Positions 1-64,000 of a stretch of 64,000 bases of DNA are shown in pieces. The stretch's first letter is position 1. Each line of letters starts with the position of its first letter. A model generated the notes under the pieces. That model was not told the origin of the DNA, did not search any database, and worked only from the letters and a program-made list of their open reading frames with translations. The stretch covers positions 1,490,606 to 1,554,605 of the forward strand of contig CP051234.1 in NCBI GenBank assembly GCA_017792465.1. Direction: 5' to 3'. Both the position numbers and the translations under genes were made by a program. This DNA comes from Filomicrobium sp. GTDB taxonomy: Bacteria > Pseudomonadota > Alphaproteobacteria > Rhizobiales > Hyphomicrobiaceae.

Positions 1-396
1 CACCATCACGTCGACATGGGCGATGCGCATGCCTTCTGGCGGTTGCGGCAGGCCTTCGATCGCGATCGAATCGCTCGGGATGTCCCAGAGCTTGCCGTCG
101 GCCTCGAGGAAATAATGATTGTGGTTGGACGTGTTCGTATCGAAGTAGGTCTTACTCGATTCGATTGCCAATTCGCGCAGCAGCCCGGCATTCCGGAACT
201 GGTGGAGCGTATTGTATACCGTTGCCAGCGAGACGTGCTCTCCGAGCTCGCTGACCTCGAAATGCAGTTGTTCGGCCGTAACGTGGCGATCGTCGCCGCT
301 GAACAGCAAATGGGCGAGCGCAAGCCGCTGACGTGTGGGCCGTAAGCCCGCTTCGCGCAGCTTATTTTCCAGAAAATCGACGTTTAGGTCGCTCAT
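1..396 (-). CDS. irr: Irr, Fur-family iron/heme-responsive regulator (3' end cut by window edge)
   Basis: This is the first 132 codons of a minus-strand gene whose stop lies beyond the left edge. The translation starts MSDLNVDFLENKLREAGLR and carries a Fur-type winged helix (PTRQRLALA, then VTAEQLHFEV and SLATVYNTLHQF) followed by the Irr-like stretch FDTNTSNHNHYFLE and the ending PPEGMRIAHVDV. Irr represses or activates iron and heme genes in Rhizobiales and is controlled by heme status. The N-terminal GCP heme-regulatory motif of Bradyrhizobium Irr is absent, so this is the HRM-less form, which usually senses heme through the His-rich motif. A near-ideal sigma-70 promoter lies upstream. The gene is divergent from fabA, a linkage common in this order. 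Confidence 0.9.
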   Translation of the reverse strand, partial: MSDLNVDFLENKLREAGLRPTRQRLALAHLLFSGDDRHVTAEQLHFEVSELGEHVSLATVYNTLHQFRNAGLLRELAIESSKTYFDTNTSNHNHYFLEADGKLWDIPSDSIAIEGLPQPPEGMRIAHVDVMV

Positions 397-715
397 TCGG
401 TCCGATCTATGTTGGTTTTGGGCGCTGGGCCGCGCCTGGTTCCCGATTGTGCCCAGACCGCACACATCGCTTAAGTATAAGTGCTAACCGGTTGGCTTGC
501 AACGCGTCTGCGAAAAGAGGCCATGCGGCAAGGCGATCCAACTGGCATGGGTGACCTTGACGCCCGGGGCGTTTACCTTTTGAACCAACAAATGGTGTGT
601 TAAGACACGCGTTCGCGAAACGGAAGCGGCAGCGGGTTTTTGGCCTGCGCCGATCCGCTTTGTCGCGCGGACTGCGAAATCTATTGAGAATTCAGAGGGG
701 AACCAGACAGGGTCC
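397..715. other. irr-fabA divergent intergenic region
   Basis: This 319-bp stretch separates irr (leftward) from fabA (rightward). The only clear element is the irr promoter near 474-502. A GGGG-rich stretch just before 716 serves as the fabA ribosome binding site. I saw no convincing Irr box (the TTTAGAA-like inverted repeat) and no terminator. Short reading frames inside it lack ribosome binding sites and look spurious. Confidence 0.6.
474..502 (-). promoter_or_regulatory. Predicted sigma-70 promoter of irr
   Basis: Reading the minus strand, TTGCAA (complement of 497-502) is followed after exactly 17 bases by TATACT (complement of 474-479). Both hexamers match the vegetative consensus well (TTGACA and TATAAT). 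The start would fall near 467, giving a leader of about 70 bases before the irr ATG at 396. Confidence 0.55.
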
Positions 716-1240
716 ATGGCGGAACGGCAATCAAGCTATTCATACGAAGATCTGCTGACGTGCGGACGCGGAGAGTTGTTCGGACCAGGAAATGCGCAGT
801 TGCCATTGCCGCCGATGCTGATGTTCGACGCGATCACGCATATCAGTGAGACCGGCGGCGCGAATGACAAAGGTCAGATTCGGGCTGAATTGGCTGTCGA
901 GGGCAATCCGAACGTCGAATGGTTCTTCAAATGCCATTTCCAGGGGGACCCGGTGATGCCGGGATGCCTTGGTCTTGACGCTTTGTGGCAGATGACCGGC
1001 TTCTACCTGGGCTGGCTTGGCGCGCCTGGACGCGGCCGGGCGCTGGGCGTCGGTGAGGTCAAATTCACCGGAATGGTCGTGCCCACGGTCAAGAAAGTCG
1101 AATACATTGTGGATCTGAAGCGCGTCATTTTGCGCAAGCTGAAGCTCGCAATCGGCGATGGAACGCTCGTCGCGGATGGCGAAGTCATTTACACTGCAGC
1201 GGATTTGCGGGTCGGATTGTTCGAAGCCGAAAACGCCTGA
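716..1240 (+). CDS. fabA: 3-hydroxydecanoyl-ACP dehydratase/isomerase FabA
   Basis: FabA dehydrates 3-hydroxyacyl-ACP and isomerises trans-2- to cis-3-decenoyl-ACP, the branch point of anaerobic unsaturated fatty acid synthesis in the cytosol. The 174-residue product is close to the 172 of E. coli. The hot-dog fold signature [20 protein letters not shown] contains the catalytic His74, and Asp88 follows. The GDPVMPG form and the fabB neighbour separate it from FabZ. The ATG at 716 follows a GGGG-containing ribosome site and gives a full-length protein. It is the first gene of a fabA-fabB-fabI set on the plus strand. Confidence 0.95.
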
Positions 1241-1430
1241 TATCGTCAGCCCAAAACGCTTGCAGGACCACACCAAGACCGTAAAAATCGCGCTTTAGTG
1301 GCGGCGCAAGCCGGCGGTCGCATGAGATGAATGCGCTTATTGGCTGCGCTGACTTAAGCGCGGCGAAGCGAATAAGATTTTTGGTCCTTTGGCAGACGTC
1401 CAAAGCGGCCACATAGGAAGGGACAGCTTG

Positions 1431-2663
1431 ATGAGACGCGTAGTCGTCACCGGCATGGGGATCGTGTCTTCCATCGGGAACACGACGGACGAAGTCCTGA
1501 CTTCGCTCAAAGAGGGCAAGTCGGGCATCAGTTTTGCGGATACCTACGCTGAAATGGGTTTCCGCTGCCATGTGCACGGCGACCCGAAGCTCGAATGGGC
1601 CGACCTTGTCCCGCGCAAGCCGAAGCGCTTCATGGAAGCTGGCGTCGCCTGGAACTACATCGCGATGGATCAGGCCATTCGCGACGCGGGTCTGGAAGCT
1701 GACGACATCGTCAACGAACGCACGGGCATCATCGTTGGCTCGGGCGGACCGTCGACACACGCGATCGTCGGGGCTGCCGATACGGCGCGCACCAAGGGTC
1801 CCAAAAAGATCGGCCCGTTCGATGTGCCCAAGGCGATGTGCTCGGGGGCATCAGCCGCACTTGCGACGTTCTATGAAATCAAGGGCGTCAACTATTCGAT
1901 CTCGTCGGCGTGCTCGACGTCGGCCCACTGCATCGGAAACGCTGCCGAACTCATTGGCTGGGGCAAGCAGGACATCATCTTTGCGGGCGGTTGCGAGGAA
2001 CTCGACTGGTCGCTGTCGGTGCTGTTCGACGCTATGGGGGCGATGTCTTCCAAGTATAACGACACGCCGGAACGCGCGAGCCGGGCCTTTGACAAAAACC
2101 GCGACGGGTTCGTCATCGCGGGTGGGGCCGGCGTCGTGGTGCTCGAAGAGCTTGAGCATGCCAAAGCCCGCGGCGCGAAGATCCTGGGTGAGATCGTCGG
2201 CTATGGCGCGACGTCCGATGGCTTCGACATGGTTGCTCCTTCCGGCGAAGGCGCTCTGCGCTGCATGAAAGTCGCCATGGAAGGCCTCGACGGCAACGGC
2301 ATCGGCGGCAAGATCGACTACATCAACCCGCACGCCACGGCGACGCCGGTTGGCGATCAGCGCGAAATGGAAGCTGTGCGGGAACTCTTTGGCAATGAGG
2401 TGCCCCATATCTCCGCGACTAAATCGCTGACCGGGCATTCGCTGGGCGCCATCGGCGTTCAGGAGACGATCATTTCGCTTCTTATGATGAACAACGATTT
2501 CATTTGCGCCAGCGCCAATATCGAGGAACTCGATCCCGAATTCGAAGGGCTGCCGATCGTGCGCGAACGCATCGATAACGCGTCGCTTAACTGTGTCATG
2601 TCGAACAGCTTCGGATTCGGCGGAACAAATGCGACTCTCATTCTTCGCCGATACGATGGTTAA
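1431..2663 (+). CDS. fabB: 3-oxoacyl-ACP synthase I FabB
   Basis: FabB elongates the cis-3-decenoyl-ACP made by FabA and is needed for unsaturated fatty acids. The 410-residue thiolase-fold protein has the Cys-His-His triad: Cys161 in [12 protein letters not shown], His301 in [11 protein letters not shown] and His336 in [10 protein letters not shown]. The C-terminal [12 protein letters not shown] motif is also present. I chose ATG 1431 because AGGAAGG at 1415-1421 is well spaced and the protein then begins [10 protein letters not shown] as in the family. A longer reading from a TTG at 1389 would add an unsupported extension. It lies 190 bp after fabA and 126 bp before fabI. Confidence 0.95.
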
Positions 2664-2789
2664 CGCCGCCGCAGCTGTTCTCAGTGTGACACCATGCGCG
2701 TTGCGGTTGCTGTAGCATCCGGCCAACAAACCGATGATCAAGATCAGGCTCTGATGAGCACTGCCGTAGCCGAGTAAGGAAAAACAAAT

Positions 2790-3635
2790 ATGTCCGAGAC
2801 TGACATTGCAACTCCTGGCCCGCTGATGAAGGGCAAGCGCGGACTTGTGATGGGGGTCGCGAACGACCGTTCGATCGCCTGGGGAATTGCGCGGGTGTTG
2901 GCTGGTCAGGGCGCGGAACTGGCCTTCACCTATCAGGGCGAAGCCTTTGGGCGCCGGGCTGTTCCGTTGGCGGAATCGGTGGGCTCGAAGATCATCGTGC
3001 CTTGCGACGTCAGCGACATCGACACCGTCGACAACGTCTTTTCGGAAATCGAAAAGGAGTGGGGCAGCCTCGACTTTGTCGTGCATGCCCTGGCGTTTTC
3101 TGACCGTCGCGAACTTTCCGGACGCTATGCCGACACCTCGCGGGAGAACTTCACCAATACGATGGTGATCTCGTGCTTCTCGTTTACGGAAGTGGCCAAC
3201 CGGGCGGCCAAGCTGATGCCGAACGGCGGATCGCTGCTGACGTTGTCTTATGCAGGCGCGACCCAGTGGGTGCCATCCTACAACGTCATGGGGGTCGCCA
3301 AGGCGGCCCTTGAAGCATCGGTGCGTTACTTGGCGTCCGACTTCGGTCCGCAGGGTATTCGCGTCAACGCGATTTCGGCCGGTCCGATGCGGACGCTGGC
3401 GGGTTCAGGCGTTTCGGATGCGCGGGTCATCTTCAACTATGCGCGCGACCACGCGCCATTGCGGCGGACCCCGACGCTCGACGAAGTCGGTGGCGCAGGC
3501 CTTTACCTGCTGTCCGACATGGGAAGCGGCGTGACGGGCGAAATCCACTTTGTCGATTGTGGCTATGGCAACGTCGCCATGCCGACGCTCGATGCGTTGA
3601 AGAAGATCGAAGCCGGCGGTGGCAGCAGCGCCTGA
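2790..3635 (+). CDS. fabI: Enoyl-ACP reductase FabI (NADH-dependent)
   Basis: FabI performs the last reduction of each fatty acid elongation cycle and is the usual triclosan target. The 281-residue short-chain dehydrogenase fold shows the cofactor loop GVANDRSIAWGIA near residues 22-34 and the FabI-type catalytic pair Tyr164 and Lys171 in YNVMGVAK, with a second Tyr at 154. It is slightly longer than E. coli FabI (262) because of about 12 extra N-terminal residues. The ATG at 2790 follows AAGGAA at a suitable distance. An intrinsic terminator lies 55 bases downstream, so the fab set probably ends here. Confidence 0.95.
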   Translation: MSETDIATPGPLMKGKRGLVMGVANDRSIAWGIARVLAGQGAELAFTYQGEAFGRRAVPLAESVGSKIIVPCDVSDIDTVDNVFSEIEKEWGSLDFVVHALAFSDRRELSGRYADTSRENFTNTMVISCFSFTEVANRAAKLMPNGGSLLTLSYAGATQWVPSYNVMGVAKAALEASVRYLASDFGPQGIRVNAISAGPMRTLAGSGVSDARVIFNYARDHAPLRRTPTLDEVGGAGLYLLSDMGSGVTGEIHFVDCGYGNVAMPTLDALKKIEAGGGSSA

Positions 3636-3689
3636 GGCTACATTGGTCGGCCCATTGCCTGATGGAACGATTTACAGCAATTTATTTTT

Positions 3690-3721
3690 CGGGCTGCCAG
3701 AACCGGCGGCCCGAATTTTTT
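3690..3721 (+). terminator. Rho-independent terminator after fabI
   Basis: CGGGCTGCC and GGCGGCCCG pair (one G-T) around a six-base loop and are followed by AATTTTTT. It closes the fabA-fabB-fabI transcription unit before murI. Confidence 0.8.
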
Positions 3722-3851
3722 ATGGCACTTGCTGGGCCAGAGGTTGATGCAGCTGGGCCCCAAGCGATTTGGCGTTTTCCAGTCACAGCAAAATGCGTCT
3801 TGAGACTTGTTCGTCTTGACGATGCCCAGAAGGGGGCGCACAGAACGCTTC

Positions 3852-4736
3852 ATGATCGGAGTCTTCGATTCAGGGCTGGGCGGTCTGACCGTTTTGCGCA
3901 AGCTGGCGGATCGTTTCCCTGATGTGTCATTCTGCTATCTGGGCGACCACGCCAACGTGCCTTATGGCAACCGGCCATCGGAAACGATCGTCGAGTTCAC
4001 ACGCCTTGGCGTTGAGGCGCTGTTCGAGCGCGGCGTGAGGCTGGTTCTTTTGGGCTGCAATACAGCTACGGCTGTGGCGGCCAAGCGGCTGCAGCAATCC
4101 TGGCTGCCCTATTCGGGGTGGGCGGGGCACAACGTGCTCGGCATCGTCGCACCGACCGTCGAAGCGGCAACACAGACGCCGTGGGCGGTGACGACGCCGC
4201 AATACCCGCAGAAATTCAACTCGGATCTGATCGCGGTGTTCGGCACCACCCGGACGATCACGTCTGAGGTCTATCCTGAAGAAATCCGCAAGCGCTGTCC
4301 GCGCGTTGAGGTCATCCAGCAGATCTGCGCCAATCTTGCCGGTGCGATTGAGGATGAGGCAGGTCGCGAAGAACTCAGCGGTCTTGTTAAAGAGGGGGTC
4401 GATGCGCTCCTGGAACAGACGCTTGGTACGATTCCGGACCGAGCCATTCTGGGCTGCACGCATTTTCCGCTTGTGGAGGATTTATTCCGCAAGCATCTGC
4501 CAAGTTCGACCCGCCTGCTCTCTCAACCAGATCTCGTCGCCGACAGCCTTGAAGATTACCTCGCCCGGCGGCCGCAGTATCTTGGCGGCTATCATCCCGA
4601 ACCTCGGATGCTGCTGATGCTGACGACGGGCGATGCCGACGAGATCAGCAATCGTGCGCGCGTGTTCTGGCCTGAGGTGCCGCCATTTGAGTCGATCGAA
4701 ATCGGCTTTCAGTCCTCGCAGCAGCAAAGCCGCTGA
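3852..4736 (+). CDS. murI: Glutamate racemase MurI
   Basis: MurI makes D-glutamate for peptidoglycan from L-glutamate without a cofactor, using two cysteines. The 294-residue product begins MIGVFDSGLGGLTV, with Asp6 in the DSGLGG motif, Cys69 in LLGCNTATA, and Cys202 with His204 in LGCTHFPL. Length fits the family (about 265-290). ATG 3852 gives the normal N-terminus. Upstream ATG 3822 would add ten unconserved residues, and a ribosome site for 3852 is weak, so the start is not certain. It ends 27 bp from the convergent RlpA-like gene. Confidence 0.92.
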   Translation: MIGVFDSGLGGLTVLRKLADRFPDVSFCYLGDHANVPYGNRPSETIVEFTRLGVEALFERGVRLVLLGCNTATAVAAKRLQQSWLPYSGWAGHNVLGIVAPTVEAATQTPWAVTTPQYPQKFNSDLIAVFGTTRTITSEVYPEEIRKRCPRVEVIQQICANLAGAIEDEAGREELSGLVKEGVDALLEQTLGTIPDRAILGCTHFPLVEDLFRKHLPSSTRLLSQPDLVADSLEDYLARRPQYLGGYHPEPRMLLMLTTGDADEISNRARVFWPEVPPFESIEIGFQSSQQQSR

Positions 4737-4763
4737 GCCTTCTGGCCTGCCGGTCCGCAATCT

Positions 4764-6131
4764 TCAATAGCTTTTGGCGATGCCTTGTGAGAGCTCGCTC
4801 GTTTTGAATTCGCTTATCGCCCCGGCCGGCGGCGGCAACTGGCGGGCTGCCTGTTTGACATGTGCGCGAGCCGTATAGGTGGCGTATTTCATAACGCCAG
4901 CAACGACGCTCGCAAATTTCTCGAACGTTCCGCCCAGCGCGGTTTCTGACTGCTTGTTGAGCGCGTTTTGCCGTGGGGTCAGTTGATGATCCGAAGCTGA
5001 AGCGAGACGCAGCCGCGCTTTGGCCTGCGCATCGCTGGCCCAGTTGGCGACCGTTCCAAAAATCGTTTGCTCAGCATTCCACGCGACGAGAGTCGGGGCG
5101 CTGTCTTTCGCCGACCGCAGCGTGTAGTTCGAGGCATAGCCATCAAAGCTTGGCTCGGCGTCGTCGTGCGGCCGCCGATTGCGCAAGGCTTCTGGATCTG
5201 CCTTCTCTAGCTTTTGGATGTCGGCGGGCAACGGTAACTTCTTGAACTCGTCCGCACCGTGCAACGCGACCATCAGTTCTGGCGGGTGTTCAAAGATCCG
5301 CCCAGGTTTTTTGACCTTGGCATGCGGATTGGCGGCCTGCCCTTGAGACCGGGTTTCAGGAACGCTTTTCAATTGCACCATCAGCGGTCGCATAGATATC
5401 GGCCCGGCCGTCATGGTGTCAGCGGCAACGGGGTCTGCTTCCGGAATGACGCGGCGGGCCGGCTCAAGCTCCAGGATCGGCAGTGTCTCAAGAGCGCGCC
5501 GGCTCTTCTTCCTGCCGGCTTTGCCACCGTCGCTCTTGGAGGCCATCTGCATGAGGGATGCGTAAGCGTCTTCCAGGCTCGCGTGCTGACCGATAAATCC
5601 CGGCACCGCTCGGTAACGGCGGTAGCGCCGATAGTGCGCTTCGCGGCCCCTGGGAGCGCGCAGCACGGTGGCTTCGAGTTCGGCGACACCTTTGCGCGCA
5701 AACCCGAGCGATCTGGCCGTCGCCTTGGAGACATCAAGACGGCGGTTGCCCCAATAAGGCCCTGCATTGTTGACCCTGACGACGGCCGCGTTCCCCGTCG
5801 CGCGATAGTAAAGCAGCAGTATGGTTCCGTCCGGCAGATCGGGGCTGGCGGCGTTGTCGGGCAAATTGGCGCGGAAGGGTTCGCCTGAGCTTGTCAGCCC
5901 GCAAGGATTGAAGCGGTCGTGGCGGCAGCTGGCATAATGAGATGCGTTGAGCGTGATCTTCTTGCCGACGAGTTCTTCGGTTTGTGCCAGCGTCTTGACG
6001 CGATGGCAGACGCCCTTGAAGCAGTAGACGCTGCCGGGCGACTTGGCCTCGACAGGCATGACAAATAGCACCGCCCATAGCGCGAACAGGCTTTTCAGTA
6101 CCGGACTTGTTACGGCGCTGCGCACTGGCAT
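4764..6131 (-). CDS. RlpA-like septal ring lytic transglycosylase family protein (DPBB domain)
   Basis: The 455-residue protein has a signal peptide of about 29 residues ending VEA, then a double-psi beta-barrel domain around residues 50-160. It contains the RlpA signatures NASHYASCRHDRFNPCGLTS, ILLLYYRATGNAAVVRVNNAG and NRRLDVSKATARSLGFARKG. RlpA proteins cleave or bind naked glycan strands at the division septum. Unlike E. coli RlpA there is no C-terminal SPOR domain. Instead about 290 low-similarity, Ala/Lys/Pro-rich residues follow. No lipobox cysteine is visible at the cleavage site, so it is probably periplasmic rather than a lipoprotein. Family assignment is firm, but enzymatic activity is not established. 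Confidence 0.8.
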   Translation of the reverse strand: MPVRSAVTSPVLKSLFALWAVLFVMPVEAKSPGSVYCFKGVCHRVKTLAQTEELVGKKITLNASHYASCRHDRFNPCGLTSSGEPFRANLPDNAASPDLPDGTILLLYYRATGNAAVVRVNNAGPYWGNRRLDVSKATARSLGFARKGVAELEATVLRAPRGREAHYRRYRRYRAVPGFIGQHASLEDAYASLMQMASKSDGGKAGRKKSRRALETLPILELEPARRVIPEADPVAADTMTAGPISMRPLMVQLKSVPETRSQGQAANPHAKVKKPGRIFEHPPELMVALHGADEFKKLPLPADIQKLEKADPEALRNRRPHDDAEPSFDGYASNYTLRSAKDSAPTLVAWNAEQTIFGTVANWASDAQAKARLRLASASDHQLTPRQNALNKQSETALGGTFEKFASVVAGVMKYATYTARAHVKQAARQLPPPAGAISEFKTSELSQGIAKSY

Positions 6132-6524
6132 CTTCTAGATTTCAACTATCACAATAAGGGTGGGAGACCGGCTGGTTATCGAGCCCCGGAACGATGCGGC
6201 ACAGTATGCGTTGCCGTTCGGAAGTTGCAACCGGAAGGTCTTGTTCCAATTAGGCAAATGGTAAAGACTAGTCAGCGTGGTTAGGCTTCTTGCAGATCCG
6301 GCCAACGCGCTTGACCCGGCCAGTCAGCATTAACCGCAAGTTTGATTAATCAGCATTCGAAGTGTGCTTACCGGTACATATTCAAGACTAGGCGTAACGG
6401 GATCGATTCCAGGCTTGCGAGCGTTGCTCTGAAGGGCGCAACAGCCTTGAACGACGACCGTCATTTTGGGGCTTAGGTGCAGACCTCCATCTGCATGCAT
6501 TTTCACGATAGGTGGGAGCAAAAC
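6132..6524. other. Divergent intergenic region between the RlpA-like gene and the CARDB/PG-binding gene
   Basis: This 393-bp region must hold the promoters of both flanking secreted-protein genes. The only definite element is GGTGGGAG at 6511-6518, the ribosome site for the gene at 6525. I saw no strong -35/-10 pair, RNA gene or repeat. Confidence 0.5.
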
Positions 6525-7295
6525 ATGTGGGACATCAAAACGCGTAAAGCCGGCTTGGGAGGAGCCGTCGTAGCTTTTCTGGCGCTGGGCTCGACCGCAG
6601 CCCGTGCGTTGCCGGACCTTGTCATCAATACCAACGACACGATCATTCAGGCTGGCGGTTGCTCCAAGGACGAACCGCTCGCAACGGGTCGCGTGGCCAT
6701 CAAGAACCAGGGCACCGATACCGCCGACGTCAACGTCGCCGAGCGTCTGACGCGCTCGATGATGGTCGTTTATGTCCCTGAGAATATCGACATGATCGAC
6801 AAGCGCCCGGAGCGCTCGAAGTTGGAGCCGTTCGATCAGCAAGGGATCGCGTTTGAACTGGCGCGCGGCATCGATAAACGCGGGCGCAACTTCGCTTCTC
6901 CCGACACCACGGATTATCTCATCGCGTCGACAGCGACCGCTGGTGCCTATTACGAAAGCGACACGGACCGCGTTCGCACAATTCAGTCGGCGCTTTTGGA
7001 GATCGGCTTTGATCCTCAGGGTGTCGATGGGCAAATTGGCACGCGCACGCGTGCAGCGATCCGCGATTTCCAAACGAGCATCGGAGATGTAAGCACCGGT
7101 GTTTTGTCGATCACCCAGGAACGAGCGCTCTATGAACGGGCGGGTATTTCGAACGGCGGGTCGTCGAGTGGTGGTGGCGCGCAAGGCGAAACCAAGGTGC
7201 GCGTTTACGTTTCGGTCGACCCTTACAATCTGGTCGAAGAGTCGAACGAAGCCAATAACCTGTGGTCGTTCACGGTGACGATCGACTGCAAGTAG
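6525..7295 (+). CDS. Secreted protein with CARDB-like fold split by a peptidoglycan-binding domain
   Basis: The 256-residue product starts at ATG 6525, seven bases after a strong GGTGGGAG site. It has a signal peptide of about 28 residues ending TAARA. Residues 29-85 (PDLVINTND through AIKNQGTDTADVNVAE) look like the first half of a CARDB adhesion-type beta sandwich. Residues 145-205 form a PG_binding_1 helical repeat (RTIQSALLEIGFDPQGVDGQ, then IGTRTRAAIRDFQ). Residues 222-254 look like the last strands of CARDB (VDPYNLVEESNEANNLWSF). Cys46 and Cys255 could bond. It is probably a periplasmic wall-associated protein, and I know no characterised homologue. An intrinsic terminator follows. Confidence 0.7.
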   Translation: MWDIKTRKAGLGGAVVAFLALGSTAARALPDLVINTNDTIIQAGGCSKDEPLATGRVAIKNQGTDTADVNVAERLTRSMMVVYVPENIDMIDKRPERSKLEPFDQQGIAFELARGIDKRGRNFASPDTTDYLIASTATAGAYYESDTDRVRTIQSALLEIGFDPQGVDGQIGTRTRAAIRDFQTSIGDVSTGVLSITQERALYERAGISNGGSSSGGGAQGETKVRVYVSVDPYNLVEESNEANNLWSFTVTIDCK

Positions 7296-7374
7296 GCCGC
7301 GTTCTCCTGCCCGTTCGCTTGGCGACAGCGGTGGGATTTTGAACTTGGCCAAGTTGAAAACCGGAAATGAATAA

Positions 7375-7406
7375 GGCCGCGGATCGATCCGCGGCCTTTT
7401 CTTTTT
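7375..7406 (+). terminator. Strong intrinsic terminator, perfect palindrome
   Basis: Bases 7375-7396 form a perfect 22-bp palindrome (arms GGCCGCGGATC and GATCCGCGGCC) followed by TTTTCTTTTTT on the plus strand. It ends the gene at 6525-7295. It may also slow leftward transcription leaving pnp, though the minus-strand T tract is poor. Confidence 0.8.
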
Positions 7407-7436
7407 TGTCGTTATGTTCGCCGGTTACGGCGTCGA

Positions 7437-9629
7437 TCAATCGCGATCGCGGCGCGGGCGACGGTCGCGACGACCACCGCTCGGGCGTCCGCCACCACCT
7501 TGATCTTCCGGCTCGCCTTCTGCGCGCGGCAGTTCTTCGCCGGTCTCCTGGTTGACGACCTTCATCGACAGACGGGTCTTGCCGCGGTCGTCGAAGCCCA
7601 AGAGCTTGACGTAGACTTCCTGGCCTTCCTTGACGACTTCGTCGACGGTTGCCGGGCGGCCCTGGTTGAGCTGCGAGATATGGACGAGACCGTCCTTGGC
7701 GCCGAAGAAGTTCACGAAGGCGCCGAAGTCGACGATCTTGACGACCTTACCCTTGTAGATCGTGCCGACTTCCGGTTCCGAGGTGATTTCCAGAATGCGG
7801 CGCTTGGCGTCCTCGATGGACTCGCGTGCGGCTGCCGCGATCTTGATCGTGCCGTCGTCGCCGATGTCGATCTTGGCACCTGACTCTTCGACAATCGAGC
7901 GGATCACGGAACCACCGGTGCCGATCACTTCGCGGATCTTGTCGGTCGGGATCTTGATCGTTTCGATGCGCGGGGCGAATTCGCCAAGCTCTTCACGCGA
8001 GCCGGTCAGCGATTTCGACATCTCGCCAAGGATGTGCATGCGGCCGCCTTTGGCCTGGTCCAGAGCGACCTTCATGATCTCTTCGGTGATACCGGTGATC
8101 TTGATGTCCATCTGCAGCGAGGTGATGCCGTTCTCGGTTCCGGCAACCTTGAAGTCCATGTCGCCGAGGTGGTCTTCGTCACCGAGGATGTCGGAGAGGA
8201 CGGCGAAGTCGTCGCCTTCCTTGATGAGACCCATGGCGATACCGGCGACCGGCGACTTCAGCGGAACGCCCGCGTCCATCAGGGCCAGCGAGGTGCCGCA
8301 AACGGTCGCCATCGAGGACGAGCCGTTCGACTCGGTGATCTCGGAGACGACACGGATGGTATAGGGGAATTCTTCGCTCGACGGCATCAGCGGATGGATG
8401 GCACGCCAGGCGAGTTTGCCGTGGCCGATTTCGCGGCGACCGGGGCTGCCCATGCGGCCCGTTTCGCCGACCGAGTATGGCGGGAAGTTATAGTGGAGCA
8501 TGAAGCGCTCCTTCTTGGTTCCCTCCAGCGAGTCGACGTACTGCTCGTCTTCGCCGGTACCGAGCGTTGCAACGACCAGCGCCTGCGTTTCACCGCGGGT
8601 GAAGAGCGCCGAGCCGTGCGTGCGCGGCAGGACCTGCACTTCGCACATGATCGGACGAACGGTTTGCAGATCGCGGCCGTCGATACGCTTGCCGGTCTTG
8701 ACCACCGACGATCGCATGATGTTCGCCTCAAGCGACTTGAACGTGCTGCCGAGCAGGACCTGCTCTGCGGCGTCGCCTTCAGGAACTTCGACACCTTCGA
8801 AGACCTTCTTCTTGATTTCCGAAACGGCGTCGTTGCGCTTTTTCTTTTCGGCGATCTGGAAGGCTTCGGTGAGGCCGGCTTCGGCGATCTCGCGGACCTT
8901 CGGCAGATACTTCTCGGCGTCGGGAAGCTCGATGTCCCAAGGCTCTTTCGCAGCGGTCTCAGCCAGCTTGATGATCGCCTGGATGACCGGCTGGAAGTGC
9001 TTCTGGCCGAACATGACGGCGCCGAGCATGACGTCTTCGGTCAGTTCCTCAGCTTCCGATTCCACCATCATTACGGCGTCTTCGGTGCCGGCCACGACGA
9101 GGTCGAGCTTGGTGTCGCTCATTTCGTCGACGAGCGGGTTCAGGACGTATTCGCCGTCGATATAGCCGACGCGGGCCGCGCCGATCGGGCCTAGGAACGG
9201 AACGCCCGACAGCGTCAGGGCCGCCGAAGCTGCCACCATGCCGAGAACGTCAGGGTCGTTTTCCATGTCGTGCGAGAGCACGGTGATGACGACCTGGGTT
9301 TCGTTCTTGAAGCCGCTTACGAACAGCGGGCGGATTGGGCGGTCGATGAGGCGGGAGGTGAGGGTTTCTTTTTCGGTCGGGCGGCCTTCACGTTTGAAGT
9401 AGCCGCCGGGGATCTTACCGGCTGCGTAGGTCCGCTCCTGATAGTTCACGGTCAGCGGAAAGAAATCGATACCGGGCTTGGGCTGCTTTGCAGCAACTAC
9501 GGTTGCGAGCACACTGGTCTCGCCGTACTGCGCGAAAACGGCGGCGTCGGCCTGTCGGGCAATATGGCCGGTCTCAAGCGATAGCTTGCGGCCGCCCCAA
9601 TCAATTTCCACGCGATGAATGTCGAACAT
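7437..9629 (-). CDS. pnp: Polyribonucleotide nucleotidyltransferase (PNPase)
   Basis: PNPase degrades RNA 3' to 5' by phosphorolysis as a homotrimer and belongs to the degradosome. The 730-residue protein has two RNase PH domains (N-terminal [20 protein letters not shown], second core with [20 protein letters not shown]), a KH domain near 558-615 ([20 protein letters not shown]) and an S1 domain near 622-692. It ends in a basic Arg/Asp/Gly-rich tail. Length is normal (E. coli 711). It lies downstream of rpsO on the same strand, the conserved rpsO-pnp pair, separated by 260 bp containing two hairpins. Confidence 0.97.
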
Positions 9630-9744
9630 TTCGGTCGTCTTTCTTCTTTCGATTTTCGGTTCTCTTTTGTGTTTAGCACGCGCCTTCTAGCACATAATTT
9701 TTGTCATCAACACGTCTGCAACGCGGTGCTTAAAAACGGCGCTT

Positions 9745-9765
9745 GGAAAGATCCGGGATCTTTCC
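9745..9765. repeat. Perfect inverted repeat in the rpsO-pnp spacer
   Basis: Arms GGAAAGATCC and GGATCTTTCC flank a single central base. There is no adjoining T tract, so it is unlikely to be a simple terminator. In E. coli the same spacer holds an RNase III processing hairpin that controls pnp, so a processing role is plausible here but only inferred. Confidence 0.55.
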
Positions 9766-9789
9766 AGATACATTGGATTTTTCTGCCTA

Positions 9790-9826
9790 AAAACAATGCG
9801 CCGGACACCCCAAAAGGTGCCGGCGC
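9790..9826 (-). terminator. Intrinsic terminator of rpsO
   Basis: On the minus strand GCGCCGGCACC pairs with GGTGTCCGGCGC (one bulged base), followed by ATTGTTTTTAG. It sits about 65 bases after the rpsO stop and would reduce read-through into pnp. Confidence 0.65.
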
Positions 9827-9889
9827 CTTATTGAAACTCTTGCGCAAATTAGCCGGCGCGGAGAATTGAGCGCATTAGGCCAAGAGCGA

Positions 9890-10159
9890 TTAGCGGCGGA
9901 TGCCGAGCTTTTCGATGATCGTCTGGTAGCGCGAGACGTCCTTGCCCTTGACGTAGTCGAGGAGCTGACGGCGCTGGGAAACGAGCTTCAAGAGGCCACG
10001 GCGGGAGTGGTTGTCCTTCTTGTGCGTCTTGAAATGCTCGGTCAGGTTGGTGATGCGCTCGGTCAGGATCGCGATCTGGACTTCCGGCGAACCGGTGTCG
10101 CCGTCCTTAGTGGCGAACGACTTCACGACTTCAGTTTTGCGCTCTGGCGTAATCGACAT
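9890..10159 (-). CDS. rpsO: 30S ribosomal protein S15
   Basis: S15 binds the central domain of 16S rRNA early in small-subunit assembly. The 89-residue product has exactly the usual length and the family signatures [22 protein letters not shown], here in the stretch around residues 16-36, and [26 protein letters not shown] lies upstream of the ATG at 10159. It sits between truB and pnp, as in most proteobacteria. Confidence 0.97.
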
Positions 10160-10246
10160 CGGGCATCCTTTCTATTTGGAGAAAATTCAGGGCATCGAAG
10201 CGATGCCAGCGGCCACAGCCGGGATGTCGTCCAGCAGGGTCGCAAA

Positions 10247-10272
10247 CGTAAAACGCGGGCTTTCCGGCCCGC
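10247..10272 (-). terminator. Intrinsic terminator after truB
   Basis: On the minus strand CGCGGGC and GCCCGCG enclose a six-base loop and are followed by TTTTACGTTT. It ends the rimP-nusA-ylxR-infB-rbfA-truB unit, implying that rpsO has its own promoter or depends on read-through. Confidence 0.75.
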
Positions 10273-10345
10273 GCGAATGGGGCTTTATACACGAAATGTT
10301 CTCTCAGGCCAGCCTTTTTCTTCGTGGCTTGGCGGGCCAATTCAA

Positions 10346-11266
10346 TCACCCCAGATTGAACACGCGGGTCGGGCGCAGCTGGCCCTTCTCGGCCTCTCCC
10401 AGTGCGACAAGTTTGCCGCGGCTTGTGGCATAAAAGGCGCCGGTGAACATCGGGGCGTCGCGCCCGCGCAACAGGACCGCCTGGCCGCGCGCGAGATTTG
10501 CCGCATCGGCCGGGGTCACCTGTAGCTCGGTGAGGTCGTGGAGGGCAGCTTCGACCGGGTGCAGGAATTCTTCCAGCGCCTCAAAGCCACCTTCCTCGAA
10601 GGTCTCGGCCAATTCATCCAGCGGCACGGCGATCTCGTCGTCGAACGGTCCGACGCGCAACCGGCGCAATGCCGTGACGTGTCCGAAGCAGCCAAGCTTG
10701 CGGCCGATATCGCGGGCGATGGCGCGCACGTAGGTCCCTTTGCCGCACTCAGCCTCGAAGACGATAGACTGGTCGTCGGGCACCTCGGCGATGCGCAGAT
10801 CGTCGATGACGACGGTGCGGGCGGCGAGTTCCGGAGCTTCGCCGTCGCGGGCCAGATCATAGGCGCGCTGGCCGTCGACCTTAATCGCCGAATACTGCGG
10901 CGGGACCTGCTCGATCTCGCCGATGAAATCGTCGATGCAGTCTTCGATATCTTCGATCGTCGGGCGTTGTTCCGAGGTTCTCGTGACCTCACCTTCGCTA
11001 TCGTCGGTCGAGGTTTCTTCGCCCCAGCGCACGGTGAAGCGATAGGCTTTTTCGCCATCGACGGCGTAGGAGACGGTCTTGGTCGCTTCGCCGAACGCGA
11101 TTGGCAGGACGCCGGTTGCAAGCGGATCGAGCGTCCCGGCGTGACCTGCCTTTTGCGCATCGAAGATCCGCTTCACGGCTGCCAGGGCCTGGGTGGACGT
11201 TCGCCCCAATGGTTTGTCGAGTACGAGCCAGCCGCTGATCGGCCGGCCCTTCTTACGTCTTGCCAT
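10346..11266 (-). CDS. truB: tRNA pseudouridine(55) synthase TruB
   Basis: TruB converts uridine 55 of the tRNA T-loop to pseudouridine and acts as a tRNA chaperone. The 306-residue protein contains the catalytic motif GHAGTLDPLATGVLP with nucleophile Asp47, and KVDGQRAYDLAR further on. A C-terminal PUA-like segment (GRDAPMFTGAFYATSRGKL) follows. It is the last gene of the nusA-infB operon and is separated from rbfA by an unusual 317-bp repeat-bearing spacer. A terminator lies after its stop. Confidence 0.95.
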   Translation of the reverse strand: MARRKKGRPISGWLVLDKPLGRTSTQALAAVKRIFDAQKAGHAGTLDPLATGVLPIAFGEATKTVSYAVDGEKAYRFTVRWGEETSTDDSEGEVTRTSEQRPTIEDIEDCIDDFIGEIEQVPPQYSAIKVDGQRAYDLARDGEAPELAARTVVIDDLRIAEVPDDQSIVFEAECGKGTYVRAIARDIGRKLGCFGHVTALRRLRVGPFDDEIAVPLDELAETFEEGGFEALEEFLHPVEAALHDLTELQVTPADAANLARGQAVLLRGRDAPMFTGAFYATSRGKLVALGEAEKGQLRPTRVFNLG

Positions 11267-11271
11267 AGTTT

Positions 11272-11292
11272 TCTCTCACGGCGCTGGTCGCT
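11272..11292. repeat. 21-bp direct repeat, copy 1 (flanks tandem array)
   Basis: Bases 11272-11292 (TCTCTCACGGCG then CTGGTCGCT) recur exactly at 11484-11504. The two copies bracket the 36-bp tandem repeats and lie in the truB-rbfA spacer, suggesting an inserted or amplified segment. Confidence 0.75.
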
Positions 11293-11347
11293 CCCTTCGC
11301 TCGCTGCGCCTCCGAGGGGCGGCTTGCGCCGGGTCGCTTTGCTCCCA

Positions 11348-11455
11348 CCAACACTCGGCAGGCCGGTGTTGGATTGCTCCCTGCCAACACGCGGCAGGCC
11401 GGTGTTGGATTGCTACCTGCCAACACGCGGCAGGCCGGTGTTGGAATACTCCCGG
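11348..11455. repeat. Three contiguous 36-bp palindromic tandem repeats
   Basis: Copies at 11348-11383, 11384-11419 and 11420-11455 differ at only a few positions. Each contains CCAACAC, about eleven GC-rich bases, then GTGTTGG, so each can fold into a stem-loop on either strand. The period is a multiple of three, so all frames through it stay open and produce spurious repetitive peptides. They lie between rbfA and truB within a single transcription unit, where stem-loops could affect mRNA stability or coupling. Confidence 0.85.
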
Positions 11456-11483
11456 ACCGCCTATCGGCGGCCTCATGTTCATC

Positions 11484-11504
11484 TCTCTCACGGCGCTGGT
11501 CGCT
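11484..11504. repeat. 21-bp direct repeat, copy 2
   Basis: Identical to 11272-11292. The segment between the two copies holds the tandem palindromes. The remaining spacer up to 11583 shows nothing recognisable. Confidence 0.75.
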
Positions 11505-11583
11505 GTCGCCATTGGCAAAGCCATACACCTGGGAGCGCGGTCGAGCTGGTCCAGGCGTGATAGCTGCGAGTTCGTGTGGAACC

Positions 11584-11994
11584 TCACTCGTCGTCTTTTT
11601 CGATGTCGCGGCGGACTTCGGGACTATTGAGCAGGCTGTCGATATGGAGGGCTTCGTCGAAACGCTCATCTTCGCGGAAGCGTACGTCGGGCGCGAACTT
11701 CAGCTTCACGGCTTTGGCGAGGCTGGTGCGGATGAACTTCTTGTTGCGATCAAGGGCTGCCAGGATCGGTTTGGCGTCACCGCCGCCGAGCGGCATGACG
11801 TAGGCGGTTGCCAATTTCAGGTCCGGCGACATGCGCACTTCGGCGACCGTGATGAGGTTGTTGGACAGAACATCATCGTGGATCTCGCGGCGCGACAGAA
11901 GTTCTGCCAGCGCGTGCCGCAACATTTCTCCGACCCGCAACTGACGTTGCGAGGGTCCCTGGGAACTTGCCCCGGAATTTGTTTTTCTTGCCAT
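11584..11994 (-). CDS. rbfA: 30S ribosome-binding factor RbfA
   Basis: RbfA binds the 16S 5' helix during late 30S maturation. The 136-residue protein has the KH-like fold with [20 protein letters not shown] at the N-terminus and [19 protein letters not shown] in the centre. ATG 11994 gives the normal MARKT start and has a GGAG only three bases away. A TTG at 12003 in frame is less likely. It lies between infB and truB in the usual order. Confidence 0.93.
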
Positions 11995-12132
11995 TGTCTC
12001 CAAAAGCCCTACCGGGGTTGGACCGGCTGAAGGCTCCTAATCTTTATGCAAAAATCTTGACGCGACCGTCAAAAGGTTGGCCGCCGAGTAACGAGCCCGG
12101 CGGCCAATAATCCGTTCTACCTCACACCTCGA

Positions 12133-14904
12133 TTAGTCGAGCGTGCGGGCCACTTCCTCGACCTGGAAGCATTCGATCACATCGCCTTCGCGAAGGTCCT
12201 GATAGTTCGCAAACGACATCCCGCATTCCTGTCCGGCGGGGACTTCCTTGGCGTCGTCCTTGAAGCGCTTGAGCATCGACAGCGTGCCTTCGTGGATGAC
12301 GACGTCGTCGCGGATCAAGCGAACCTTGGCGCCGCGCTCGACCTTGCCTTCCGTCACACGGCAACCGGCGACCTTGCCGACCTTGGTGATGTTGAAGACC
12401 TGCAGGATCTCGGCGTTGCCGAGGAAGATCTCGCGGATCGTCGGTTCCAGCAGGCCGGACATCGCAGCTTTGATGTCGTCGACCAGATCGTAGATGATGT
12501 TGTAGTAGCGGATCTCGACGCCCTGTTGGTCGGCCGCCTGCTTAGCCTGCGTGTTGGCGCGGACGTTGAAGCCGACGATGACGGCGTTCGACGCATTGGC
12601 GAGCACAACGTCGGATTCGGTGATACCGCCAACGCCGGTGTGCACCAAGCGGGCCTGGACTTCGTCCGTGCCGAGCTTCTTCAACGCTCCCGAGATGGCT
12701 TCGACCGAGCCCTGCACGTCGCCCTTTACGAGCACTGGCAGCTCTTTCAGATCGGCGTCGTCTTTCAACGACTGCATCATCTGTTCGAGCGTGCGCGGCG
12801 TCCCGGCGGTGCCGAGTTTCTCGCGACGCTTGCGGTCGCGATATTCGGTGATCTCGCGGGCGCGGGCTTCGCTTTCGACAACGGCGAACTGGTCGCCAGC
12901 TTCGGGTGCCGAGTCGAAGCCCAGGACTTCGACAGGAACCGAAGGGCCGGCTTTCGCGACGTTCTTGCCGTGATCGTCAATCAAGGCGCGGACACGTCCC
13001 CAGGATTGACCGGCGACGATGATATCGCCGACACTCAAGGTGCCGCGCTGAACGAGAACTGTTCCGACCGGACCGCGGCCACGCTCAAGCTTGGCTTCGA
13101 TGATGATGCCATCGGCGCGGCGATCCGGATTGGCACGCAGTTCGAGCAATTCGGACTGCAGCGTGATCGCTTCGAGGAGCTTGTCGAGGTTCGTGCGCTT
13201 CAAAGCCGAGACTTCGACTTCGAGCGTTTCACCCGACATGCTTTCGACAACGATCTCGTGCTGCAGAAGCTCGGTGCGGACGCGGCTCGGATCGGCGTTC
13301 GGCTTGTCGATCTTGTTGATCGCAACGATGATCGGCACCTCAGCCGCCTTGGCGTGGTTGATGGCCTCGATCGTCTGAGGCATGACGCCGTCATCTGCGG
13401 CGACGACCAAGACGACGATATCCGTCACCTTTGCGCCGCGGGCACGCATCGCGGTGAATGCGGCGTGGCCTGGCGTATCGATGAAGGTGATCTTGTTACC
13501 CGAACCGGTCTGGACCTGATAGGCGCCGATGTGCTGAGTAATGCCGCCAGCTTCGCCGGAGACGACGTTGGCTGAGCGCAGAGCATCAAGAAGCGACGTC
13601 TTACCGTGGTCGACGTGGCCCATGATGGTAACGACAGGCGCACGCGGCAGCGCTTCACCGCCGTCGTCCTCGATATCGATGAAGCCTGTTTCAACGTCGG
13701 CCTCGGAGACGCGCTTGGGCGTGTGGCCGAATTCGGAAACCAGCAACTCAGCCGTATCGGCATCGATGACGTCGTTGATCTTGTGCATTGCGCCCTGCTT
13801 CATCAGCAGTTTGATGACGTCGACGGCACGTTCGGTCATGCGGTTAGCGAGTTCCTGAATGGTGATCACTTCCGGAATAATGACTTCGCGGACGATCTTC
13901 TCGCGCGGCTGGGCGACGCCCATCGCCTTCATCTTTTCGCGTTCGCGCTTGCGCTTCAGCGAGGCCATCGAGCGTTCGCGCTGTTCGCGGTTGAGCAGCT
14001 GATCGACCGTCAGCTTGCCGCGCTCGCGGCGCTCGTCGCCACTGCGAGCTGGTGCCCGGGCGCCTTTGCCGCGCTTGTCCTTGCCGCGATCATCATCCTC
14101 ATCAGACGGGGCCGCCGCCGGACGGGCCGGGCGCGCGCTCTTTGTTGGCTTGAGCTCTTCCTTGGCCTCGTTGCGCTCCGGCGGAGCGGACTGCTCGACG
14201 CCAGGCAGGATGATTTCCTTCGGACGGCCGCCTTCGCGCGGGCGGAAGGCCGTATCGAGCGAACGCTTCTGGCGTGCCGGCTTGGCTGCAGGTTCCGCTT
14301 CGGCCGTTGGGTCCGATCCGGCTTTCGCCGACTTGCCTGCGCGCTTTTCCTTCTGCGGTGCGGATTGCTGCTCTTTGCCCACCGATTTGGATTGAGGCGC
14401 GGCGGCTTCAGCTGCCGGGGCATCACTGGCGGTCGCTTCCGGTGCCTTTTCCTGCGTTGCAGCAGGTGGGGCTTCAGGAGCCGGTGCCTTTTGAGCCTCA
14501 GCAGCTTCCTTCGCGGCGTCAGCGGCCGCCTGCTTTTCAGCGGCTTCCTTAGCTTTGGCAGCGTCGGCATCTTCTTGCGCTTGTTGCGATGCGCGTTCGG
14601 CTTCGGCCTTGCGTGCTTCTTCTAGCGCGCGCAAGCGTGCATCGCGCTCGCTATCGGACAGATTGCGACCGCCCGCGGCACCTTTTCTGTCGCCAGACTT
14701 ACCTCGCGTCGCGGCGCGTTCCTCGCCTGCTGCGCCGGGCTGAGCCAGCTTACGCGATTTACGTTTTTCGACGACCACCGACTTCGAGCGACCATGGCTG
14801 AAGTTCTGGCGGACGTGACCGGACTCAACCGTGCGCTGGAGCGACAACGGTTTGCGGCCGCTGCCACCGGTGTTTTTCGCGTCTGAGTCCTTCGTTTCCG
14901 ACAT
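12133..14904 (-). CDS. infB: Translation initiation factor IF-2
   Basis: IF-2 is the GTPase that brings initiator fMet-tRNA to the 30S subunit and promotes 50S joining. From ATG 14904 the product has 923 residues. The first 420 or so are a charged Ala/Glu/Lys/Pro-rich region ending in an IF2_N segment ([20 protein letters not shown]). The G domain follows with [17 protein letters not shown] (G1), DTPGHAAF (G3) and NKIDKPN (G4), then domains II, III and the fMet-tRNA-binding domain IV. A TTG five codons upstream has a slightly better ribosome site, so the exact start is uncertain. It lies between ylxR and rbfA. Confidence 0.96.
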
Positions 14905-15035
14905 TCGCAATCCGTTCAATTCGTTCCGCTGGTCCGAGTTAAGTTAACTTGTTTCGGACCGTTAATTCTGCGGCATAGTAGTATGCCGCTCCTAATAATT
15001 TCCGCGCCTTGCAGCCAAGGCCAGCGAAATGAGCA

Positions 15036-15824
15036 CTACGAGGCTGTATCCGCCGCGCGCTCCTCGTCCTCAGGTTCATCGTCAGTAGCGGCTGCTCTAG
15101 GCGGTGCAGTTGCCGGGTCGAGCCGATCCCCAGCTGCGGAAACCGCATCCAGGAACCCCGAACCCGTCCGATAACGGGTCAATCGATCAGCTTCTGCGAT
15201 AAACCGAACCGCGGCACCGCCGTCTTTGAGCGCAGCATGTACCACATTTGGCCGGCCTGTTGCCAAGCTCAAATCGTCGATAGGCAAACAATCAACGATT
15301 ACCGCTGTTTTAGCGGCGGCTGCCTGGATGGCTTTATACTTCGTATCGAGCTTTTGACGACCGCCTGCTGCTGCGTCATTTCCGTGCAGTAGCGCCGCGA
15401 CTTCACCACGTTCGATTGAAGCCGTGACTTTGTCAAACCCTGTGAGAAGCAGTCCAGCCTTATTGGCGAGTGATAACGCCTCAGTGGTGCGTTTATCCAA
15501 CAACTTTTCAACGATCTCGGGCAGATCGGGGGCCGCGGTCACCTTGCGCTTCAGACTTTTGGCAAACGCGTTGGATTTGACGGCGGCGGCGACGGTTTTC
15601 TTGTCGGCGGTCAGCCAGACGCCGCGGCCAGGGAGCTTGCCGGCGAGATCAGGGCAGATGGTGTCGTCGGGAGCGGCGACGAAACGCAGGAGTTCAAAGA
15701 CAGCGCGCTCTTGGCGTGTCACGGCGCATTGACGATGCGTGACAAGGCGCGCACGCTTGCGGCCGCCCGGCTCGGCGGCCGTGCGGTCGGTTTGCGTGAT
15801 GTCCTGCGGCGTCGCTTCCGACAC
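15036..15824 (-). CDS. YlxR (DUF448) / L7Ae-like fused RNA-binding protein
   Basis: The 262-residue product joins a YlxR/DUF448 domain at about 25-110 (HRQCAVTRQE, LLRFVAAPDDTICPDLAGKL, GRGVWLTADKKTV) to an L7Ae/YlxQ-like domain at about 115-230 (LSLANKAGLLLTGFDKV). An acidic tail follows. In Firmicutes ylxR and ylxQ are separate genes between nusA and infB; here they are one gene in the same position. A role in ribosome or RNase P RNA handling is known for relatives but not shown here. The start is GTG 15824, strongly supported by AAGGAG just upstream. It begins 26 bases after the nusA stop. Confidence 0.85.
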   Translation of the reverse strand: MSEATPQDITQTDRTAAEPGGRKRARLVTHRQCAVTRQERAVFELLRFVAAPDDTICPDLAGKLPGRGVWLTADKKTVAAAVKSNAFAKSLKRKVTAAPDLPEIVEKLLDKRTTEALSLANKAGLLLTGFDKVTASIERGEVAALLHGNDAAAGGRQKLDTKYKAIQAAAAKTAVIVDCLPIDDLSLATGRPNVVHAALKDGGAAVRFIAEADRLTRYRTGSGFLDAVSAAGDRLDPATAPPRAAATDDEPEDEERAADTAS

Positions 15825-15850
15825 TGCTTCTCCTTGCCAAGCCCGTCACG

Positions 15851-17524
15851 TCAAGACGCGCTATCTGGGGAAGAGCCCTCGCCGCTTTCGGCTGCTGGGG
15901 CTTCTTCGGTTTCGTCTGATTCAGTTGCCTCTTCAGGCTCTTCGGGTGGCGCCAGATCTTCAGCGGAAATCCAACCGGCGGCGACGCGGGCCGACATGAT
16001 CAAGTCTTCGGCGTCGGCGCGCGAGATTTCGATGCCGTCGAGGATGCCAGCATGGCGGACGGGATCGACGCCCTTTTCCTTTTTACGCTCGACCCAGCCG
16101 ACCAGTTCATCGGTGGCGCAGTCGGCGAGATCTTCCATCGTCTTGATGCCACCGCGCCCGAAGGCGACCAGCATCGCGGAATTGACGCCTTCCAGCTCGG
16201 TCAGTTCGTCGGCGACGCCCAGTTCGCGGCGCTCAGCCTCGCGCTCGGCTTCCTGCCGGTTGAGGAAATCGCGGGCGCGTTCCTGGATTTCGGTCGCCGT
16301 ATCGTCGTCGAAGCCTTCGATCTGGGCGATCTCGGAGAGATCGACAAAGGCGACTTCCTCGATCGAGGCGAAACCTTCGGTGGCGAGCAGCTGGCCGATG
16401 ACTTCGTCGACGTCGAGCTGTTCCATGAACATCGCGGAGCGTTCGTAGAACTCTTTCTGGCGGCGTTCGCTTTCTTCGGCCTCGGTCATGATGTCGATGG
16501 CCCAGCCGGTCAGCTGAGAGGCCAGGCGGACGTTCTGGCCGCGGCGGCCGATAGCGAGCGAAAGCTGGCTTTCAGGCACGACGACTTCAATCTTGTTCTC
16601 GTCTTCGTCGAGGACGACCTTGCTGACTTCGGCAGGCGCCAGGGCGTTAACGATGAATTCGGCCGGCTCCTCACGGTACTGGATGATATCGACTTTCTCA
16701 CCCTGCAGCTCGTTGACGACGGCCTGAACGCGGCTGCCGCGCATACCCACGCAGGCACCGACAGGGTCGATCGACGTGTCCTTCGAGATGACAGCGATCT
16801 TGGCGCGCGAACCGGGATCGCGGGCGACCGATTTGATCTGCACGATGCCGTCGTAGATTTCAGGAACTTCAGAAGCAAACAGTTTGCTCATGAATTCCGG
16901 ACGGGCGCGCGACAGGAAGATCTGCGGTCCGCGCTGTTCGCGGCGGACGTCGTAGATATAGGCGCGGACACGATCGCCGTAGCGGAAGTTCTCGCGCGGG
17001 ATCGTCTCGTCGCGGCGGATGATGGCTTCGGCGCGGCCCAGATCGACGATGACGTTGCCGTACTCGACGCGCTTGACGGTGCCGTTGACGATTTCGCCGA
17101 TGCGGTCCTTGTATTCGTCGAACTGCTGATCGCGCTCGGCCTCGCGGACCTTCTGCACGATGACCTGCTTGGCGTTCTGAGCGGCGACGCGGCCGAAATC
17201 GAGCGGCGGTAGGTGCTCGATCAGCTCGGTGCCGATGTCGGCTTCCGGATCGGTCTTGCGGGCGACTTCGAGCGGAATTTGGGTCGACTCGTTTTCGACG
17301 TCCTCGACGACGGTGAGGACCCGGATCAGCTTGGTTTCGCCCGTTTTGGGGTCGATCTCGCAGCGGATGTCGTTTTCTGGTCCGTAACGCGACTTAGCCG
17401 CCTTCTGGATCGCGTCCTGCATGGCGTGCAGGACGATCATCGGGTCGATCAGCTTCTCACGCGCGACTGCGTTGGCAATCTGCAAAAGCTCGAGACGGTT
17501 GGCGCTAACGCCGGCCATGCTCAT
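15851..17524 (-). CDS. nusA: Transcription termination/antitermination factor NusA
   Basis: NusA binds RNA polymerase and nascent RNA and tunes pausing, termination and antitermination. The 557-residue protein has an N-terminal polymerase-binding domain, an S1 domain (VNGTVKRVEYGNVIVDLGRA), two KH domains (VGACVGMRGSRVQAVVNELQ and SLAIGRRGQNVRLASQLTGW), then helix-hairpin-helix repeats and an acidic C-terminus (E. coli: 495). ATG 17524 is set by GGAGG at 17534-17538. The rimP stop lies only four bases upstream of the start, so the two are probably translationally linked. Confidence 0.96.
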   Translation of the reverse strand: MSMAGVSANRLELLQIANAVAREKLIDPMIVLHAMQDAIQKAAKSRYGPENDIRCEIDPKTGETKLIRVLTVVEDVENESTQIPLEVARKTDPEADIGTELIEHLPPLDFGRVAAQNAKQVIVQKVREAERDQQFDEYKDRIGEIVNGTVKRVEYGNVIVDLGRAEAIIRRDETIPRENFRYGDRVRAYIYDVRREQRGPQIFLSRARPEFMSKLFASEVPEIYDGIVQIKSVARDPGSRAKIAVISKDTSIDPVGACVGMRGSRVQAVVNELQGEKVDIIQYREEPAEFIVNALAPAEVSKVVLDEDENKIEVVVPESQLSLAIGRRGQNVRLASQLTGWAIDIMTEAEESERRQKEFYERSAMFMEQLDVDEVIGQLLATEGFASIEEVAFVDLSEIAQIEGFDDDTATEIQERARDFLNRQEAEREAERRELGVADELTELEGVNSAMLVAFGRGGIKTMEDLADCATDELVGWVERKKEKGVDPVRHAGILDGIEISRADAEDLIMSARVAAGWISAEDLAPPEEPEEATESDETEEAPAAESGEGSSPDSAS

Positions 17525-17528
17525 AACT

Positions 17529-18140
17529 TTAATCCTCCAGGTCCAATTCATCACCCGGGCTGATCGGCCCGTCTGACGCGCCAGAGCGCTTTTCTTTTTT
17601 CGCGCGGGTCAAAGCCTCGCGGATCAATTCATCGTTCAGGACGAGTTTAGCGTCCTTAATCAGTTCCAACGGCAGGCCCAAAACGGTCGGGCCGGCCTCG
17701 GGCAATTCAACTTCGATCCGGATTTCTCCGTCTTCGTATCCTTCCAGGCGTCCGCGAAAACGCTTGCGGCCATCGACCATTTCGGTCAACTCGATTTTCG
17801 CCTCGTGCCCTGACCAATCCTCGAAATCCGACGGGCGGACCAACGGCCTGTCGATCCCCGGCGAGGAAATCTCCAGCCGGTAAGCCCCCGGCACCAGATC
17901 GTGCACGTCAAAGAGGGGTGATAGCTGCTTGGAAATCGACTCGCAATCGTCAACGGTGATCGTACCGTCGGAACGCTCGGCCATGATCTGAACCGTTAAC
18001 TCGTCGCGACCTTCGACCTTTGCGCGGACCAGCCGGAATCCCAAGTCTTCCAGCACCGGCTCGACTAATTCTGCCAAGGAGGCCGCCAAACCCGTTTCCC
18101 GGACGAAGCGCTCGCTCGGCGCGACCGCATTGTCTGTCAC
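17529..18140 (-). CDS. rimP: Ribosome maturation factor RimP
   Basis: RimP is needed for 30S maturation. The 203-residue protein shows the N-terminal alpha/beta domain (LVEPVLEDLGFRLVRAKVEG, CESISKQLSPLFDV, YRLEISSPGIDRPL) and an SH3-like C-terminal half (RFRGRLEGYEDGEIRI). I set the start at GTG 18140 because AGGA lies in front and the protein then has normal length. The frame stays open upstream, but that stretch contains the leader hairpin and promoter. It is the first gene of rimP-nusA-ylxR-infB-rbfA-truB. Confidence 0.92.
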   Translation of the reverse strand: MTDNAVAPSERFVRETGLAASLAELVEPVLEDLGFRLVRAKVEGRDELTVQIMAERSDGTITVDDCESISKQLSPLFDVHDLVPGAYRLEISSPGIDRPLVRPSDFEDWSGHEAKIELTEMVDGRKRFRGRLEGYEDGEIRIEVELPEAGPTVLGLPLELIKDAKLVLNDELIREALTRAKKEKRSGASDGPISPGDELDLED

Positions 18141-18181
18141 AGATGTCCTCGCGTATCCGAACCGCCGCTTAACGGCGCCCC

Positions 18182-18219
18182 AAAAACAAAAAGAGTGGGG
18201 ACCCGCGAGGGACCCACTC
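18182..18219 (-). terminator. Intrinsic terminator or attenuator in the rimP-nusA leader
   Basis: On the minus strand GAGTGGG and CCCACTC form the base of a hairpin with a further short CCC/GGG pairing inside, followed by CTTTTTGTTTTT. It could simply end trmB transcription. A promoter-like pair at 18250-18278 lies upstream of it, however, so transcripts from there would meet this terminator before rimP, as expected for an attenuated nusA operon. Confidence 0.7.
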
Positions 18220-18249
18220 ACAGAGTTGAGATGATCATGAGCAGTTATG

Positions 18250-18278
18250 ACCTTATGGGAGCTTTGCTCAGCTTTCAA
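18250..18278 (-). promoter_or_regulatory. Candidate promoter of the rimP-nusA operon
   Basis: On the minus strand TTGAAA (complement of 18273-18278) is followed after 17 bases by TAAGGT (complement of 18250-18255). The -35 is good and the -10 moderate. The predicted start near 18243 precedes the hairpin at 18182-18219. A six-codon frame (MIISTL, ATG at 18238) ends exactly at the foot of that hairpin. Confidence 0.4.
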
Positions 18279-18388
18279 GCGGATTGTGAAAGTTTTTTGA
18301 GCTTTCTGCTGCACATAAGGCGAGCATTCGGGTCGGGTAATAGACAATTCGCAAGAATTACCGGGGCTCGGGCAGTATGGCGGTGCAT

Positions 18389-19228
18389 TTAACCCTGCAA
18401 ATCATTGCGCTTTTTGAATATCAAATAATAGCAGAGCCGTCCTTCTCGCCTGGCTTTTTGCTCGTAGCGCGTCTGCGGCCAATCGGGTGGGCGAATGCGC
18501 CAGTCCATGGGGCCTTCAGCAGACCACTGAAAACTCTTTTCTGCCTGAAAAGCGATCAGGATTGTACGCAGATAATCTCCGATATCGGTTCCTATGCGCA
18601 ATTCGGCGCCCGGTTTCATGACGCGGGCGAGCATTTTCAAGAGCTGCGGTGAAATGAGCCGGCGCTTGACGTGGCGTTTTTTCGGCCAGGGATCGGGAAA
18701 CAGAATGAAGACGCGGGCAAGACTTGCTTCGGGAAGCCAGCGCAGGACATCGCGCGCATCGTCGGCGTGCAGGCGGATGTTTGAAAGATGCTTTTCTTCG
18801 ATGCCGGCCAGCGCCTTGACGACGCCGCCCTCAAAGGGCTCGCAGCCGATTAATCCAACCTGGGAATTATTTTCGGCCTGCCAAAGAAGATGCTCGGCGC
18901 CTCCGAAACCTATTTCAAGCCAAGTTTCGGATGGTGTTTTTTCGGGCGGCTCGCCATCCGGGACGAAGATTCGTTCAAGCGGGTCGGGCGCTGGCGTTTC
19001 GATGTCGAGCGCCACTGCGGGAAGTTTGTCTTTGAAAAGGTTCGATTTGCGGGGGCGTAATTTGCGCCCGCGTCGACGTCCGAACGAGCGCAATTCGCCA
19101 GCATTGTCATCACGGCGCTGATCTGGTTCTTGGCGCGCGACTGGCGAGGTCTCGTTTTCGTCTTCCATCGATTTCGTTTTGCTATCGCTCGTGAGGCGAG
19201 ATCTATCAAAAAGAGAGGCGGCCGCCAT
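18389..19228 (-). CDS. trmB: tRNA (guanine-N7)-methyltransferase TrmB
   Basis: TrmB makes m7G46 in tRNA from SAM. The 279-residue protein has the class I methyltransferase motif LEIGFGGAEHLL, the TrmB signature FPDPWPKKRHVKRRL and a C-terminal TRYEQKARREGR segment. It is longer than E. coli TrmB (239) because of a basic, Arg-rich N-terminal extension. The ATG at 19168 could equally be the start, since neither has a clear ribosome site. It lies 63 bp after metK, whose product supplies its methyl donor. Confidence 0.9.
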   Translation of the reverse strand: MAAASLFDRSRLTSDSKTKSMEDENETSPVARQEPDQRRDDNAGELRSFGRRRGRKLRPRKSNLFKDKLPAVALDIETPAPDPLERIFVPDGEPPEKTPSETWLEIGFGGAEHLLWQAENNSQVGLIGCEPFEGGVVKALAGIEEKHLSNIRLHADDARDVLRWLPEASLARVFILFPDPWPKKRHVKRRLISPQLLKMLARVMKPGAELRIGTDIGDYLRTILIAFQAEKSFQWSAEGPMDWRIRPPDWPQTRYEQKARREGRLCYYLIFKKRNDLQG

Positions 19229-19291
19229 ACAAGCAACCGCCCCGTTTCATTCGTCTCAATCACGTTCCTCATTTGGAGCGCGAAATTTCGA

Positions 19292-20488
19292 TCAGGCGAG
19301 CGCCGATTTGATCGCGTCGGCGAGATCGGTTTTTTCCCAGGTGAAGCCGCCATCGACCGGCTCGCGACCGAAGTGGCCATAGGCGGCCGTGCGCGCATAG
19401 ATCGGACGGTTGAGGTCAAGGTGCTCGCGGATGCCGCGTGGCGTCAAACGCATGACGTCGCGCAGGACCGATTCAATCTTGGCTTCCTCGACTTCGCCTG
19501 TGCCGTGGGTGTCGACATAGATCGACAGCGGCTCGGCGACACCGATCGCGTAGGAGAGCTGGATGGTGCATTTCTGCGCGAGGCCGGCTGCGACGATGTT
19601 CTTTGCCAGATAACGCGATGCGTAGGCTGCCGAACGGTCAACCTTGGTGGGGTCCTTCCCGGAGAACGCGCCACCGCCGTGGGGTGCTGCGCCGCCGTAG
19701 GTGTCGACGATGATCTTGCGGCCGGTGAGACCGCAGTCGCCATCCGGACCACCGATCACGAATTTACCCGTCGGGTTGACGTGCCAGATGGTCTCGTCGC
19801 TCACCCAGTCAGCCGGCAGGGTCTTGCGGATGTATGGCTCGACGATCTTGCGGACATCTGCAGAGGTCAGGTCGGGATCGATGTGCTGCGTCGACAAGAC
19901 GATCTGGGTGACCGCAACAGGCTTGCCGTTCTCATAGCGGCAGGTGACCTGGCTCTTGGAATCCGGACCAAGCTTGGCGGCATCGCCTTCTTTGGCCTTG
20001 CGGGCGTGCGCAAGGTTCTCAAGGATCTTGTGGCTGTAATAGATCGGGGCCGGCATCAGTTCCGGCGTTTCGGTGCAGGCGTAACCGAACATGATGCCCT
20101 GGTCGCCGGCGCCTTCGTCCTTGTTGCCGGCTGCGTCAACGCCCTGGGCGATATCGGCCGACTGCGGGTGCAAGAGCACGTCGATATTGCAGTTGGCCCA
20201 ATGGAAGCCGTCCTGCTCGTAGCCGATGTCCTTGATCGCTTCGCGGATTTTGGCGCTCATCATTTCGACGGTCACGGTGCTCGGACCGCGTGTTTCGCCA
20301 GCGACAACGACCTGGTTTGTCGTGGTGAGAGTTTCGCACGCTGCCCGGATCGCCCATGGGTCAATGCCTGCCTTGGGTCCTTCGGTATAGAAAAGGTCGA
20401 CGATCTCATCGGAAATGCGATCGGATACCTTGTCTGGATGACCTTCAGAAACGGACTCACTCGTAAAGAGATAAGAATTGCGTGCCAA
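19292..20488 (-). CDS. metK: S-adenosylmethionine synthetase
   Basis: MetK makes SAM from methionine and ATP. The 398-residue protein begins with [20 protein letters not shown], contains [20 protein letters not shown] and the phosphate loop [20 protein letters not shown], and ends with the usual [15 protein letters not shown] region. The start is a TTG at 20488: GAGGA lies seven bases upstream and no other in-frame start exists before the conserved N-terminus. It lies between an XRE regulator and trmB on the minus strand, with a 192-bp leader. Confidence 0.96.
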
Positions 20489-20680
20489 ACCTGTTCCTCA
20501 TTTGTTATTTCGGAAGCACCTGCAGATTAGATGCATGGGCAATCCAATACTGCATGACATCAAACAGGGACTGATTGCGTCGGCAAGATGCGCGCGAAAA
20601 GAGCCCTCTGCTCAACGATTGGAAAGTGAGCGCGTTGTTGCAAGCTTTGGATTAACGGTCAAGCCCACCGGCGGTGAAGC

Positions 20681-21148
20681 TCAATTGCCGTTCTGCTCAC
20701 CGGCGAGGTTGCGGACCAGGTCGACGATCGTCCGACGGACGCGCGGATCGGTGATTTTGACGAACGCCTTATTGAGTTCCAAGCCTTCGCGTGTGGACAG
20801 AAAATCGAAGACGCCGCTGTCGTTGGACTTTTCTGCCCCATACTCTTCCTGGTCCTCGGCCATTCCAAGTGCCGGGGATGGTGCATCTTCATAAAAATAG
20901 TCGATTGGAACGCCAAGTGTTTTCGAGAGATCATACAGACGGCTGGCGCCAATTCTATTGATTCCCTTTTCGTATTTTTGGACTTGTTGGAATGTCAGAC
21001 CAAGCTGATCGCCTAGTTTTTCCTGGCTCATGCCGAGAAGCATGCGTCGCAGCCTGACTCTGCTGCCAACATGAATATCCATCGGGTTTGGCCGGCGCGC
21101 ATTTCTTTCATCACTGACTTCACCATCGCGCTTAGGCTGTTTTGACAT
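20681..21148 (-). CDS. XRE-family helix-turn-helix regulator
   Basis: The 155-residue product begins MSKQPKRDG and carries a Cro/CI helix-turn-helix at about residues 24-78 (VGSRVRLRRMLLGMSQEKLG, LTFQQVQKYEKGINRIGASR, LYDLSKTLGVPIDYFYED). The C-terminal part (ELNKAFVKITDPRVRRTIVD) is typical of a conserved rhizobial family sited next to metK. ATG 21148 follows a GGGGAAAGATCGGA ribosome site. Its target is unknown; the adjacent metK leader is a reasonable guess only. Confidence 0.85.
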   Translation of the reverse strand: MSKQPKRDGEVSDERNARRPNPMDIHVGSRVRLRRMLLGMSQEKLGDQLGLTFQQVQKYEKGINRIGASRLYDLSKTLGVPIDYFYEDAPSPALGMAEDQEEYGAEKSNDSGVFDFLSTREGLELNKAFVKITDPRVRRTIVDLVRNLAGEQNGN

Positions 21149-21263
21149 TCCGATCTTTCCCCACCTCACCCGACATTTCGAACTTCACATCAGACTGCTG
21201 AGTTTAGGTTTCAATTTTGTTTGTCCTGATCATTTCGAAAGTCTGAGCAGGAGTGCTCGCATA

Positions 21264-23090
21264 CTACTCGAATAGCGACCGGCGCTGTTCCCATGCAACC
21301 AATCCTAAGGCCACGGCTACGGAAAAAGCTATGGTTATCAGGAAACAGACGTCCAAGAATCTTGCATACAATGTAGTTTTGCTGCGCTGCGGCAATTCGA
21401 CATCAATGACACCTCGAACGTTCAATCCAACTGATCTTACAACCCGGCCGTAGGGGTCTATCAAGGCAGATACGCCATTGTTGGCGGCACGGATCATCGG
21501 AACCCCCTCCTCGACAGCGCGCACGCGGGACTGATGGAAATGTTGAAACGGCCCCGTCAGATTGCCGAACCAGCCATCGTTAGTGATATTCACGAGAACG
21601 CCAGGACGTTCCTTTCCCTGAACGATTTCTGCGGGAAAAATCGCTTCATAGCAAATCAGAGGTTCAACTGCGGGCAATCCAGGTATGGATAACAGCGGCC
21701 GGGGCGTCGGTCCGATGGAAAATCCGCCGCGTACGCGCGTGAGTGCTTCAAGCCCAATCCAGTTCAATGTTTCGGTAAACGGTAAGTACTCGCCGAAGGG
21801 CACGAGATGGATCTTGTCGTACAGCGACTGCAGCTCTCCATCGGGGCCGAACACAATCAGTGAATTATAGACTTCCGATTTCGGCTTCACGCTGGGGCGA
21901 ACCTCGTCGCCGACCTGCGATTGCTCAAGGCGTAGCGCTCCGGCAAGCAGATACGTCTTGTCTGGTAGCATTTGCGCGATTGCAGACAAGGCTTGTGGCG
22001 TAGCCAGCGGTAGAAACGGCATTGCGGCTTCCGGCCAGACGATATGGGAAATGCCGGATGCGGCATCGTCGACGCCGTTTTCGTTCTGGCGCGACAATAC
22101 AAGATGATCGTTGAAGATCTCTCCCTGCTTCTCGCGCGCCCATTTGTCGTGCTGGGGGACGCTTGGCTGAACGATGCGGATCTTGACGTCCGGCACGAGC
22201 GGCAGCGGGGTTTGAGGAAGAACGGCATAACCGTAAGCGTATAGCCCGAGACACGGCATGACCGTCAGCAACACGATCGGCGCGGCGGGAGGCAGTGCCG
22301 TGTGATCGGGCCGGGCGTCGGTCGTAGATGGCGACGATCGATCTTTGACGCGCCGCTCGCTCAATGCAACGAGCGGCGTGGCGCAGATCATGACGGCCAG
22401 GATCGTTAAGCCGTAGATTCCAAACACCCCTGCTGACTGCATGATGATGTCGTCATTGGTCAGCGCATAGCCCAGCACGTTCCAGGGGAAGCCGGTGAAG
22501 AGGTGCCCGCGCAGGTATTCGCAGATCGCCAGGGCGACGGCGAGGCTCACGACGCGGGCGGGACCATGAGGCCAAACCGAACGGGCGAGCGCAAAAGCTG
22601 CCGCGGTAAAAATGGCAAGGCCGGCTGGCATGAGGGTAATGGCAAATGGCAAGAGCCAGCCAAAGATATCGGCTTCGACGAGGAATGCCTCGCCGATCCA
22701 GAACAGGCCAAAGAAGTGGTAGCCAAAGCCGAACCACCATCCCGCCTGTGCTGCGGACTGTAGCTTTGCGCTTGGCAACCAACTGACTAGAAATCGCAAG
22801 CGGTTCGCTGGTGGAGGCACATCGGCATCGATCAACGCAACGGCGACCGGCAGCGTCAGAAACAGGATAGGCCAGAAATAAAATGGCGCCAGCGCCAGCA
22901 TTGACGCGGCTCCGGCTCCAGCGGCGATCAGGCGTCGGCGCCATCCGGTTGCGCCCCTGATGGCGGCTGCGATTTCGCGAAGCTTTGCGATAGCGGATGC
23001 TGAGCCCGGCAGCGTTCGCGACATGCTTTGGGATTGTCCGTTTGGCATCAGCGCTTCACCGCGTGCGTTTTCGCCGGCGTCGCCGGCCAT
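21264..23090 (-). CDS. lnt: Apolipoprotein N-acyltransferase Lnt
   Basis: Lnt adds the third acyl chain to the N-terminal cysteine of lipoproteins at the outer face of the inner membrane. The 608-residue protein has six to seven membrane segments in its first 300 residues and a nitrilase-like domain from about 300 to 560. The catalytic triad is Glu354 (VWPEAAMPF), Lys426 (YDKIHLVPFGEYLP) and Cys480 (PLICYEAIFP). A last membrane helix lies near the C-terminus. Relative to E. coli (512) it has an extended N-terminus, and ATG 23048 (MPNGQS) is an alternative start. It lies 21 bp after corC. Confidence 0.94.
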   Translation of the reverse strand: MAGDAGENARGEALMPNGQSQSMSRTLPGSASAIAKLREIAAAIRGATGWRRRLIAAGAGAASMLALAPFYFWPILFLTLPVAVALIDADVPPPANRLRFLVSWLPSAKLQSAAQAGWWFGFGYHFFGLFWIGEAFLVEADIFGWLLPFAITLMPAGLAIFTAAAFALARSVWPHGPARVVSLAVALAICEYLRGHLFTGFPWNVLGYALTNDDIIMQSAGVFGIYGLTILAVMICATPLVALSERRVKDRSSPSTTDARPDHTALPPAAPIVLLTVMPCLGLYAYGYAVLPQTPLPLVPDVKIRIVQPSVPQHDKWAREKQGEIFNDHLVLSRQNENGVDDAASGISHIVWPEAAMPFLPLATPQALSAIAQMLPDKTYLLAGALRLEQSQVGDEVRPSVKPKSEVYNSLIVFGPDGELQSLYDKIHLVPFGEYLPFTETLNWIGLEALTRVRGGFSIGPTPRPLLSIPGLPAVEPLICYEAIFPAEIVQGKERPGVLVNITNDGWFGNLTGPFQHFHQSRVRAVEEGVPMIRAANNGVSALIDPYGRVVRSVGLNVRGVIDVELPQRSKTTLYARFLDVCFLITIAFSVAVALGLVAWEQRRSLFE

Positions 23091-23111
23091 GGCACGCTTG
23101 GTTGAGCCGCT

Positions 23112-24218
23112 TCAGGTTCGCGCTGCATCCTTGCTGCCGCCTTTTTGTTCCTGTTTGGCGGCCGGGATACCATGAATTTTGAGTTTTTTCACGCGGCGGG
23201 GATCGGCGTCCAGAACTTCGAACTCGATGCCGGAATGGTGGCGCACGAGTTCGCCGCGAGCCGGGATGCGGCCAACGATCGTGAAGACAAGTCCGCCGAG
23301 GGTGTCGATTTCTTCTTCTTCCGCTTCTGTAAGAAGTTTCTGGCCGAGGTGCTCCTCAAGTTCCGCCACAGGGGTTCGCGCGGATGCAACCCACCCGTGT
23401 TTTGCGTCTTCTGTGATGTGTGCGGCTTCAGCTTCGTCGTGCTCATCTTCGATATCGCCGACGATCTGCTCGACAAGGTCTTCGATCGTGACCAAGCCAT
23501 CGGTGCCGCCGTACTCGTCGACGACGAGTGCCATATGGATGCGGGTCGACTGCATCTTGATGAGCAGGTTCATGGCCGGCATCGATGGCGGGACGAACAG
23601 GACCTGGCGTTTAAAACGGACCATCGAAACGGGGCGGGCGAGATCGAACGCGCCAAGGTCGGGCTGCGAGCCGTTCGATTTGGAATGCGTTTGCGAAGCG
23701 CCATTTGAGCCCGGCTTATGGGTGGCATTTGTTGCCTTTGTGCCAAGCCCTTTTGTCTTGTCAGACTTTTGAGCGCATTCGGCGGTCTCACCGGCGCGCG
23801 CCTGCGACATCATCCAGCTGAACAGGTCCTTGATGTGGACCATGCCGCGCGGATCATCGAGGGTGTCACGGTAGATCGGCATGCGCGACACGCCGGCTTC
23901 TTCGAACATGCTCAGCAATTCGGAGATCGGCGCATCTTCTTCGATGGCGATGATATCGGCGCGCGGAACCATGAGGTCCTCGACGCGGCTGCCGCCGAAA
24001 TGCAGGAGGCGCAGGAGCATCTGGCGCTCTTCAGGCGTGAAGGAGGCTTCTTCTCCGGTGTCCTGCTTCAAGGCGTCTTCGAGCGCTTCGCGCAAGGTCG
24101 GCGCTTCGCCGAGCCCAAGGCGCGCCTTGATCGAGGCAAACCAGCCCGATGCTGGACTGCGTGGTTCCTCGGCTTGTGGTGCGGCTTCGGGAATATCGTT
24201 TGGGTTACTCGTATTCAT
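23112..24218 (-). CDS. CorC/HlyC-family CBS-domain protein
   Basis: The 368-residue protein has a CBS pair (VEDLMVPRADIIAIEEDAPI near residue 79 and MALVVDEYGGTDGLVTIEDL near 229) and a C-terminal transporter-associated CorC_HlyC domain (residues 270-350). Relatives (CorC/YbeX) are linked to magnesium or cobalt efflux and membrane integrity. Residues 138-190 form a Lys/Ser/Gly-rich insert inside the CBS region that is absent from short homologues. It has no membrane helices of its own. It sits between ybeY and lnt, the same order as ybeY-ybeX-lnt in E. coli. Confidence 0.88.
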   Translation of the reverse strand: MNTSNPNDIPEAAPQAEEPRSPASGWFASIKARLGLGEAPTLREALEDALKQDTGEEASFTPEERQMLLRLLHFGGSRVEDLMVPRADIIAIEEDAPISELLSMFEEAGVSRMPIYRDTLDDPRGMVHIKDLFSWMMSQARAGETAECAQKSDKTKGLGTKATNATHKPGSNGASQTHSKSNGSQPDLGAFDLARPVSMVRFKRQVLFVPPSMPAMNLLIKMQSTRIHMALVVDEYGGTDGLVTIEDLVEQIVGDIEDEHDEAEAAHITEDAKHGWVASARTPVAELEEHLGQKLLTEAEEEEIDTLGGLVFTIVGRIPARGELVRHHSGIEFEVLDADPRRVKKLKIHGIPAAKQEQKGGSKDAART

Positions 24219-24297
24219 CGCGGTTCAAATGCCGCCTGGCGGCAATCTGGCTGTCCTTTTTTCAAGTTCTCAATGTCGTGACTTCTGGAGCGTTTCT

Positions 24298-24888
24298 TCA
24301 GGCCTCAGTCTTGGTCTTCGCCTGGGCCTGGGCCTTGGTGGCAACTTGGGCATAGGGGTCTGGAATATCGAGGGTCGCAAGAATTCTGGTTTCGAGCGCT
24401 TCCATAGTTTCGGCGGCCGCATCGGTGTCGTGGTCGAAGCCTGTGAGGTGTAACAGGCCGTGCACAACAAGGTGCTGGACGTGATGGCGCGGCGGGATGT
24501 CGAGATCGGAGGCTTCTCGCATAACCGTTTCAGCAGCCAGAATAATGTCGCCGAGAAATCGTTCCTCAGGCATCACACTAGGCAGGTCGGGTGCTGCTGG
24601 AAAAGACAGGACGTTTGTGGGGGAAGACTTACCGCGGTAGTCGGCATTCAAGGCCGCGATATGGGTGTCGTCGGACAATGCAATCGCCGCCAACCCTTCT
24701 GCGAGTCCGGTTTCGGGAAATTCTGACGCGGCGGCCGCTGCGGTCCGTACAGCATCATCGATATCGCTGATTGCGGCCCAATTGCCGGCATCTTCGATGA
24801 TATCGACGAACATCTGCCCGGCCCGCCCGGACTGTGGAGGCTCATCATTCGTCCCACCGGGACTACAACTGTCGCTGCCGTCGTTCAT
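24298..24888 (-). CDS. ybeY: Endoribonuclease YbeY (rRNA maturation factor)
   Basis: YbeY is a zinc-dependent single-strand RNase needed for 16S 3' end maturation and ribosome quality control. The 196-residue protein has the metal motif HGLLHLTGFDH and the LNADYRGKSSPTNVLSFPA segment of the family. N- and C-terminal tails are longer than in E. coli (155). Its ATG overlaps the phoH stop by four bases (ATGA), so the pair is translationally coupled. Confidence 0.94.
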   Translation of the reverse strand: MNDGSDSCSPGGTNDEPPQSGRAGQMFVDIIEDAGNWAAISDIDDAVRTAAAAASEFPETGLAEGLAAIALSDDTHIAALNADYRGKSSPTNVLSFPAAPDLPSVMPEERFLGDIILAAETVMREASDLDIPPRHHVQHLVVHGLLHLTGFDHDTDAAAETMEALETRILATLDIPDPYAQVATKAQAQAKTKTEA

Positions 24889-25901
24889 GCGTTTGGTTTG
24901 CCGGGTTGCTCGGCATTATCATAGGCGGCGACAATGCGGGCTACAAGATCCCGCCGGACGACGTCCGCGTTCTGGAAATGCACAGCTTCGATCCCGTCGA
25001 CGCCGCTGAGCAGACTGACAGCCTCGACGAGGCCGGATTTCATGCCCGGCGGAAGGTCGATCTGGGAGGGATCGCCGGTGATGACCATCTTGGCGTTTTC
25101 GCCAAGGCGGGTCAGGAACATCTTCATCTGCATGGTGGTCGTGTTCTGGGCTTCGTCGAGAATGACGAAAGCGTTGGCCAGCGTGCGACCGCGCATGAAC
25201 GCCAATGGCGCGATCTCAATGACCCCAAGCTCCAGATCCCGCTCGACCTTTTCAGGGGGCAGGACGTCATAGAGCGCATCGTAGAGCGGCCGCAGATATG
25301 GGTCGACTTTCTCTTTCAGATCGCCTGGCAAAAAGCCCAGCCTTTCGCCTGCTTCGACTGCCGGACGTGAAAGGATGATCCGTTCGACCAGCCCTTTTTC
25401 GAGGCAATGGGCGGCCATGGCAACGGCCAGGTAGGTTTTGCCGGTTCCGGCAGGGCCGATGCCGAACACCAGATCGACCGCCTGGAGTGCCCGCATATAA
25501 ACGCTTTGCGTTGGCGTGCGCGCCTTGATGACGCGGCGGCGCGTGGCAATCTGGGCCTGGGCGCCATCCTCAGGCACCTCATGGCGGGCATGACGGATCA
25601 GACCGTCGAAGTCACCCGGACCGATGGTTTCACCGGCGGCGATGCGGCCATAGAGCTCCTCGAGCACTTGGCGGGCAATCCCGCACTGCGCATCGGAGCC
25701 GGTCAGGATGATGACGTTTCCATGGGCATGCGCTTCGATGCCGAGGCGATCCTCGATGAGCGCCAGATGGCTATCAAATTCGCCCAGAAGGTGGGTCAAA
25801 TGACGGTTGTCTTCGAAGGGAACAACCAGGCGTGCGTTCGCAACCTGCTGCTTGGGGGCTCGCCCCGGACCGGTCATGCCTTGACCGCGAATTGCTGCCA
25901 A
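24885..25901 (-). CDS. PhoH-like ATPase (PhoL/YbeZ)
   Basis: The 338-residue protein has a P-loop GIGPAGTGKTYLAVA, a Walker B FVILDEAQNTT and the sensor MVITGDPSQIDLP, the signature of the PhoH/YbeZ ATPases that partner YbeY in RNA metabolism. The start is uncertain. TTG 25901 has GGGAG about nine bases upstream, whereas ATG 25877 would drop eight residues but has a poor ribosome site. It ends in a four-base overlap with ybeY and lies 257 bp after miaB. Confidence 0.92.
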   Translation of the reverse strand: MAAIRGQGMTGPGRAPKQQVANARLVVPFEDNRHLTHLLGEFDSHLALIEDRLGIEAHAHGNVIILTGSDAQCGIARQVLEELYGRIAAGETIGPGDFDGLIRHARHEVPEDGAQAQIATRRRVIKARTPTQSVYMRALQAVDLVFGIGPAGTGKTYLAVAMAAHCLEKGLVERIILSRPAVEAGERLGFLPGDLKEKVDPYLRPLYDALYDVLPPEKVERDLELGVIEIAPLAFMRGRTLANAFVILDEAQNTTTMQMKMFLTRLGENAKMVITGDPSQIDLPPGMKSGLVEAVSLLSGVDGIEAVHFQNADVVRRDLVARIVAAYDNAEQPGKPNA

Positions 25902-26158
25902 ATCAATGGACTCCCACCAATGGTCCCGTTCGTCGCGCCGATCGGCATCGGAGCACTGCCTGTATGATTCCGCAAAGACGCCTGCGAAGCAACTAGTTGT
26001 ATCTGGTACGCTTAAGCTAACTTAAGATCATAACGCGTCCGGCGCCTGGGTTTTGCCGATCCCTTAACCCAGAAGCTGATCTGCGCGACACCGGCCCGGC
26101 ATCCCAATTGCCAAGGCCCAGCGCCGAAATCCATAGCCTTATGATCGTAATCGGAGTC

Positions 26159-27526
26159 TTAAGCAGCCCGTATGACACCCAACAGGCTATTTGGGCCTGC
26201 ATGGGAAATTTCCACAGGGAATATCTGGCCTAGCTGATCAAGCATGCCGGATGCGTGGACCGGCTGCAGATAGGGCGAGCGGCCGACAATCTGACCGTCA
26301 TTACGGCCAGGGCGTTCAAATAGGACCGGAATGACCCGACCGACGCAGCCTTCGTTGAACCGCGAGGTTTGCGTCGACAGCAGGTTCTGCAGAAGAGCCA
26401 GCCGCTGAGCCTTTTCCTCTTCCGGGATCTGATCGACGATCTTGGCCGCAGGCGTTCCGGGGCGGGCGGAATACTTGAACGAGAAGGCCTGGGCGAAGCC
26501 GATATCCTCGACCAGCTTCAGGGTCTCGGCGAATTCGGCTGCCGTTTCTCCGGGGAAGCCGACGATGATGTCGGTCGATAGCGCGATATCGGATCTGGCG
26601 GCGCGGATCTTGTCGATCAACCGGCGGTATTCGTCGACCGTGTGCTTACGGTTCATGGCCCCCAGGATGCGATCGGATCCGGCCTGGAACGGCAGGTGCA
26701 AATACGGCATCAGCTTTGGCTGATTGCGATGCGCCGCGATCAGGTCATCGCTCATATCCTTTGGATGGCTCGTCGTGTAGCGGACGCGATCGAGGCCTGG
26801 CAACTCCGCGATAGCATCGATGAGCCGGGCCAGCGACCAGGGTTTCCCGTCGCTGCCTTCGCCGTGATAGGCGTTGACGTTCTGCCCCAGCAAGGTGATT
26901 TCGCGAACGCCGCGATCGACCAATTCCTGGGCTTCGGCCACGAGTTGATCGACGGGCCGGGAATATTCCATGCCACGCGTGTAGGGCACGACACAGAACG
27001 TACAGAACTTGTCGCAGCCTTCCTGGACCGTCAGGAACGCGGACGCGGATCGGATCTGGCCGGGCAAAGGCGGCGCTTCGGGCGAACGCTTGGGCAACGT
27101 CTGGAATTTGTCGACTTCGGGGAAATTGGTGTCGACCAGGCGGCGCGATTCAGACTGGGCCCGGAAGACCATCTCGGCAAGGCGATGATAGCTTTGCGGG
27201 CCGATGACGAGATCGACGACGGGCGAGCGGGCCATGATCTCGGCGCCTTCGGCCTGGGCCACGCAGCCTGCGACCGTAACGGTCGTCAGCAGGCCCTGAT
27301 CGCGGCGTTCGTCCTTGATCTGGCGGTAGCGCCCGAGTTCTGAGTAGACCTTCTCGGCGGCCTTTTCACGGATGTGGCAGGTGTTGAGGATGATGACTTC
27401 GGCTTCATCGGGCTGCTCTGTCGGCGTGTAGCCATAGGACATCAGCGACTCGGTGATACGTTCCGAATCGTAGACGTTCATCTGGCATCCAAAAGTCTTC
27501 ACGAAGACCTTCTTGGTCCCCGGCAT
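26159..27526 (-). CDS. miaB: tRNA-2-methylthio-N6-dimethylallyladenosine synthase MiaB
   Basis: MiaB is the radical-SAM enzyme that adds the methylthio group to i6A37 of tRNA using two Fe-S clusters. In the 455-residue protein Cys14, Cys50 and Cys88 mark the N-terminal cluster domain. Cys171, Cys175 and Cys178 (CDKFCTFC) bind the radical-SAM cluster, and a C-terminal TRAM domain follows ([12 protein letters not shown]). ATG 27526 is preceded by GGGAG at ideal spacing. It lies between plsC and phoH. Confidence 0.96.
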
Positions 27527-27846
27527 CGCAATTCTCCCGAACTGACTCAATCACTTGGGGACGCCATGACGTACAGCGTCAACCATATCCTATAATGCTC
27601 TTTTCTCAGAATAATCTGAGTCGGCGGATAAGGCCGAGACCAATATGTCACCATAAAGTCCAGTGCAACGGCTGCATGTGCGACAATTGGAGTTTGCGGC
27701 TGTGTTTTCAATGCGACGCGGTCAGTCGCCGGGGCAAAGTTTGGCGTTGATAACAACCATTGCTACGGCGTGGCCCCTGTGCCAGCCGGGCCTGGCTGCC
27801 AGCGATTCGCGATATGGAATGGCGTTGGAAGCCTGAAGGGCGCTTG
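27527..27846. other. plsC-miaB intergenic region
   Basis: This 320-bp stretch holds a perfect hairpin, CTCAGA-ATAA-TCTGAG, at 27605-27620, about 80 bases upstream of miaB. A TATAGG hexamer lies just downstream of it on the minus strand. No T tract follows in the leftward direction, so the hairpin resembles an operator or leader structure more than a terminator. Nothing else is recognisable. Confidence 0.45.
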
Positions 27847-28821
27847 TCAGACCCATTTGCGGGATGCGGTCTCTTGTGGCCTGGGATTAGATGCCGGCAG
27901 TTGCAGCGGGGTCACAACATTCTCGGTCGTGATTTCGGGCCGGCCCCGCAATATGCGGACGAGTTGTGCGCGGATCTCGCCTTCGGTCTTGCGCGCCAGC
28001 TCCTTGCGGTCGGCAAAATCTTCAAGCGGAATTGGCTCGCCGATCGTGATGCTGACATCAAGAGGGCCGGACGCGAGAAGGTTCCATGCGTGGGGGCCGA
28101 GTTCCATGTCTCCGAACCAGCCGACCAACGGGCGGTCCGCACGCTCTAACGGGACGCCATGCAGATGCGTGTAGCAGACCGCCATGGTCTGGACGACGGC
28201 GGATTGCGAAGGGTTGTCTGGTTGCGCGACTTCCGCGCTTTGGCCGTTTGCGTCGCCTGGGTTTGGAGGTTCGGTGCTCATGGGCTGCGCATCATCCGCC
28301 GCGTCTTTTTTGCGCGAAGCTTTGGGCGGCTTGGCGGCGGCAAACAGTGACGTCTTGAACGGTAGCAGCCGGTTGCCATCGCTGGAGGTGCCTTCGGCAA
28401 ACAAGACGAGCTTGTCGCCGGATGCGAGGCGGTCGGCGATCTCGTTGGCCGAAGCGGCCGCAGCCGTGCGCCGCTGGCGGTCAACGAAGACGGTGCGCTG
28501 GAGCCGGGCCAGCGAGGAGACGAACGGCCAACCTCCGACCTCCTTCTTGGCGACGAACGAGACTGGCGCCACTGCCGAAATGACAGGGATATCGAGCCAG
28601 GACACATGATTTGAGACGATCAGGACCGGCCGATCGGGAGCGACTTCTCCATCGATCTTGAAGCGGATGCCGAGCAGGCGGCAGACTTGGCGGTGATACC
28701 AATGCGGAAACGTCCGGGCGTATTTCGGGGACAGACGCAGCAAGACCGCCTGGACGGGCATCAACGGGACAGTGAGCGCGAAAAAACCGAATAGGATCCG
28801 GACTGCTCGAAACGCCTTCAT
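27847..28821 (-). CDS. plsC: 1-acyl-sn-glycerol-3-phosphate acyltransferase (PlsC family)
   Basis: PlsC-family enzymes acylate lysophosphatidic acid to phosphatidic acid at the inner membrane. The 324-residue protein has an N-terminal membrane segment (FGFFALTVPLMPVQAVLL), the NHVSWLD motif with His72 and Asp77, the FVDR motif and the EGTSSDG motif near 143. Residues 163-208 are a low-complexity Lys/Ala/Pro-rich insert between motifs III and IV. Its ATG overlaps the rimI stop by four bases. Other PlsC-like acyltransferases, such as an ornithine-lipid enzyme, cannot be ruled out by sequence alone. Confidence 0.85.
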   Translation of the reverse strand: MKAFRAVRILFGFFALTVPLMPVQAVLLRLSPKYARTFPHWYHRQVCRLLGIRFKIDGEVAPDRPVLIVSNHVSWLDIPVISAVAPVSFVAKKEVGGWPFVSSLARLQRTVFVDRQRRTAAAASANEIADRLASGDKLVLFAEGTSSDGNRLLPFKTSLFAAAKPPKASRKKDAADDAQPMSTEPPNPGDANGQSAEVAQPDNPSQSAVVQTMAVCYTHLHGVPLERADRPLVGWFGDMELGPHAWNLLASGPLDVSITIGEPIPLEDFADRKELARKTEGEIRAQLVRILRGRPEITTENVVTPLQLPASNPRPQETASRKWV

Positions 28822-29360
28822 GATACCTTCGAAAGATCGACAGAGAGCGTGAGCGCGTCGGCGGACGTCCCATCGCGGCGCTTGTAGTAGTCCTTGCGGC
28901 AGCCGACCTGTTTGAAGCCCGTTGCGTCGTAGAGCTGCTTGGCTGCGACGTTGTCATCGGCGACCTCCAGGAACAGGCTTCGGGCGCCTGCACTCTTGGC
29001 GGCGCGCAACAAACCGTCAATCAAGAATTCGCCAATGCCGCGGCGTTGGAATGGCTGGATAACGCCGATCGATAGGATTTCGGCTTCGTCGGCAACGATG
29101 CGGGCGATGACAAAACCCGCAGGTGCGGGCGGACCGATGTGGCGCAACCGGACTTTGGCGATGAGAGCGCTGGCGCATGGATCGACGAGCATTTTGCGCA
29201 GCTCTTCTTCATCCCAGGCCGGATCGAACAGCATTTTATGCATGCTCGCGATTTCGCCTGCCATCGCCGGTTCGGCCCACAACAGGCTGACGTAACGCAC
29301 ATCGATCGGAGGATATTCGTTGGCGCCTCCGGACGCCTCCCGCTTTGGCTTCGAAGTCAT
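28818..29360 (-). CDS. rimI: GNAT N-acetyltransferase, RimI-like
   Basis: RimI acetylates the N-terminal alanine of ribosomal protein S18 in E. coli. The 180-residue GNAT protein has ILSIGVIQPFQRRGIGEFLI with the acetyl-CoA loop QRRGIG, and the C-terminal LFLEVADDNVAAKQLYDATG segment. It has about 25 extra N-terminal residues. It overlaps tsaB upstream and plsC downstream by four bases each (ATGA). The tsaB-rimI pairing supports RimI over an unrelated GNAT. Confidence 0.85.
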   Translation of the reverse strand: MTSKPKREASGGANEYPPIDVRYVSLLWAEPAMAGEIASMHKMLFDPAWDEEELRKMLVDPCASALIAKVRLRHIGPPAPAGFVIARIVADEAEILSIGVIQPFQRRGIGEFLIDGLLRAAKSAGARSLFLEVADDNVAAKQLYDATGFKQVGCRKDYYKRRDGTSADALTLSVDLSKVS

Positions 29361-30085
29361 GTCGATACCCGTGGAATGGATTTTCCAGATTGCGGTTTGG
29401 CGTCTGCCGGACGCAGATAAAGCGGCGCGATGCGCTCAGAGGTCGGGGCCGATTGCCGATTGGCGGCAACGCGCCGGGCCAGGAAGGCAGCGTCTGGCAG
29501 CAGGTCGGGACGAAGGGTTGTCGTTTGCAGGCCAGCGGCAACAGCTGCTGCTTCGATACTTGGGGCGCCGGAGCCGGCCAAAATGCAATGCCTTCCGGGC
29601 CTGATCATAGCGGCGGCTTCAGCAGGCGAGGTGACGCATGGCGGGCCGTAAGCGCGCACACCTGAGCCCTCAAAAAGCTGGCAATAAACCTCGTCGCGCC
29701 GCGCATCGGTGGCGATGAGGATATCTTGCGCATCAAGCGCACCGCCGCCGTCTTTAGAAGCGATCTCGAAGCTAATCGCCTCGGCCATCACGGCCAGACT
29801 GGTTTCGCCGACCAATTCCTTATCGAGCGCCAACGCAAAGGCGCGCGCGGCGGCCACGCCGATCCGCGTGCCCGTGAACGTGCCCGGTCCATAGGTGACG
29901 GCGATGCGGTCGATATCGCTGAATTCCAGACCAGCCTTGGCAACGATGTGGTTGACCATCGGGACGAGCTGCTCGGCGTGGCCCGTGGCCATCGGCTCGC
30001 AGACCGAGGCCAGAATGGCGCCGGTCTTTGATGCAAGCGCTGCTGAGCAGGCATCAAAACAGCTGTCCAAGGCGAGTATGATCAT
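29357..30085 (-). CDS. tsaB: tRNA threonylcarbamoyladenosine biosynthesis protein TsaB
   Basis: TsaB is the non-catalytic ASKHA-fold partner of TsaD in making t6A37 of ANN-decoding tRNAs. The 242-residue protein starts MIILALDSCFDACSAAL and contains ITYGPGTFTG-like VTYGPGTFTGTRIGVAAARA and GHAEQLVPMVNHI. Length is normal (231 in E. coli). It begins a translationally coupled tsaB-rimI-plsC series on the minus strand. Confidence 0.94.
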   Translation of the reverse strand: MIILALDSCFDACSAALASKTGAILASVCEPMATGHAEQLVPMVNHIVAKAGLEFSDIDRIAVTYGPGTFTGTRIGVAAARAFALALDKELVGETSLAVMAEAISFEIASKDGGGALDAQDILIATDARRDEVYCQLFEGSGVRAYGPPCVTSPAEAAAMIRPGRHCILAGSGAPSIEAAAVAAGLQTTTLRPDLLPDAAFLARRVAANRQSAPTSERIAPLYLRPADAKPQSGKSIPRVST

Positions 30086-30256
30086 GGACGGGGAGACTAT
30101 ACACTTGAGATCATATTTTCACCCAAGAAGTTGCCGCCGCATCGTTCAAAATACCCGCTTGTGCAGTCTATCAGACGGCTGGATATAATTGTGACCGGAG
30201 CCCTGGCGCAGCAGGTCGCCGGGGGCCTGTCGGGCAAGCGTTTCGATCTCAAAGGG

Positions 30257-30871
30257 TTAGATGATTTTCGCCATATCTTCGAAAGCGAAACGCGGCGAAC
30301 GCGGGCGCAGTGCGGAGCTGTCACCATATCCAATGTTGCACAAGAAATTTGCGCGAATGGAAGTACCGGCGAAGAATTCGCGCTCGACACCGGCGACATC
30401 GAAGCCTGACATCGGACCGCAGTCGAGACCCAGCGCGCGGGCGGCCAGGATCAGGTAGGCGCCCTGAAGGGTGCTATTGCGGAATGCGGTTTCATCGATT
30501 TTGGACTGGTTTCCGACAAACCAGCTGCGCGCGTCAGTGTGCGGGAAAAGTTCCGGCAGGCGCTCGTAGAACTCCATATCCTGGCCGATGATGGCGCAGA
30601 CCGGGGCCTGTATCGTCTTTTCGGCGTTGTTGCCGGACAGGAAGGGTTTTAGGCGCTGCTTGGCTTCCTTCGATTTCACAAAATAGAACCGAGCCGGCGA
30701 GCAGTTGGCGCTGGTGGGGGCCATTTTGAGCAGATCGATCAGCTCGTGCAGCGTCTCATCGGCGACGGGCTTATCCAGCCAAGCGTTATGGGTGCGGGCC
30801 TCCAGGAAAAGCTGGTCGATGGCCGCGGCGGAGAGGCGTTGCGGCAGGGCGTTGTCAGAAGCTTGGGCCAT
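30257..30871 (-). CDS. Nitroreductase-family protein, RutE/HadB-like
   Basis: The 204-residue FMN-dependent nitroreductase-fold protein opens with [20 protein letters not shown] and contains [19 protein letters not shown] and [15 protein letters not shown], which match the RutE/HadB subgroup (3-hydroxypropionate/malonic semialdehyde reductases). No other rut genes are nearby, so the substrate is open. It appears to stand alone between tsaB and nfuA. Confidence 0.8.
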
Positions 30872-30915
30872 GAACTCTCAAACTACAATGCACTCTCAAA
30901 ACAAAATTAGCTCCG

Positions 30916-30952
30916 CCCTCCCCCGCGCAAACTCGTGCTCGCATGGGGAGGG
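30916..30952 (-). terminator. Hairpin after nfuA, probable terminator
   Basis: CCCTCCCC and GGGGAGGG form an eight-base stem around a 21-base loop that has its own GCG/CGC pairing. On the minus strand a T-rich tract (AATTTTGTTTT) follows about seven bases away. It is a weak terminator by spacing, and could also be a dispersed repeat of the genome. Confidence 0.45.
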
Positions 30953-30991
30953 GGGACGGTCTCATCTGGTCGGGCTGCTGCTTTGCCGTTG

Positions 30992-31549
30992 TCAGGCGAC
31001 CGCCTGGACTTCCTGAACTTCCGGGCAGAAATGGCGCAGCAGGTTTTCAATGCCGTGGCGCAGGGTGGCCGTTGAAGACGGGCATCCCGAGCAGGCGCCA
31101 CGCATTTGCAAATAGACGATGCCGTCGCGGAAGCCGTGGAAGGTAATATCGCCGCCATCCTGAGCGACGGCCGGGCGAACACGGGTTTCCAGCAATTCTT
31201 TGATGGTGGACACGATCTCTTCGTCGGCAGGATCGTAGTTGCCTTCGGTCACGTCGTTGCCTTCGTCGGTGGTGACCACCGGAGCACCCGACATATAGTG
31301 CTCCATGATCGCACCCAGGATCGCCGGCTTGAGGTGCTGCCAGTCCGTTTCGCCCTTCGTTACGGAGATGAAGTCGGAGCCAAAGAAAACTCCGGTCACA
31401 CCGTCGATATCGAACAGGCGGGTCGCCAACGGCGATTGATCTGCATCGCCGCGGTCGCGGTATTCTGCAGTGCCTGACGACAAGACGGAGCGCCCTGGAA
31501 TAAACTTCAGGGTCGCTGGATTGGGCGTTGCCTCGGTTTGAATGAACAT
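30992..31549 (-). CDS. NfuA-type iron-sulfur cluster carrier (NifU C-terminal domain)
   Basis: The 185-residue protein has an N-terminal Nfu_N domain (MFIQTEATPNPATLKFIPG) and a C-terminal NifU-like domain (RPAVAQDGGDITFHGF, then GACSGCPSST) with the cluster-binding Cys153 and Cys156. It delivers Fe-S clusters to apoproteins such as the radical-SAM enzyme MiaB. ATG 31549 follows GGGAG at good spacing. An upstream in-frame extension to 31615 is not conserved. Confidence 0.92.
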   Translation of the reverse strand: MFIQTEATPNPATLKFIPGRSVLSSGTAEYRDRGDADQSPLATRLFDIDGVTGVFFGSDFISVTKGETDWQHLKPAILGAIMEHYMSGAPVVTTDEGNDVTEGNYDPADEEIVSTIKELLETRVRPAVAQDGGDITFHGFRDGIVYLQMRGACSGCPSSTATLRHGIENLLRHFCPEVQEVQAVA

Positions 31550-31786
31550 AACGTCGACTCCCGGTCGCGAACCATTTGGCCAATGGGCCCTATCATCATC
31601 AGGGCCCGCGCTCAATTCGTCCGCTAGTTTAGAACTATTCTACGCTTACAGGTAGGCTAGGATTCCTAAAAAGTCGAGCCCTGTTGTCGCGATTAATGTG
31701 GGGCAAACGCGCTCAATTCCAAGACTCTTTCGGTTTTTTGACGAGCGATAGGCGCCTGGGGCCCATCTCCACTATCCTGACAAATG

Positions 31787-32287
31787 TCAGGCCAATGCCT
31801 TGATATAGTCAAGGGACAGGTGTCCGGGAACGACCGTAATCGGCACAGGAAATTCGCCTGCAGCTTTGCCGCCAACGAGCGTCGAAACGAGTGGCCCGGG
31901 GCCTTTCGGGTCGGTCGAAGCGCCGAGCACAAGGAGTGCGATGTCTTCGTCTTCGTCGATCGTTTCCATAATTGTATCGACTTTCGAGCCTTCCTTGATC
32001 CGGTCGTCGGTGGCCACATGCTCGAAGCCGGCTTGGTTCAGTTTGCGGCGGTGCAAACGGAATAAGGCCTTGGCTTTATTGGTTTCTTCTTCGACGTGGA
32101 TTTGTTGGACACCCATCCAGTGCTGATAGCTCTGCGGCTCGATCACATAGAGTAGAACCAGGGACCCGCCGCTATGGGCCACGCGGCTGGCTGCAAAGTA
32201 AACGGCGCTGTCGACCTCGGGGGCTTCATCGATAATCAGCAGGAATTTTCGCTGGTGGCCAGCTTCGAAGGATCGGCGTGTTTTCAT
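31787..32287 (-). CDS. Universal stress protein UspA family
   Basis: The 166-residue protein has the Usp core: KFLLIIDEAPEVDSAVYFAA at the start, a middle LVLLYVIEP strand and the C-terminal LLVLGASTDPKGPGP with PITVVPG. The ATP-binding GxxGxxxS pattern is only partly kept (GASTDPKGPGPLVS), so nucleotide binding is uncertain. It lies between trpS and nfuA, with over 200 bp on each side, so it is probably transcribed on its own. Confidence 0.85.
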   Translation of the reverse strand: MKTRRSFEAGHQRKFLLIIDEAPEVDSAVYFAASRVAHSGGSLVLLYVIEPQSYQHWMGVQQIHVEEETNKAKALFRLHRRKLNQAGFEHVATDDRIKEGSKVDTIMETIDEDEDIALLVLGASTDPKGPGPLVSTLVGGKAAGEFPVPITVVPGHLSLDYIKALA

Positions 32288-32518
32288 CGGCTCGGCGCCA
32301 CTCTCTTAAGTCGGATCATGAGGGTCATCGGCAACCCCGGCTGATCTGGCTGCAACGGTTTCAAGTCCACCCGAACTGGTTGCGGAAGGGCTTGAATGCT
32401 CGAAGGCGGCTTCAAAAAACTCCAGGAGCAGGGCTTTCCCGCCCTGGCGTCCAAGCGCCGCCAGGACGCTCAAGGCGACAATTTTCCACGAACGAAGGGC
32501 GTCTGTCTACGAAAACGC

Positions 32519-33556
32519 TCAGCCGCGGATGAAGCCGACGACATCTTTGACTTCATTCAGGATCGGTGTCGCAAGCTCGCGGGCACGTTCGGAACCATTC
32601 GCCAGGACGCGGTCGATCTCGGCCGGATCGTTCATCAGACGTCGGGCTTCATCGGCAATCGGGCCCAGTTTTTCGACGCACAATTCAGCCAATGCCGGCT
32701 TGAACTGGGAGAATTGCTTGCCCCCGAATTCGGACAGCACGTCAGGCTTTGAGGTTCCTGCAAGTGCTGCGTAGATGCCGACGAGGTTTTCGGCCTCGGG
32801 GCGCGCTTCGAGCCCTTCGACTTCGCCTGGCAATGGCTCGGGGTCGGTTTTTGCCTTTTTGATCTTCTTGGCGATCGAATCGACGTCGTCGGTCAGGTTG
32901 ATGCGCGAAAGATCGGAAGGCTCCGACTTCGACATCTTGCGCGTTCCGTCGCGCAACGACATGACGCGTGTCGCAGGTCCGGTGATGACAGGCTCCGGCT
33001 GCGGGAAAAAGATGCCATCCTCGTAGCCCATCTCGCGGATCGGTTCGGCGAAATCGTTATTGAATTTCTGCGCGATATCGCGCGCCAATTCGAGGTGCTG
33101 TTTTTGGTCATCGCCGACGGGCACATGCGTGGCGCGATAGGCCAGGATGTCTGCTGCCATGAGGTTTGGATAGGCGTAAAGCCCGACGGAGGCGTTCTCG
33201 CGGTCCTTGCCGGCTTTTTCCTTGAACTGCGTCATGCGGTTGAGCCAGCCCAAACGAGCTACGCAATTGAACACCCAGGCGAGCTCCGCATGGGCGGAAA
33301 CCTGACTCTGGTTGAACAGAATGCTTTTCTTCGGATCAAGCCCGGCGGCCATATAGGCGGCCGTCACCTGACGGATGGCCTGGCGCAATTCGGCCGGGTC
33401 CTGCCAAACCGTGATCGCGTGCAAATCGACGACGCAATAGATGCACTCGTGCGTTTTTTGCAGGTCGATCCACTTCAGCATGGCGCCGAGGTAGTTGCCC
33501 AGGTGCAGGCTGCCGGTCGGCTGCATTCCGGAGAATACGCGTTCTTGAAATTTCAT
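32519..33556 (-). CDS. trpS: Tryptophanyl-tRNA synthetase
   Basis: TrpRS charges tRNA-Trp. The 345-residue class I synthetase has [16 protein letters not shown] (HIGH-type motif, residues 10-25), DLHAIT and [15 protein letters not shown], and KMSKS at 207-211. Length fits the family (334 in E. coli). It lies downstream of murJ, separated by 336 bp with a terminator. Confidence 0.96.
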
Positions 33557-33892
33557 CGCTTAGAAGCTCGTTTTCTTCGATCAAGGTGCGGTTTATCACC
33601 CGCGGCCGCCCTTGGCGCAAGGGGTCGGAATGGCTGCCTCATCGACGAAGACGTGAAAAACCCGGCTACCGTGGTAACCGGGCTTTTCAGACGCGGGACA
33701 AAACACGTCATGGAGGGCGATGCGCTGAGGGAAACCCCGTTCGGGGGACGGGATACGCAGTCGCTCGATCCGTGAGAACGACACTACAGCCGCCCTAGTT
33801 AAAAAGCGGTTTCATTGCGGCGCGCGAAAGCGATTTTTTATTTGCGATGGAAGATCCCGCGGGCTGGCAGCAAGTCGTGCCAAGCGGTGGGG
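33557..33892. other. murJ-trpS intergenic region
   Basis: This 336-bp region holds the murJ terminator at 33656-33687 and presumably the trpS promoter to its left. A small hairpin (CCCCGTTCGGGG) is visible at 33736-33747, with no T tract. No gene is apparent. Confidence 0.5.
33656..33687 (-). terminator. Intrinsic terminator after murJ
   Basis: CCCGGCTACC and GGTAACCGGG pair with one mismatch around a two-base loop. The stem is bordered by AAAAA on the left and TTTT on the right, so it can act in both directions. Leftward it would end murJ transcripts. Confidence 0.7.
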
Positions 33893-35464
33893 CTATCGGC
33901 CAGTTAGTCCGGCCAGTTGCCGAATGCTTAATACGCCGGTCGCCATAACAAGCGAGAAAAAGATGGCGCATCCGACGGCGACAAGGGCGCCTAAAGCTGC
34001 AAAGCGGATCGGCAGCTGCGTGCCGGACGCGACAAACGGCGAAATCCACGGAAGCGCGAACCACAAGGTCGCGCCCATCGCGGCGCTGGCAAGCACAATG
34101 ATAGGCAGATTGCGGGCTAGGCGGGCGTCGAATTTGAAATCGCCGCGGCGCGCCAGACTGACCCACAAAAGCAGCGCATTGGCCCATCCGGCGATCGAGG
34201 TCGCCAGCGCAATGCCGACGTGCGGTGGGTAGCCCCAGCTTTGGAAGAGGTAGAACAGACCAAGCGACCCGGCGACGTTAATGATCATGTTAACGCCGGC
34301 GTAACGCATCGGGGTTTGCGTATCTTCGCGGGCAAAAAATGCCGGCTGGAAAACCTTAATCAAAACGAAGCCCGGTAAGCCGATGGAAAACGCCATCAAG
34401 GCCAATGCCGTCGCTTTGGAGTCGTCGGCTGTAAAGGCGCCGCGTTCAAACAAGACGCTGACGATTGGATCGGCTGCGATGGCGAGCGCCACTGCGGCGG
34501 GGATGGTCAGAAGGAGAGCAAATTCCAGCGAGCGGTTCTGGCTGTTCATCGCGACGGCGTGTTCGCCAGCACGCAGCTTGCGGGAGAGTTCGGGCAGCAG
34601 AACGACGCCGATGGCTACCCCGACAATCCCAAGCGGCAACTGATAGAGACGGTCGGCGTAATAAAGGTAAGAAACCGCGCCGGCCTGCAGCGAGGCGATG
34701 ATGGTGCCGACGACGATGTTGATCTGCGTGATGCCGCCGGCGATGACCCCGGGAATGCCAAGCGCGATGAGGCGCTTCACGCCGGGCGTCATCCGTGGCC
34801 AGCGCAGCCTGAAATGCAACCCGGCGCGGCGCACGGCAATCCACAACATCAAGAGCTGTGCGATGCCCGCCACCGTAACGCCGATCGACAAGATGATGCC
34901 GGCGCCAAAGCGCTGCGAATATCCAAACCAGATCGCGAGCGAAATGGAGGTGATCAAAACGATGTTGAGCAGGATTGGGGCCGCAGCAGCAGCCCAGAAG
35001 CGGCCGAGGGAATTCAAGACGCCGGAGAGCAATGCCACCAGCGACATGCACAACAGGTAAGGGAAGGCCAGCTGCGACAACAGCACGGCAAGATCGTACT
35101 TGGCGGGGATTTCACTGAAGCCGGGGGCGAGAATGACCATCAGCCACGGCATCGCCAGCATCACGATCGCCGACAACCCCAGAAGCGTGAAAAACAGCAC
35201 CGACATCGCTTCTTCGGCAAAATGGCGTGCGGCACCTTCTCCTTCGCCTTCAAGACGCTTCGCAAACAGCGGTACGAAGGCTGCGTTGAATGCACCTTCG
35301 CCGAACAGACGCCGAAACAGGTTGGGAAAGCGGAAGGCGACAAAAAAGGCGTCCGCGACAATGCCGGAGCCCAGCGCCGCCGCGATCAGGATGTCTCTGA
35401 CGAAGCCCAGGATGCGGCTGACCATCGTCAGTCCGCCGACAGTAGCGAATGCGCGGTATAGCAT
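33893..35464 (-). CDS. murJ: Lipid II flippase MurJ (MviN)
   Basis: MurJ flips lipid II across the inner membrane for peptidoglycan synthesis. The 523-residue protein starts MLYRAFATVGGLTMVSRILG, contains AFFVAFRFPNLFRRLFGEGA and about 14 membrane segments, and keeps the PQLPLGIVG-like YQLPLGIVGVAIGVVLLPEL segment. Length is normal. It lies 176 bp downstream of glnD and upstream of trpS. MviN next to glnD is common in alphaproteobacteria. Confidence 0.94.
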   Translation of the reverse strand: MLYRAFATVGGLTMVSRILGFVRDILIAAALGSGIVADAFFVAFRFPNLFRRLFGEGAFNAAFVPLFAKRLEGEGEGAARHFAEEAMSVLFFTLLGLSAIVMLAMPWLMVILAPGFSEIPAKYDLAVLLSQLAFPYLLCMSLVALLSGVLNSLGRFWAAAAAPILLNIVLITSISLAIWFGYSQRFGAGIILSIGVTVAGIAQLLMLWIAVRRAGLHFRLRWPRMTPGVKRLIALGIPGVIAGGITQINIVVGTIIASLQAGAVSYLYYADRLYQLPLGIVGVAIGVVLLPELSRKLRAGEHAVAMNSQNRSLEFALLLTIPAAVALAIAADPIVSVLFERGAFTADDSKATALALMAFSIGLPGFVLIKVFQPAFFAREDTQTPMRYAGVNMIINVAGSLGLFYLFQSWGYPPHVGIALATSIAGWANALLLWVSLARRGDFKFDARLARNLPIIVLASAAMGATLWFALPWISPFVASGTQLPIRFAALGALVAVGCAIFFSLVMATGVLSIRQLAGLTGR

Positions 35465-35640
35465 GGTGTGAGCGGCCTATCCCTCGAGCCGAATGAGCGC
35501 AAGCGCGTCGTTGTCTATTTATTTCAATTCCGCGGGTCAGGTGAAGTGATGGGCGCAAATGTCGTCAATATGCGGGTGAATTGGTGGCGACAAGCCGACG
35601 GCTGGTCGCCGAGGTTTCCGTGGATGCAGTGGTTGCGCCA

Positions 35641-38454
35641 TCACGAGTTCGTTTCCACCTCGAGGATGTCGCCAAGCCGCTTGACGATCTGTTCCTTGCG
35701 GTTGTCGCCGGTGATTTTTCGGCCTGTCAGATCGGTGACGTAGAAGGCGTCAACGACCTTTTCGCCATAGGTCGCGATGTGGGCCGAAGAAATATCCAGA
35801 TAGAGATCGGATAGTGCGGTCGTCAGTTCGTAAAGCAAGCCGGGCCGGTCGCGCCCTTCGACCTCGATCACGGTGTATCTTTCTGACAGATCGTTATCGA
35901 GATGAACAAGCGCACTGACACTGAAAGCCTCGATGCGGTGCTCGGGCCGTCGCTGTTCGAGGACGTGCTGAACGCGCGCTTCGCCTTTCAGGTAGCGCTC
36001 GATGGCTGCACGTATCCGGTTGCCGCGGCGGGCTTCGTCGGCGTCGTCTTGAAACTCGCGCTGCAATAAGAAGGTGTCGAGGGCGTACCCGTCGCGCGTG
36101 GTCGTGATGTTGGCCCCAACGATGTCGGCGCCCACCGACGAGCAGGCACCGGCAAACAGCGACAGCAAGCGCGGGTGGTTCGGGGCGAGGATCGTCAGCT
36201 CGGAAACCGCGGTGAAGGCATCCGACTTGAAGTCCACCGCAAGGCGTTCGTTGTTTTCATCGGCCTTGCGCATGAAAAGCGCATGCTCGACGTGTCCCTC
36301 GGTCGGGAAGCGCAGCCAGTAGTCGTCGAAAAAGCGGCCGACGGCTTTGTCGATCTCAGGCTTCGTCCAACCCTTGGCTTCAAGCGCTCCAGACAATGCG
36401 GTCTGCGCCTTGGCGACACGATCGTGACGGGCCTGCTCTGTATGGCCGCCGCGCAGAAGCGGCTCGGTTTCATAATACAAGGTGCGCAGGAGCTGCCCTT
36501 TCCAGCCGTTCCAGGTGCCTGGACCAACCGCGCGAATGTCAGCGGCGGTCAACAGCAGCAACAGCTTGAGGCGCTCAGAGGTTTTGACGATGTCGGCGAA
36601 GTTGCGGATCGTGGCTGGATCGGTGAGGTCGCGGCGCTGCGAGGTATCGCTCATCGTCAGGTGTTCTTTGATGAGCCAGGCGACGGTTTCGGTCTCGTCC
36701 GCCGTCAGCCCGAGCTTGGGGCACAGTTCCTGGGCGATGCGCGCGCCGACCGTCGAATGATCTTCGCGCCGGCCCTTGCCGATGTCGTGCAGGAAGGCGG
36801 CGACGTAAAGCGCTTTGCGGTTGCGGATCGTCTTTATGATCGCCGTCGACAGCGGCAGTTCCTCGACAGAGTCGCCCTGCTCGATGTCAGCCAGCATTTC
36901 AACGGTGCGGATGAGGTGCTCATCGACCGTATAGTGATGGTACATGTTGAACTGCATCATGCCGACGACGCGGCGGAACGGCGGAATGAAACGGCCAAGC
37001 ACGCCGGCGTCGTTCATGCGGCGCAGCGAGGTCGCGCCGGTTTCGGCGTCGCTTAGCAGCGATAGGAAGATGCGCGTGGCTTCCGGGCTCTCGCGCACCG
37101 ACTTGTCGATCAGGTGGCTCGATCCGCGCAACAGGCGCACCGCGTTTGGATGCAGGAACGTTCCGGTTTTCGCGGCCTGATCAAAAAGGCGGAGGATGTT
37201 CAAGGGGTCGCGCTCGAAGACTTTCGGATCGGCAACGTTGAGGCGATCGGAATCGATGCGGAATTCCGTTCTGGTGCGGATCTGACGGCGCGTTTGCCAG
37301 GAGAGCGGCATCAGCATCTTGCGCAGGGTCGGGACCGATTTGAGTTGCTGAATCTCAAGCGCGCCGCACAAGATGCCGGTGAGGTCTCCGACGTCTTTGG
37401 CGACGAGGAAGTAATGCTTCATGAAGCGCTCGACGGCGCGCAGACCGCCGTGGCGTTTGTAGCCCAAAAGCTCCGCCATCTTAGGCTGAACATCGAACGA
37501 CAGCCGCTCCTCGGCGCGCCCGGTGAGGAAGTGCAAGAAGCAGCGCACCGACCAGAGGAAATCTTCGCAGCGGTTGAAGGTCATCACCTCTTCTTCGGTG
37601 AAGACCCCGGCCCGGATCGCGGCTTCACCGACGTCTTCGCCGTAGATGGCTTTTGACAACCAGTGCAGGGTGTGAAGGTCGCGTAAGCCGCCTTTGCCGT
37701 CCTTGATGTTAGGTTCGACGCGATAGCGGGCATCGCCGGACCGCTGATGGCGGTCGTCGCGCTCGGCCATCTTGGCGTCGATGAAGGCGCGCGTGTTGCC
37801 GGCTGTCACCTGGCGCTGAAACTGTTCCTGGAAGTTAGAGAACAGCTCCTGGTTGCCTTGGATTAGGCGCGAGTCGATCATCGACGTCGCGATCGTGGTG
37901 TCGGCAAGCGAGAGCTGGATGCACTGAGAGATCGTGCGCGTGGCGTGGCCGACCTTGAACCCCAGATCCCAGAGTAAATATAGCAGGCGTTCGGAAGCCT
38001 GGGCTTCGCCGGTGCCTTTATTGCCCGGCATCAAAAACAGAAGGTCGATGTCGGACCCCGGCGCCAAAAGCCCACGGCCGTAACCGCCGGTGGCGACGAT
38101 CGCCATGTCGGCGACCTGGCGGCGTTCTTCGGGCGTGCAGCGATATTTGACGATGAGGTCGAACATCGTGCGGATGAGGTCGTCCTGGAAATTCGATAGT
38201 CCGGCGGCGCAGCGGCGGCCAAGACCGTCGGCCTCCAGTTCCGTCCTTGCCTGCTCGCGAGCTGCCGCGATCACTTCCTTGACCCGCTTCAAGAACGCCG
38301 GCCGAGCGTTTTCGGGACCGTTGGCGGCGGCGATCAGCTGTTCTAATTCTTTTTTCAGCTCGACCGGATCAAAGAACTGCGTCGGAGGCGTCGGGTCCGT
38401 CGGCCGCAAAACATTGAGAAGCCTGAAGATTGTGGCGGGCGGCGGCGTGTCCAT
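35641..38454 (-). CDS. glnD: Bifunctional [protein-PII] uridylyltransferase/uridylyl-removing enzyme GlnD
   Basis: GlnD senses glutamine and adds or removes UMP on PII proteins, controlling nitrogen assimilation. The 937-residue protein has a nucleotidyltransferase domain with ATGGYGRGLLAPGSDIDLLF (Asp135 and Asp137), a GlnE-like helical linker, an HD phosphohydrolase domain (HDIGKGRREDHSTVG) and two C-terminal ACT domains (ELTILAPNHPRLLSLFAGAC and VIEVEGRDRPGLLYELTTAL). ATG 38454 fits better than an in-frame TTG at 38472, which lacks a ribosome site. It is 64 bp downstream of mutS. Confidence 0.96.
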   Translation of the reverse strand: MDTPPPATIFRLLNVLRPTDPTPPTQFFDPVELKKELEQLIAAANGPENARPAFLKRVKEVIAAAREQARTELEADGLGRRCAAGLSNFQDDLIRTMFDLIVKYRCTPEERRQVADMAIVATGGYGRGLLAPGSDIDLLFLMPGNKGTGEAQASERLLYLLWDLGFKVGHATRTISQCIQLSLADTTIATSMIDSRLIQGNQELFSNFQEQFQRQVTAGNTRAFIDAKMAERDDRHQRSGDARYRVEPNIKDGKGGLRDLHTLHWLSKAIYGEDVGEAAIRAGVFTEEEVMTFNRCEDFLWSVRCFLHFLTGRAEERLSFDVQPKMAELLGYKRHGGLRAVERFMKHYFLVAKDVGDLTGILCGALEIQQLKSVPTLRKMLMPLSWQTRRQIRTRTEFRIDSDRLNVADPKVFERDPLNILRLFDQAAKTGTFLHPNAVRLLRGSSHLIDKSVRESPEATRIFLSLLSDAETGATSLRRMNDAGVLGRFIPPFRRVVGMMQFNMYHHYTVDEHLIRTVEMLADIEQGDSVEELPLSTAIIKTIRNRKALYVAAFLHDIGKGRREDHSTVGARIAQELCPKLGLTADETETVAWLIKEHLTMSDTSQRRDLTDPATIRNFADIVKTSERLKLLLLLTAADIRAVGPGTWNGWKGQLLRTLYYETEPLLRGGHTEQARHDRVAKAQTALSGALEAKGWTKPEIDKAVGRFFDDYWLRFPTEGHVEHALFMRKADENNERLAVDFKSDAFTAVSELTILAPNHPRLLSLFAGACSSVGADIVGANITTTRDGYALDTFLLQREFQDDADEARRGNRIRAAIERYLKGEARVQHVLEQRRPEHRIEAFSVSALVHLDNDLSERYTVIEVEGRDRPGLLYELTTALSDLYLDISSAHIATYGEKVVDAFYVTDLTGRKITGDNRKEQIVKRLGDILEVETNS

Positions 38455-38518
38455 TCGTTCAATCTTCTCCAAAACGTTTAGCTTGGGTGGCGGAGGCCGA
38501 AATTTACGACGAAGACGT

Positions 38519-41419
38519 TCAGATTTCTTTATCTTCGAGCAGCGCTTTGAGCCGATAGAGGGCGTCGAGCGCCGCTTTCGGCGACAGTTCGTCCGGGTTG
38601 ATCGAATTCAATTCAATCTCAACGGCCGAGTCCACCCTGCCGGTGGAAATCGGGTTTTCGGGTCTTGCTGCCGCAAACAAGGGTAAGTCATCAAGCAGCA
38701 TGTCTGGTGTCCGCTTGTTATTGCGATCTGCGTCCTGAAGCAAGGCAAGGACTTCGGTAGCCCGTGAAACGACGTCGGCGGGCAGCCCGGCGAGCTTGGC
38801 GACCTGGATGCCGTAAGAGCGGTCGGCAGCGCCGGGTTTGACCTTGTGAAGGAAGATGATCTCGTCTTTCCACTCTTTGACGTCGATTGTGACGTTGGCG
38901 ACTTCTGCGAGGCGTTCAGCAAGCGCCGTTAGTTCATGGTAATGGGTCGCGAAAAGCGTGCGGCAGCACCGCGTTTCATGAAGAAACTCGACGCAGGCCC
39001 AGGCGATTGACAGGCCGTCGAAGGTTGCGGTGCCGCGGCCGATTTCATCGAGAATGACGAGCGAACGGTCGGTGGCCTGATTGAGGATGGCTGCCGTTTC
39101 GACCATTTCGACCATGAAGGTCGAGCGTCCGCGCGCCAAATCGTCGGAGGCGCCGACGCGCGAAAACAACCTGTCGACGATGCCGATTGAAGCCGAAAGC
39201 GCAGGGACGTATGAGCCCATCTGAGCCATGACGGCAATCAGCGCATTCTGGCGCAAGAAGGTCGATTTACCGGCCATGTTGGGGCCGGTGACGAGCCAGA
39301 TGCGGGCGGCGCGGCTTTCTTCGGAGAATTCGGATTCAGCGTCGGTTGATGGCTCATCGGCTATACTGCCGGCTTCTCCGCCTGGGTGCGTTGAGAGGCC
39401 GAGCAAGCAGTCGTTTTCGATGAACGGGCCCTCGCGGGCGGCTTTCAGCGACTGCTCTACGACCGGGTGGCGGCCGCCTCTGATTTCGAAGGTATGGTCG
39501 GCAGAAAGCCGCGGCCGTGCGTAGTCCTCGCGCTCGGCGAGGTCGGCTAAGGCGGCGGTGACGTCGAGTTCGGCAAGTGCGGCGGCGATGTTGGACAACT
39601 CGGTTTCGGCCGCGCCGATGCGTCCGGCCAGATCGTTGAAGACATCTTGTTCCAAGCTGAGCGCGCGTTCGCCCGCGGTTGCGATGCGACCTTCGGTTTC
39701 GGCCAATTCATCGGAGACGAAGCGCATGGCGTTGGCCATGGTCTGGCGATGGCGGAAGATCTCGTCGAAGGGCGGCTTGGTGAGCGGACCGGCTGCTGCC
39801 TGGGTGACCTCGAGGAAGAAGCCCAGGATGTTGTTCTGGCGGACCTTCAGGCTCTTGATGCCGGTTTCATCGCGGTAGCGGGCTTCAAGTTCAGCCAGGA
39901 CCTGTCGGGCGTCCTCTTTCAGACGGCGCGACTGATCGAGTTCGGGCAAATAGCCTTCGCGGACGAATCCGCCGTCGCGACGGTTGACGGGCAGTTCGTC
40001 GATCAACGCCTTTTGCAGTTCTTCCAAGAGCGCGCCAGCGGCGGCGCTGAGACGATTGGCAATTCCGGCGAGTTCGGCTGGCAGCCCGATGCTTGGACGG
40101 TCTTGTTGCAAGAGGGCGCAGCAGGACGCGGCGGACGTTAGGCCATCTCGGATGAAACCCAGATCGCGCGGAGAGCCGCGCCCAAACGACAATCGCGACA
40201 TGGCGCGGGCGAGATCGGGCGCTCCGGCAAGGGCTGCACGGACGTCCTCGCGCAACGCGGGCGTCTCGATGAGAAAACCAACGGCATCGAGCCGGTCGTT
40301 GATGGCTGCGATATCGCATAGTGGACTTGCGAGACGCGCGGCTAATTCGCGGGAGCCTGCGCCTGTGACCGTGCGATCGATGGCTGACAGCAGGCTGCCT
40401 TTGCGATCGCCGCTGGCTGAGCGTGTCAGTTCCAGGCTGGCGCGGCTTGCCGGGTCGATCAGCAGGATAGCGCTGCCTGCGGCGCGGCGCGGCGGACGCA
40501 CCACCGGCTTTTTGCCGATCTGCGTGAGGTCGACATATTTCAGCAACCCACCGATGGCGGAGAGTTCGGCGCGGGTGAATTCGCCGAATGCGTTGAGGTC
40601 GGCGACGCCGAGGTGTTCTTTCAGCATGCGTTCGCCCGAACGGCTGTCGAAGTGCGCGGATGGCAGGGGTGTTTGGGCAGCCGGGATGACGCTGAGGGCT
40701 GCTGCGATCGTGCGGTTGCCGGGGTCGAGCGCGCTTTCAGTATGTAGGATTTCGCGCGGAGCCAGACGGGCCAGTTCGCCGGGCAGATCGGCCAGGTAGG
40801 TGGTGCCGATTTCAAACTCGCCGGTGGAGATATCGAGCGAGGCAAGCGCGACCTGACTTCGGGTTGCATCGGCCGTGACGAATAGCGCCGTCAGATAGTT
40901 ACGGGCGTTGGGCTCCAGCAGCGTTTCTTCGGTGAGCGTCCCGGGCGTCACCAGGCGGACGACGTCGCGCTTCACGACCGCCTTCGAGCCGCGTTTCCTG
41001 GCTTCGGCGGGATCTTCGAGCTGCTCGCAGACGGCAACCCGGTAGCCCTGGCGGATCAGGCGTTCGAGGTATTCGTCGGCGCGTACCACCGGTACGCCGC
41101 ACATCGGGATATCTTCGCCCAGGTGCTTGCCGCGCTTTGTGAGGACGATGCTCAGCGCCTGGGCGGCAATGACGGCGTCTTCGAAGAACAGCTCATAGAA
41201 ATCGCCCATGCGATACCACAACAGGCTGTCGGGATTATTGGCCTTGATCTCCAAGAACTGAGCCATGGAGGGCGTTGCCGTGCCGGTTGCGGCCGCCGAA
41301 ACCGACTTGCCTGCCGGTTTTTGGGCCGCGGGCTTGCGGCGCGCCTCCTTCATCTGGCTCGCTTCGGCCGAGGCAGAGCCGCTCTCCGGCTTATCTTTTT
41401 CGTTTTTGGTGGGCGGCAT
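38519..41419 (-). CDS. mutS: DNA mismatch repair protein MutS
   Basis: MutS recognises mispairs and starts methyl- or MutL-directed repair. The 966-residue protein has the mismatch-binding WYRMGDFYELFFEDA (Phe-x-Glu) near residue 68, connector, lever and clamp domains, and an ATPase with TGPNMAGKSTFLRQNALIAV near 716 and VILDEIGRGTATFDG near 793. A roughly 50-residue Lys/Ala-rich N-terminal extension precedes the conserved start, and a Ser/Glu-rich insert of about 30 residues precedes the Walker A motif. It is divergent from maeB. Confidence 0.96.
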   Translation of the reverse strand: MPPTKNEKDKPESGSASAEASQMKEARRKPAAQKPAGKSVSAAATGTATPSMAQFLEIKANNPDSLLWYRMGDFYELFFEDAVIAAQALSIVLTKRGKHLGEDIPMCGVPVVRADEYLERLIRQGYRVAVCEQLEDPAEARKRGSKAVVKRDVVRLVTPGTLTEETLLEPNARNYLTALFVTADATRSQVALASLDISTGEFEIGTTYLADLPGELARLAPREILHTESALDPGNRTIAAALSVIPAAQTPLPSAHFDSRSGERMLKEHLGVADLNAFGEFTRAELSAIGGLLKYVDLTQIGKKPVVRPPRRAAGSAILLIDPASRASLELTRSASGDRKGSLLSAIDRTVTGAGSRELAARLASPLCDIAAINDRLDAVGFLIETPALREDVRAALAGAPDLARAMSRLSFGRGSPRDLGFIRDGLTSAASCCALLQQDRPSIGLPAELAGIANRLSAAAGALLEELQKALIDELPVNRRDGGFVREGYLPELDQSRRLKEDARQVLAELEARYRDETGIKSLKVRQNNILGFFLEVTQAAAGPLTKPPFDEIFRHRQTMANAMRFVSDELAETEGRIATAGERALSLEQDVFNDLAGRIGAAETELSNIAAALAELDVTAALADLAEREDYARPRLSADHTFEIRGGRHPVVEQSLKAAREGPFIENDCLLGLSTHPGGEAGSIADEPSTDAESEFSEESRAARIWLVTGPNMAGKSTFLRQNALIAVMAQMGSYVPALSASIGIVDRLFSRVGASDDLARGRSTFMVEMVETAAILNQATDRSLVILDEIGRGTATFDGLSIAWACVEFLHETRCCRTLFATHYHELTALAERLAEVANVTIDVKEWKDEIIFLHKVKPGAADRSYGIQVAKLAGLPADVVSRATEVLALLQDADRNNKRTPDMLLDDLPLFAAARPENPISTGRVDSAVEIELNSINPDELSPKAALDALYRLKALLEDKEI

Positions 41420-41647
41420 AGGTGCTCTTTAAGGGCGCTGACAGTTGGCGTTAACTCTTCTGTCCGCCAGCCATAACCCGCGAAGTGGGCCTCAGGGAAC
41501 CCTTCCGCCGAAAGCCTCAATGTCCCAAGGCTATCGGAGAGTTGTGAAAGGCGGCGGTGCGCCTTACTGTGCCGGCCAAATCCCCGACCGCCGAGTTGCA
41601 TAGCGGACGGGAAAACAATAATTCTAATTCCTCCCTCGGACACAACC

Positions 41648-43924
<2,277 letters not shown>

Positions 43925-44022
43925 ATGCGGCCGGCCGCTTCACACCCGTTCTCTGCACATGCTGAAAACAAAATCGCGTCGCGTTCACACAGTGGACGCG
44001 GCGCGCCTTCAAATGACTTTAA

Positions 44023-44045
44023 AGTCCTGGAACCGTTCCTGGACT
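44023..44045. repeat. Inverted repeat between maeB and opgC
   Basis: AGTCC-T-GGAAC, one central base, GTTCC-T-GGACT: a 23-base interrupted palindrome about 100 bases after the maeB stop. No T tract follows, so it is a doubtful terminator and may be an operator or an RNA hairpin. Confidence 0.5.
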
Positions 44046-44136
44046 AGCTCTTAAATTGGCTGGTTGTCGCGTGGCAAGCGCGCGCAACGATGGCTGTTGG
44101 AACTGTCTCTGCGGGTTTGGATCGGAGTCCTCATTG

Positions 44137-45429
44137 ATGCCTGGTGGCAAGGCTGCATCGATGCTCGACAGGCAACGCGACATCCGGCTCGATTTTTTTC
44201 GCGGACTGGCGCTCTTCATTATTTATGTCGTGCATGCGCCGATGAATCCGTGGACCGACTACACGCCGGGGAAGTTCGGCTTTTCGGATACGGCAGAGAT
44301 CTTCGTTTTCTGCTCAGGAGCGGCGTCGGCAATCGCGTTTGGACGCATCTTCGACGTGCGCGGCTTCTGGGCCGGGACGGCGCGCGTGCTGCAGCGATGC
44401 TGGCAGGTCTACTGGGCGCACATCGGCCTTTTCGTTTCTGTGCTGGGATCGATGATCCTGGTCGACCGGTGGCTTGATCAAGGCAATGCGTTCGTGCGCG
44501 GACTGCATCTTGAACCATTTGTTTCCGGCGATGCGGCCTCGGCAATCGTCGGCTTGATGACCCTGACTTATGTACCCATGCTGTTGGACATTCTGCCGCT
44601 CTATGTCGTGCTTCTGGCAATGATCCCGATTGTGATGGCGCTGTCGCGAATTCATCCTGCGGCGGTCTTTGCCTTTATCGCGCTTGCGTGGGCGGGAGCC
44701 AATGCGGGCCTGCTGGAGCTTCCGGGCGAACCCTGGTCGGAAAAGTCCTGGTTCTTCAATCCGTTCGCCTGGCAGCTGATATTCTTCAGCGGCTTTGTGC
44801 TTGTGCGCGGATGGGTTCCGGCCATTCCGATCAATACGCGCGCATTCAAAATTGCACTTCTTCTACTCGTCCTTGCCATTCCGTTTGCACACGAACCGAC
44901 AGCGGCGCAGTGGAAGATTTTAAGTGATGCCAGGACCGGCTTGGCCCCGTTCATTGATAAGAGCCATGTCGGGCCCCTGCGCTACGCCCATTTTCTGCTG
45001 CTTGTCTATGTTGCCGCCTCGCTTGCCGGTCCCAATGGCATCAACCTTCGACGGTGGGCGGATGCCGGTCCGATCGGTGCGGCGGTTGTCGGTGCTATCA
45101 CGACGGTCGGCAGTCGGGCGCTGCCGGTTTTCGTGGCCGGCGTCATGCTGTCGGTCTTCACAGGCGTGGCGCTCAATCTTGTTGGCAGCAACGTCTTGAC
45201 GATCCCCGCGGTGAATATTCTCAGCTTCGCCGGGATGATCGGCGTTGCCTATCTCAGCCGTTGGTACAAGCGACCGCCATGGAGCAAAGCGTCCGGCAAA
45301 TCATCCCATGCGCAGCCCGCCGAAGGGCCATCGGCCCAGACGACTGCCGGGACGTCGATGCCGTCACCTGTCGCGCCGGGCGATCGCGCACGTCCTTCGG
45401 CCGACCTCCAAAAGCTTGGTGATACCTAA
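44137..45429 (+). CDS. OpgC-family membrane acyltransferase-like protein
   Basis: The 430-residue protein opens with RQRDIRLDFFRGLALFIIYV and has about ten membrane segments, the signature of OpgC proteins, which succinylate osmoregulated periplasmic glucans or modify other surface glycans. The tail after residue 385 is polar and low in complexity. ATG 44137 has GGAG ten bases upstream; ATG 44161 is an alternative. No opgG or opgH gene is near, so the substrate is inferred from family only. Confidence 0.8.
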   Translation: MPGGKAASMLDRQRDIRLDFFRGLALFIIYVVHAPMNPWTDYTPGKFGFSDTAEIFVFCSGAASAIAFGRIFDVRGFWAGTARVLQRCWQVYWAHIGLFVSVLGSMILVDRWLDQGNAFVRGLHLEPFVSGDAASAIVGLMTLTYVPMLLDILPLYVVLLAMIPIVMALSRIHPAAVFAFIALAWAGANAGLLELPGEPWSEKSWFFNPFAWQLIFFSGFVLVRGWVPAIPINTRAFKIALLLLVLAIPFAHEPTAAQWKILSDARTGLAPFIDKSHVGPLRYAHFLLLVYVAASLAGPNGINLRRWADAGPIGAAVVGAITTVGSRALPVFVAGVMLSVFTGVALNLVGSNVLTIPAVNILSFAGMIGVAYLSRWYKRPPWSKASGKSSHAQPAEGPSAQTTAGTSMPSPVAPGDRARPSADLQKLGDT

Positions 45430-45709
45430 CGAATTGTGCAAAAGCTTCCGGCGCTTTTACCCTTTCTCAGCATATCCCGATTGCGAATCACTCGATGATC
45501 TGAAAGCCCGCCTGCTGTGTTGCTCTATTGCGACAACTGAAAAACAGAAGTGCGGAAAGCCGTCGAGATTGGCCCCGGCGATGCCGTGCTGCCCTTGTTC
45601 CCGGCAGGCAATAACGGCACAGTTTGTCACGTGTCGAACGCGATGGCGGCTCGCGACGGTGTCTCGACGAAAGCCCGAAACTGCCAACTTAAGCAAATAG
45701 GATTTTCGA

Positions 45710-46288
45710 ATGCCGATTTTCAAATTCATGCGTAGCGCAGCGATGCTTGCAGCGCTGGCGCTTGCCGGGACCAGCATTGGCGCAACGTCTGCTTCTGCTC
45801 AGGACCTCTTTTCATTCTTGTGGTCGGGCGGATCGCGCCAAGTCGTTTCGTTCTCGCCGAAATATCGCCCAGGCCAGGTCATCGTCAGCTTTGGCGACCG
45901 TAAGCTCTACTACATCGCCCGGCGCGGCGAAGCGATCAGCTATCCTATCGCCGTCCCCCGGCAGCAGAGCCGGTGGTCGGGTACGACCCATGTCTCGCAA
46001 AAACGGGTTAATCCGGGCTGGACGCCGACGCCATCGATGCGTCGGGAAAATCCCAAGCTTCCCGCTCACGTTCCTGGCGGACATCCGCTCAATCCGCTCG
46101 GCGTCCGTGCGCTCTATCTGGGTTCGAGCTTGTACCGCATCCACGGGACGGACGCGCCATGGACGATCGGTACGGCCGTCTCCAAGGGCTGCATCCGGAT
46201 GTACAATGAGGATGTCATCGACCTTTATCCGCGTGTGCGTGTCGGCGCCCGCGTGACGGTGACGTGGAAGAAATTCACGACCTACTGA
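45710..46288 (+). CDS. L,D-transpeptidase (YkuD domain)
   Basis: The 192-residue exported protein has a signal peptide of about 30 residues ending SASA. A YkuD domain follows with RIHGTDAPWTIGTAVSKGCI, giving catalytic His145 and Cys161 (SKGCIRM). These enzymes make 3-3 peptidoglycan crosslinks or attach proteins to the wall, common in Rhizobiales. Length is that of the small ErfK/YbiS-like subgroup. A strong terminator follows 60 bases later, so the gene is probably monocistronic. Confidence 0.92.
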   Translation: MPIFKFMRSAAMLAALALAGTSIGATSASAQDLFSFLWSGGSRQVVSFSPKYRPGQVIVSFGDRKLYYIARRGEAISYPIAVPRQQSRWSGTTHVSQKRVNPGWTPTPSMRRENPKLPAHVPGGHPLNPLGVRALYLGSSLYRIHGTDAPWTIGTAVSKGCIRMYNEDVIDLYPRVRVGARVTVTWKKFTTY

Positions 46289-46347
46289 GGGATAACAAGA
46301 AGCGTCGCGGGCTTTTCAGCTCTAGCGGCCTTCAGACTGCAACTGAG

Positions 46348-46383
46348 GCTCCTGCGGAACAATCGATCCGCGGGAGCTTTTTT
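46348..46383 (+). terminator. Intrinsic terminator after the L,D-transpeptidase gene
   Basis: GCTCCTGCGGA and TCCGCGGGAGC pair over 11 positions (one G-T) around an eight-base loop, followed by TTTTTT. Confidence 0.85.
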
Positions 46384-46482
46384 ATTTCCGGGCAAGTGAG
46401 TGGGTGAAACGAATGGCGCGAAAGCGGTTCGCTGGAGCGCCGGATCGTTGGACGCTTGGAGCTGACAGCTGGAAGAACCGGC

Positions 46483-47031
46483 TCAAGACTTCGCCGGGGT
46501 CTGCGCCTGCGCCGTTTTCTTGCACAACGTCGATTTCAGGCTTTCATGATCGGAAAGGTTCTGCCAGCTGGCGTTTGTCGGAACCCCGTCATCGCCGAAC
46601 TTCGTTGCGGCAACGATCTCGGCGAAGCGCTGATTGCGGCAGTCGACCAGCACGCTCACGTCTTCACTTGAGACGTTTCTCGTCACGCGCATGAGCCGGA
46701 CCAACTGCAGGTCGGGCGCCTTGGGATTGACGCGGGTCGAGCCCAGATCCACGGCATCGAAACGATAGATCCTGGGAATAGCGTAGGTCCAAGGCTGATA
46801 GGGCATGCTGGTGGCATAGGTTCTGACGACTTGCAGACGCGTCGGTAAGGCGCCTGCGGCGCGCTCGTACCAGCTATACTCATCGTAGATGGTGTAGCTC
46901 AGCATACCTGCTGCGGCTGCCAGCGGGTAAATAGCGACAGGCGGCTTCCAACCGAAGGGGCGAGCAATCGCATAGACCGCACCGGCAGCGATCGCTCCCA
47001 TCGCGAAGGTTGTCAGCAGCAGATAAAACAT
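46483..47031 (-). CDS. Conserved hypothetical membrane protein
   Basis: I do not recognise this 182-residue protein. It starts with two hydrophobic segments (LLLTTFAMGAIAAGAVYAIA and VAIYPLAAAAGMLSYTIYDE), so it is anchored in the inner membrane, and the rest is a soluble domain of about 130 residues. Visible motifs are YDEYSWYERAAGALP, YQPWTYAIPRIYRFDAVDLG and VLVDCRNQRFAEI, with Cys residues in the last two thirds. The gene has normal coding character and faces the L,D-transpeptidase across its terminator. Confidence 0.6.
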   Translation of the reverse strand: MFYLLLTTFAMGAIAAGAVYAIARPFGWKPPVAIYPLAAAAGMLSYTIYDEYSWYERAAGALPTRLQVVRTYATSMPYQPWTYAIPRIYRFDAVDLGSTRVNPKAPDLQLVRLMRVTRNVSSEDVSVLVDCRNQRFAEIVAATKFGDDGVPTNASWQNLSDHESLKSTLCKKTAQAQTPAKS

Positions 47032-47149
47032 TTGTGGGCTTTCTTGATGGGTTGGGTTCAGTCTGGATGGCGACAGTCAATCAGGCGTACGGCCTTGCAC
47101 GGCCGAAAATCCCTGTGTGCAGAAACCTGGTTCCAATTCGTCTGCCGCT

Positions 47150-49009
47150 CTAGCGCGCGCCAATCTGATGCGAACTCGACAGCGCGGACTGGATCGTTTT
47201 GACGACCTGGAAGGCCTTCTTTAACTGATCCCGCTCCAAGTGCGAAATCTCATTCAGGCTCATATAGTTATCGGGCTTGCTGCCGGACCGGATCTGGCGC
47301 GCCTGATGACGCAGACGGGTGATGGCGATGAACTCGAAAGCGGCCAGGAGATCTGCTGCTCCAGCCGCGCTCATGACGCTGGCTGAGCGGCCCTGTTCCA
47401 GCCGGCTGTGGGTGTTGACCTCTGTAATCGCAGCTTCGAGAGCGTAGACGCGGGCAATGTCGACGACCGGCACGACGCCGTTCTGTTTCAGATTGATGGT
47501 GCCGCGATGCTCGCCGCCTTCGGTGGAGAACGTTCCAAAAAAGCCCAGCGGCGGCCGGTGTGTCAGGGCGTTGCTCAACAGGTGCGCGACAAAGATCGAG
47601 TTCTTGCGGGCGCGTTCGAGCGTGCCTCTTTGCAATTCGTCGAACAGTTCGCGGGGACCGTGGATCGGACGCAAGTCGAACATGACGCTGGCCAGCATCT
47701 GCGCCTTGGGCCCTGGATGGTCGATCCAGTCGACAAAGTAGCTGCGCCACTTGGAGACCGGCTGACGCCAATCGGGGTTGGTCGCCATCATGTCGCCGGG
47801 GCAATAGAAATAGCCGCACTCGTTGAGACCGTCGCTCAGGAATTGCGCGAAGTCCTTGAAGTAGGCTCCGTGGGCAGCTTCGTTGTAGCTATCGTCGATG
47901 ATGAGGCAGTTGTCCTGGTCAGAGACGCCGGTCTGCTCCTGGCGGCCCTGCGATCCACAGGCGGCCCAGACGTAAGGCACCGGTGGCGGACCAAAGCGCT
48001 GTTCGGCCAGCGTGATGAGGCGATGGGTCAGGGCATCGCAAATGGAGGTGATGATGCGACCGATCTTGTGGGCCGATGCACCGCTTTCGACGAGCGAAAC
48101 GAGAAGCTCGGGGATCTGGCGCACGACTTCGGCCATATCCGAGACTTTCTCGAAGCGGTGGATCTCGCCGATCATGTAGACGGCCGATCGCGATTGTGCG
48201 CGTACGAGGTTGGTGTGGGTCAGGATGCCGACGAGTTTGCCGTCGCTGACGATCGGCAAGTGCGAGATGTCGCGATGCATCATCAGGACGAGGGCATCGA
48301 ATGCGAGCGCGTCGCAATCAAGCGTGGTGATCGTCGTCGACATGAAGTCGTCGATGGGCCGGCTTGAATCGGCGGCTTCGGCGACGACGCGGTTGCGCAA
48401 GTCTGTGTCGGTCATCATGCCGATGACCTTGCCCTCCCTCACAACCGGGAGACAGGATACGCCGTGCTTGCGCATGAGGCGTGCGGCATCGATGACCGAC
48501 GTTCCCGGTTCGACCGAGATCGGACCGGCGGTCATGAGATCGCGGGCGGTGCTGATCATCATGTCGATGGCTGCATCGCGCTCGCGGGCGGTCGACGCAT
48601 CCGAGCTGCCACGCTCAAAACCGACCGGCTCGAATTGGCTGCTGAAATCGGGGATGCGATCTTTGAGGGCGAGGAAATCGGCTTTTGGCAGTGCGAGGAC
48701 TGTTGCGTCTTCGGTTGCGACGGCCCGGTAGCTGGCGCGGCTGCCGCTTTCGATGGCGCGGACGCCAAAGACGTCACCTGATTTCAGGCGGGCGAAAATC
48801 TTGCCGGTCGCCGAGCGCACTTCGACGAAACCCGACTGGATGATGTAGACGTGTTCGACGGGGCGGCCCAATTCAACGACTGCCGATCCTGTCGCATGGG
48901 TCTCGGACGTCAGCTTGGCTGCAAGTTCCAGCCGATCCGGTTCTGGCAGTGCCGCAAACCCCTTCACGGTGCCCAGTGTGGTCGCAATTTCCTGAACGGT
49001 GGGTTGCAA
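47150..49009 (-). CDS. cNMP-binding / dual CBS / DUF294 nucleotidyltransferase-like signalling protein
   Basis: The 619-residue cytosolic protein has a cyclic-nucleotide-binding-like domain (residues 15-125), two CBS motifs (160-285: ARLMRKHGVSCLPVVREGKV and HRDISHLPIVSDGKLVGILT), a DUF294 nucleotidyltransferase-like domain with GSQGRQEQTGVSDQDNCLII at 352-371 (Gly-Ser and Asp-x-Asp kept), and a DUF294 C-terminal domain. The start is TTG 49009, supported by GGAGG seven bases upstream. Relatives sit next to VC_2705-type symporters and DnaQ-like exonucleases in other proteobacteria, as here. The substrate is unknown; GlnD-like protein nucleotidylation is a hypothesis. Confidence 0.85.
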   Translation of the reverse strand: MQPTVQEIATTLGTVKGFAALPEPDRLELAAKLTSETHATGSAVVELGRPVEHVYIIQSGFVEVRSATGKIFARLKSGDVFGVRAIESGSRASYRAVATEDATVLALPKADFLALKDRIPDFSSQFEPVGFERGSSDASTARERDAAIDMMISTARDLMTAGPISVEPGTSVIDAARLMRKHGVSCLPVVREGKVIGMMTDTDLRNRVVAEAADSSRPIDDFMSTTITTLDCDALAFDALVLMMHRDISHLPIVSDGKLVGILTHTNLVRAQSRSAVYMIGEIHRFEKVSDMAEVVRQIPELLVSLVESGASAHKIGRIITSICDALTHRLITLAEQRFGPPPVPYVWAACGSQGRQEQTGVSDQDNCLIIDDSYNEAAHGAYFKDFAQFLSDGLNECGYFYCPGDMMATNPDWRQPVSKWRSYFVDWIDHPGPKAQMLASVMFDLRPIHGPRELFDELQRGTLERARKNSIFVAHLLSNALTHRPPLGFFGTFSTEGGEHRGTINLKQNGVVPVVDIARVYALEAAITEVNTHSRLEQGRSASVMSAAGAADLLAAFEFIAITRLRHQARQIRSGSKPDNYMSLNEISHLERDQLKKAFQVVKTIQSALSSSHQIGAR

Positions 49010-49321
49010 GGTCCTGCCTCCGTTTCGTTGGCGAAGCGTTCGCTCAAGTGCTCAAACGTTGATAGCTGCAAGTTGGCGCAAGCGTAAGACATTCCCATTG
49101 ATTGAAAGCAAAACGTCCGCGAAAAGCTCGTTTACTCGCCCGACCCAAGGACGCACATCCTGATGACAGGACATGTAGTCCTGGCGCTTTGCCGATGTCT
49201 CTTTCTTCCCCGGGCAATCCGAAATAACAAAAGCGAGCCCGGCAGCTATTGCCGAACTCGCTTTCGCAACGCGTCTGCACAGGGGCGGACAACATGGGCT
49301 GCCCGCCGCCTGTCATTTGGC
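49010..49321. other. Intergenic region between the symporter and the DUF294 gene
   Basis: This 312-bp region holds the symporter terminator at 49230-49264 and presumably the promoter of the DUF294 gene near 49020-49150. The GGAGG ribosome site of that gene is at its left end. No other element is clear. Confidence 0.5.
49230..49264 (-). terminator. Intrinsic terminator after the symporter gene
   Basis: AAAGCGAG and CTCGCTTT pair, with an inner CGGCA/TGCCG helix and a five-base loop. On the minus strand the stem is followed by TGTTATTT. It separates the symporter transcript from the DUF294 gene downstream on the same strand. Confidence 0.7.
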
Positions 49322-51097
49322 TTAGTGATCGACTGCAGCAGCAGCGCCACGCGGCACGCGGATCGATTCGACCAGATCCTGAATGTGCTGTGGTGGAGCA
49401 GACGTTGCTGCTGAGACAACGTAAGCAACAATGAAGTTCACGACAGCACCGATGCAGCCGAATGCTTCAGGCGAAACGCCCATGATCCAGTGCTCTGGCG
49501 TCGAAGCCGGGAAGATCGCGGTGCCAGGGATGAAGAACATACCCTTGTAGGCAAAGATGTAAGCGAGCGTCACACCGATGCCTGCGACCATGCCGAGGAT
49601 CGCCCCGTGGTTGTTGATGCGCTTGGAGAAGATGCCCATCATCAAAACCGGGAAGATCGAGGACGCAGCCAGACCGAACGCCAAGGCCACAACCTGAGCG
49701 GCGAAGCCAGGTGGGTTGAGACCGAAGTAACCGGCCACCGCAATGGCACCTGCCATCGCTATTCGTGCGGCCAGCAGTTCCCCGCTCTCAGATATGTTCG
49801 GTGTCAGAATGCCTTTCATCAAATCGTGCGAGATCGACGACGAGATGGCCAGCAACAATCCGGCAGCCGTTGATAGAGCGGCAGCCAGACCACCAGCAGC
49901 AACCAGAGCGATCACCCAGTTTGGAAGGTCTGCGATTTCAGGGTTGGCGAGAACCATGATGTCGCGGTCGAACTTGGTGAGTTCGTTACCCTGCCAGCCC
50001 TTTTCCTGAGCCATCGCCTGCATGGCAGGCGATTTCTCATTGTAGAACTGGATCTTGCCGTCGCCGTTCTTGTCCTCGTACTTCAAGAGACCGGTCGTTT
50101 CCCAGTTTTGGAACCACTGAGGAAGGTTATCGATAGCGACCGGCTCAGACTGAACGCCATTCGGCCAAATCGTGTTGGTGACGTTGTAGCGAGCCATTGC
50201 ACCAACAGCCGGAGCGACCGTGTAGAGCAGTGCGATGAAGACCAGGGCCCAGCCTGCCGACCAGCGCGCATCCGAAACCTTTGGAACGGTGAAGAAGCGG
50301 ATGATCACGTGAGGCAGACCCGCGGTACCGATCATGAGGGTGATCGTATACAGCAGCATATCTAGGTAGCTTGGAGGGTCCCCGTCATAGGCCCCGAAGC
50401 CAATCGCCTGAATGGTCTCATTCAATTTCGCGATCATCGGCATCCCTGAAGATGTTTCGTTGCCGATGAGGCCAAGCTGCGGAAGCGGGTTGCCGGTGAG
50501 GTTCATCGAGATGAAGACTGCCGGGATCGTGTAGGCTGTGATCAAGACGCAGTACTGAGCGATCTGAGTATAGGTGATGCCCTTCATGCCCCCAAGAACG
50601 GCATACAAGAAGACGATCGCCATACCGACGTAAAGACCGGTTTCGTAAGGAAGGTCGAGGAAGCGTGAGAAGGCGACGCCGACGCCCTTCATCTGACCGA
50701 TAACGTAGGTGATCGAAATCGTAATGAGGCAGAGAACGCCGACAAGGCGTGCCGTGCGCGAATAGAACCGGTCGCCGATGAACTCAGGAACCGTGAACTT
50801 GCCGAACTTACGAAGGTAAGGCGCAAGCAGCAGTGCCAGAAGCACGTATCCGCCGGTCCAGCCCATCAAGAACTTTGCGCCCTGATAACCCTGGAAGGCG
50901 ATGAGACCGGCCATCGAAATGAACGATGCCGCCGACATCCAGTCAGCGGCCGTCGCCATACCGTTAGCGATCGGGTTGACGCCGCGGCCTGCGGCATAGA
51001 ACTCACCGGTGCTGCCGGCACGAGCCCAAAATGCGATACCAATGTAGAGCGCAAACGTCGCGCCTACAATGATATAGGTCATAGTCTTGAGATCCAT
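49322..51097 (-). CDS. Sodium:solute symporter large subunit, VC_2705 type (ActP-like)
   Basis: The 591-residue protein has about 13 membrane segments of the SSS fold with EFYAAGRGVNPIANGMATAA and DWMSAASFISMAGLI near the N-terminus, as in acetate permease ActP. Residues 305-395 form an insertion between membrane segments with an EF-hand-like loop at 342-354 (DKNGDGKIQFYNE). The family normally imports small carboxylates with sodium; the substrate here is not determined. The DUF4212 gene lies 20 bases upstream on the same strand, the usual small/large subunit pair. Confidence 0.88.
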   Translation of the reverse strand: MDLKTMTYIIVGATFALYIGIAFWARAGSTGEFYAAGRGVNPIANGMATAADWMSAASFISMAGLIAFQGYQGAKFLMGWTGGYVLLALLLAPYLRKFGKFTVPEFIGDRFYSRTARLVGVLCLITISITYVIGQMKGVGVAFSRFLDLPYETGLYVGMAIVFLYAVLGGMKGITYTQIAQYCVLITAYTIPAVFISMNLTGNPLPQLGLIGNETSSGMPMIAKLNETIQAIGFGAYDGDPPSYLDMLLYTITLMIGTAGLPHVIIRFFTVPKVSDARWSAGWALVFIALLYTVAPAVGAMARYNVTNTIWPNGVQSEPVAIDNLPQWFQNWETTGLLKYEDKNGDGKIQFYNEKSPAMQAMAQEKGWQGNELTKFDRDIMVLANPEIADLPNWVIALVAAGGLAAALSTAAGLLLAISSSISHDLMKGILTPNISESGELLAARIAMAGAIAVAGYFGLNPPGFAAQVVALAFGLAASSIFPVLMMGIFSKRINNHGAILGMVAGIGVTLAYIFAYKGMFFIPGTAIFPASTPEHWIMGVSPEAFGCIGAVVNFIVAYVVSAATSAPPQHIQDLVESIRVPRGAAAAVDH

Positions 51098-51117
51098 TGG
51101 ATCGTTCCCTCCAGAAC

Positions 51118-51378
51118 TTATTCTTCGTCGACGTTAAATTGACGATCGATGCCGTTCATCATCACTGCATAGACAAAAATCAGGATGAGGAAGACGTAGA
51201 TCGAACCATTCTGAGCCATCCAGAAGCCGAGATCGACGCCACCGACCTTGATGCCCATCAGCATCGGCCGGAGAAGAATACCCATTCCGAATGAAACGAA
51301 CGCCCATATGGCGAGAAGTACTGTGACGAGCCGAATATTGGCCGCCCAGTATTGTTTGCCGGATTCATCACTATCCAT
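51118..51378 (-). CDS. DUF4212 small subunit of sodium:solute symporter
   Basis: The 86-residue protein contains KQYWAANIRLVTVLLAIWAF and DLGFWMAQNGSIYVFLILIF, two membrane helices typical of the DUF4212 family, and ends in an acidic tail (FNVDEE). Genes of this family precede VC_2705-type symporters, and the product is thought to be an accessory subunit. It is divergent from the receiver gene at 51733. Confidence 0.88.
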   Translation of the reverse strand: MDSDESGKQYWAANIRLVTVLLAIWAFVSFGMGILLRPMLMGIKVGGVDLGFWMAQNGSIYVFLILIFVYAVMMNGIDRQFNVDEE

Positions 51379-51732
51379 AGCCTTGGAGTTCTCCCCTATG
51401 CCGCCCCTTATTGTGGAGCGCGCGGTTTGCTGACTTCGCCTCTATTATCTTCGAGGCGAACCACCCCTACCAACGAATGGGGCTAGCGGCACAATTCCAA
51501 ATTCTACAAAAGATGCAACGATCCATTAGTCGTGCGCAGGATGAATTTTGCTCTTAAAAAACTTCTCTACTGATTTGTTTTTATTCGACCATCCCTGTTT
51601 TTGCGCTGCAGCATTGCAAGTGCGAGAAGACTGACGGGACGGTGTCAGATCAATGACAATTGCTTAATAGTGGTGACTGTCTGCAATTTTGAGTGCAACA
51701 AAAACGAAATACAATTTGGAGGAGCGCGCAGT
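51379..51732. promoter_or_regulatory. Divergent regulatory region of module 1 with an inverted repeat
   Basis: This 354-bp region separates the symporter pair (leftward) from the receiver/exonuclease pair (rightward). It is more AT-rich than its flanks. An inverted repeat TGTCA-N6-TGACA lies at 51643-51658, about 75 bases before the receiver ATG, and could be an operator. GGAGG before 51733 is the ribosome site. I found no convincing -35/-10 pair. Confidence 0.5.
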
Positions 51733-52134
51733 ATGGGTGACTCTGATAACAAAAGGTTCGTGCTCGTCGTCGATGACGAACTCAATCTTCGCAAAGCGAT
51801 GCAGTACATCCTCGAGCACCAAGGCTATCGCGTCGACAGCGCATCGGATGGCAACGAAGCTCTCGTGAAGATCAAACAGAACCCGCCGGACCTCGTTCTG
51901 CTCGATCTCCAGGCGCCGACCTGCAGCGGCTATGACGTCTGTCAATCGGTTCGTGCCGACCAAGCCCTCAACCGGGTCAAGATCTTGATCTTCAGCGCAC
52001 TCGGCAAAGACATCGCCGTGGAAAAGGCGATGGCGCTGGGAGCCGACGGCTACGTCCTGAAACCGTTCTGCACCGCAGACCTCATCGATACGGTTGGCAA
52101 ATACTGCGGGCAGGGCGAAATTCAGAATGCTTGA
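51733..52134 (+). CDS. Stand-alone receiver-domain response regulator
   Basis: The 133-residue CheY-like protein has VLVVDDELNLRKAMQYILEH, the phosphoacceptor Asp58 in VLLDLQAPTCSGYDV, a Ser at the switch position (ILIFSALGKD) and the conserved Lys in YVLKPF. There is no output domain. ATG 51733 is supported by TTGGAGGAG upstream; the open frame before it is not conserved. Its end overlaps the sensor-exonuclease gene by eight bases, so the two are co-translated and probably interact. Confidence 0.9.
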   Translation: MGDSDNKRFVLVVDDELNLRKAMQYILEHQGYRVDSASDGNEALVKIKQNPPDLVLLDLQAPTCSGYDVCQSVRADQALNRVKILIFSALGKDIAVEKAMALGADGYVLKPFCTADLIDTVGKYCGQGEIQNA

Positions 52135-54256
52135 TAAATACAGCCTCCGCGTCCGCTTCGCGCTGTTTTTCGCGCTCATTGCTGTTGCCGTTCCCGTCGT
52201 CATCACCGTCGCATTGACGCTGGCCGCACAGCGGATGGACGACAACCCTGTGTCGCAACTTGTGCTCTTCGGCGGGCTGGCGAGCTTTGCGCTCATCGGC
52301 ATCGTCGCCTGGGTTGCGCAATTGTTCGACACACACGTTGCGCGCCCCATCGTGACGGTCTCGCGTGACCTGCAAACGTTGATGCACGCCAATCCTGAGC
52401 ACACGGTCGATACGGACGAGGCGCGTTATCTGGGCGTCCTTGGACCGACGGTGCGCGAAGCCAGCGAGACGATGAAACGGCTGCGCAGCGACATTGGCAA
52501 GGAAGTCGAAGCCGCCACCAAGTCACTCGATGAAGAGCGCGTTCGCCTTGAAACAGTTTTGCGCGATCTCAATGAAGGCGTCATCGTCTGCGATCTCGAT
52601 CATCGGGTTCTGCTTTACAACCGCCGGGCGCTGCAGGCGCTCGCCGGCGTCGGCGATCTGGGGCTTGGCCGGGAGATCTTCTCGGTCGTCAACCGAACGC
52701 CCTTTCGCAATACCCTTGAACGGCTGAGCAACCGGTTGAGTTCAGGCCGCTACAAGAACCATCCCGATCACCTGATGGCGCCGCTCGTTTTCGCGACTCG
52801 CCTGGGCAAGACCATCCTACAAGGCAAGATGAGCCTCATTATCGATGAGGCGGAAGAAAGCCCGCAAGGCTATGTCCTGACCTTCTCGGACGCGACCGAG
52901 CAGATTTCCAAGCTTGCAACACGCGACAAGCTCTTGCGTGAAGCGCTGGAGGGATTTTGCGGACCGGTTGCCAGCATCCGGGCGACGGCCGACCTGCTTG
53001 TGCAATCACCTGACATGCCGGTCGAGGTGCGTCGCGGTTTCGAAGCTGCGCTGTCGCAGGACGCCGCCGATCTGACCGATCGCATCGTCAAGATGACGGA
53101 CGACTACCGCTCGATCAAGACCAGCCTCTGGCCGATGAGCGACGTCAATTCGGCCAACGTCCTGAGCTGCCTTTCTCAGCGTTACCGAGACCATCCGGTC
53201 CTGCGTTGCGACGTCAGCGGGGAGCCCTGCTGGATGCATTGCGACAGTAGCGCCATCATTGAGCTGATGGACCATCTCATTCGCGGCGTCCTGGGATACA
53301 CCGGCGCGCAGACGTTTACGCTGCAGGCGGCGATGACGGGCAACAGGCGCTATCTGGAAATCGTCTGGAAAGGCACGCCAATTCCGGCCAGCGAAATCGA
53401 TAGCTGGCTTAGCGAAGAGATCGAAAGCGGCGTCGGGGCCATGACCGGGTACGATGTTCTCGATCATCATCGTTCGGATGCCTGGTCGGAACCCGTCGAT
53501 GAGACGCACGCCCGTTTGCGGCTGCCGATGCCGGAGCCCGATACGGAGCATTCCCAGCATGTCAGCGGTGCGCTTCCGATCCGGCTGGAGTTTTATGATT
53601 TCGGATTGCTGCAACGCCAGGAAGCTGTCGGCGATCTGGGCGCGCGGCGGCTGCGCGATCTGACCTACGTTGTGTTCGATACGGAGACAACCGGTCTTGA
53701 GCCAAGCAACGGCGATGAAATGATTTCGATTGCCGGTGTCAGGATCGTCAACGGCCGCGTTCTGACGGGTGAATACTTCGACCGCCTGATCGATCCTGGC
53801 CGACCGGTCCCGGCGCGCTCGACGCAGGTGCATGGCATCTCGAACGAGATGGTTGCGGGCCAACCGCCGGTGCATGAAGTGCTGCCGCGTTTCCGCGATT
53901 ACGTCGGCGACAGCATTTTGGTCGCGCATAACGCGGCGTTTGATTTGCGCTTCATCGAGCTGAAGGAAAAAGAGACCGGTGTGCGGTTCGACAACCCGGT
54001 TCTGGATACCGTTCTGCTTTCTGCAATCGTGCACGATCACACCGATCAACACACGCTGGATGCCGTTGCTGAACGCTTCAACATCGAGATCCCCGAAGAG
54101 AAGCGTCATACGGCACTGGGAGACTCGATTGCGACCGCGCTCGTATTCGTGAAGATGATCGACCTGCTGGAGGCCAACGGCATCCACACGCTGGCGGAGG
54201 CGCAGGAGGCTTCAGAGAAACTGGTCCAGATCCGGCGGCGGCAGGCGGCGTACTAA
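52127..54256 (+). CDS. Membrane PAS/degenerate histidine kinase fused to a DnaQ-type 3'-5' exonuclease
   Basis: The 709-residue protein has two membrane helices (about 9-33 and 46-66), a HAMP-like linker (67-125), a PAS domain (140-255: ETVLRDLNEGVIVCDLDHRV), a kinase-like region (265-480) and a DEDDh exonuclease (513-680). In the kinase region the usual H-box is FCGPVASIRATADLL with no phosphoacceptor His, and the ATP lid glycine motifs are not recognisable, so kinase activity is doubtful. The exonuclease keeps all key residues: Asp518 and Glu520 (FDTETTG), Asp606 (HNAAFDLRF), His661 and Asp666 (HTALGDS). ATG 52127 lies inside the end of the receiver gene. The role is unknown. Confidence 0.85.
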   Translation: MLDKYSLRVRFALFFALIAVAVPVVITVALTLAAQRMDDNPVSQLVLFGGLASFALIGIVAWVAQLFDTHVARPIVTVSRDLQTLMHANPEHTVDTDEARYLGVLGPTVREASETMKRLRSDIGKEVEAATKSLDEERVRLETVLRDLNEGVIVCDLDHRVLLYNRRALQALAGVGDLGLGREIFSVVNRTPFRNTLERLSNRLSSGRYKNHPDHLMAPLVFATRLGKTILQGKMSLIIDEAEESPQGYVLTFSDATEQISKLATRDKLLREALEGFCGPVASIRATADLLVQSPDMPVEVRRGFEAALSQDAADLTDRIVKMTDDYRSIKTSLWPMSDVNSANVLSCLSQRYRDHPVLRCDVSGEPCWMHCDSSAIIELMDHLIRGVLGYTGAQTFTLQAAMTGNRRYLEIVWKGTPIPASEIDSWLSEEIESGVGAMTGYDVLDHHRSDAWSEPVDETHARLRLPMPEPDTEHSQHVSGALPIRLEFYDFGLLQRQEAVGDLGARRLRDLTYVVFDTETTGLEPSNGDEMISIAGVRIVNGRVLTGEYFDRLIDPGRPVPARSTQVHGISNEMVAGQPPVHEVLPRFRDYVGDSILVAHNAAFDLRFIELKEKETGVRFDNPVLDTVLLSAIVHDHTDQHTLDAVAERFNIEIPEEKRHTALGDSIATALVFVKMIDLLEANGIHTLAEAQEASEKLVQIRRRQAAY

Positions 54257-54280
54257 GCCTTCGCTGCCTCACAAAAAAGA

Positions 54281-54314
54281 AGCCTGCGTTGGGATCATCC
54301 AAGGCAGGCTTTTT
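54281..54314. terminator. Bidirectional intrinsic terminator
   Basis: AGCCTGC-G-TTGG and CCAA-G-GCAGGCT pair around a six-base loop. TTTTT follows on the right and AAAAAA precedes on the left, so it can terminate both the exonuclease gene and the convergent PodJ-like gene. Confidence 0.8.
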
Positions 54315-54341
54315 GTTTTATCGGTTGGCTCGACGTGCCGA

Positions 54342-57300
54342 TCAGTAGGTCTGCTCGGCGCGTTTTTTCCAATCCTCGCCAGCAGTCCGTGCGTCGTTGA
54401 CGAGGCGATCGGCCCTTTTGGGACGGAAGTTCTTGACCTGCTTTTCAACTTCCGAGAGTGCGCCTGGTGACAGCTTCACACGCGTGGCGTCTCGTTGTTT
54501 GGCCGCCTGCGGATCACCTTTGTGCGCGGCGAGGGCGTAATAGAAGTAGGCCTTGGAAAGATCCTTGGTCGCCCCCAGACCGTTCTCGTGAAGGACGGCC
54601 ATGTTGTACTGGCTATCGCCCAGTCCGTATTCGGCGGCCTTGGCAAACCATTTGGATGCGTTGTCGTAGTCCGATCCGCCTTCGGTGCGGTTGACGCTGA
54701 CGACGGCGAGGTTGTGCATGGCCTTGACGTTGCCGGCCTGAGCTGCCCGCGTGTACCAGGCGCTGGCGCGCGTCAGATCCTTCTCAACTCCAAGACCGCG
54801 CTCGTAGAGCGTGCCGAGACGGTATTGAGCCTGGGCAAAGCCCTGAGCAGCCGACATCTTATACCAGCGCACCGCACCTTTGAGATCCTGCTTGGTGCCG
54901 GTGCCGCCGGCCATGCGCGCGGCGACTTCGAACTGCGCGGACGGATCGCCTTTGGCTGCTGCGAGCCGCAGCGACAGCGGGCCAACTGTTGCCGGTGGTA
55001 GGTCGAGCTGATTGCCTTTGGCCGAACTCGTCAAGGGGGCTGCGGCTACCGCCTGCGGGGTCTTGCTCTGCTCGATCAGAGTGGCCGGTGACGCATAGGC
55101 CGCCGCGGCTCCCAGGTCTGAGGACAGCTTGGCGAGCGCGCGCTGGTTCTGTGCCTTGTTGATGGCTCCCAAATTGACGCCCCTGTCGAGGCCGGCGACG
55201 GCGACACCGGCCGGCGTGTCGTTCATCGCATGGCTGTTGCTTACCGGTGGTGTGATATCGTACTGCAAGCCGTCATCGTAGACGCGGCCCTCTTCCAGAC
55301 TGCCGCGACGGTCATCTGACGGTGCTGCAGGCTTTTGGATTTCCGGACCCGTCAACTCGGGGCTGTCGCCATGAGGTTCGACGGACTGTTCGATCGCAGG
55401 TGGCGGCGCGGTTTCAACCGGCTGCGACTTGCCACGCATCATCAGCAATGCTCCGGCGGTCGCGAAAAGAACGATCACGGCGCCGACGAGGATCTTGCTG
55501 CGCGGCATCGCGAAGCGCGCTTTTGGTGCAGGACCGTCTCCGGCAAGGTGGGTCTCGGCTGCAGCTGGCGCGCGCGGCTGGCGAGTTGGGGGAACCGGTG
55601 GCATGGCTGGCGGCACAGGCGACTGTTCCGATTTGCCGATGCCTGGAATTTTGAGCGACAAACCGGACAGACCAGGCAGGCTCGGTACGGCCAATTTGCC
55701 GACGATCGAGTTTGATTGCGCGGCCTGTACTGCTCCTTCTGACGCCTGCTGCGTGGCACGTTCGCGGGCGCGCTTGGCGTCCTCGATGAACTCGCGGCGC
55801 AGACGCTCGATGGCGTTATTGGGAGCTTGAGCTTCGGCTGGCTGATGCGGCGGTTGTGCGGCTGGGCGCTGCGGCGCCGGCTCGTTATGGGCTTCAGGGA
55901 AGTCCTGCGGATAAGGCGCATAAGGCGGCTGCTCGTCCATCTCAGGGGCGGGGAAGGAAGCTTCGGCCGGCACGTCGAGATGTGCGGCCTCAAAGGGCTT
56001 ATCCGCGCCGAAGACCTGGTCCTCTGCGGCCTCTGCGAGAGCGGGTTCTGCAGCGGCATGGGCGACCGGCGCTTCTGCCCGGTATGGCTCAGGGATGCCG
56101 CCGTCGCCACGGCCACCCTGGACGGCTGCCGGATACTCCAGGCGCTGCGCGTAATTTTCGGGTTCGTGGCTTGGTGCGGGCTCAGGTTCGAAGTGCGTTT
56201 CGAAGGCAGAATCCGCGTTGGCTTCTTCGTCTTCGTTGGAGATTTCGGCTCCGAGGTCAATGTCGGCGACGGGGCCGGCGATCTCTTCGTCATGCTGGAG
56301 TTCGGCTACCTCATCGGCGAAATCTTCGCCGCGCGGGTCCGTCATCGGCACGTTTTCGAATCCGCTTTCGAGAGTTTCGACACGGTCGAGCACGCGGATC
56401 AACGCCTGCTGGATGGTGTCGAGCATGCCAGCGGCTTCATGTTCATGATCGCGTCGTTCGGCGATGAAGGCTTCGAGGGCTTCGCGCATCTCGACGATGG
56501 CGTGCTCGTCTCCGCTGTCTTCGCTTTTGAAATCTGCCAGGAAGCGCTGCGCTGCAGATTCAGCGGCGGCATTGGCGATCGCCGAATAGTCGACGCCGGC
56601 CTCTTGGCCGTTGCTCTGGATGAGTTCCAACAGACGGTCGTCGGAGAAGCGGTCCAGCAGCGCTTCCATCTGCGCTTCGAGGTTGTCGATGCGGGCGAGC
56701 TTATCTTCGACGCGTTCGAAGTAGCCAACCATCGAGTCGATCTGATCCTCGGCGGCTTTCAGCGCATCGAGATCCTGACGGGTGGCGACGTCTTCGAGGG
56801 CATGGCCCATGCGCTGCTCGAAATCGCCGAAGCGAGCGCTCAGGGCGTGGAGGGCTTCATCATCGCGCAGTTCGGCGAAAGTTTCTTCGATCTTGGCGGC
56901 GATTTCGGTGAAACGCTCTTCCAGCCAGGCCTGTTCGATCGCTGGGGATACCGAAGAGATGCACGACCCGGCGCAATCCTTCTCTGGCTTTGCTGCCGAC
57001 CCAGTTGTGTCGAAGTCGAAGCTTGGACCTTTCGAATAGGCTGGAACGTCCATGCCAAAGGCTTCGGGCTTGTGCATCGCCGGTCTGGCTGCACTTGGGG
57101 CGGCCGTCATCATGGCTGATTGCGAAACCTCGGGCGCACGATCGACACGGCCCATCTCTTCTTCATAGACACGGGTGAGCGCTTCGGCTGAGGCCAGATC
57201 CCAAGGCTGGTCGGCGTCACCGGCGACACTATTCGGCGCAAGGGCCGCGTCGCGCTCGGTGACCGGCGCTCTGCTTTCGTGAGCAGGATGGGCGAAACCG

Positions 57301-57884
57301 GCCGGGGCGGAATGTGCATGGGCGGAAGGTGCAGCGGGCTCATGCTCGGCATGCGCTTCGCCGTCTGAGCTAACCGATGGTTCGTCGAATTCATCGTATG
57401 CATACTGCATGCGATCGGCAGCGTTATCGGTAATCATCATGTCCTCGTTACGCGTATCTTCGACGTCGGCAACGCGGATACGGTTCAAATGGTCGGAAAG
57501 CTTTTGATCGGTCGCGGCGGCGCCCGGGTCGGCGCCACGGTCGGTTTCTGGGTCGGTTGCTTGGGCTCGGTCAGACTGGCCAACGAGTTTTGCGAGTTGC
57601 TCGATGCCTTCGCGGATGCGGTCGAACGCGGGGGCGTAGCTGGTCGGTGACTTGGCGCGCGAGATCTGCGCCTCGTGACCCAGTTCATGCAGCCGGTCGT
57701 ACATCTGGGTCAGAGTTTCTGAGTGCTGGCGATCAGCGTCGTCGATCTGGGAGGCGATGAGTTTCATGATCGCCCGCATCTCGTCGGTCAGATTGCCGAC
57801 CTCGCGATGCCCTGCGGCTTCCGAAGCGTCATGCTTTGGAGCGCCGTGTTCGTCGCGCGCAGTCTGATCGTGGTGGATCGGCAT
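54342..57884 (-). CDS. PodJ-like polar scaffold protein with Sel1 repeats
   Basis: The 1180-residue protein has an acidic, largely disordered cytoplasmic N-terminus with a coiled-coil section (about 295-500: LEDVATRQDLDALKAAEDQI, EDKLARIDNLEAQMEALLDR), a Pro/Ala-rich linker and one membrane helix near 797-816 (ILVGAVIVLFATAGALLMM). A periplasmic part follows with four or so Sel1 repeats (970-1128: DLKGAVRWYKMSAAQGFAQA, DLTRASAWYTRAAQAGNVKA). This layout matches PodJ of Caulobacter and its Rhizobiales relatives, which organise a cell pole. Sequence outside the Sel1 part is poorly conserved, so orthology is likely but unproven. The ATG at 57884 follows GGGAAG. Confidence 0.75.
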   Translation of the reverse strand: MPIHHDQTARDEHGAPKHDASEAAGHREVGNLTDEMRAIMKLIASQIDDADRQHSETLTQMYDRLHELGHEAQISRAKSPTSYAPAFDRIREGIEQLAKLVGQSDRAQATDPETDRGADPGAAATDQKLSDHLNRIRVADVEDTRNEDMMITDNAADRMQYAYDEFDEPSVSSDGEAHAEHEPAAPSAHAHSAPAGFAHPAHESRAPVTERDAALAPNSVAGDADQPWDLASAEALTRVYEEEMGRVDRAPEVSQSAMMTAAPSAARPAMHKPEAFGMDVPAYSKGPSFDFDTTGSAAKPEKDCAGSCISSVSPAIEQAWLEERFTEIAAKIEETFAELRDDEALHALSARFGDFEQRMGHALEDVATRQDLDALKAAEDQIDSMVGYFERVEDKLARIDNLEAQMEALLDRFSDDRLLELIQSNGQEAGVDYSAIANAAAESAAQRFLADFKSEDSGDEHAIVEMREALEAFIAERRDHEHEAAGMLDTIQQALIRVLDRVETLESGFENVPMTDPRGEDFADEVAELQHDEEIAGPVADIDLGAEISNEDEEANADSAFETHFEPEPAPSHEPENYAQRLEYPAAVQGGRGDGGIPEPYRAEAPVAHAAAEPALAEAAEDQVFGADKPFEAAHLDVPAEASFPAPEMDEQPPYAPYPQDFPEAHNEPAPQRPAAQPPHQPAEAQAPNNAIERLRREFIEDAKRARERATQQASEGAVQAAQSNSIVGKLAVPSLPGLSGLSLKIPGIGKSEQSPVPPAMPPVPPTRQPRAPAAAETHLAGDGPAPKARFAMPRSKILVGAVIVLFATAGALLMMRGKSQPVETAPPPAIEQSVEPHGDSPELTGPEIQKPAAPSDDRRGSLEEGRVYDDGLQYDITPPVSNSHAMNDTPAGVAVAGLDRGVNLGAINKAQNQRALAKLSSDLGAAAAYASPATLIEQSKTPQAVAAAPLTSSAKGNQLDLPPATVGPLSLRLAAAKGDPSAQFEVAARMAGGTGTKQDLKGAVRWYKMSAAQGFAQAQYRLGTLYERGLGVEKDLTRASAWYTRAAQAGNVKAMHNLAVVSVNRTEGGSDYDNASKWFAKAAEYGLGDSQYNMAVLHENGLGATKDLSKAYFYYALAAHKGDPQAAKQRDATRVKLSPGALSEVEKQVKNFRPKRADRLVNDARTAGEDWKKRAEQTY

Positions 57885-58344
57885 ATTCTTCCCAGTCCCC
57901 TCATCACTCGGTCTACGCTTGCAGCGGCCGGCGACGTCCTTTGAGGGATGTCCTGGGCGGTCTAGCCCTATGCCTTTGGCCGAACTTCAAGCGGGATATG
58001 GGTCCAGACGCGGCACAATTTTGGAACCTGACACCCTAACGCTCTCAGTTCGCAGTAAATGTTCGGTTAAACGGTGTGTTAATCTTGCACTTATTCTGAC
58101 GGATCCGACTTAGACTCAGGCTTGACTTGCATATGACTCTCAAACGACTCCGTGGCTGGAGCGCTTGAAACTGGGGCCGAAACGGCTGTTTTGCCTGAAT
58201 TGGCGGGTGTTCATTATCAATCGGGCGGGATCAGCGCTGATTTCCGCTAGAATTGACATAGTTGAACACTATCTCTCTAGCTCAGGACTGCGCATTTGCA
58301 GGTCGCATATAACGCGAATAACGCGAAGAAATTGGAGACCGCCC
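57885..58344. other. Divergent intergenic region upstream of the PodJ-like gene
   Basis: This 460-bp region separates the PodJ-like gene from the secreted coiled-coil protein gene. It becomes AT-rich between 58030 and 58330. The only promoter-like pair I can offer is at 58253-58281. A GGAG at 58334-58337 is the ribosome site for 58345. No RNA gene or repeat is visible. Confidence 0.5.
58253..58281 (+). promoter_or_regulatory. Possible promoter of the gene at 58345
   Basis: A perfect TTGACA at 58253-58258 is followed after 17 bases by TCTAGC, a poor -10 match. The position, about 65 bases before the start codon, is plausible. Low confidence. Confidence 0.3.
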
Positions 58345-58896
58345 GTGAAAACACTCGGTACACGCGCTGCATTGACGGTGATTTGCTTCGGGCTCGCATC
58401 CGCTGCAGCCGCAGCAGAAACCGGCGATGGGCGCTTTACGATGTCGCCCGTCGATGACGGCTTTGTCCGCCTCGACAAACAAACCGGGGCCATGGCGCTT
58501 TGCACCAAAAAGGATGCCGGATGGTCGTGCATTCCGATGGAAGACGACCAACGGGACCTGCGCGATGAAGTCGACAGGTTGAAAGCGCAAAACGAAGACC
58601 TGCAGAAGGAAGTTCGCAGGCTCGAAGACACCTTCGTCACCGGCAAGCTTGACGACGATCGTCCAGGCGGCGCTCCCGGCGCCGGCAATGGCGGACCTCC
58701 TGGCGGGTTGCCGAAGTTGCAGCTGCCAAGCGAGGAAGAAGTCGATCAGGCGGTCGATTATCTGGAAAGCATGATTCGCAAGTTCCGCGAGCGCTTCGAA
58801 GATTTTGGCGACAAGACCGATCCGGACCGGCCACGGCCCAAAAAGGACGCACCGGACAAGAGCGACCACGACACGCGTGGCTCGACTCCGCTTTGA
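58345..58896 (+). CDS. Secreted coiled-coil protein of unknown function
   Basis: The 183-residue product starts at GTG 58345 with GGAG seven bases upstream. A signal peptide of about 24 residues ends SAAAAA. A short domain (DGRFTMSPVDDGFVRLDKQT then GAMALCTKKDAGWSCIP) has two Cys that may bond. A coiled coil follows (DDQRDLRDEVDRLKAQNEDL), then a Gly/Pro-rich linker and an acidic tail. I know no characterised homologue. It lies 26 bases before yjbQ on the same strand. Confidence 0.65.
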   Translation: MKTLGTRAALTVICFGLASAAAAAETGDGRFTMSPVDDGFVRLDKQTGAMALCTKKDAGWSCIPMEDDQRDLRDEVDRLKAQNEDLQKEVRRLEDTFVTGKLDDDRPGGAPGAGNGGPPGGLPKLQLPSEEEVDQAVDYLESMIRKFRERFEDFGDKTDPDRPRPKKDAPDKSDHDTRGSTPL

Positions 58897-58922
58897 GTTT
58901 TTGGCCGGCTGCACGTTGAAAG

Positions 58923-59378
58923 ATGGCTGAACTAGCAGGATCTGCACTGCAACAGGCGCTTGGCAGGCTGGTCGTCGAAACGCACGGCGCCGGCTTTACC
59001 GACGTTTCGGCGGCGGTCGACGACTGGCTCGCGCGCGAACGGGCGGGGAACGGGCTTCTGACCGTCTTCATCCGGCATACTTCGGCTTCGCTCGTCATCC
59101 AGGAGAATGCCGATCCGGACGTCCAGGTCGATCTTTTGCGGCGTCTGGACTGGATCGCGCCGCGCAACGCCGGGTATGTCCATGATTGCGAAGGGCCGGA
59201 CGATATGCCGGCCCATATCAAGGCGATGGTGACGGGAACGTCGATCGCAATCCCTGTCCAGAACGGCCGGATGGTTCTTGGCACCTGGCAGGGGCTCTAC
59301 GTGGCGGAACATCGGGACCGGCCGCATCGGCGGGAGTTGGCGCTACATTTTCTTGGAGAGGTCGGCCGGGCCGACTGA
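58923..59378 (+). CDS. YjbQ family protein (UPF0047)
   Basis: The 151-residue protein has the family motifs FIRHTSASLVIQENADPDVQ and GRMVLGTWQGLYVAEHRDRP. E. coli YjbQ has weak thiamine phosphate synthase activity and can replace ThiE, but the physiological role of the family is not settled. The conserved His and Glu residues in both motifs are present. It follows the secreted coiled-coil gene and faces the second symporter gene. Confidence 0.9.
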   Translation: MAELAGSALQQALGRLVVETHGAGFTDVSAAVDDWLARERAGNGLLTVFIRHTSASLVIQENADPDVQVDLLRRLDWIAPRNAGYVHDCEGPDDMPAHIKAMVTGTSIAIPVQNGRMVLGTWQGLYVAEHRDRPHRRELALHFLGEVGRAD

Positions 59379-59462
59379 TACGGGTTGTATCGACTCTTCT
59401 TATTTGGTCTGGCTGATGGAGCGGCGCATCGGGTTGCTGCTGCATGAATTGCGCTGCCACTG

Positions 59463-61295
59463 CTAGTTGCGGCGACGGTCCTTCTGGCGCTGCATGCGGG
59501 TCTCACGGTCATAGAGGATTTCACCGCCGGGAACGCGGACGTCGCGGACAAGCTCCAGCGAGTGGCGCGATGGGGCCAACGTCATCTTGCTGACGGATAT
59601 GAGGGCTGCGATACCTGCCGGAACGGCGACGACGGCGGCCAACGCGCTATGCAGAGCGATGAGTTCGGCTTCAGCGGCGAGAATGACCAGGACGGCCACC
59701 GAAAAGCCTGTGACGATGCCGGCCAGCGCTCCGAATTGATTGATCCGTTTCCACCAAATCGATGCGACCAGGACGGGAAAGCCGGTCGAAGCCGTCAAAG
59801 CCAGGGCCCACAACAAGAGCTTCAGGGCATCGCCCTTTGCCAGGAGCGCGATAAGGCCGCCGAAGATCGCAACCAGGATAATCATGAGGCGGGCGACGCC
59901 CAGGCGCAATTTTGTTGCCGGCGGCTGCCAGTCGAGGCCGTTGATGATGTCTTCCGACAATGTGCCAGCCAGCGCCAGCGTCGCCGCACTGGCGGCTGCG
60001 AAAGCGGCTGCGACGAGGCCGACGGCGGCGAGGAATGCGAAGACTTCCGGAAGACCGGCCGCATAAGGCAGGGCGAGAATCGTAGTGTCCCTGTCGAATA
60101 GGATATTCGACATCTCAAGCAGATTGCCGCGCGAATTCACTTCGACGAGGCGCGCGCTAATCAGGTTGCGCAGCCATTCGGGAGGCGCTGCAATCGAGCC
60201 GCCGACCGCCTCCATCAGGAAATGGCGCATGAAGGCCGCAATGGTGATGGCGGTGATCATGATGCCGCCGAAAAAGAAGCTGGCCCAGCCGAGCGTCTTG
60301 CGGGCTTCGTAAACGCCGGGCGTCGTTGCGACCCGCGGCAGGACCCAAGGGGCTGCGGCAACGCCCATCATCGTTGTCAGCATCGCAAAGGTGTAAGCGA
60401 GAGGACCAACCGCCCCGAAGGGTTCGTAAAATCGCTTGGCGACGGCTTGAAAGCCATCTTGCGGCAGATCGATGCCAAGCGGCGATTGGATGAAGATCGG
60501 CACGGCTGCCAACGCTTCAGAGCGGCCAACGGCCCGGATCAATGGGCCATGGCTCAGTTGCGGCATGGGGAGGTATCCCAGCAAAACCGCGACAACTGAA
60601 ATGGGCACGACAAGCGCCAGGATTGCAGCCACCGACGTGGCGACGCTCGACCAGGTCAAGGCGCGCATGCCGCCGAAGACCAATCCGCATGCGACGGCCA
60701 TCACCATGACCGCCACCGCCAACGGCTTGCCTTGCCCCAGCAGCCGGTCGATGGCTGCAGCACCGATGCTAACTTCAGCGGCGATCATCAGCAGCGTCGG
60801 CACGGCCAGCAAAGCGGCCGAGGCAATCCGGACGTTGCGGCTGTCAAACCTGCGGCCGAGATAGGTCGGCAGGGTGAATGCCCCGAACTTGCGAAAGAAG
60901 GGGGCGAGCAGAACGGCCATGATCACGAACCCGGCCAGCCCGCCGGAGAGGAGCCAGAAGGCATCGAAGCCGATGATGAAGAATGCGCCGGTCATACAGG
61001 CGATGCCGGTGGCGCCGAGCGTGGAAACCGCCAGACCGACGCCGCAATAGACGGCCGGCACACGCCGGCCGGCGGCAAAGAAATCCAGGGCATCGTTAGT
61101 TGAGCTTGCAACTGAGATCGTCAGCAGTGCGGACAATGCGCCAACCAGCATCGTCAGGCCCAGGATGCCCCGGGAGATGCCCATTTGTTCGAGCATCAAG
61201 AGGATGAGGACCAGAGCGCAGAACGCGCTGGCAAATATACCGAAATAGATCCCAAGACGCGGGTTGATGAAACGGGCGCGTGGCGTGAACGTCAT
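59463..61295 (-). CDS. Second sodium:solute symporter, large subunit
   Basis: The 610-residue protein has about 13 membrane helices of the SSS fold, with ALDFFAAGRRVPAVYCGVGL and LPTYLGRRFDSRNVRIASAA near the N-terminus. It is a paralogue of the product at 49322-51097 but lacks the EF-hand-like insert and has an extra N-terminal helix pair (FGIFASAFCALVLILLMLEQ). This form is the MctP/ActP-like type found beside LuxR regulators and hybrid kinases. The substrate is inferred, from context only, to be a short carboxylate. The small subunit gene lies 85 bp upstream. Confidence 0.85.
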   Translation of the reverse strand: MTFTPRARFINPRLGIYFGIFASAFCALVLILLMLEQMGISRGILGLTMLVGALSALLTISVASSTNDALDFFAAGRRVPAVYCGVGLAVSTLGATGIACMTGAFFIIGFDAFWLLSGGLAGFVIMAVLLAPFFRKFGAFTLPTYLGRRFDSRNVRIASAALLAVPTLLMIAAEVSIGAAAIDRLLGQGKPLAVAVMVMAVACGLVFGGMRALTWSSVATSVAAILALVVPISVVAVLLGYLPMPQLSHGPLIRAVGRSEALAAVPIFIQSPLGIDLPQDGFQAVAKRFYEPFGAVGPLAYTFAMLTTMMGVAAAPWVLPRVATTPGVYEARKTLGWASFFFGGIMITAITIAAFMRHFLMEAVGGSIAAPPEWLRNLISARLVEVNSRGNLLEMSNILFDRDTTILALPYAAGLPEVFAFLAAVGLVAAAFAAASAATLALAGTLSEDIINGLDWQPPATKLRLGVARLMIILVAIFGGLIALLAKGDALKLLLWALALTASTGFPVLVASIWWKRINQFGALAGIVTGFSVAVLVILAAEAELIALHSALAAVVAVPAGIAALISVSKMTLAPSRHSLELVRDVRVPGGEILYDRETRMQRQKDRRRN

Positions 61296-61380
61296 CTTTG
61301 TTGCACCTTCAGGCTTTCATCCTTTTAGCGTCGCGGCAGGCTGACGATTGGCTGTCAGCGCGGGTTGGGCTGCATCCCGA

Positions 61381-61641
61381 TCAATTGTCTTCGTGGGCTC
61401 CATGCCAGTGATCGATCGCGTCCTGGCGGTTGACGAAGCCGCCTACGGTAATCAACGCGATAATAAATACGCCATGTGCCGACAAAAGGTATCCGAGGGG
61501 AAAGCCCAGGAACTTGTTGTGGTTCAAGCCTTCGGCGTAAAGCGGCAATACGATCAGGACCAGGAGAAACGGCACGAGGCTCGCCAGCATTTGCCACTTG
61601 GTGTGGCGCCAATAGGGTTTGCGTTCTTTCCGCTCGATCAT
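61381..61641 (-). CDS. Small two-helix partner of the second symporter
   Basis: The 86-residue protein contains KPYWRHTKWQMLASLVPFLL and GFPLGYLLSAHGVFIIALIT, two membrane helices with the same plan as the DUF4212 protein at 51118-51378 (YWxxxxR/K start, FPLGxxxxxxG before helix 2), though sequence similarity is low. It ends in a polar tail with His residues. AAGG upstream of ATG 61641 is a modest ribosome site. It is divergent from the LuxR-type regulator. Confidence 0.8.
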   Translation of the reverse strand: MIERKERKPYWRHTKWQMLASLVPFLLVLIVLPLYAEGLNHNKFLGFPLGYLLSAHGVFIIALITVGGFVNRQDAIDHWHGAHEDN

Positions 61642-61963
61642 TGGCTGCCTTTCTGGTGGGGCTGCGTTGGAGCCCGCTCAAGCCCTGACAAACATCAGTC
61701 TTTGTGGCTTTGCTCGAAAAATGTCCGCTCGGGCACGAATTGATCAGCCCTGCGTACAATTCATGGATAACAGAGTCCAAATTCATGGCAAACTTGCCAC
61801 AGGGCACAGCATGTTGCTTAATTCAGTTTCTGTGTCGGTTCTAAGGCTTAACACCTAGGTGTATTGCCAAACGCAGTTTCGGGCCAGGCACAGCGACGTC
61901 ATCGGCCAAAAAGGCAATGGGCGCCAGGATAATCATCACAACGAACGTCTAGGGAGGCGTTAC
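61642..61963. promoter_or_regulatory. Divergent regulatory region of module 2 with two palindromes
   Basis: This 322-bp region separates the symporter pair from the LuxR-type regulator. It holds TGGCAA-AC-TTGCCA at 61786-61799 and the perfect 12-bp palindrome ACACCTAGGTGT at 61851-61862. Both are of a size suited to a dimeric regulator, most simply the adjacent LuxR-type protein. GGAGG at 61953-61957 is the ribosome site for 61964. Confidence 0.55.
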
Positions 61964-62620
61964 ATGGCGGGTTACCGCATCACTATCGTCGACGATCATC
62001 CGCTCTTTCGCGGCGCCTTGAACCAGGCTTTGAGCGCTTCCATGGATGCGGATTTTACCGAAGCCGGATCACTGGACGAGCTGAACGATCAATTGTCTGC
62101 GGACAAGAATATCGATCTCATTCTCCTCGATCTCAATATGCCGGGCGTGCAGGGACTTTCCGGGCTGATGTTTTTGCGTGCGCAATATCCCGAAGTCCCG
62201 GTTGTTGTGTGTTCGGCCAACGAGGACCCCGGTACGATCCGGCGGAGCATCGAGTTCGGCGCTTCGGGGTATATCCCTAAATCGCAGCCGATCGACCAAA
62301 TTCGCGAAGCCGTCGCCAAGGTGCTTGGCGGGGAAGTCTGGACGCCGCCGGATATCAACCTGTCGCAAGAACTCGATGAGGAAACGTCCGACATGCTGGC
62401 GCGGCTGTCGACGCTGACGCCGCAGCAGGTTCGCGTCCTGATGATGCTTGGCGAAGGTTTGTTGAATAAGCAGATTGCCTACAAGCTGTCGGTCTCGGAA
62501 GCGACCATCAAAGCGCACGTCTCGGCGATCCTGCAGAAGCTTGGGGTCGATAGCCGCACGCAGGCGGTGATTGCCGTCAATAAGATCGACAACCGGGATT
62601 GGCAGAACGCGGCGGGCTGA
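61964..62620 (+). CDS. LuxR/NarL-type response regulator (CrbR/AgmR-like)
   Basis: The 218-residue protein has a receiver domain (RITIVDDHPLFRGAL, phosphoacceptor Asp56 in LILLDLNMPG, Ser in VVVCSANED, Lys in GYIPKSQP) and a C-terminal NarL-type helix-turn-helix (LTPQQVRVLMMLGEGLLNKQ, IAYKLSVSEATIKAHVSAIL). ATG 61964 follows AGGGAGG. Regulators of this group control acetyl-CoA synthetase, acetate uptake or alcohol oxidation genes in other bacteria. Its neighbours (symporter and hybrid kinase) fit that pattern. Confidence 0.88.
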   Translation: MAGYRITIVDDHPLFRGALNQALSASMDADFTEAGSLDELNDQLSADKNIDLILLDLNMPGVQGLSGLMFLRAQYPEVPVVVCSANEDPGTIRRSIEFGASGYIPKSQPIDQIREAVAKVLGGEVWTPPDINLSQELDEETSDMLARLSTLTPQQVRVLMMLGEGLLNKQIAYKLSVSEATIKAHVSAILQKLGVDSRTQAVIAVNKIDNRDWQNAAG

Positions 62621-62731
62621 CGGGCTGCCATCGGGTTGGTCTGATGGTGGCGCAGGTCGGCAACGGGTTTGGCGAAAGTCCGTTCGCCGGAGTTGATCTC
62701 TTGCGCCCCGGTGGGCTTTACCGCCTCAAGT

Positions 62732-64000
62732 TTATTCGGCTGCCGTTCGCTGACTTTGCAGCATCCGGTTCATCAAGGCCCGCAATGCTGCCGCCTTCAA
62801 CGGCTTGCGCAACAGGCCGACGTTTTCGTCTCTAATAAGCCGCTCGACCTCCGGCGTGTGATCGGCCGTGATGATGATCGCGGGCAGGTCGGTCTCAAGT
62901 TCGGCGCGCAGCGCTCTGATAGCTTCCAGACCCGTGCCGAGATCGAGATGGTAATCCGCCAAGACGATATCGGGACATCCCAGCGGTCCCTTGACGGCCT
63001 TTAGCGCCAGGGCAGAACTTGGCGCCGTGTGCACCTCACACCCCCAGCCTGACAACAAAGATTCCATCCCAGCGAGGATGGCAGGTTCATTATCGATGCA
63101 AAGAATGCGGTAGCCAGCCAGCGTGCCCATCGTTTGCTGAGCCGGTTTGGCGTCGGCGGACTTGGTGGCTTGCGCGGCTGCGCGTTCCAAAGTCACGGAG
63201 AATGCCGAACCGGTTCCGGCCCGCGAGGACAATCCAATCGGGTGCTTGAGGATCTTACAGATGCGGTCGACGATCGACAGGCCGAGACCGAGGCCGGAGA
63301 CAGTTGAGCCTGCCCCTTCAAGGCGCTGGAACTCGCGGAATACCAGTTCGCGCTTGTCCTCGGGAATGCCGGGGCCGGTGTCGAGCACCTGGATCACAAC
63401 CTCGTCGCCCTTGCGGCGCGCACCGAGCAGGACCTTGCCCTGACGGGTGTACTTGATGCCGTTGGACACAAAGTTCTGCAGCACCCGCCGCAGCAAACGG
63501 CGGTCTGAATGCACCCACAATGTCGACGGGACGATTAAAAGTTCGAGCCCCTTTTCGGTTGCCGCCGGCTGGAAGTCGACGCGCAGGTTTTCGAACAGCT
63601 CTCCCAGCGAAACCGGCTCGATGTCGACGCTGAGCCGCCCGGCATCCATGCGCGAGATTTCAATGAGGGCTGAGAAGATTTCTTCGACCGCGTTCAAGGA
63701 GGCGTCGACGTTCTTGGCGAGACCGGCGGAACTGTCATCAAGCGGGCGCTCAATGAGGCTCGTCGCATAAAGGCGGGCGGCGTTAAGCGGCTGGAGGACA
63801 TCGTGGCTGGCGGCTGCCAGGAACCGTGTCTTGTCGAGGTTGGCGGCATCCGCCTTGGCCTTGGCGTCTTCGAGTGCGGCGTTCAGATCCAGAAGTTCTG
63901 CGGTCCGTTCGCGGACGCGCCGCTCAAGCGTTTCATTGGCGCGGGCCAGGGCTGAGGCTGCCGCGACGCGGTCGGTGATGTCGGAGAATGTCGTCACGAT
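62732..64000 (-). CDS. Hybrid sensor histidine kinase with C-terminal receiver (5' end cut by window edge)
   Basis: The visible 422 codons begin inside the end of a PAS domain (TTFSDITDR), then a coiled-coil (LERRVRERTAELLDLNAALE), an H-box with the phosphoacceptor in FLAAASHDVLQPLNAARLYA, and an ATPase domain (QNFVSNGIKYTRQGKV, LDTGPGIPEDK, GLGLGLSIVDRI). A receiver domain follows (ILCIDNEPAI, phosphoacceptor Asp in DIVLADYHLDLG, Lys in LLRKPLKAAALR). The coding frame continues past base 64000, so the N-terminus is missing. The DVLQPL form of the H-box is typical of NahK/CrbS-like kinases. It converges on the LuxR-type regulator, its likely partner. Confidence 0.9.
   Translation of the reverse strand: MVTTFSDITDRVAAASALARANETLERRVRERTAELLDLNAALEDAKAKADAANLDKTRFLAAASHDVLQPLNAARLYATSLIERPLDDSSAGLAKNVDASLNAVEEIFSALIEISRMDAGRLSVDIEPVSLGELFENLRVDFQPAATEKGLELLIVPSTLWVHSDRRLLRRVLQNFVSNGIKYTRQGKVLLGARRKGDEVVIQVLDTGPGIPEDKRELVFREFQRLEGAGSTVSGLGLGLSIVDRICKILKHPIGLSSRAGTGSAFSVTLERAAAQATKSADAKPAQQTMGTLAGYRILCIDNEPAILAGMESLLSGWGCEVHTAPSSALALKAVKGPLGCPDIVLADYHLDLGTGLEAIRALRAELETDLPAIIITADHTPEVERLIRDENVGLLRKPLKAAALRALMNRMLQSQRTAAE

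What the first reader, a model, noticed from the sequence alone, without database searches (positions are those of the whole stretch)
52127..54256. Membrane-anchored PAS pseudokinase fused to an intact DEDDh exonuclease
One protein joins a two-helix membrane anchor, a HAMP-like linker, a PAS domain, a kinase-like region without the phosphoacceptor His (FCGPVASIRA at the H-box position), and a DnaQ-type exonuclease with Asp518, Glu520, Asp606, His661 and Asp666 all present. A nuclease controlled by a sensory membrane protein would be a direct signal-to-nucleic-acid output, with no transcription factor step. The 8-bp overlap with a stand-alone receiver gene suggests that the receiver regulates or is regulated by it. 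I know of DnaQ-like exonucleases beside these symporters, but not of an established function for this fusion.
Basis: partly seen in the sequence, partly recalled or inferred. Interest (0 to 1): 0.75.

Follow-up and report, generated by a model that had tools for sequence, protein, structure and literature searches.

The report
Dead sensor kinase fused to nuclease
A bacterial membrane protein carries a broken copy of a signalling kinase joined to an intact DNA/RNA-trimming enzyme, and in related bacteria it often sits beside a working sensor kinase and its messenger protein, which suggests that the cell uses a nutrient signal to switch a nuclease rather than only a gene.

Summary
Window 52127-54256 encodes 709 residues: two membrane helices, a PAS-like domain, a histidine-kinase DHp+CA fold without catalytic residues, and a PolC/DnaQ-type DEDDh exonuclease. 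Among 93 aligned relatives the DEDDh set is intact in 93, the phosphoacceptor His present in 0, the two N-box Asn in 1 each. The kinase fold is supported by profile (hhalign E 2.5e-20) and a pLDDT-93 model matching HK853 and DivL. So it is a conserved family. The interpretation changes: a stand-alone receiver lies directly upstream in 68 of 80 named loci; 32 of 80 hold an intact SLC5-type histidine kinase; of 20 tested genomes without an adjacent one, 18 encode it elsewhere. Paracoccus denitrificans PD1222 has nucleotidyltransferase, small ORF, SLC5 kinase, receiver and fusion as overlapping genes. Best reading: the fusion is the OUTPUT of a two-component pathway, the dead kinase serving as receiver dock (as in DivL-DivK), together with a CBS-DUF294 nucleotidyltransferase, in carboxylate metabolism. 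Docking, effect on the nuclease, and substrate are inferred; a coevolution test did not support docking at DHp.

The parts
52127..54256 (+). 709-aa TM-(HAMP-like)-PAS-pseudokinase-DEDDh exonuclease fusion
52139..52333 (+). two predicted membrane helices (residues about 5-37 and 41-69) with a very short loop between them
   Evidence: hydropathy; helices in the model
52574..52897 (+). PAS-like domain (residues about 150-257)
   Evidence: Pfam PAS_8 E 0.013 below cut-off; relative PAS_9 passes; strands and helices of the model
52898..53125 (+). DHp-like two-helix part without phosphoacceptor (Glu275 in place of His)
53126..53551 (+). CA (ATPase-like) part without N-box Asn and G1 Asp; W414, W427, H448 conserved
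53660..54253 (+). PolC/DnaQ-type DEDDh exonuclease domain (residues 512-709)
   Evidence: RNase_T E 3.2e-33; PolC exonuclease 32% identity, rmsd 1.4 over 189 columns
51733..52134 (+). stand-alone receiver (start ATG behind GGAGG), 8-bp overlap with the fusion
   Evidence: Response_reg E 1.2e-26
51118..51378 (-). DUF4212 small symporter subunit, divergent
49322..51097 (-). VC_2705-family sodium/solute symporter
   Evidence: TIGR03648 E 1.7e-249
47150..49009 (-). cNMP-binding - CBS - DUF294 nucleotidyltransferase - DUF294_C
   Evidence: conserved neighbour
46483..47031 (-). unnamed 182-aa protein, relative present in 24 of 80 loci
61859..62620 (+). LuxR-type response regulator (CrbR-like by position and domains only)
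   Evidence: Response_reg + GerE
62732..64000 (-). C-terminal part of an SLC5-type hybrid histidine kinase running off the window (1180-aa frame in the genome)

Best explanation
The fusion is the effector end of a two-component pathway. An SLC5-transporter histidine kinase senses a solute, probably a small carboxylate, and phosphorylates the stand-alone receiver. The receiver binds the DHp part of the membrane-anchored pseudokinase, which cannot autophosphorylate and probably cannot dephosphorylate either (Gly279 where phosphatase-competent kinases have Thr/Asn; that rule is recalled). Binding changes the PAS-DHp-CA dimer and thereby switches the DEDDh exonuclease at the membrane. The nuclease works as partner of the neighbouring CBS-DUF294 nucleotidyltransferase: one adds and the other removes nucleotides on a shared substrate (RNA 3' end or nucleotidylated protein), tuning carboxylate uptake and use after transcription. 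SHOWN by sequence and model: domain make-up, loss of kinase catalytic residues, intact nuclease motif, recurring gene neighbourhood with receiver, SLC5 kinase and NTase. INFERRED: which kinase feeds the receiver, that it binds the pseudokinase, the sign of the effect, the substrate, the role of the NTase.
For: Receiver directly upstream, same strand, in 68 of 80 named loci; the nearest possible start codon (ATG/GTG/TTG, a lenient measure) lies within 20 nt of its stop in 57 of 68; phospho-Asp in 67 of 69 and Lys in 69 of 69 receivers, window included. Intact SLC5 kinase in 32 of 80 loci, 31 of these also with the receiver upstream; 9 of 9 scanned have strong HisKA and HATPase_c, phosphoacceptor in 21 of 21 aligned. 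Of 20 fusion genomes tested out of the 48 loci without an adjacent one, 18 carry it elsewhere, against 64 of 289 genomes of the class sample; within that sample 6 of 7 fusion genomes against 58 of 282 others. P. denitrificans PD1222: NTase, small ORF, SLC5 kinase, receiver, fusion with 4, 4, 11 and 4 bp overlaps. Fold: pLDDT 93; Foldseek HK853-RR468 3.1e-11, DivL 2.0e-10. The Arg three after the H-box, whose change in DivL (R553A) weakens DivK~P binding (PMC4211667, section 10), is kept in 87 of 93 although His is gone. Three groups of forms without the pseudokinase (L040/L041, L042/L044, L043/L045) branch beside full forms or beside L039; of nine pseudokinase-less loci seven have no receiver nearby, against receiver present in 74 of 86 full forms. 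NTase link: DUF294 in 56 of 80 loci, exonuclease within 10 kb of 28 of 41 DUF294 genes in the family's genomes, 18 of them in one ORF with it. Delayed growth on pyruvate of a P. putida pp_0353 (RNase_T exonuclease) mutant (PMC9927547, sections 7 and 8).
Against: Mutual-information test on 69 receiver-fusion pairs: no excess at DHp (11 of top 100, 12.1 expected); the excess is at PAS (34, 16.5 expected). L038 and L039 lack the pseudokinase but keep receiver and SLC5 kinase beside them. 12 of 80 loci have no receiver directly upstream (for L131 the contig begins at the fusion). The window protein is one of 6 of 93 without the conserved Arg (Cys278). In the window the nearest SLC5 kinase found is a hybrid kinase about 8.5 kb away beside its own LuxR-type regulator, so the receiver's kinase is not certain; in 48 of 80 loci none is within the fetched flanks. 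Two of 20 genomes gave no SLC5 kinase at E 1e-100. In P. putida the pp_0354 (CBS protein) mutant had no pyruvate defect, neither mutant had an acetate defect (PMC9927547), and the pflu5625 (NTase) mutant had no phenotype in the setting used (PMC5715377, passage); this argues against an obligate NTase-nuclease pair. Whether pp_0353 has the sensory part was not tested here. Fisher tests treat related genomes as independent.
Confidence: 0.5

Rival explanations
1. One reading: the fusion is an autonomous membrane sensor. Its PAS domain or membrane helices sense a signal and switch the nuclease directly; the receiver is only co-regulated.
For: PAS-like part and two membrane helices. Forms TM-PAS-nuclease without pseudokinase, and mostly without receiver, exist, so a PAS-nuclease unit can stand alone. 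The coevolution excess falls on PAS.
Against: Almost no periplasmic part; receiver directly upstream in 68 of 80; the pseudokinase fold is kept across classes without catalytic residues, which passive coupling does not explain.
Confidence: 0.2
2. The pseudokinase acts on the SLC5 kinase by hetero-dimerisation, as RetS acts on GacS, so the nuclease is recruited to the sensor or the fusion tunes receiver phosphorylation.
For: RetS and a RetS-GacS complex are among the structural matches; the pseudokinase profile aligns over 215 columns with the neighbouring kinase cores; the genes are adjacent in 32 of 80 loci and in P. denitrificans.
Against: In 18 of 20 tested genomes the SLC5 kinase is encoded away from the fusion, while a receiver lies directly upstream in 68 of 80 loci.
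Confidence: 0.15
3. The pseudokinase is only a dimerisation spacer left over from a fusion; the nuclease is constitutive.
For: The low identity of the region (15-62% to the window, often about 20%) and forms that lack it.
Against: W414 93 of 93, W427 92 of 93, H448 89 of 93, Arg(H+3) 87 of 93 are conserved; the receiver is usually kept with it.
Confidence: 0.15

Closest known systems
DivL-DivK (Caulobacter pseudokinase that reads a phosphorylated single-domain receiver; PMC4211667, outline and section 10 seen)
   Same: PAS plus HisKA-type DHp-CA fold without phosphoacceptor His; partner is a stand-alone receiver; fold and profile match 4q20
   Different: DivL has Tyr550 at the position and controls a kinase (CckA, recalled); here mostly Glu/Asp, the ATP boxes are lost, and a nuclease is fused
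CrbS/CrbR and other SLC5 histidine kinases (PMC5715377, passages; PMC9100948, search listing only)
   Same: SLC5-transporter histidine kinase controlling carboxylate use; the cAMP-CBS-NTase gene pflu5625 is in the CrbS/R regulon
   Different: there the output is a DNA-binding regulator; here the receiver has no output domain and neighbours a nuclease
P. putida pp_0353/pp_0354 (RNase_T exonuclease and CBS protein; PMC9927547, passages and sections 7, 8)
   Same: exonuclease in operon with a CBS protein; homologues next to actP in P. aeruginosa; pyruvate phenotype
   Different: membrane, PAS and pseudokinase parts are not mentioned in what I read; its length was not tested here
PolC / DnaQ proofreading exonucleases
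   Same: DEDDh motif and fold, 2p1j E 3.5e-30, rmsd 1.4 over 189 columns to 9qpc
   Different: no polymerase part; membrane-anchored with signalling domains
GlnD (uridylyltransferase with HD phosphodiesterase)
   Same: DUF294_C is grouped with GlnD/GlnE C-terminal domains (PMC3710099, passages); adding and removing activities in one protein is the suggested parallel
   Different: DEDDh instead of HD domain, CBS or cNMP-binding instead of ACT (GlnD domains recalled)

Membership tests
Active HisKA histidine kinase | phosphoacceptor His in the H-box | tested here: not met
   0 of 93; Glu/Asp in 76 of 93
Active HisKA histidine kinase | N-box Asn and G1 DxGxG for ATP-Mg binding | tested here: not met
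   Asn at aligned positions 383 and 387 in 1 of 93 each; the position of the G1 Asp is Trp in 93 of 93
Histidine kinase fold (DHp + CA) | two-helix hairpin followed by the Bergerat-type alpha/beta fold | tested here: met
   pLDDT 93, Foldseek E 3.1e-11 to HK853-RR468, hhalign E 2.5e-20, profile hit 9.9e-12
DivL-like receiver-reading pseudokinase | binds phosphorylated receiver without phosphotransfer | not testable with these tools
   Arg at H+3 kept in 87 of 93, but coevolution gave no DHp signal
DEDDh exonuclease | D-E-D-H-D catalytic set in an RNase_T domain | tested here: met
   93 of 93; RNase_T E 3.2e-33
DEDDh exonuclease | 3'-5' exonuclease activity | not testable with these tools
   no assay
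PAS domain | match over the curated cut-off | tested here: inconclusive
   window protein below cut-off; P. denitrificans relative PAS_9 28.2 bits, cut-off 27
HAMP domain | match to a HAMP model | tested here: inconclusive
   no Pfam hit; helix pattern and WalK/VicK fold matches
Two-component system with nuclease output | intact kinase and intact receiver encoded beside the nuclease | tested here: met
   met in part of the family: kinase in 32 of 80 loci, receiver directly upstream in 68 of 80, P. denitrificans gene row; in the window the receiver abuts but the kinase is about 8.5 kb away
Two-component system with nuclease output | phosphotransfer and change of nuclease rate | not testable with these tools
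   none
CrbR regulon | ACTU inverted repeat in the promoter | tested here: inconclusive
   loose pattern made from published examples: 19 matches in the window, 14.9 expected, none in the 51379-51732 region

The most novel reading that the evidence does not exclude
Proteobacteria have a two-component pathway whose end product is a nuclease: SLC5 kinase to receiver to pseudokinase-exonuclease, coupled with a GlnD-like CBS nucleotidyltransferase as adder and remover of nucleotides. This would be a phospho-signal to nucleic-acid (or nucleotidylation) route without a transcription factor, reached by turning a histidine kinase into a receiver-reading allosteric switch.
Probability: 0.35. Interest if true: 0.87.

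Novelty: new variant of a known kind. Interest (0 to 1): 0.68.

Why it matters
Response regulators mostly act on transcription or on second messengers (general knowledge). A conserved module in which an intact transporter-type kinase, a bare receiver and a dead-kinase nuclease travel together would add a nuclease to the outputs of two-component signalling, and give a widespread second case of a histidine-kinase fold reused to read a receiver. In the plasmid records seen, the protein is annotated only as 'exonuclease domain-containing protein', '3'-5' exonuclease', 'DNA polymerase III subunit epsilon', 'hypothetical protein' or not at all (20 of 35 matching records listed), so the sensory two thirds go unnamed. 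Paracoccus denitrificans PD1222 carries the module as one row of overlapping genes, so it can be tested now.

Tried and rejected
Local artefact or chance fusion: rejected, 75 relatives 30-74% identical in several classes. Canonical kinase: rejected. The receiver as regulator of another gene only: weakened by the 68 of 80 adjacency. Direct docking by coevolution: tried, no DHp support, PAS excess unexplained. CrbR ACTU motif in the promoter: no hit there. Known description: ten paper searches; in the titles and abstract beginnings listed, and in the passages read of six papers, I saw no description of this fusion; DUF294 with exonuclease gave 0 papers. The library lacks most subscription journals, so absence there is weak.

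Cautions on counts. Several Foldseek and VIA rows have rmsd over 8 because the DHp-CA angle is flexible; I rely on the CA-only rows (rmsd about 3) and on sequence profiles. Of the 93 aligned rows L092 has a shortened kinase region and L131 is cut by its contig end. L158-L161 were left out of the 2-of-9 receiver count because their exonucleases fall in a separate clade; they have no receiver hit either. The remote receiver in L153 (about 5.8 kb away, other strand) was not counted as present; L164's receiver, which lies beside the SLC5 kinase and not beside the fusion, was. The region of L151 is short. In some searches only three candidates per genome were scored, so 7 fusion genomes and 64 kinase genomes of 289 are lower bounds. 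An earlier count said 20 DUF294 genes share an ORF with the exonuclease; the recount gives 18 (the two others, in G075 and G078, are separate genes).
Full report
What is there. Window 52127-54256 (+) encodes 709 residues. Pfam gives RNase_T at 515-674 (E 3.2e-33), weak PAS matches at 140-260 (best E 0.013, below cut-off) and no kinase domain. The receiver upstream (ATG at 51733 behind GGAGG, stop 52132-52134) overlaps by 8 bp. The AlphaFold model of the whole protein (76-row alignment) has mean pLDDT 88.6; its best Foldseek matches are WalK (9.5e-20) and VicK (3.4e-15) for the HAMP-PAS-DHp-CA part, and PolC, DnaQ and DinG exonucleases for the C-terminus.

How widespread. They include Filomicrobium (74% identical, the nearest), Azospirillum, Rhodobacterales, Azonexus, Thauera, Accumulibacter, Ectothiorhodospira, Pseudomonas MMS21, Magnetococcales, 'Deltaproteobacteria', Nitrospirota and Caldilineaceae; many, among them the last two, are metagenome bins, whose contigs may be misplaced. 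In 103 genomes of the window's own family, matches well beyond the exonuclease occur in G000, G018-G020, G022, G024 and G075-G078, 10 genomes in 3 genera, some as fragments at contig ends; G015-G017 of the same genus have an exonuclease-CBS-DUF294 protein instead. In 289 genomes of the class at least 7 have the full fusion (three candidates scored per genome). 35 of 72,556 plasmid records match, 20 of them over 80% of the protein.

Neighbourhood. By tblastn with the window's proteins, the 80 named loci hold within the fetched flanks: a receiver 70 (68 directly upstream of the fusion), symporter-like 50, DUF4212 33, DUF294 56, the 182-aa protein 24. Flanks are cut at contig ends, so these are lower bounds. 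An SLC5-type histidine kinase with SLC5 and kinase parts is in 32 of 80: upstream on the same strand in 23 (for example kinase, receiver, fusion in L097), downstream on the same strand in 8, on the other strand in 1. Nine scanned have strong HisKA and HATPase_c, three of them also SSF over the cut-off. Of the 48 loci without an adjacent one I tested the genomes of 20: 18 encode it elsewhere at E below 1e-100 (the misses are L112 and L090); the class sample has it in 64 of 289. In four of these 18 and in the window the match covers the SLC5 part up to residue about 656-721 only and the frame is 1168-1424 aa, i.e. a CrbS-like hybrid kinase. The window's own (62732 to beyond 64000; genome C1:1553790-1556861) is of that kind and stands beside a LuxR-type regulator (61859-62620).

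A named gene row. Paracoccus denitrificans PD1222 plasmid 1 has PDEN_RS25395 (CBS-DUF294), RS25400 (81 aa), RS25405 (901 aa, SSF below cut-off, HisKA 5.1e-21, HATPase_c 6.2e-29; 55% identical to the L069 SLC5 kinase), RS25410 (receiver), RS25415 (706-aa fusion, 34% identical over residues 109-705) with overlaps of 4, 4, 11 and 4 bp. The record names the last only 'exonuclease domain-containing protein'.

Evolution. In a tree of 126 exonuclease domains shorter forms branch beside full forms: TM-exonuclease L040/L041 with full L034 (95/89), TM-PAS-exonuclease L042/L044 with full L086 among Rhodobacterales (99/87), and EamA-transporter-exonuclease L043/L045 with L039 (96/92). This suggests repeated loss of the pseudokinase; L038 and L046 are unplaced, the root is not settled (long DnaQ-like branches fall inside the drawing), and many deep forks are open. 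Of nine such loci, seven have no receiver nearby; two (L149, L150, that is L038 and L039) have receiver and SLC5 kinase. Full forms have the receiver in 74 of 86 (68 of 80 plus 6 of 6 of L162-L167). The rows are not independent, so the Fisher value (1.3e-4) is only a guide. DUF294 is present in all nine.

The nucleotidyltransferase link. In the family's genomes 28 of 41 strong DUF294 genes have an exonuclease match within 10 kb; several of the 13 others lie on other contigs of fragmented assemblies. In 18 the same open frame holds both (frame lengths; read through for L012, L014, L020, L022, L027, L028). Weak DUF294 hits in frames of about 1000 aa are probably GlnE (inference). The HEPN paper groups DUF294_C with GlnD/GlnE C-terminal domains (PMC3710099, passages). 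A nucleotide-adding and a nucleotide-removing enzyme in one chain suggests opposing action on one substrate; what that substrate is, is not known.

Published function. P. putida pp_0353 (RNase_T exonuclease) is in operon with pp_0354 (CBS protein), whose promoter ErdR binds; the pp_0353 mutant, like mxtR and erdR mutants, grows with delay on pyruvate, the pp_0354 mutant does not, and neither is impaired on acetate; the authors suggest mRNA decay but do not exclude other mechanisms (PMC9927547, sections 7 and 8 read). Pflu5625 (cAMP-CBS-NTase) is in the CrbS/R regulon and its mutant showed no phenotype (PMC5715377, passages). PMC5436829 has none of six searched terms. In DivL, changes R553A, T557N, Y562A and H579E in the kinase-type docking face weaken DivK~P binding (PMC4211667, section 10 read). 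The signalling-helix paper does not mention nucleases (PMC1592074, term search).

Against the reading. Coevolution on 69 pairs found no excess at DHp. The window protein has Cys in place of the otherwise conserved Arg at H+3. Receiver and SLC5 kinase remain beside two pseudokinase-less forms. 12 of 80 loci lack a receiver directly upstream. The Pseudomonas NTase mutants have no matching defect. No step of signal flow or nuclease action has been measured.

Verdict. I put the pathway reading (receiver acting on the nuclease through the pseudokinase) at about 0.5, and the bolder reading with a nucleotide adder-remover pair at 0.35. The recount changed some wording but not these odds.

Noticed in passing
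L043 (G289:C75), L045 (G383:C54): A multi-helix EamA/DMT-like transporter fused to the same DEDDh exonuclease in one open frame (about 500 aa); the name is by eye from the sequence, not scanned against Pfam.
   Followed up: partly
L012, L014, L020, L022, L027, L028, L051: Exonuclease-CBS-CBS-DUF294-DUF294_C-like proteins in one ORF (domains by eye and by the DUF294 search, which did not cover L051), including a species of the window's own genus that lacks the pseudokinase fusion.
   Followed up: partly
window 46483-47031: 182-aa protein without a Pfam family, relatives in 24 of 80 loci, often between the DUF294 gene and the receiver.
   Followed up: no
L161 (G250:C20): Two separate DUF294 genes flank a TM-PAS-exonuclease gene.
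   Followed up: no
window 59463-61295: A second, diverged VC_2705-like symporter (265.8 bits, below the family cut-off of 320.75) close to the CrbS/CrbR-like pair.
   Followed up: no
L169 5357-5602 (PDEN_RS25400): 81-aa protein without a Pfam family inside the five-gene P. denitrificans row.
   Followed up: no
receiver-fusion pairs, fusion residues 140-257: Mutual information between receiver and fusion is concentrated on the PAS region (34 of the top 100 pairs, 16.5 expected); it may be ancestry or a real contact.
   Followed up: no
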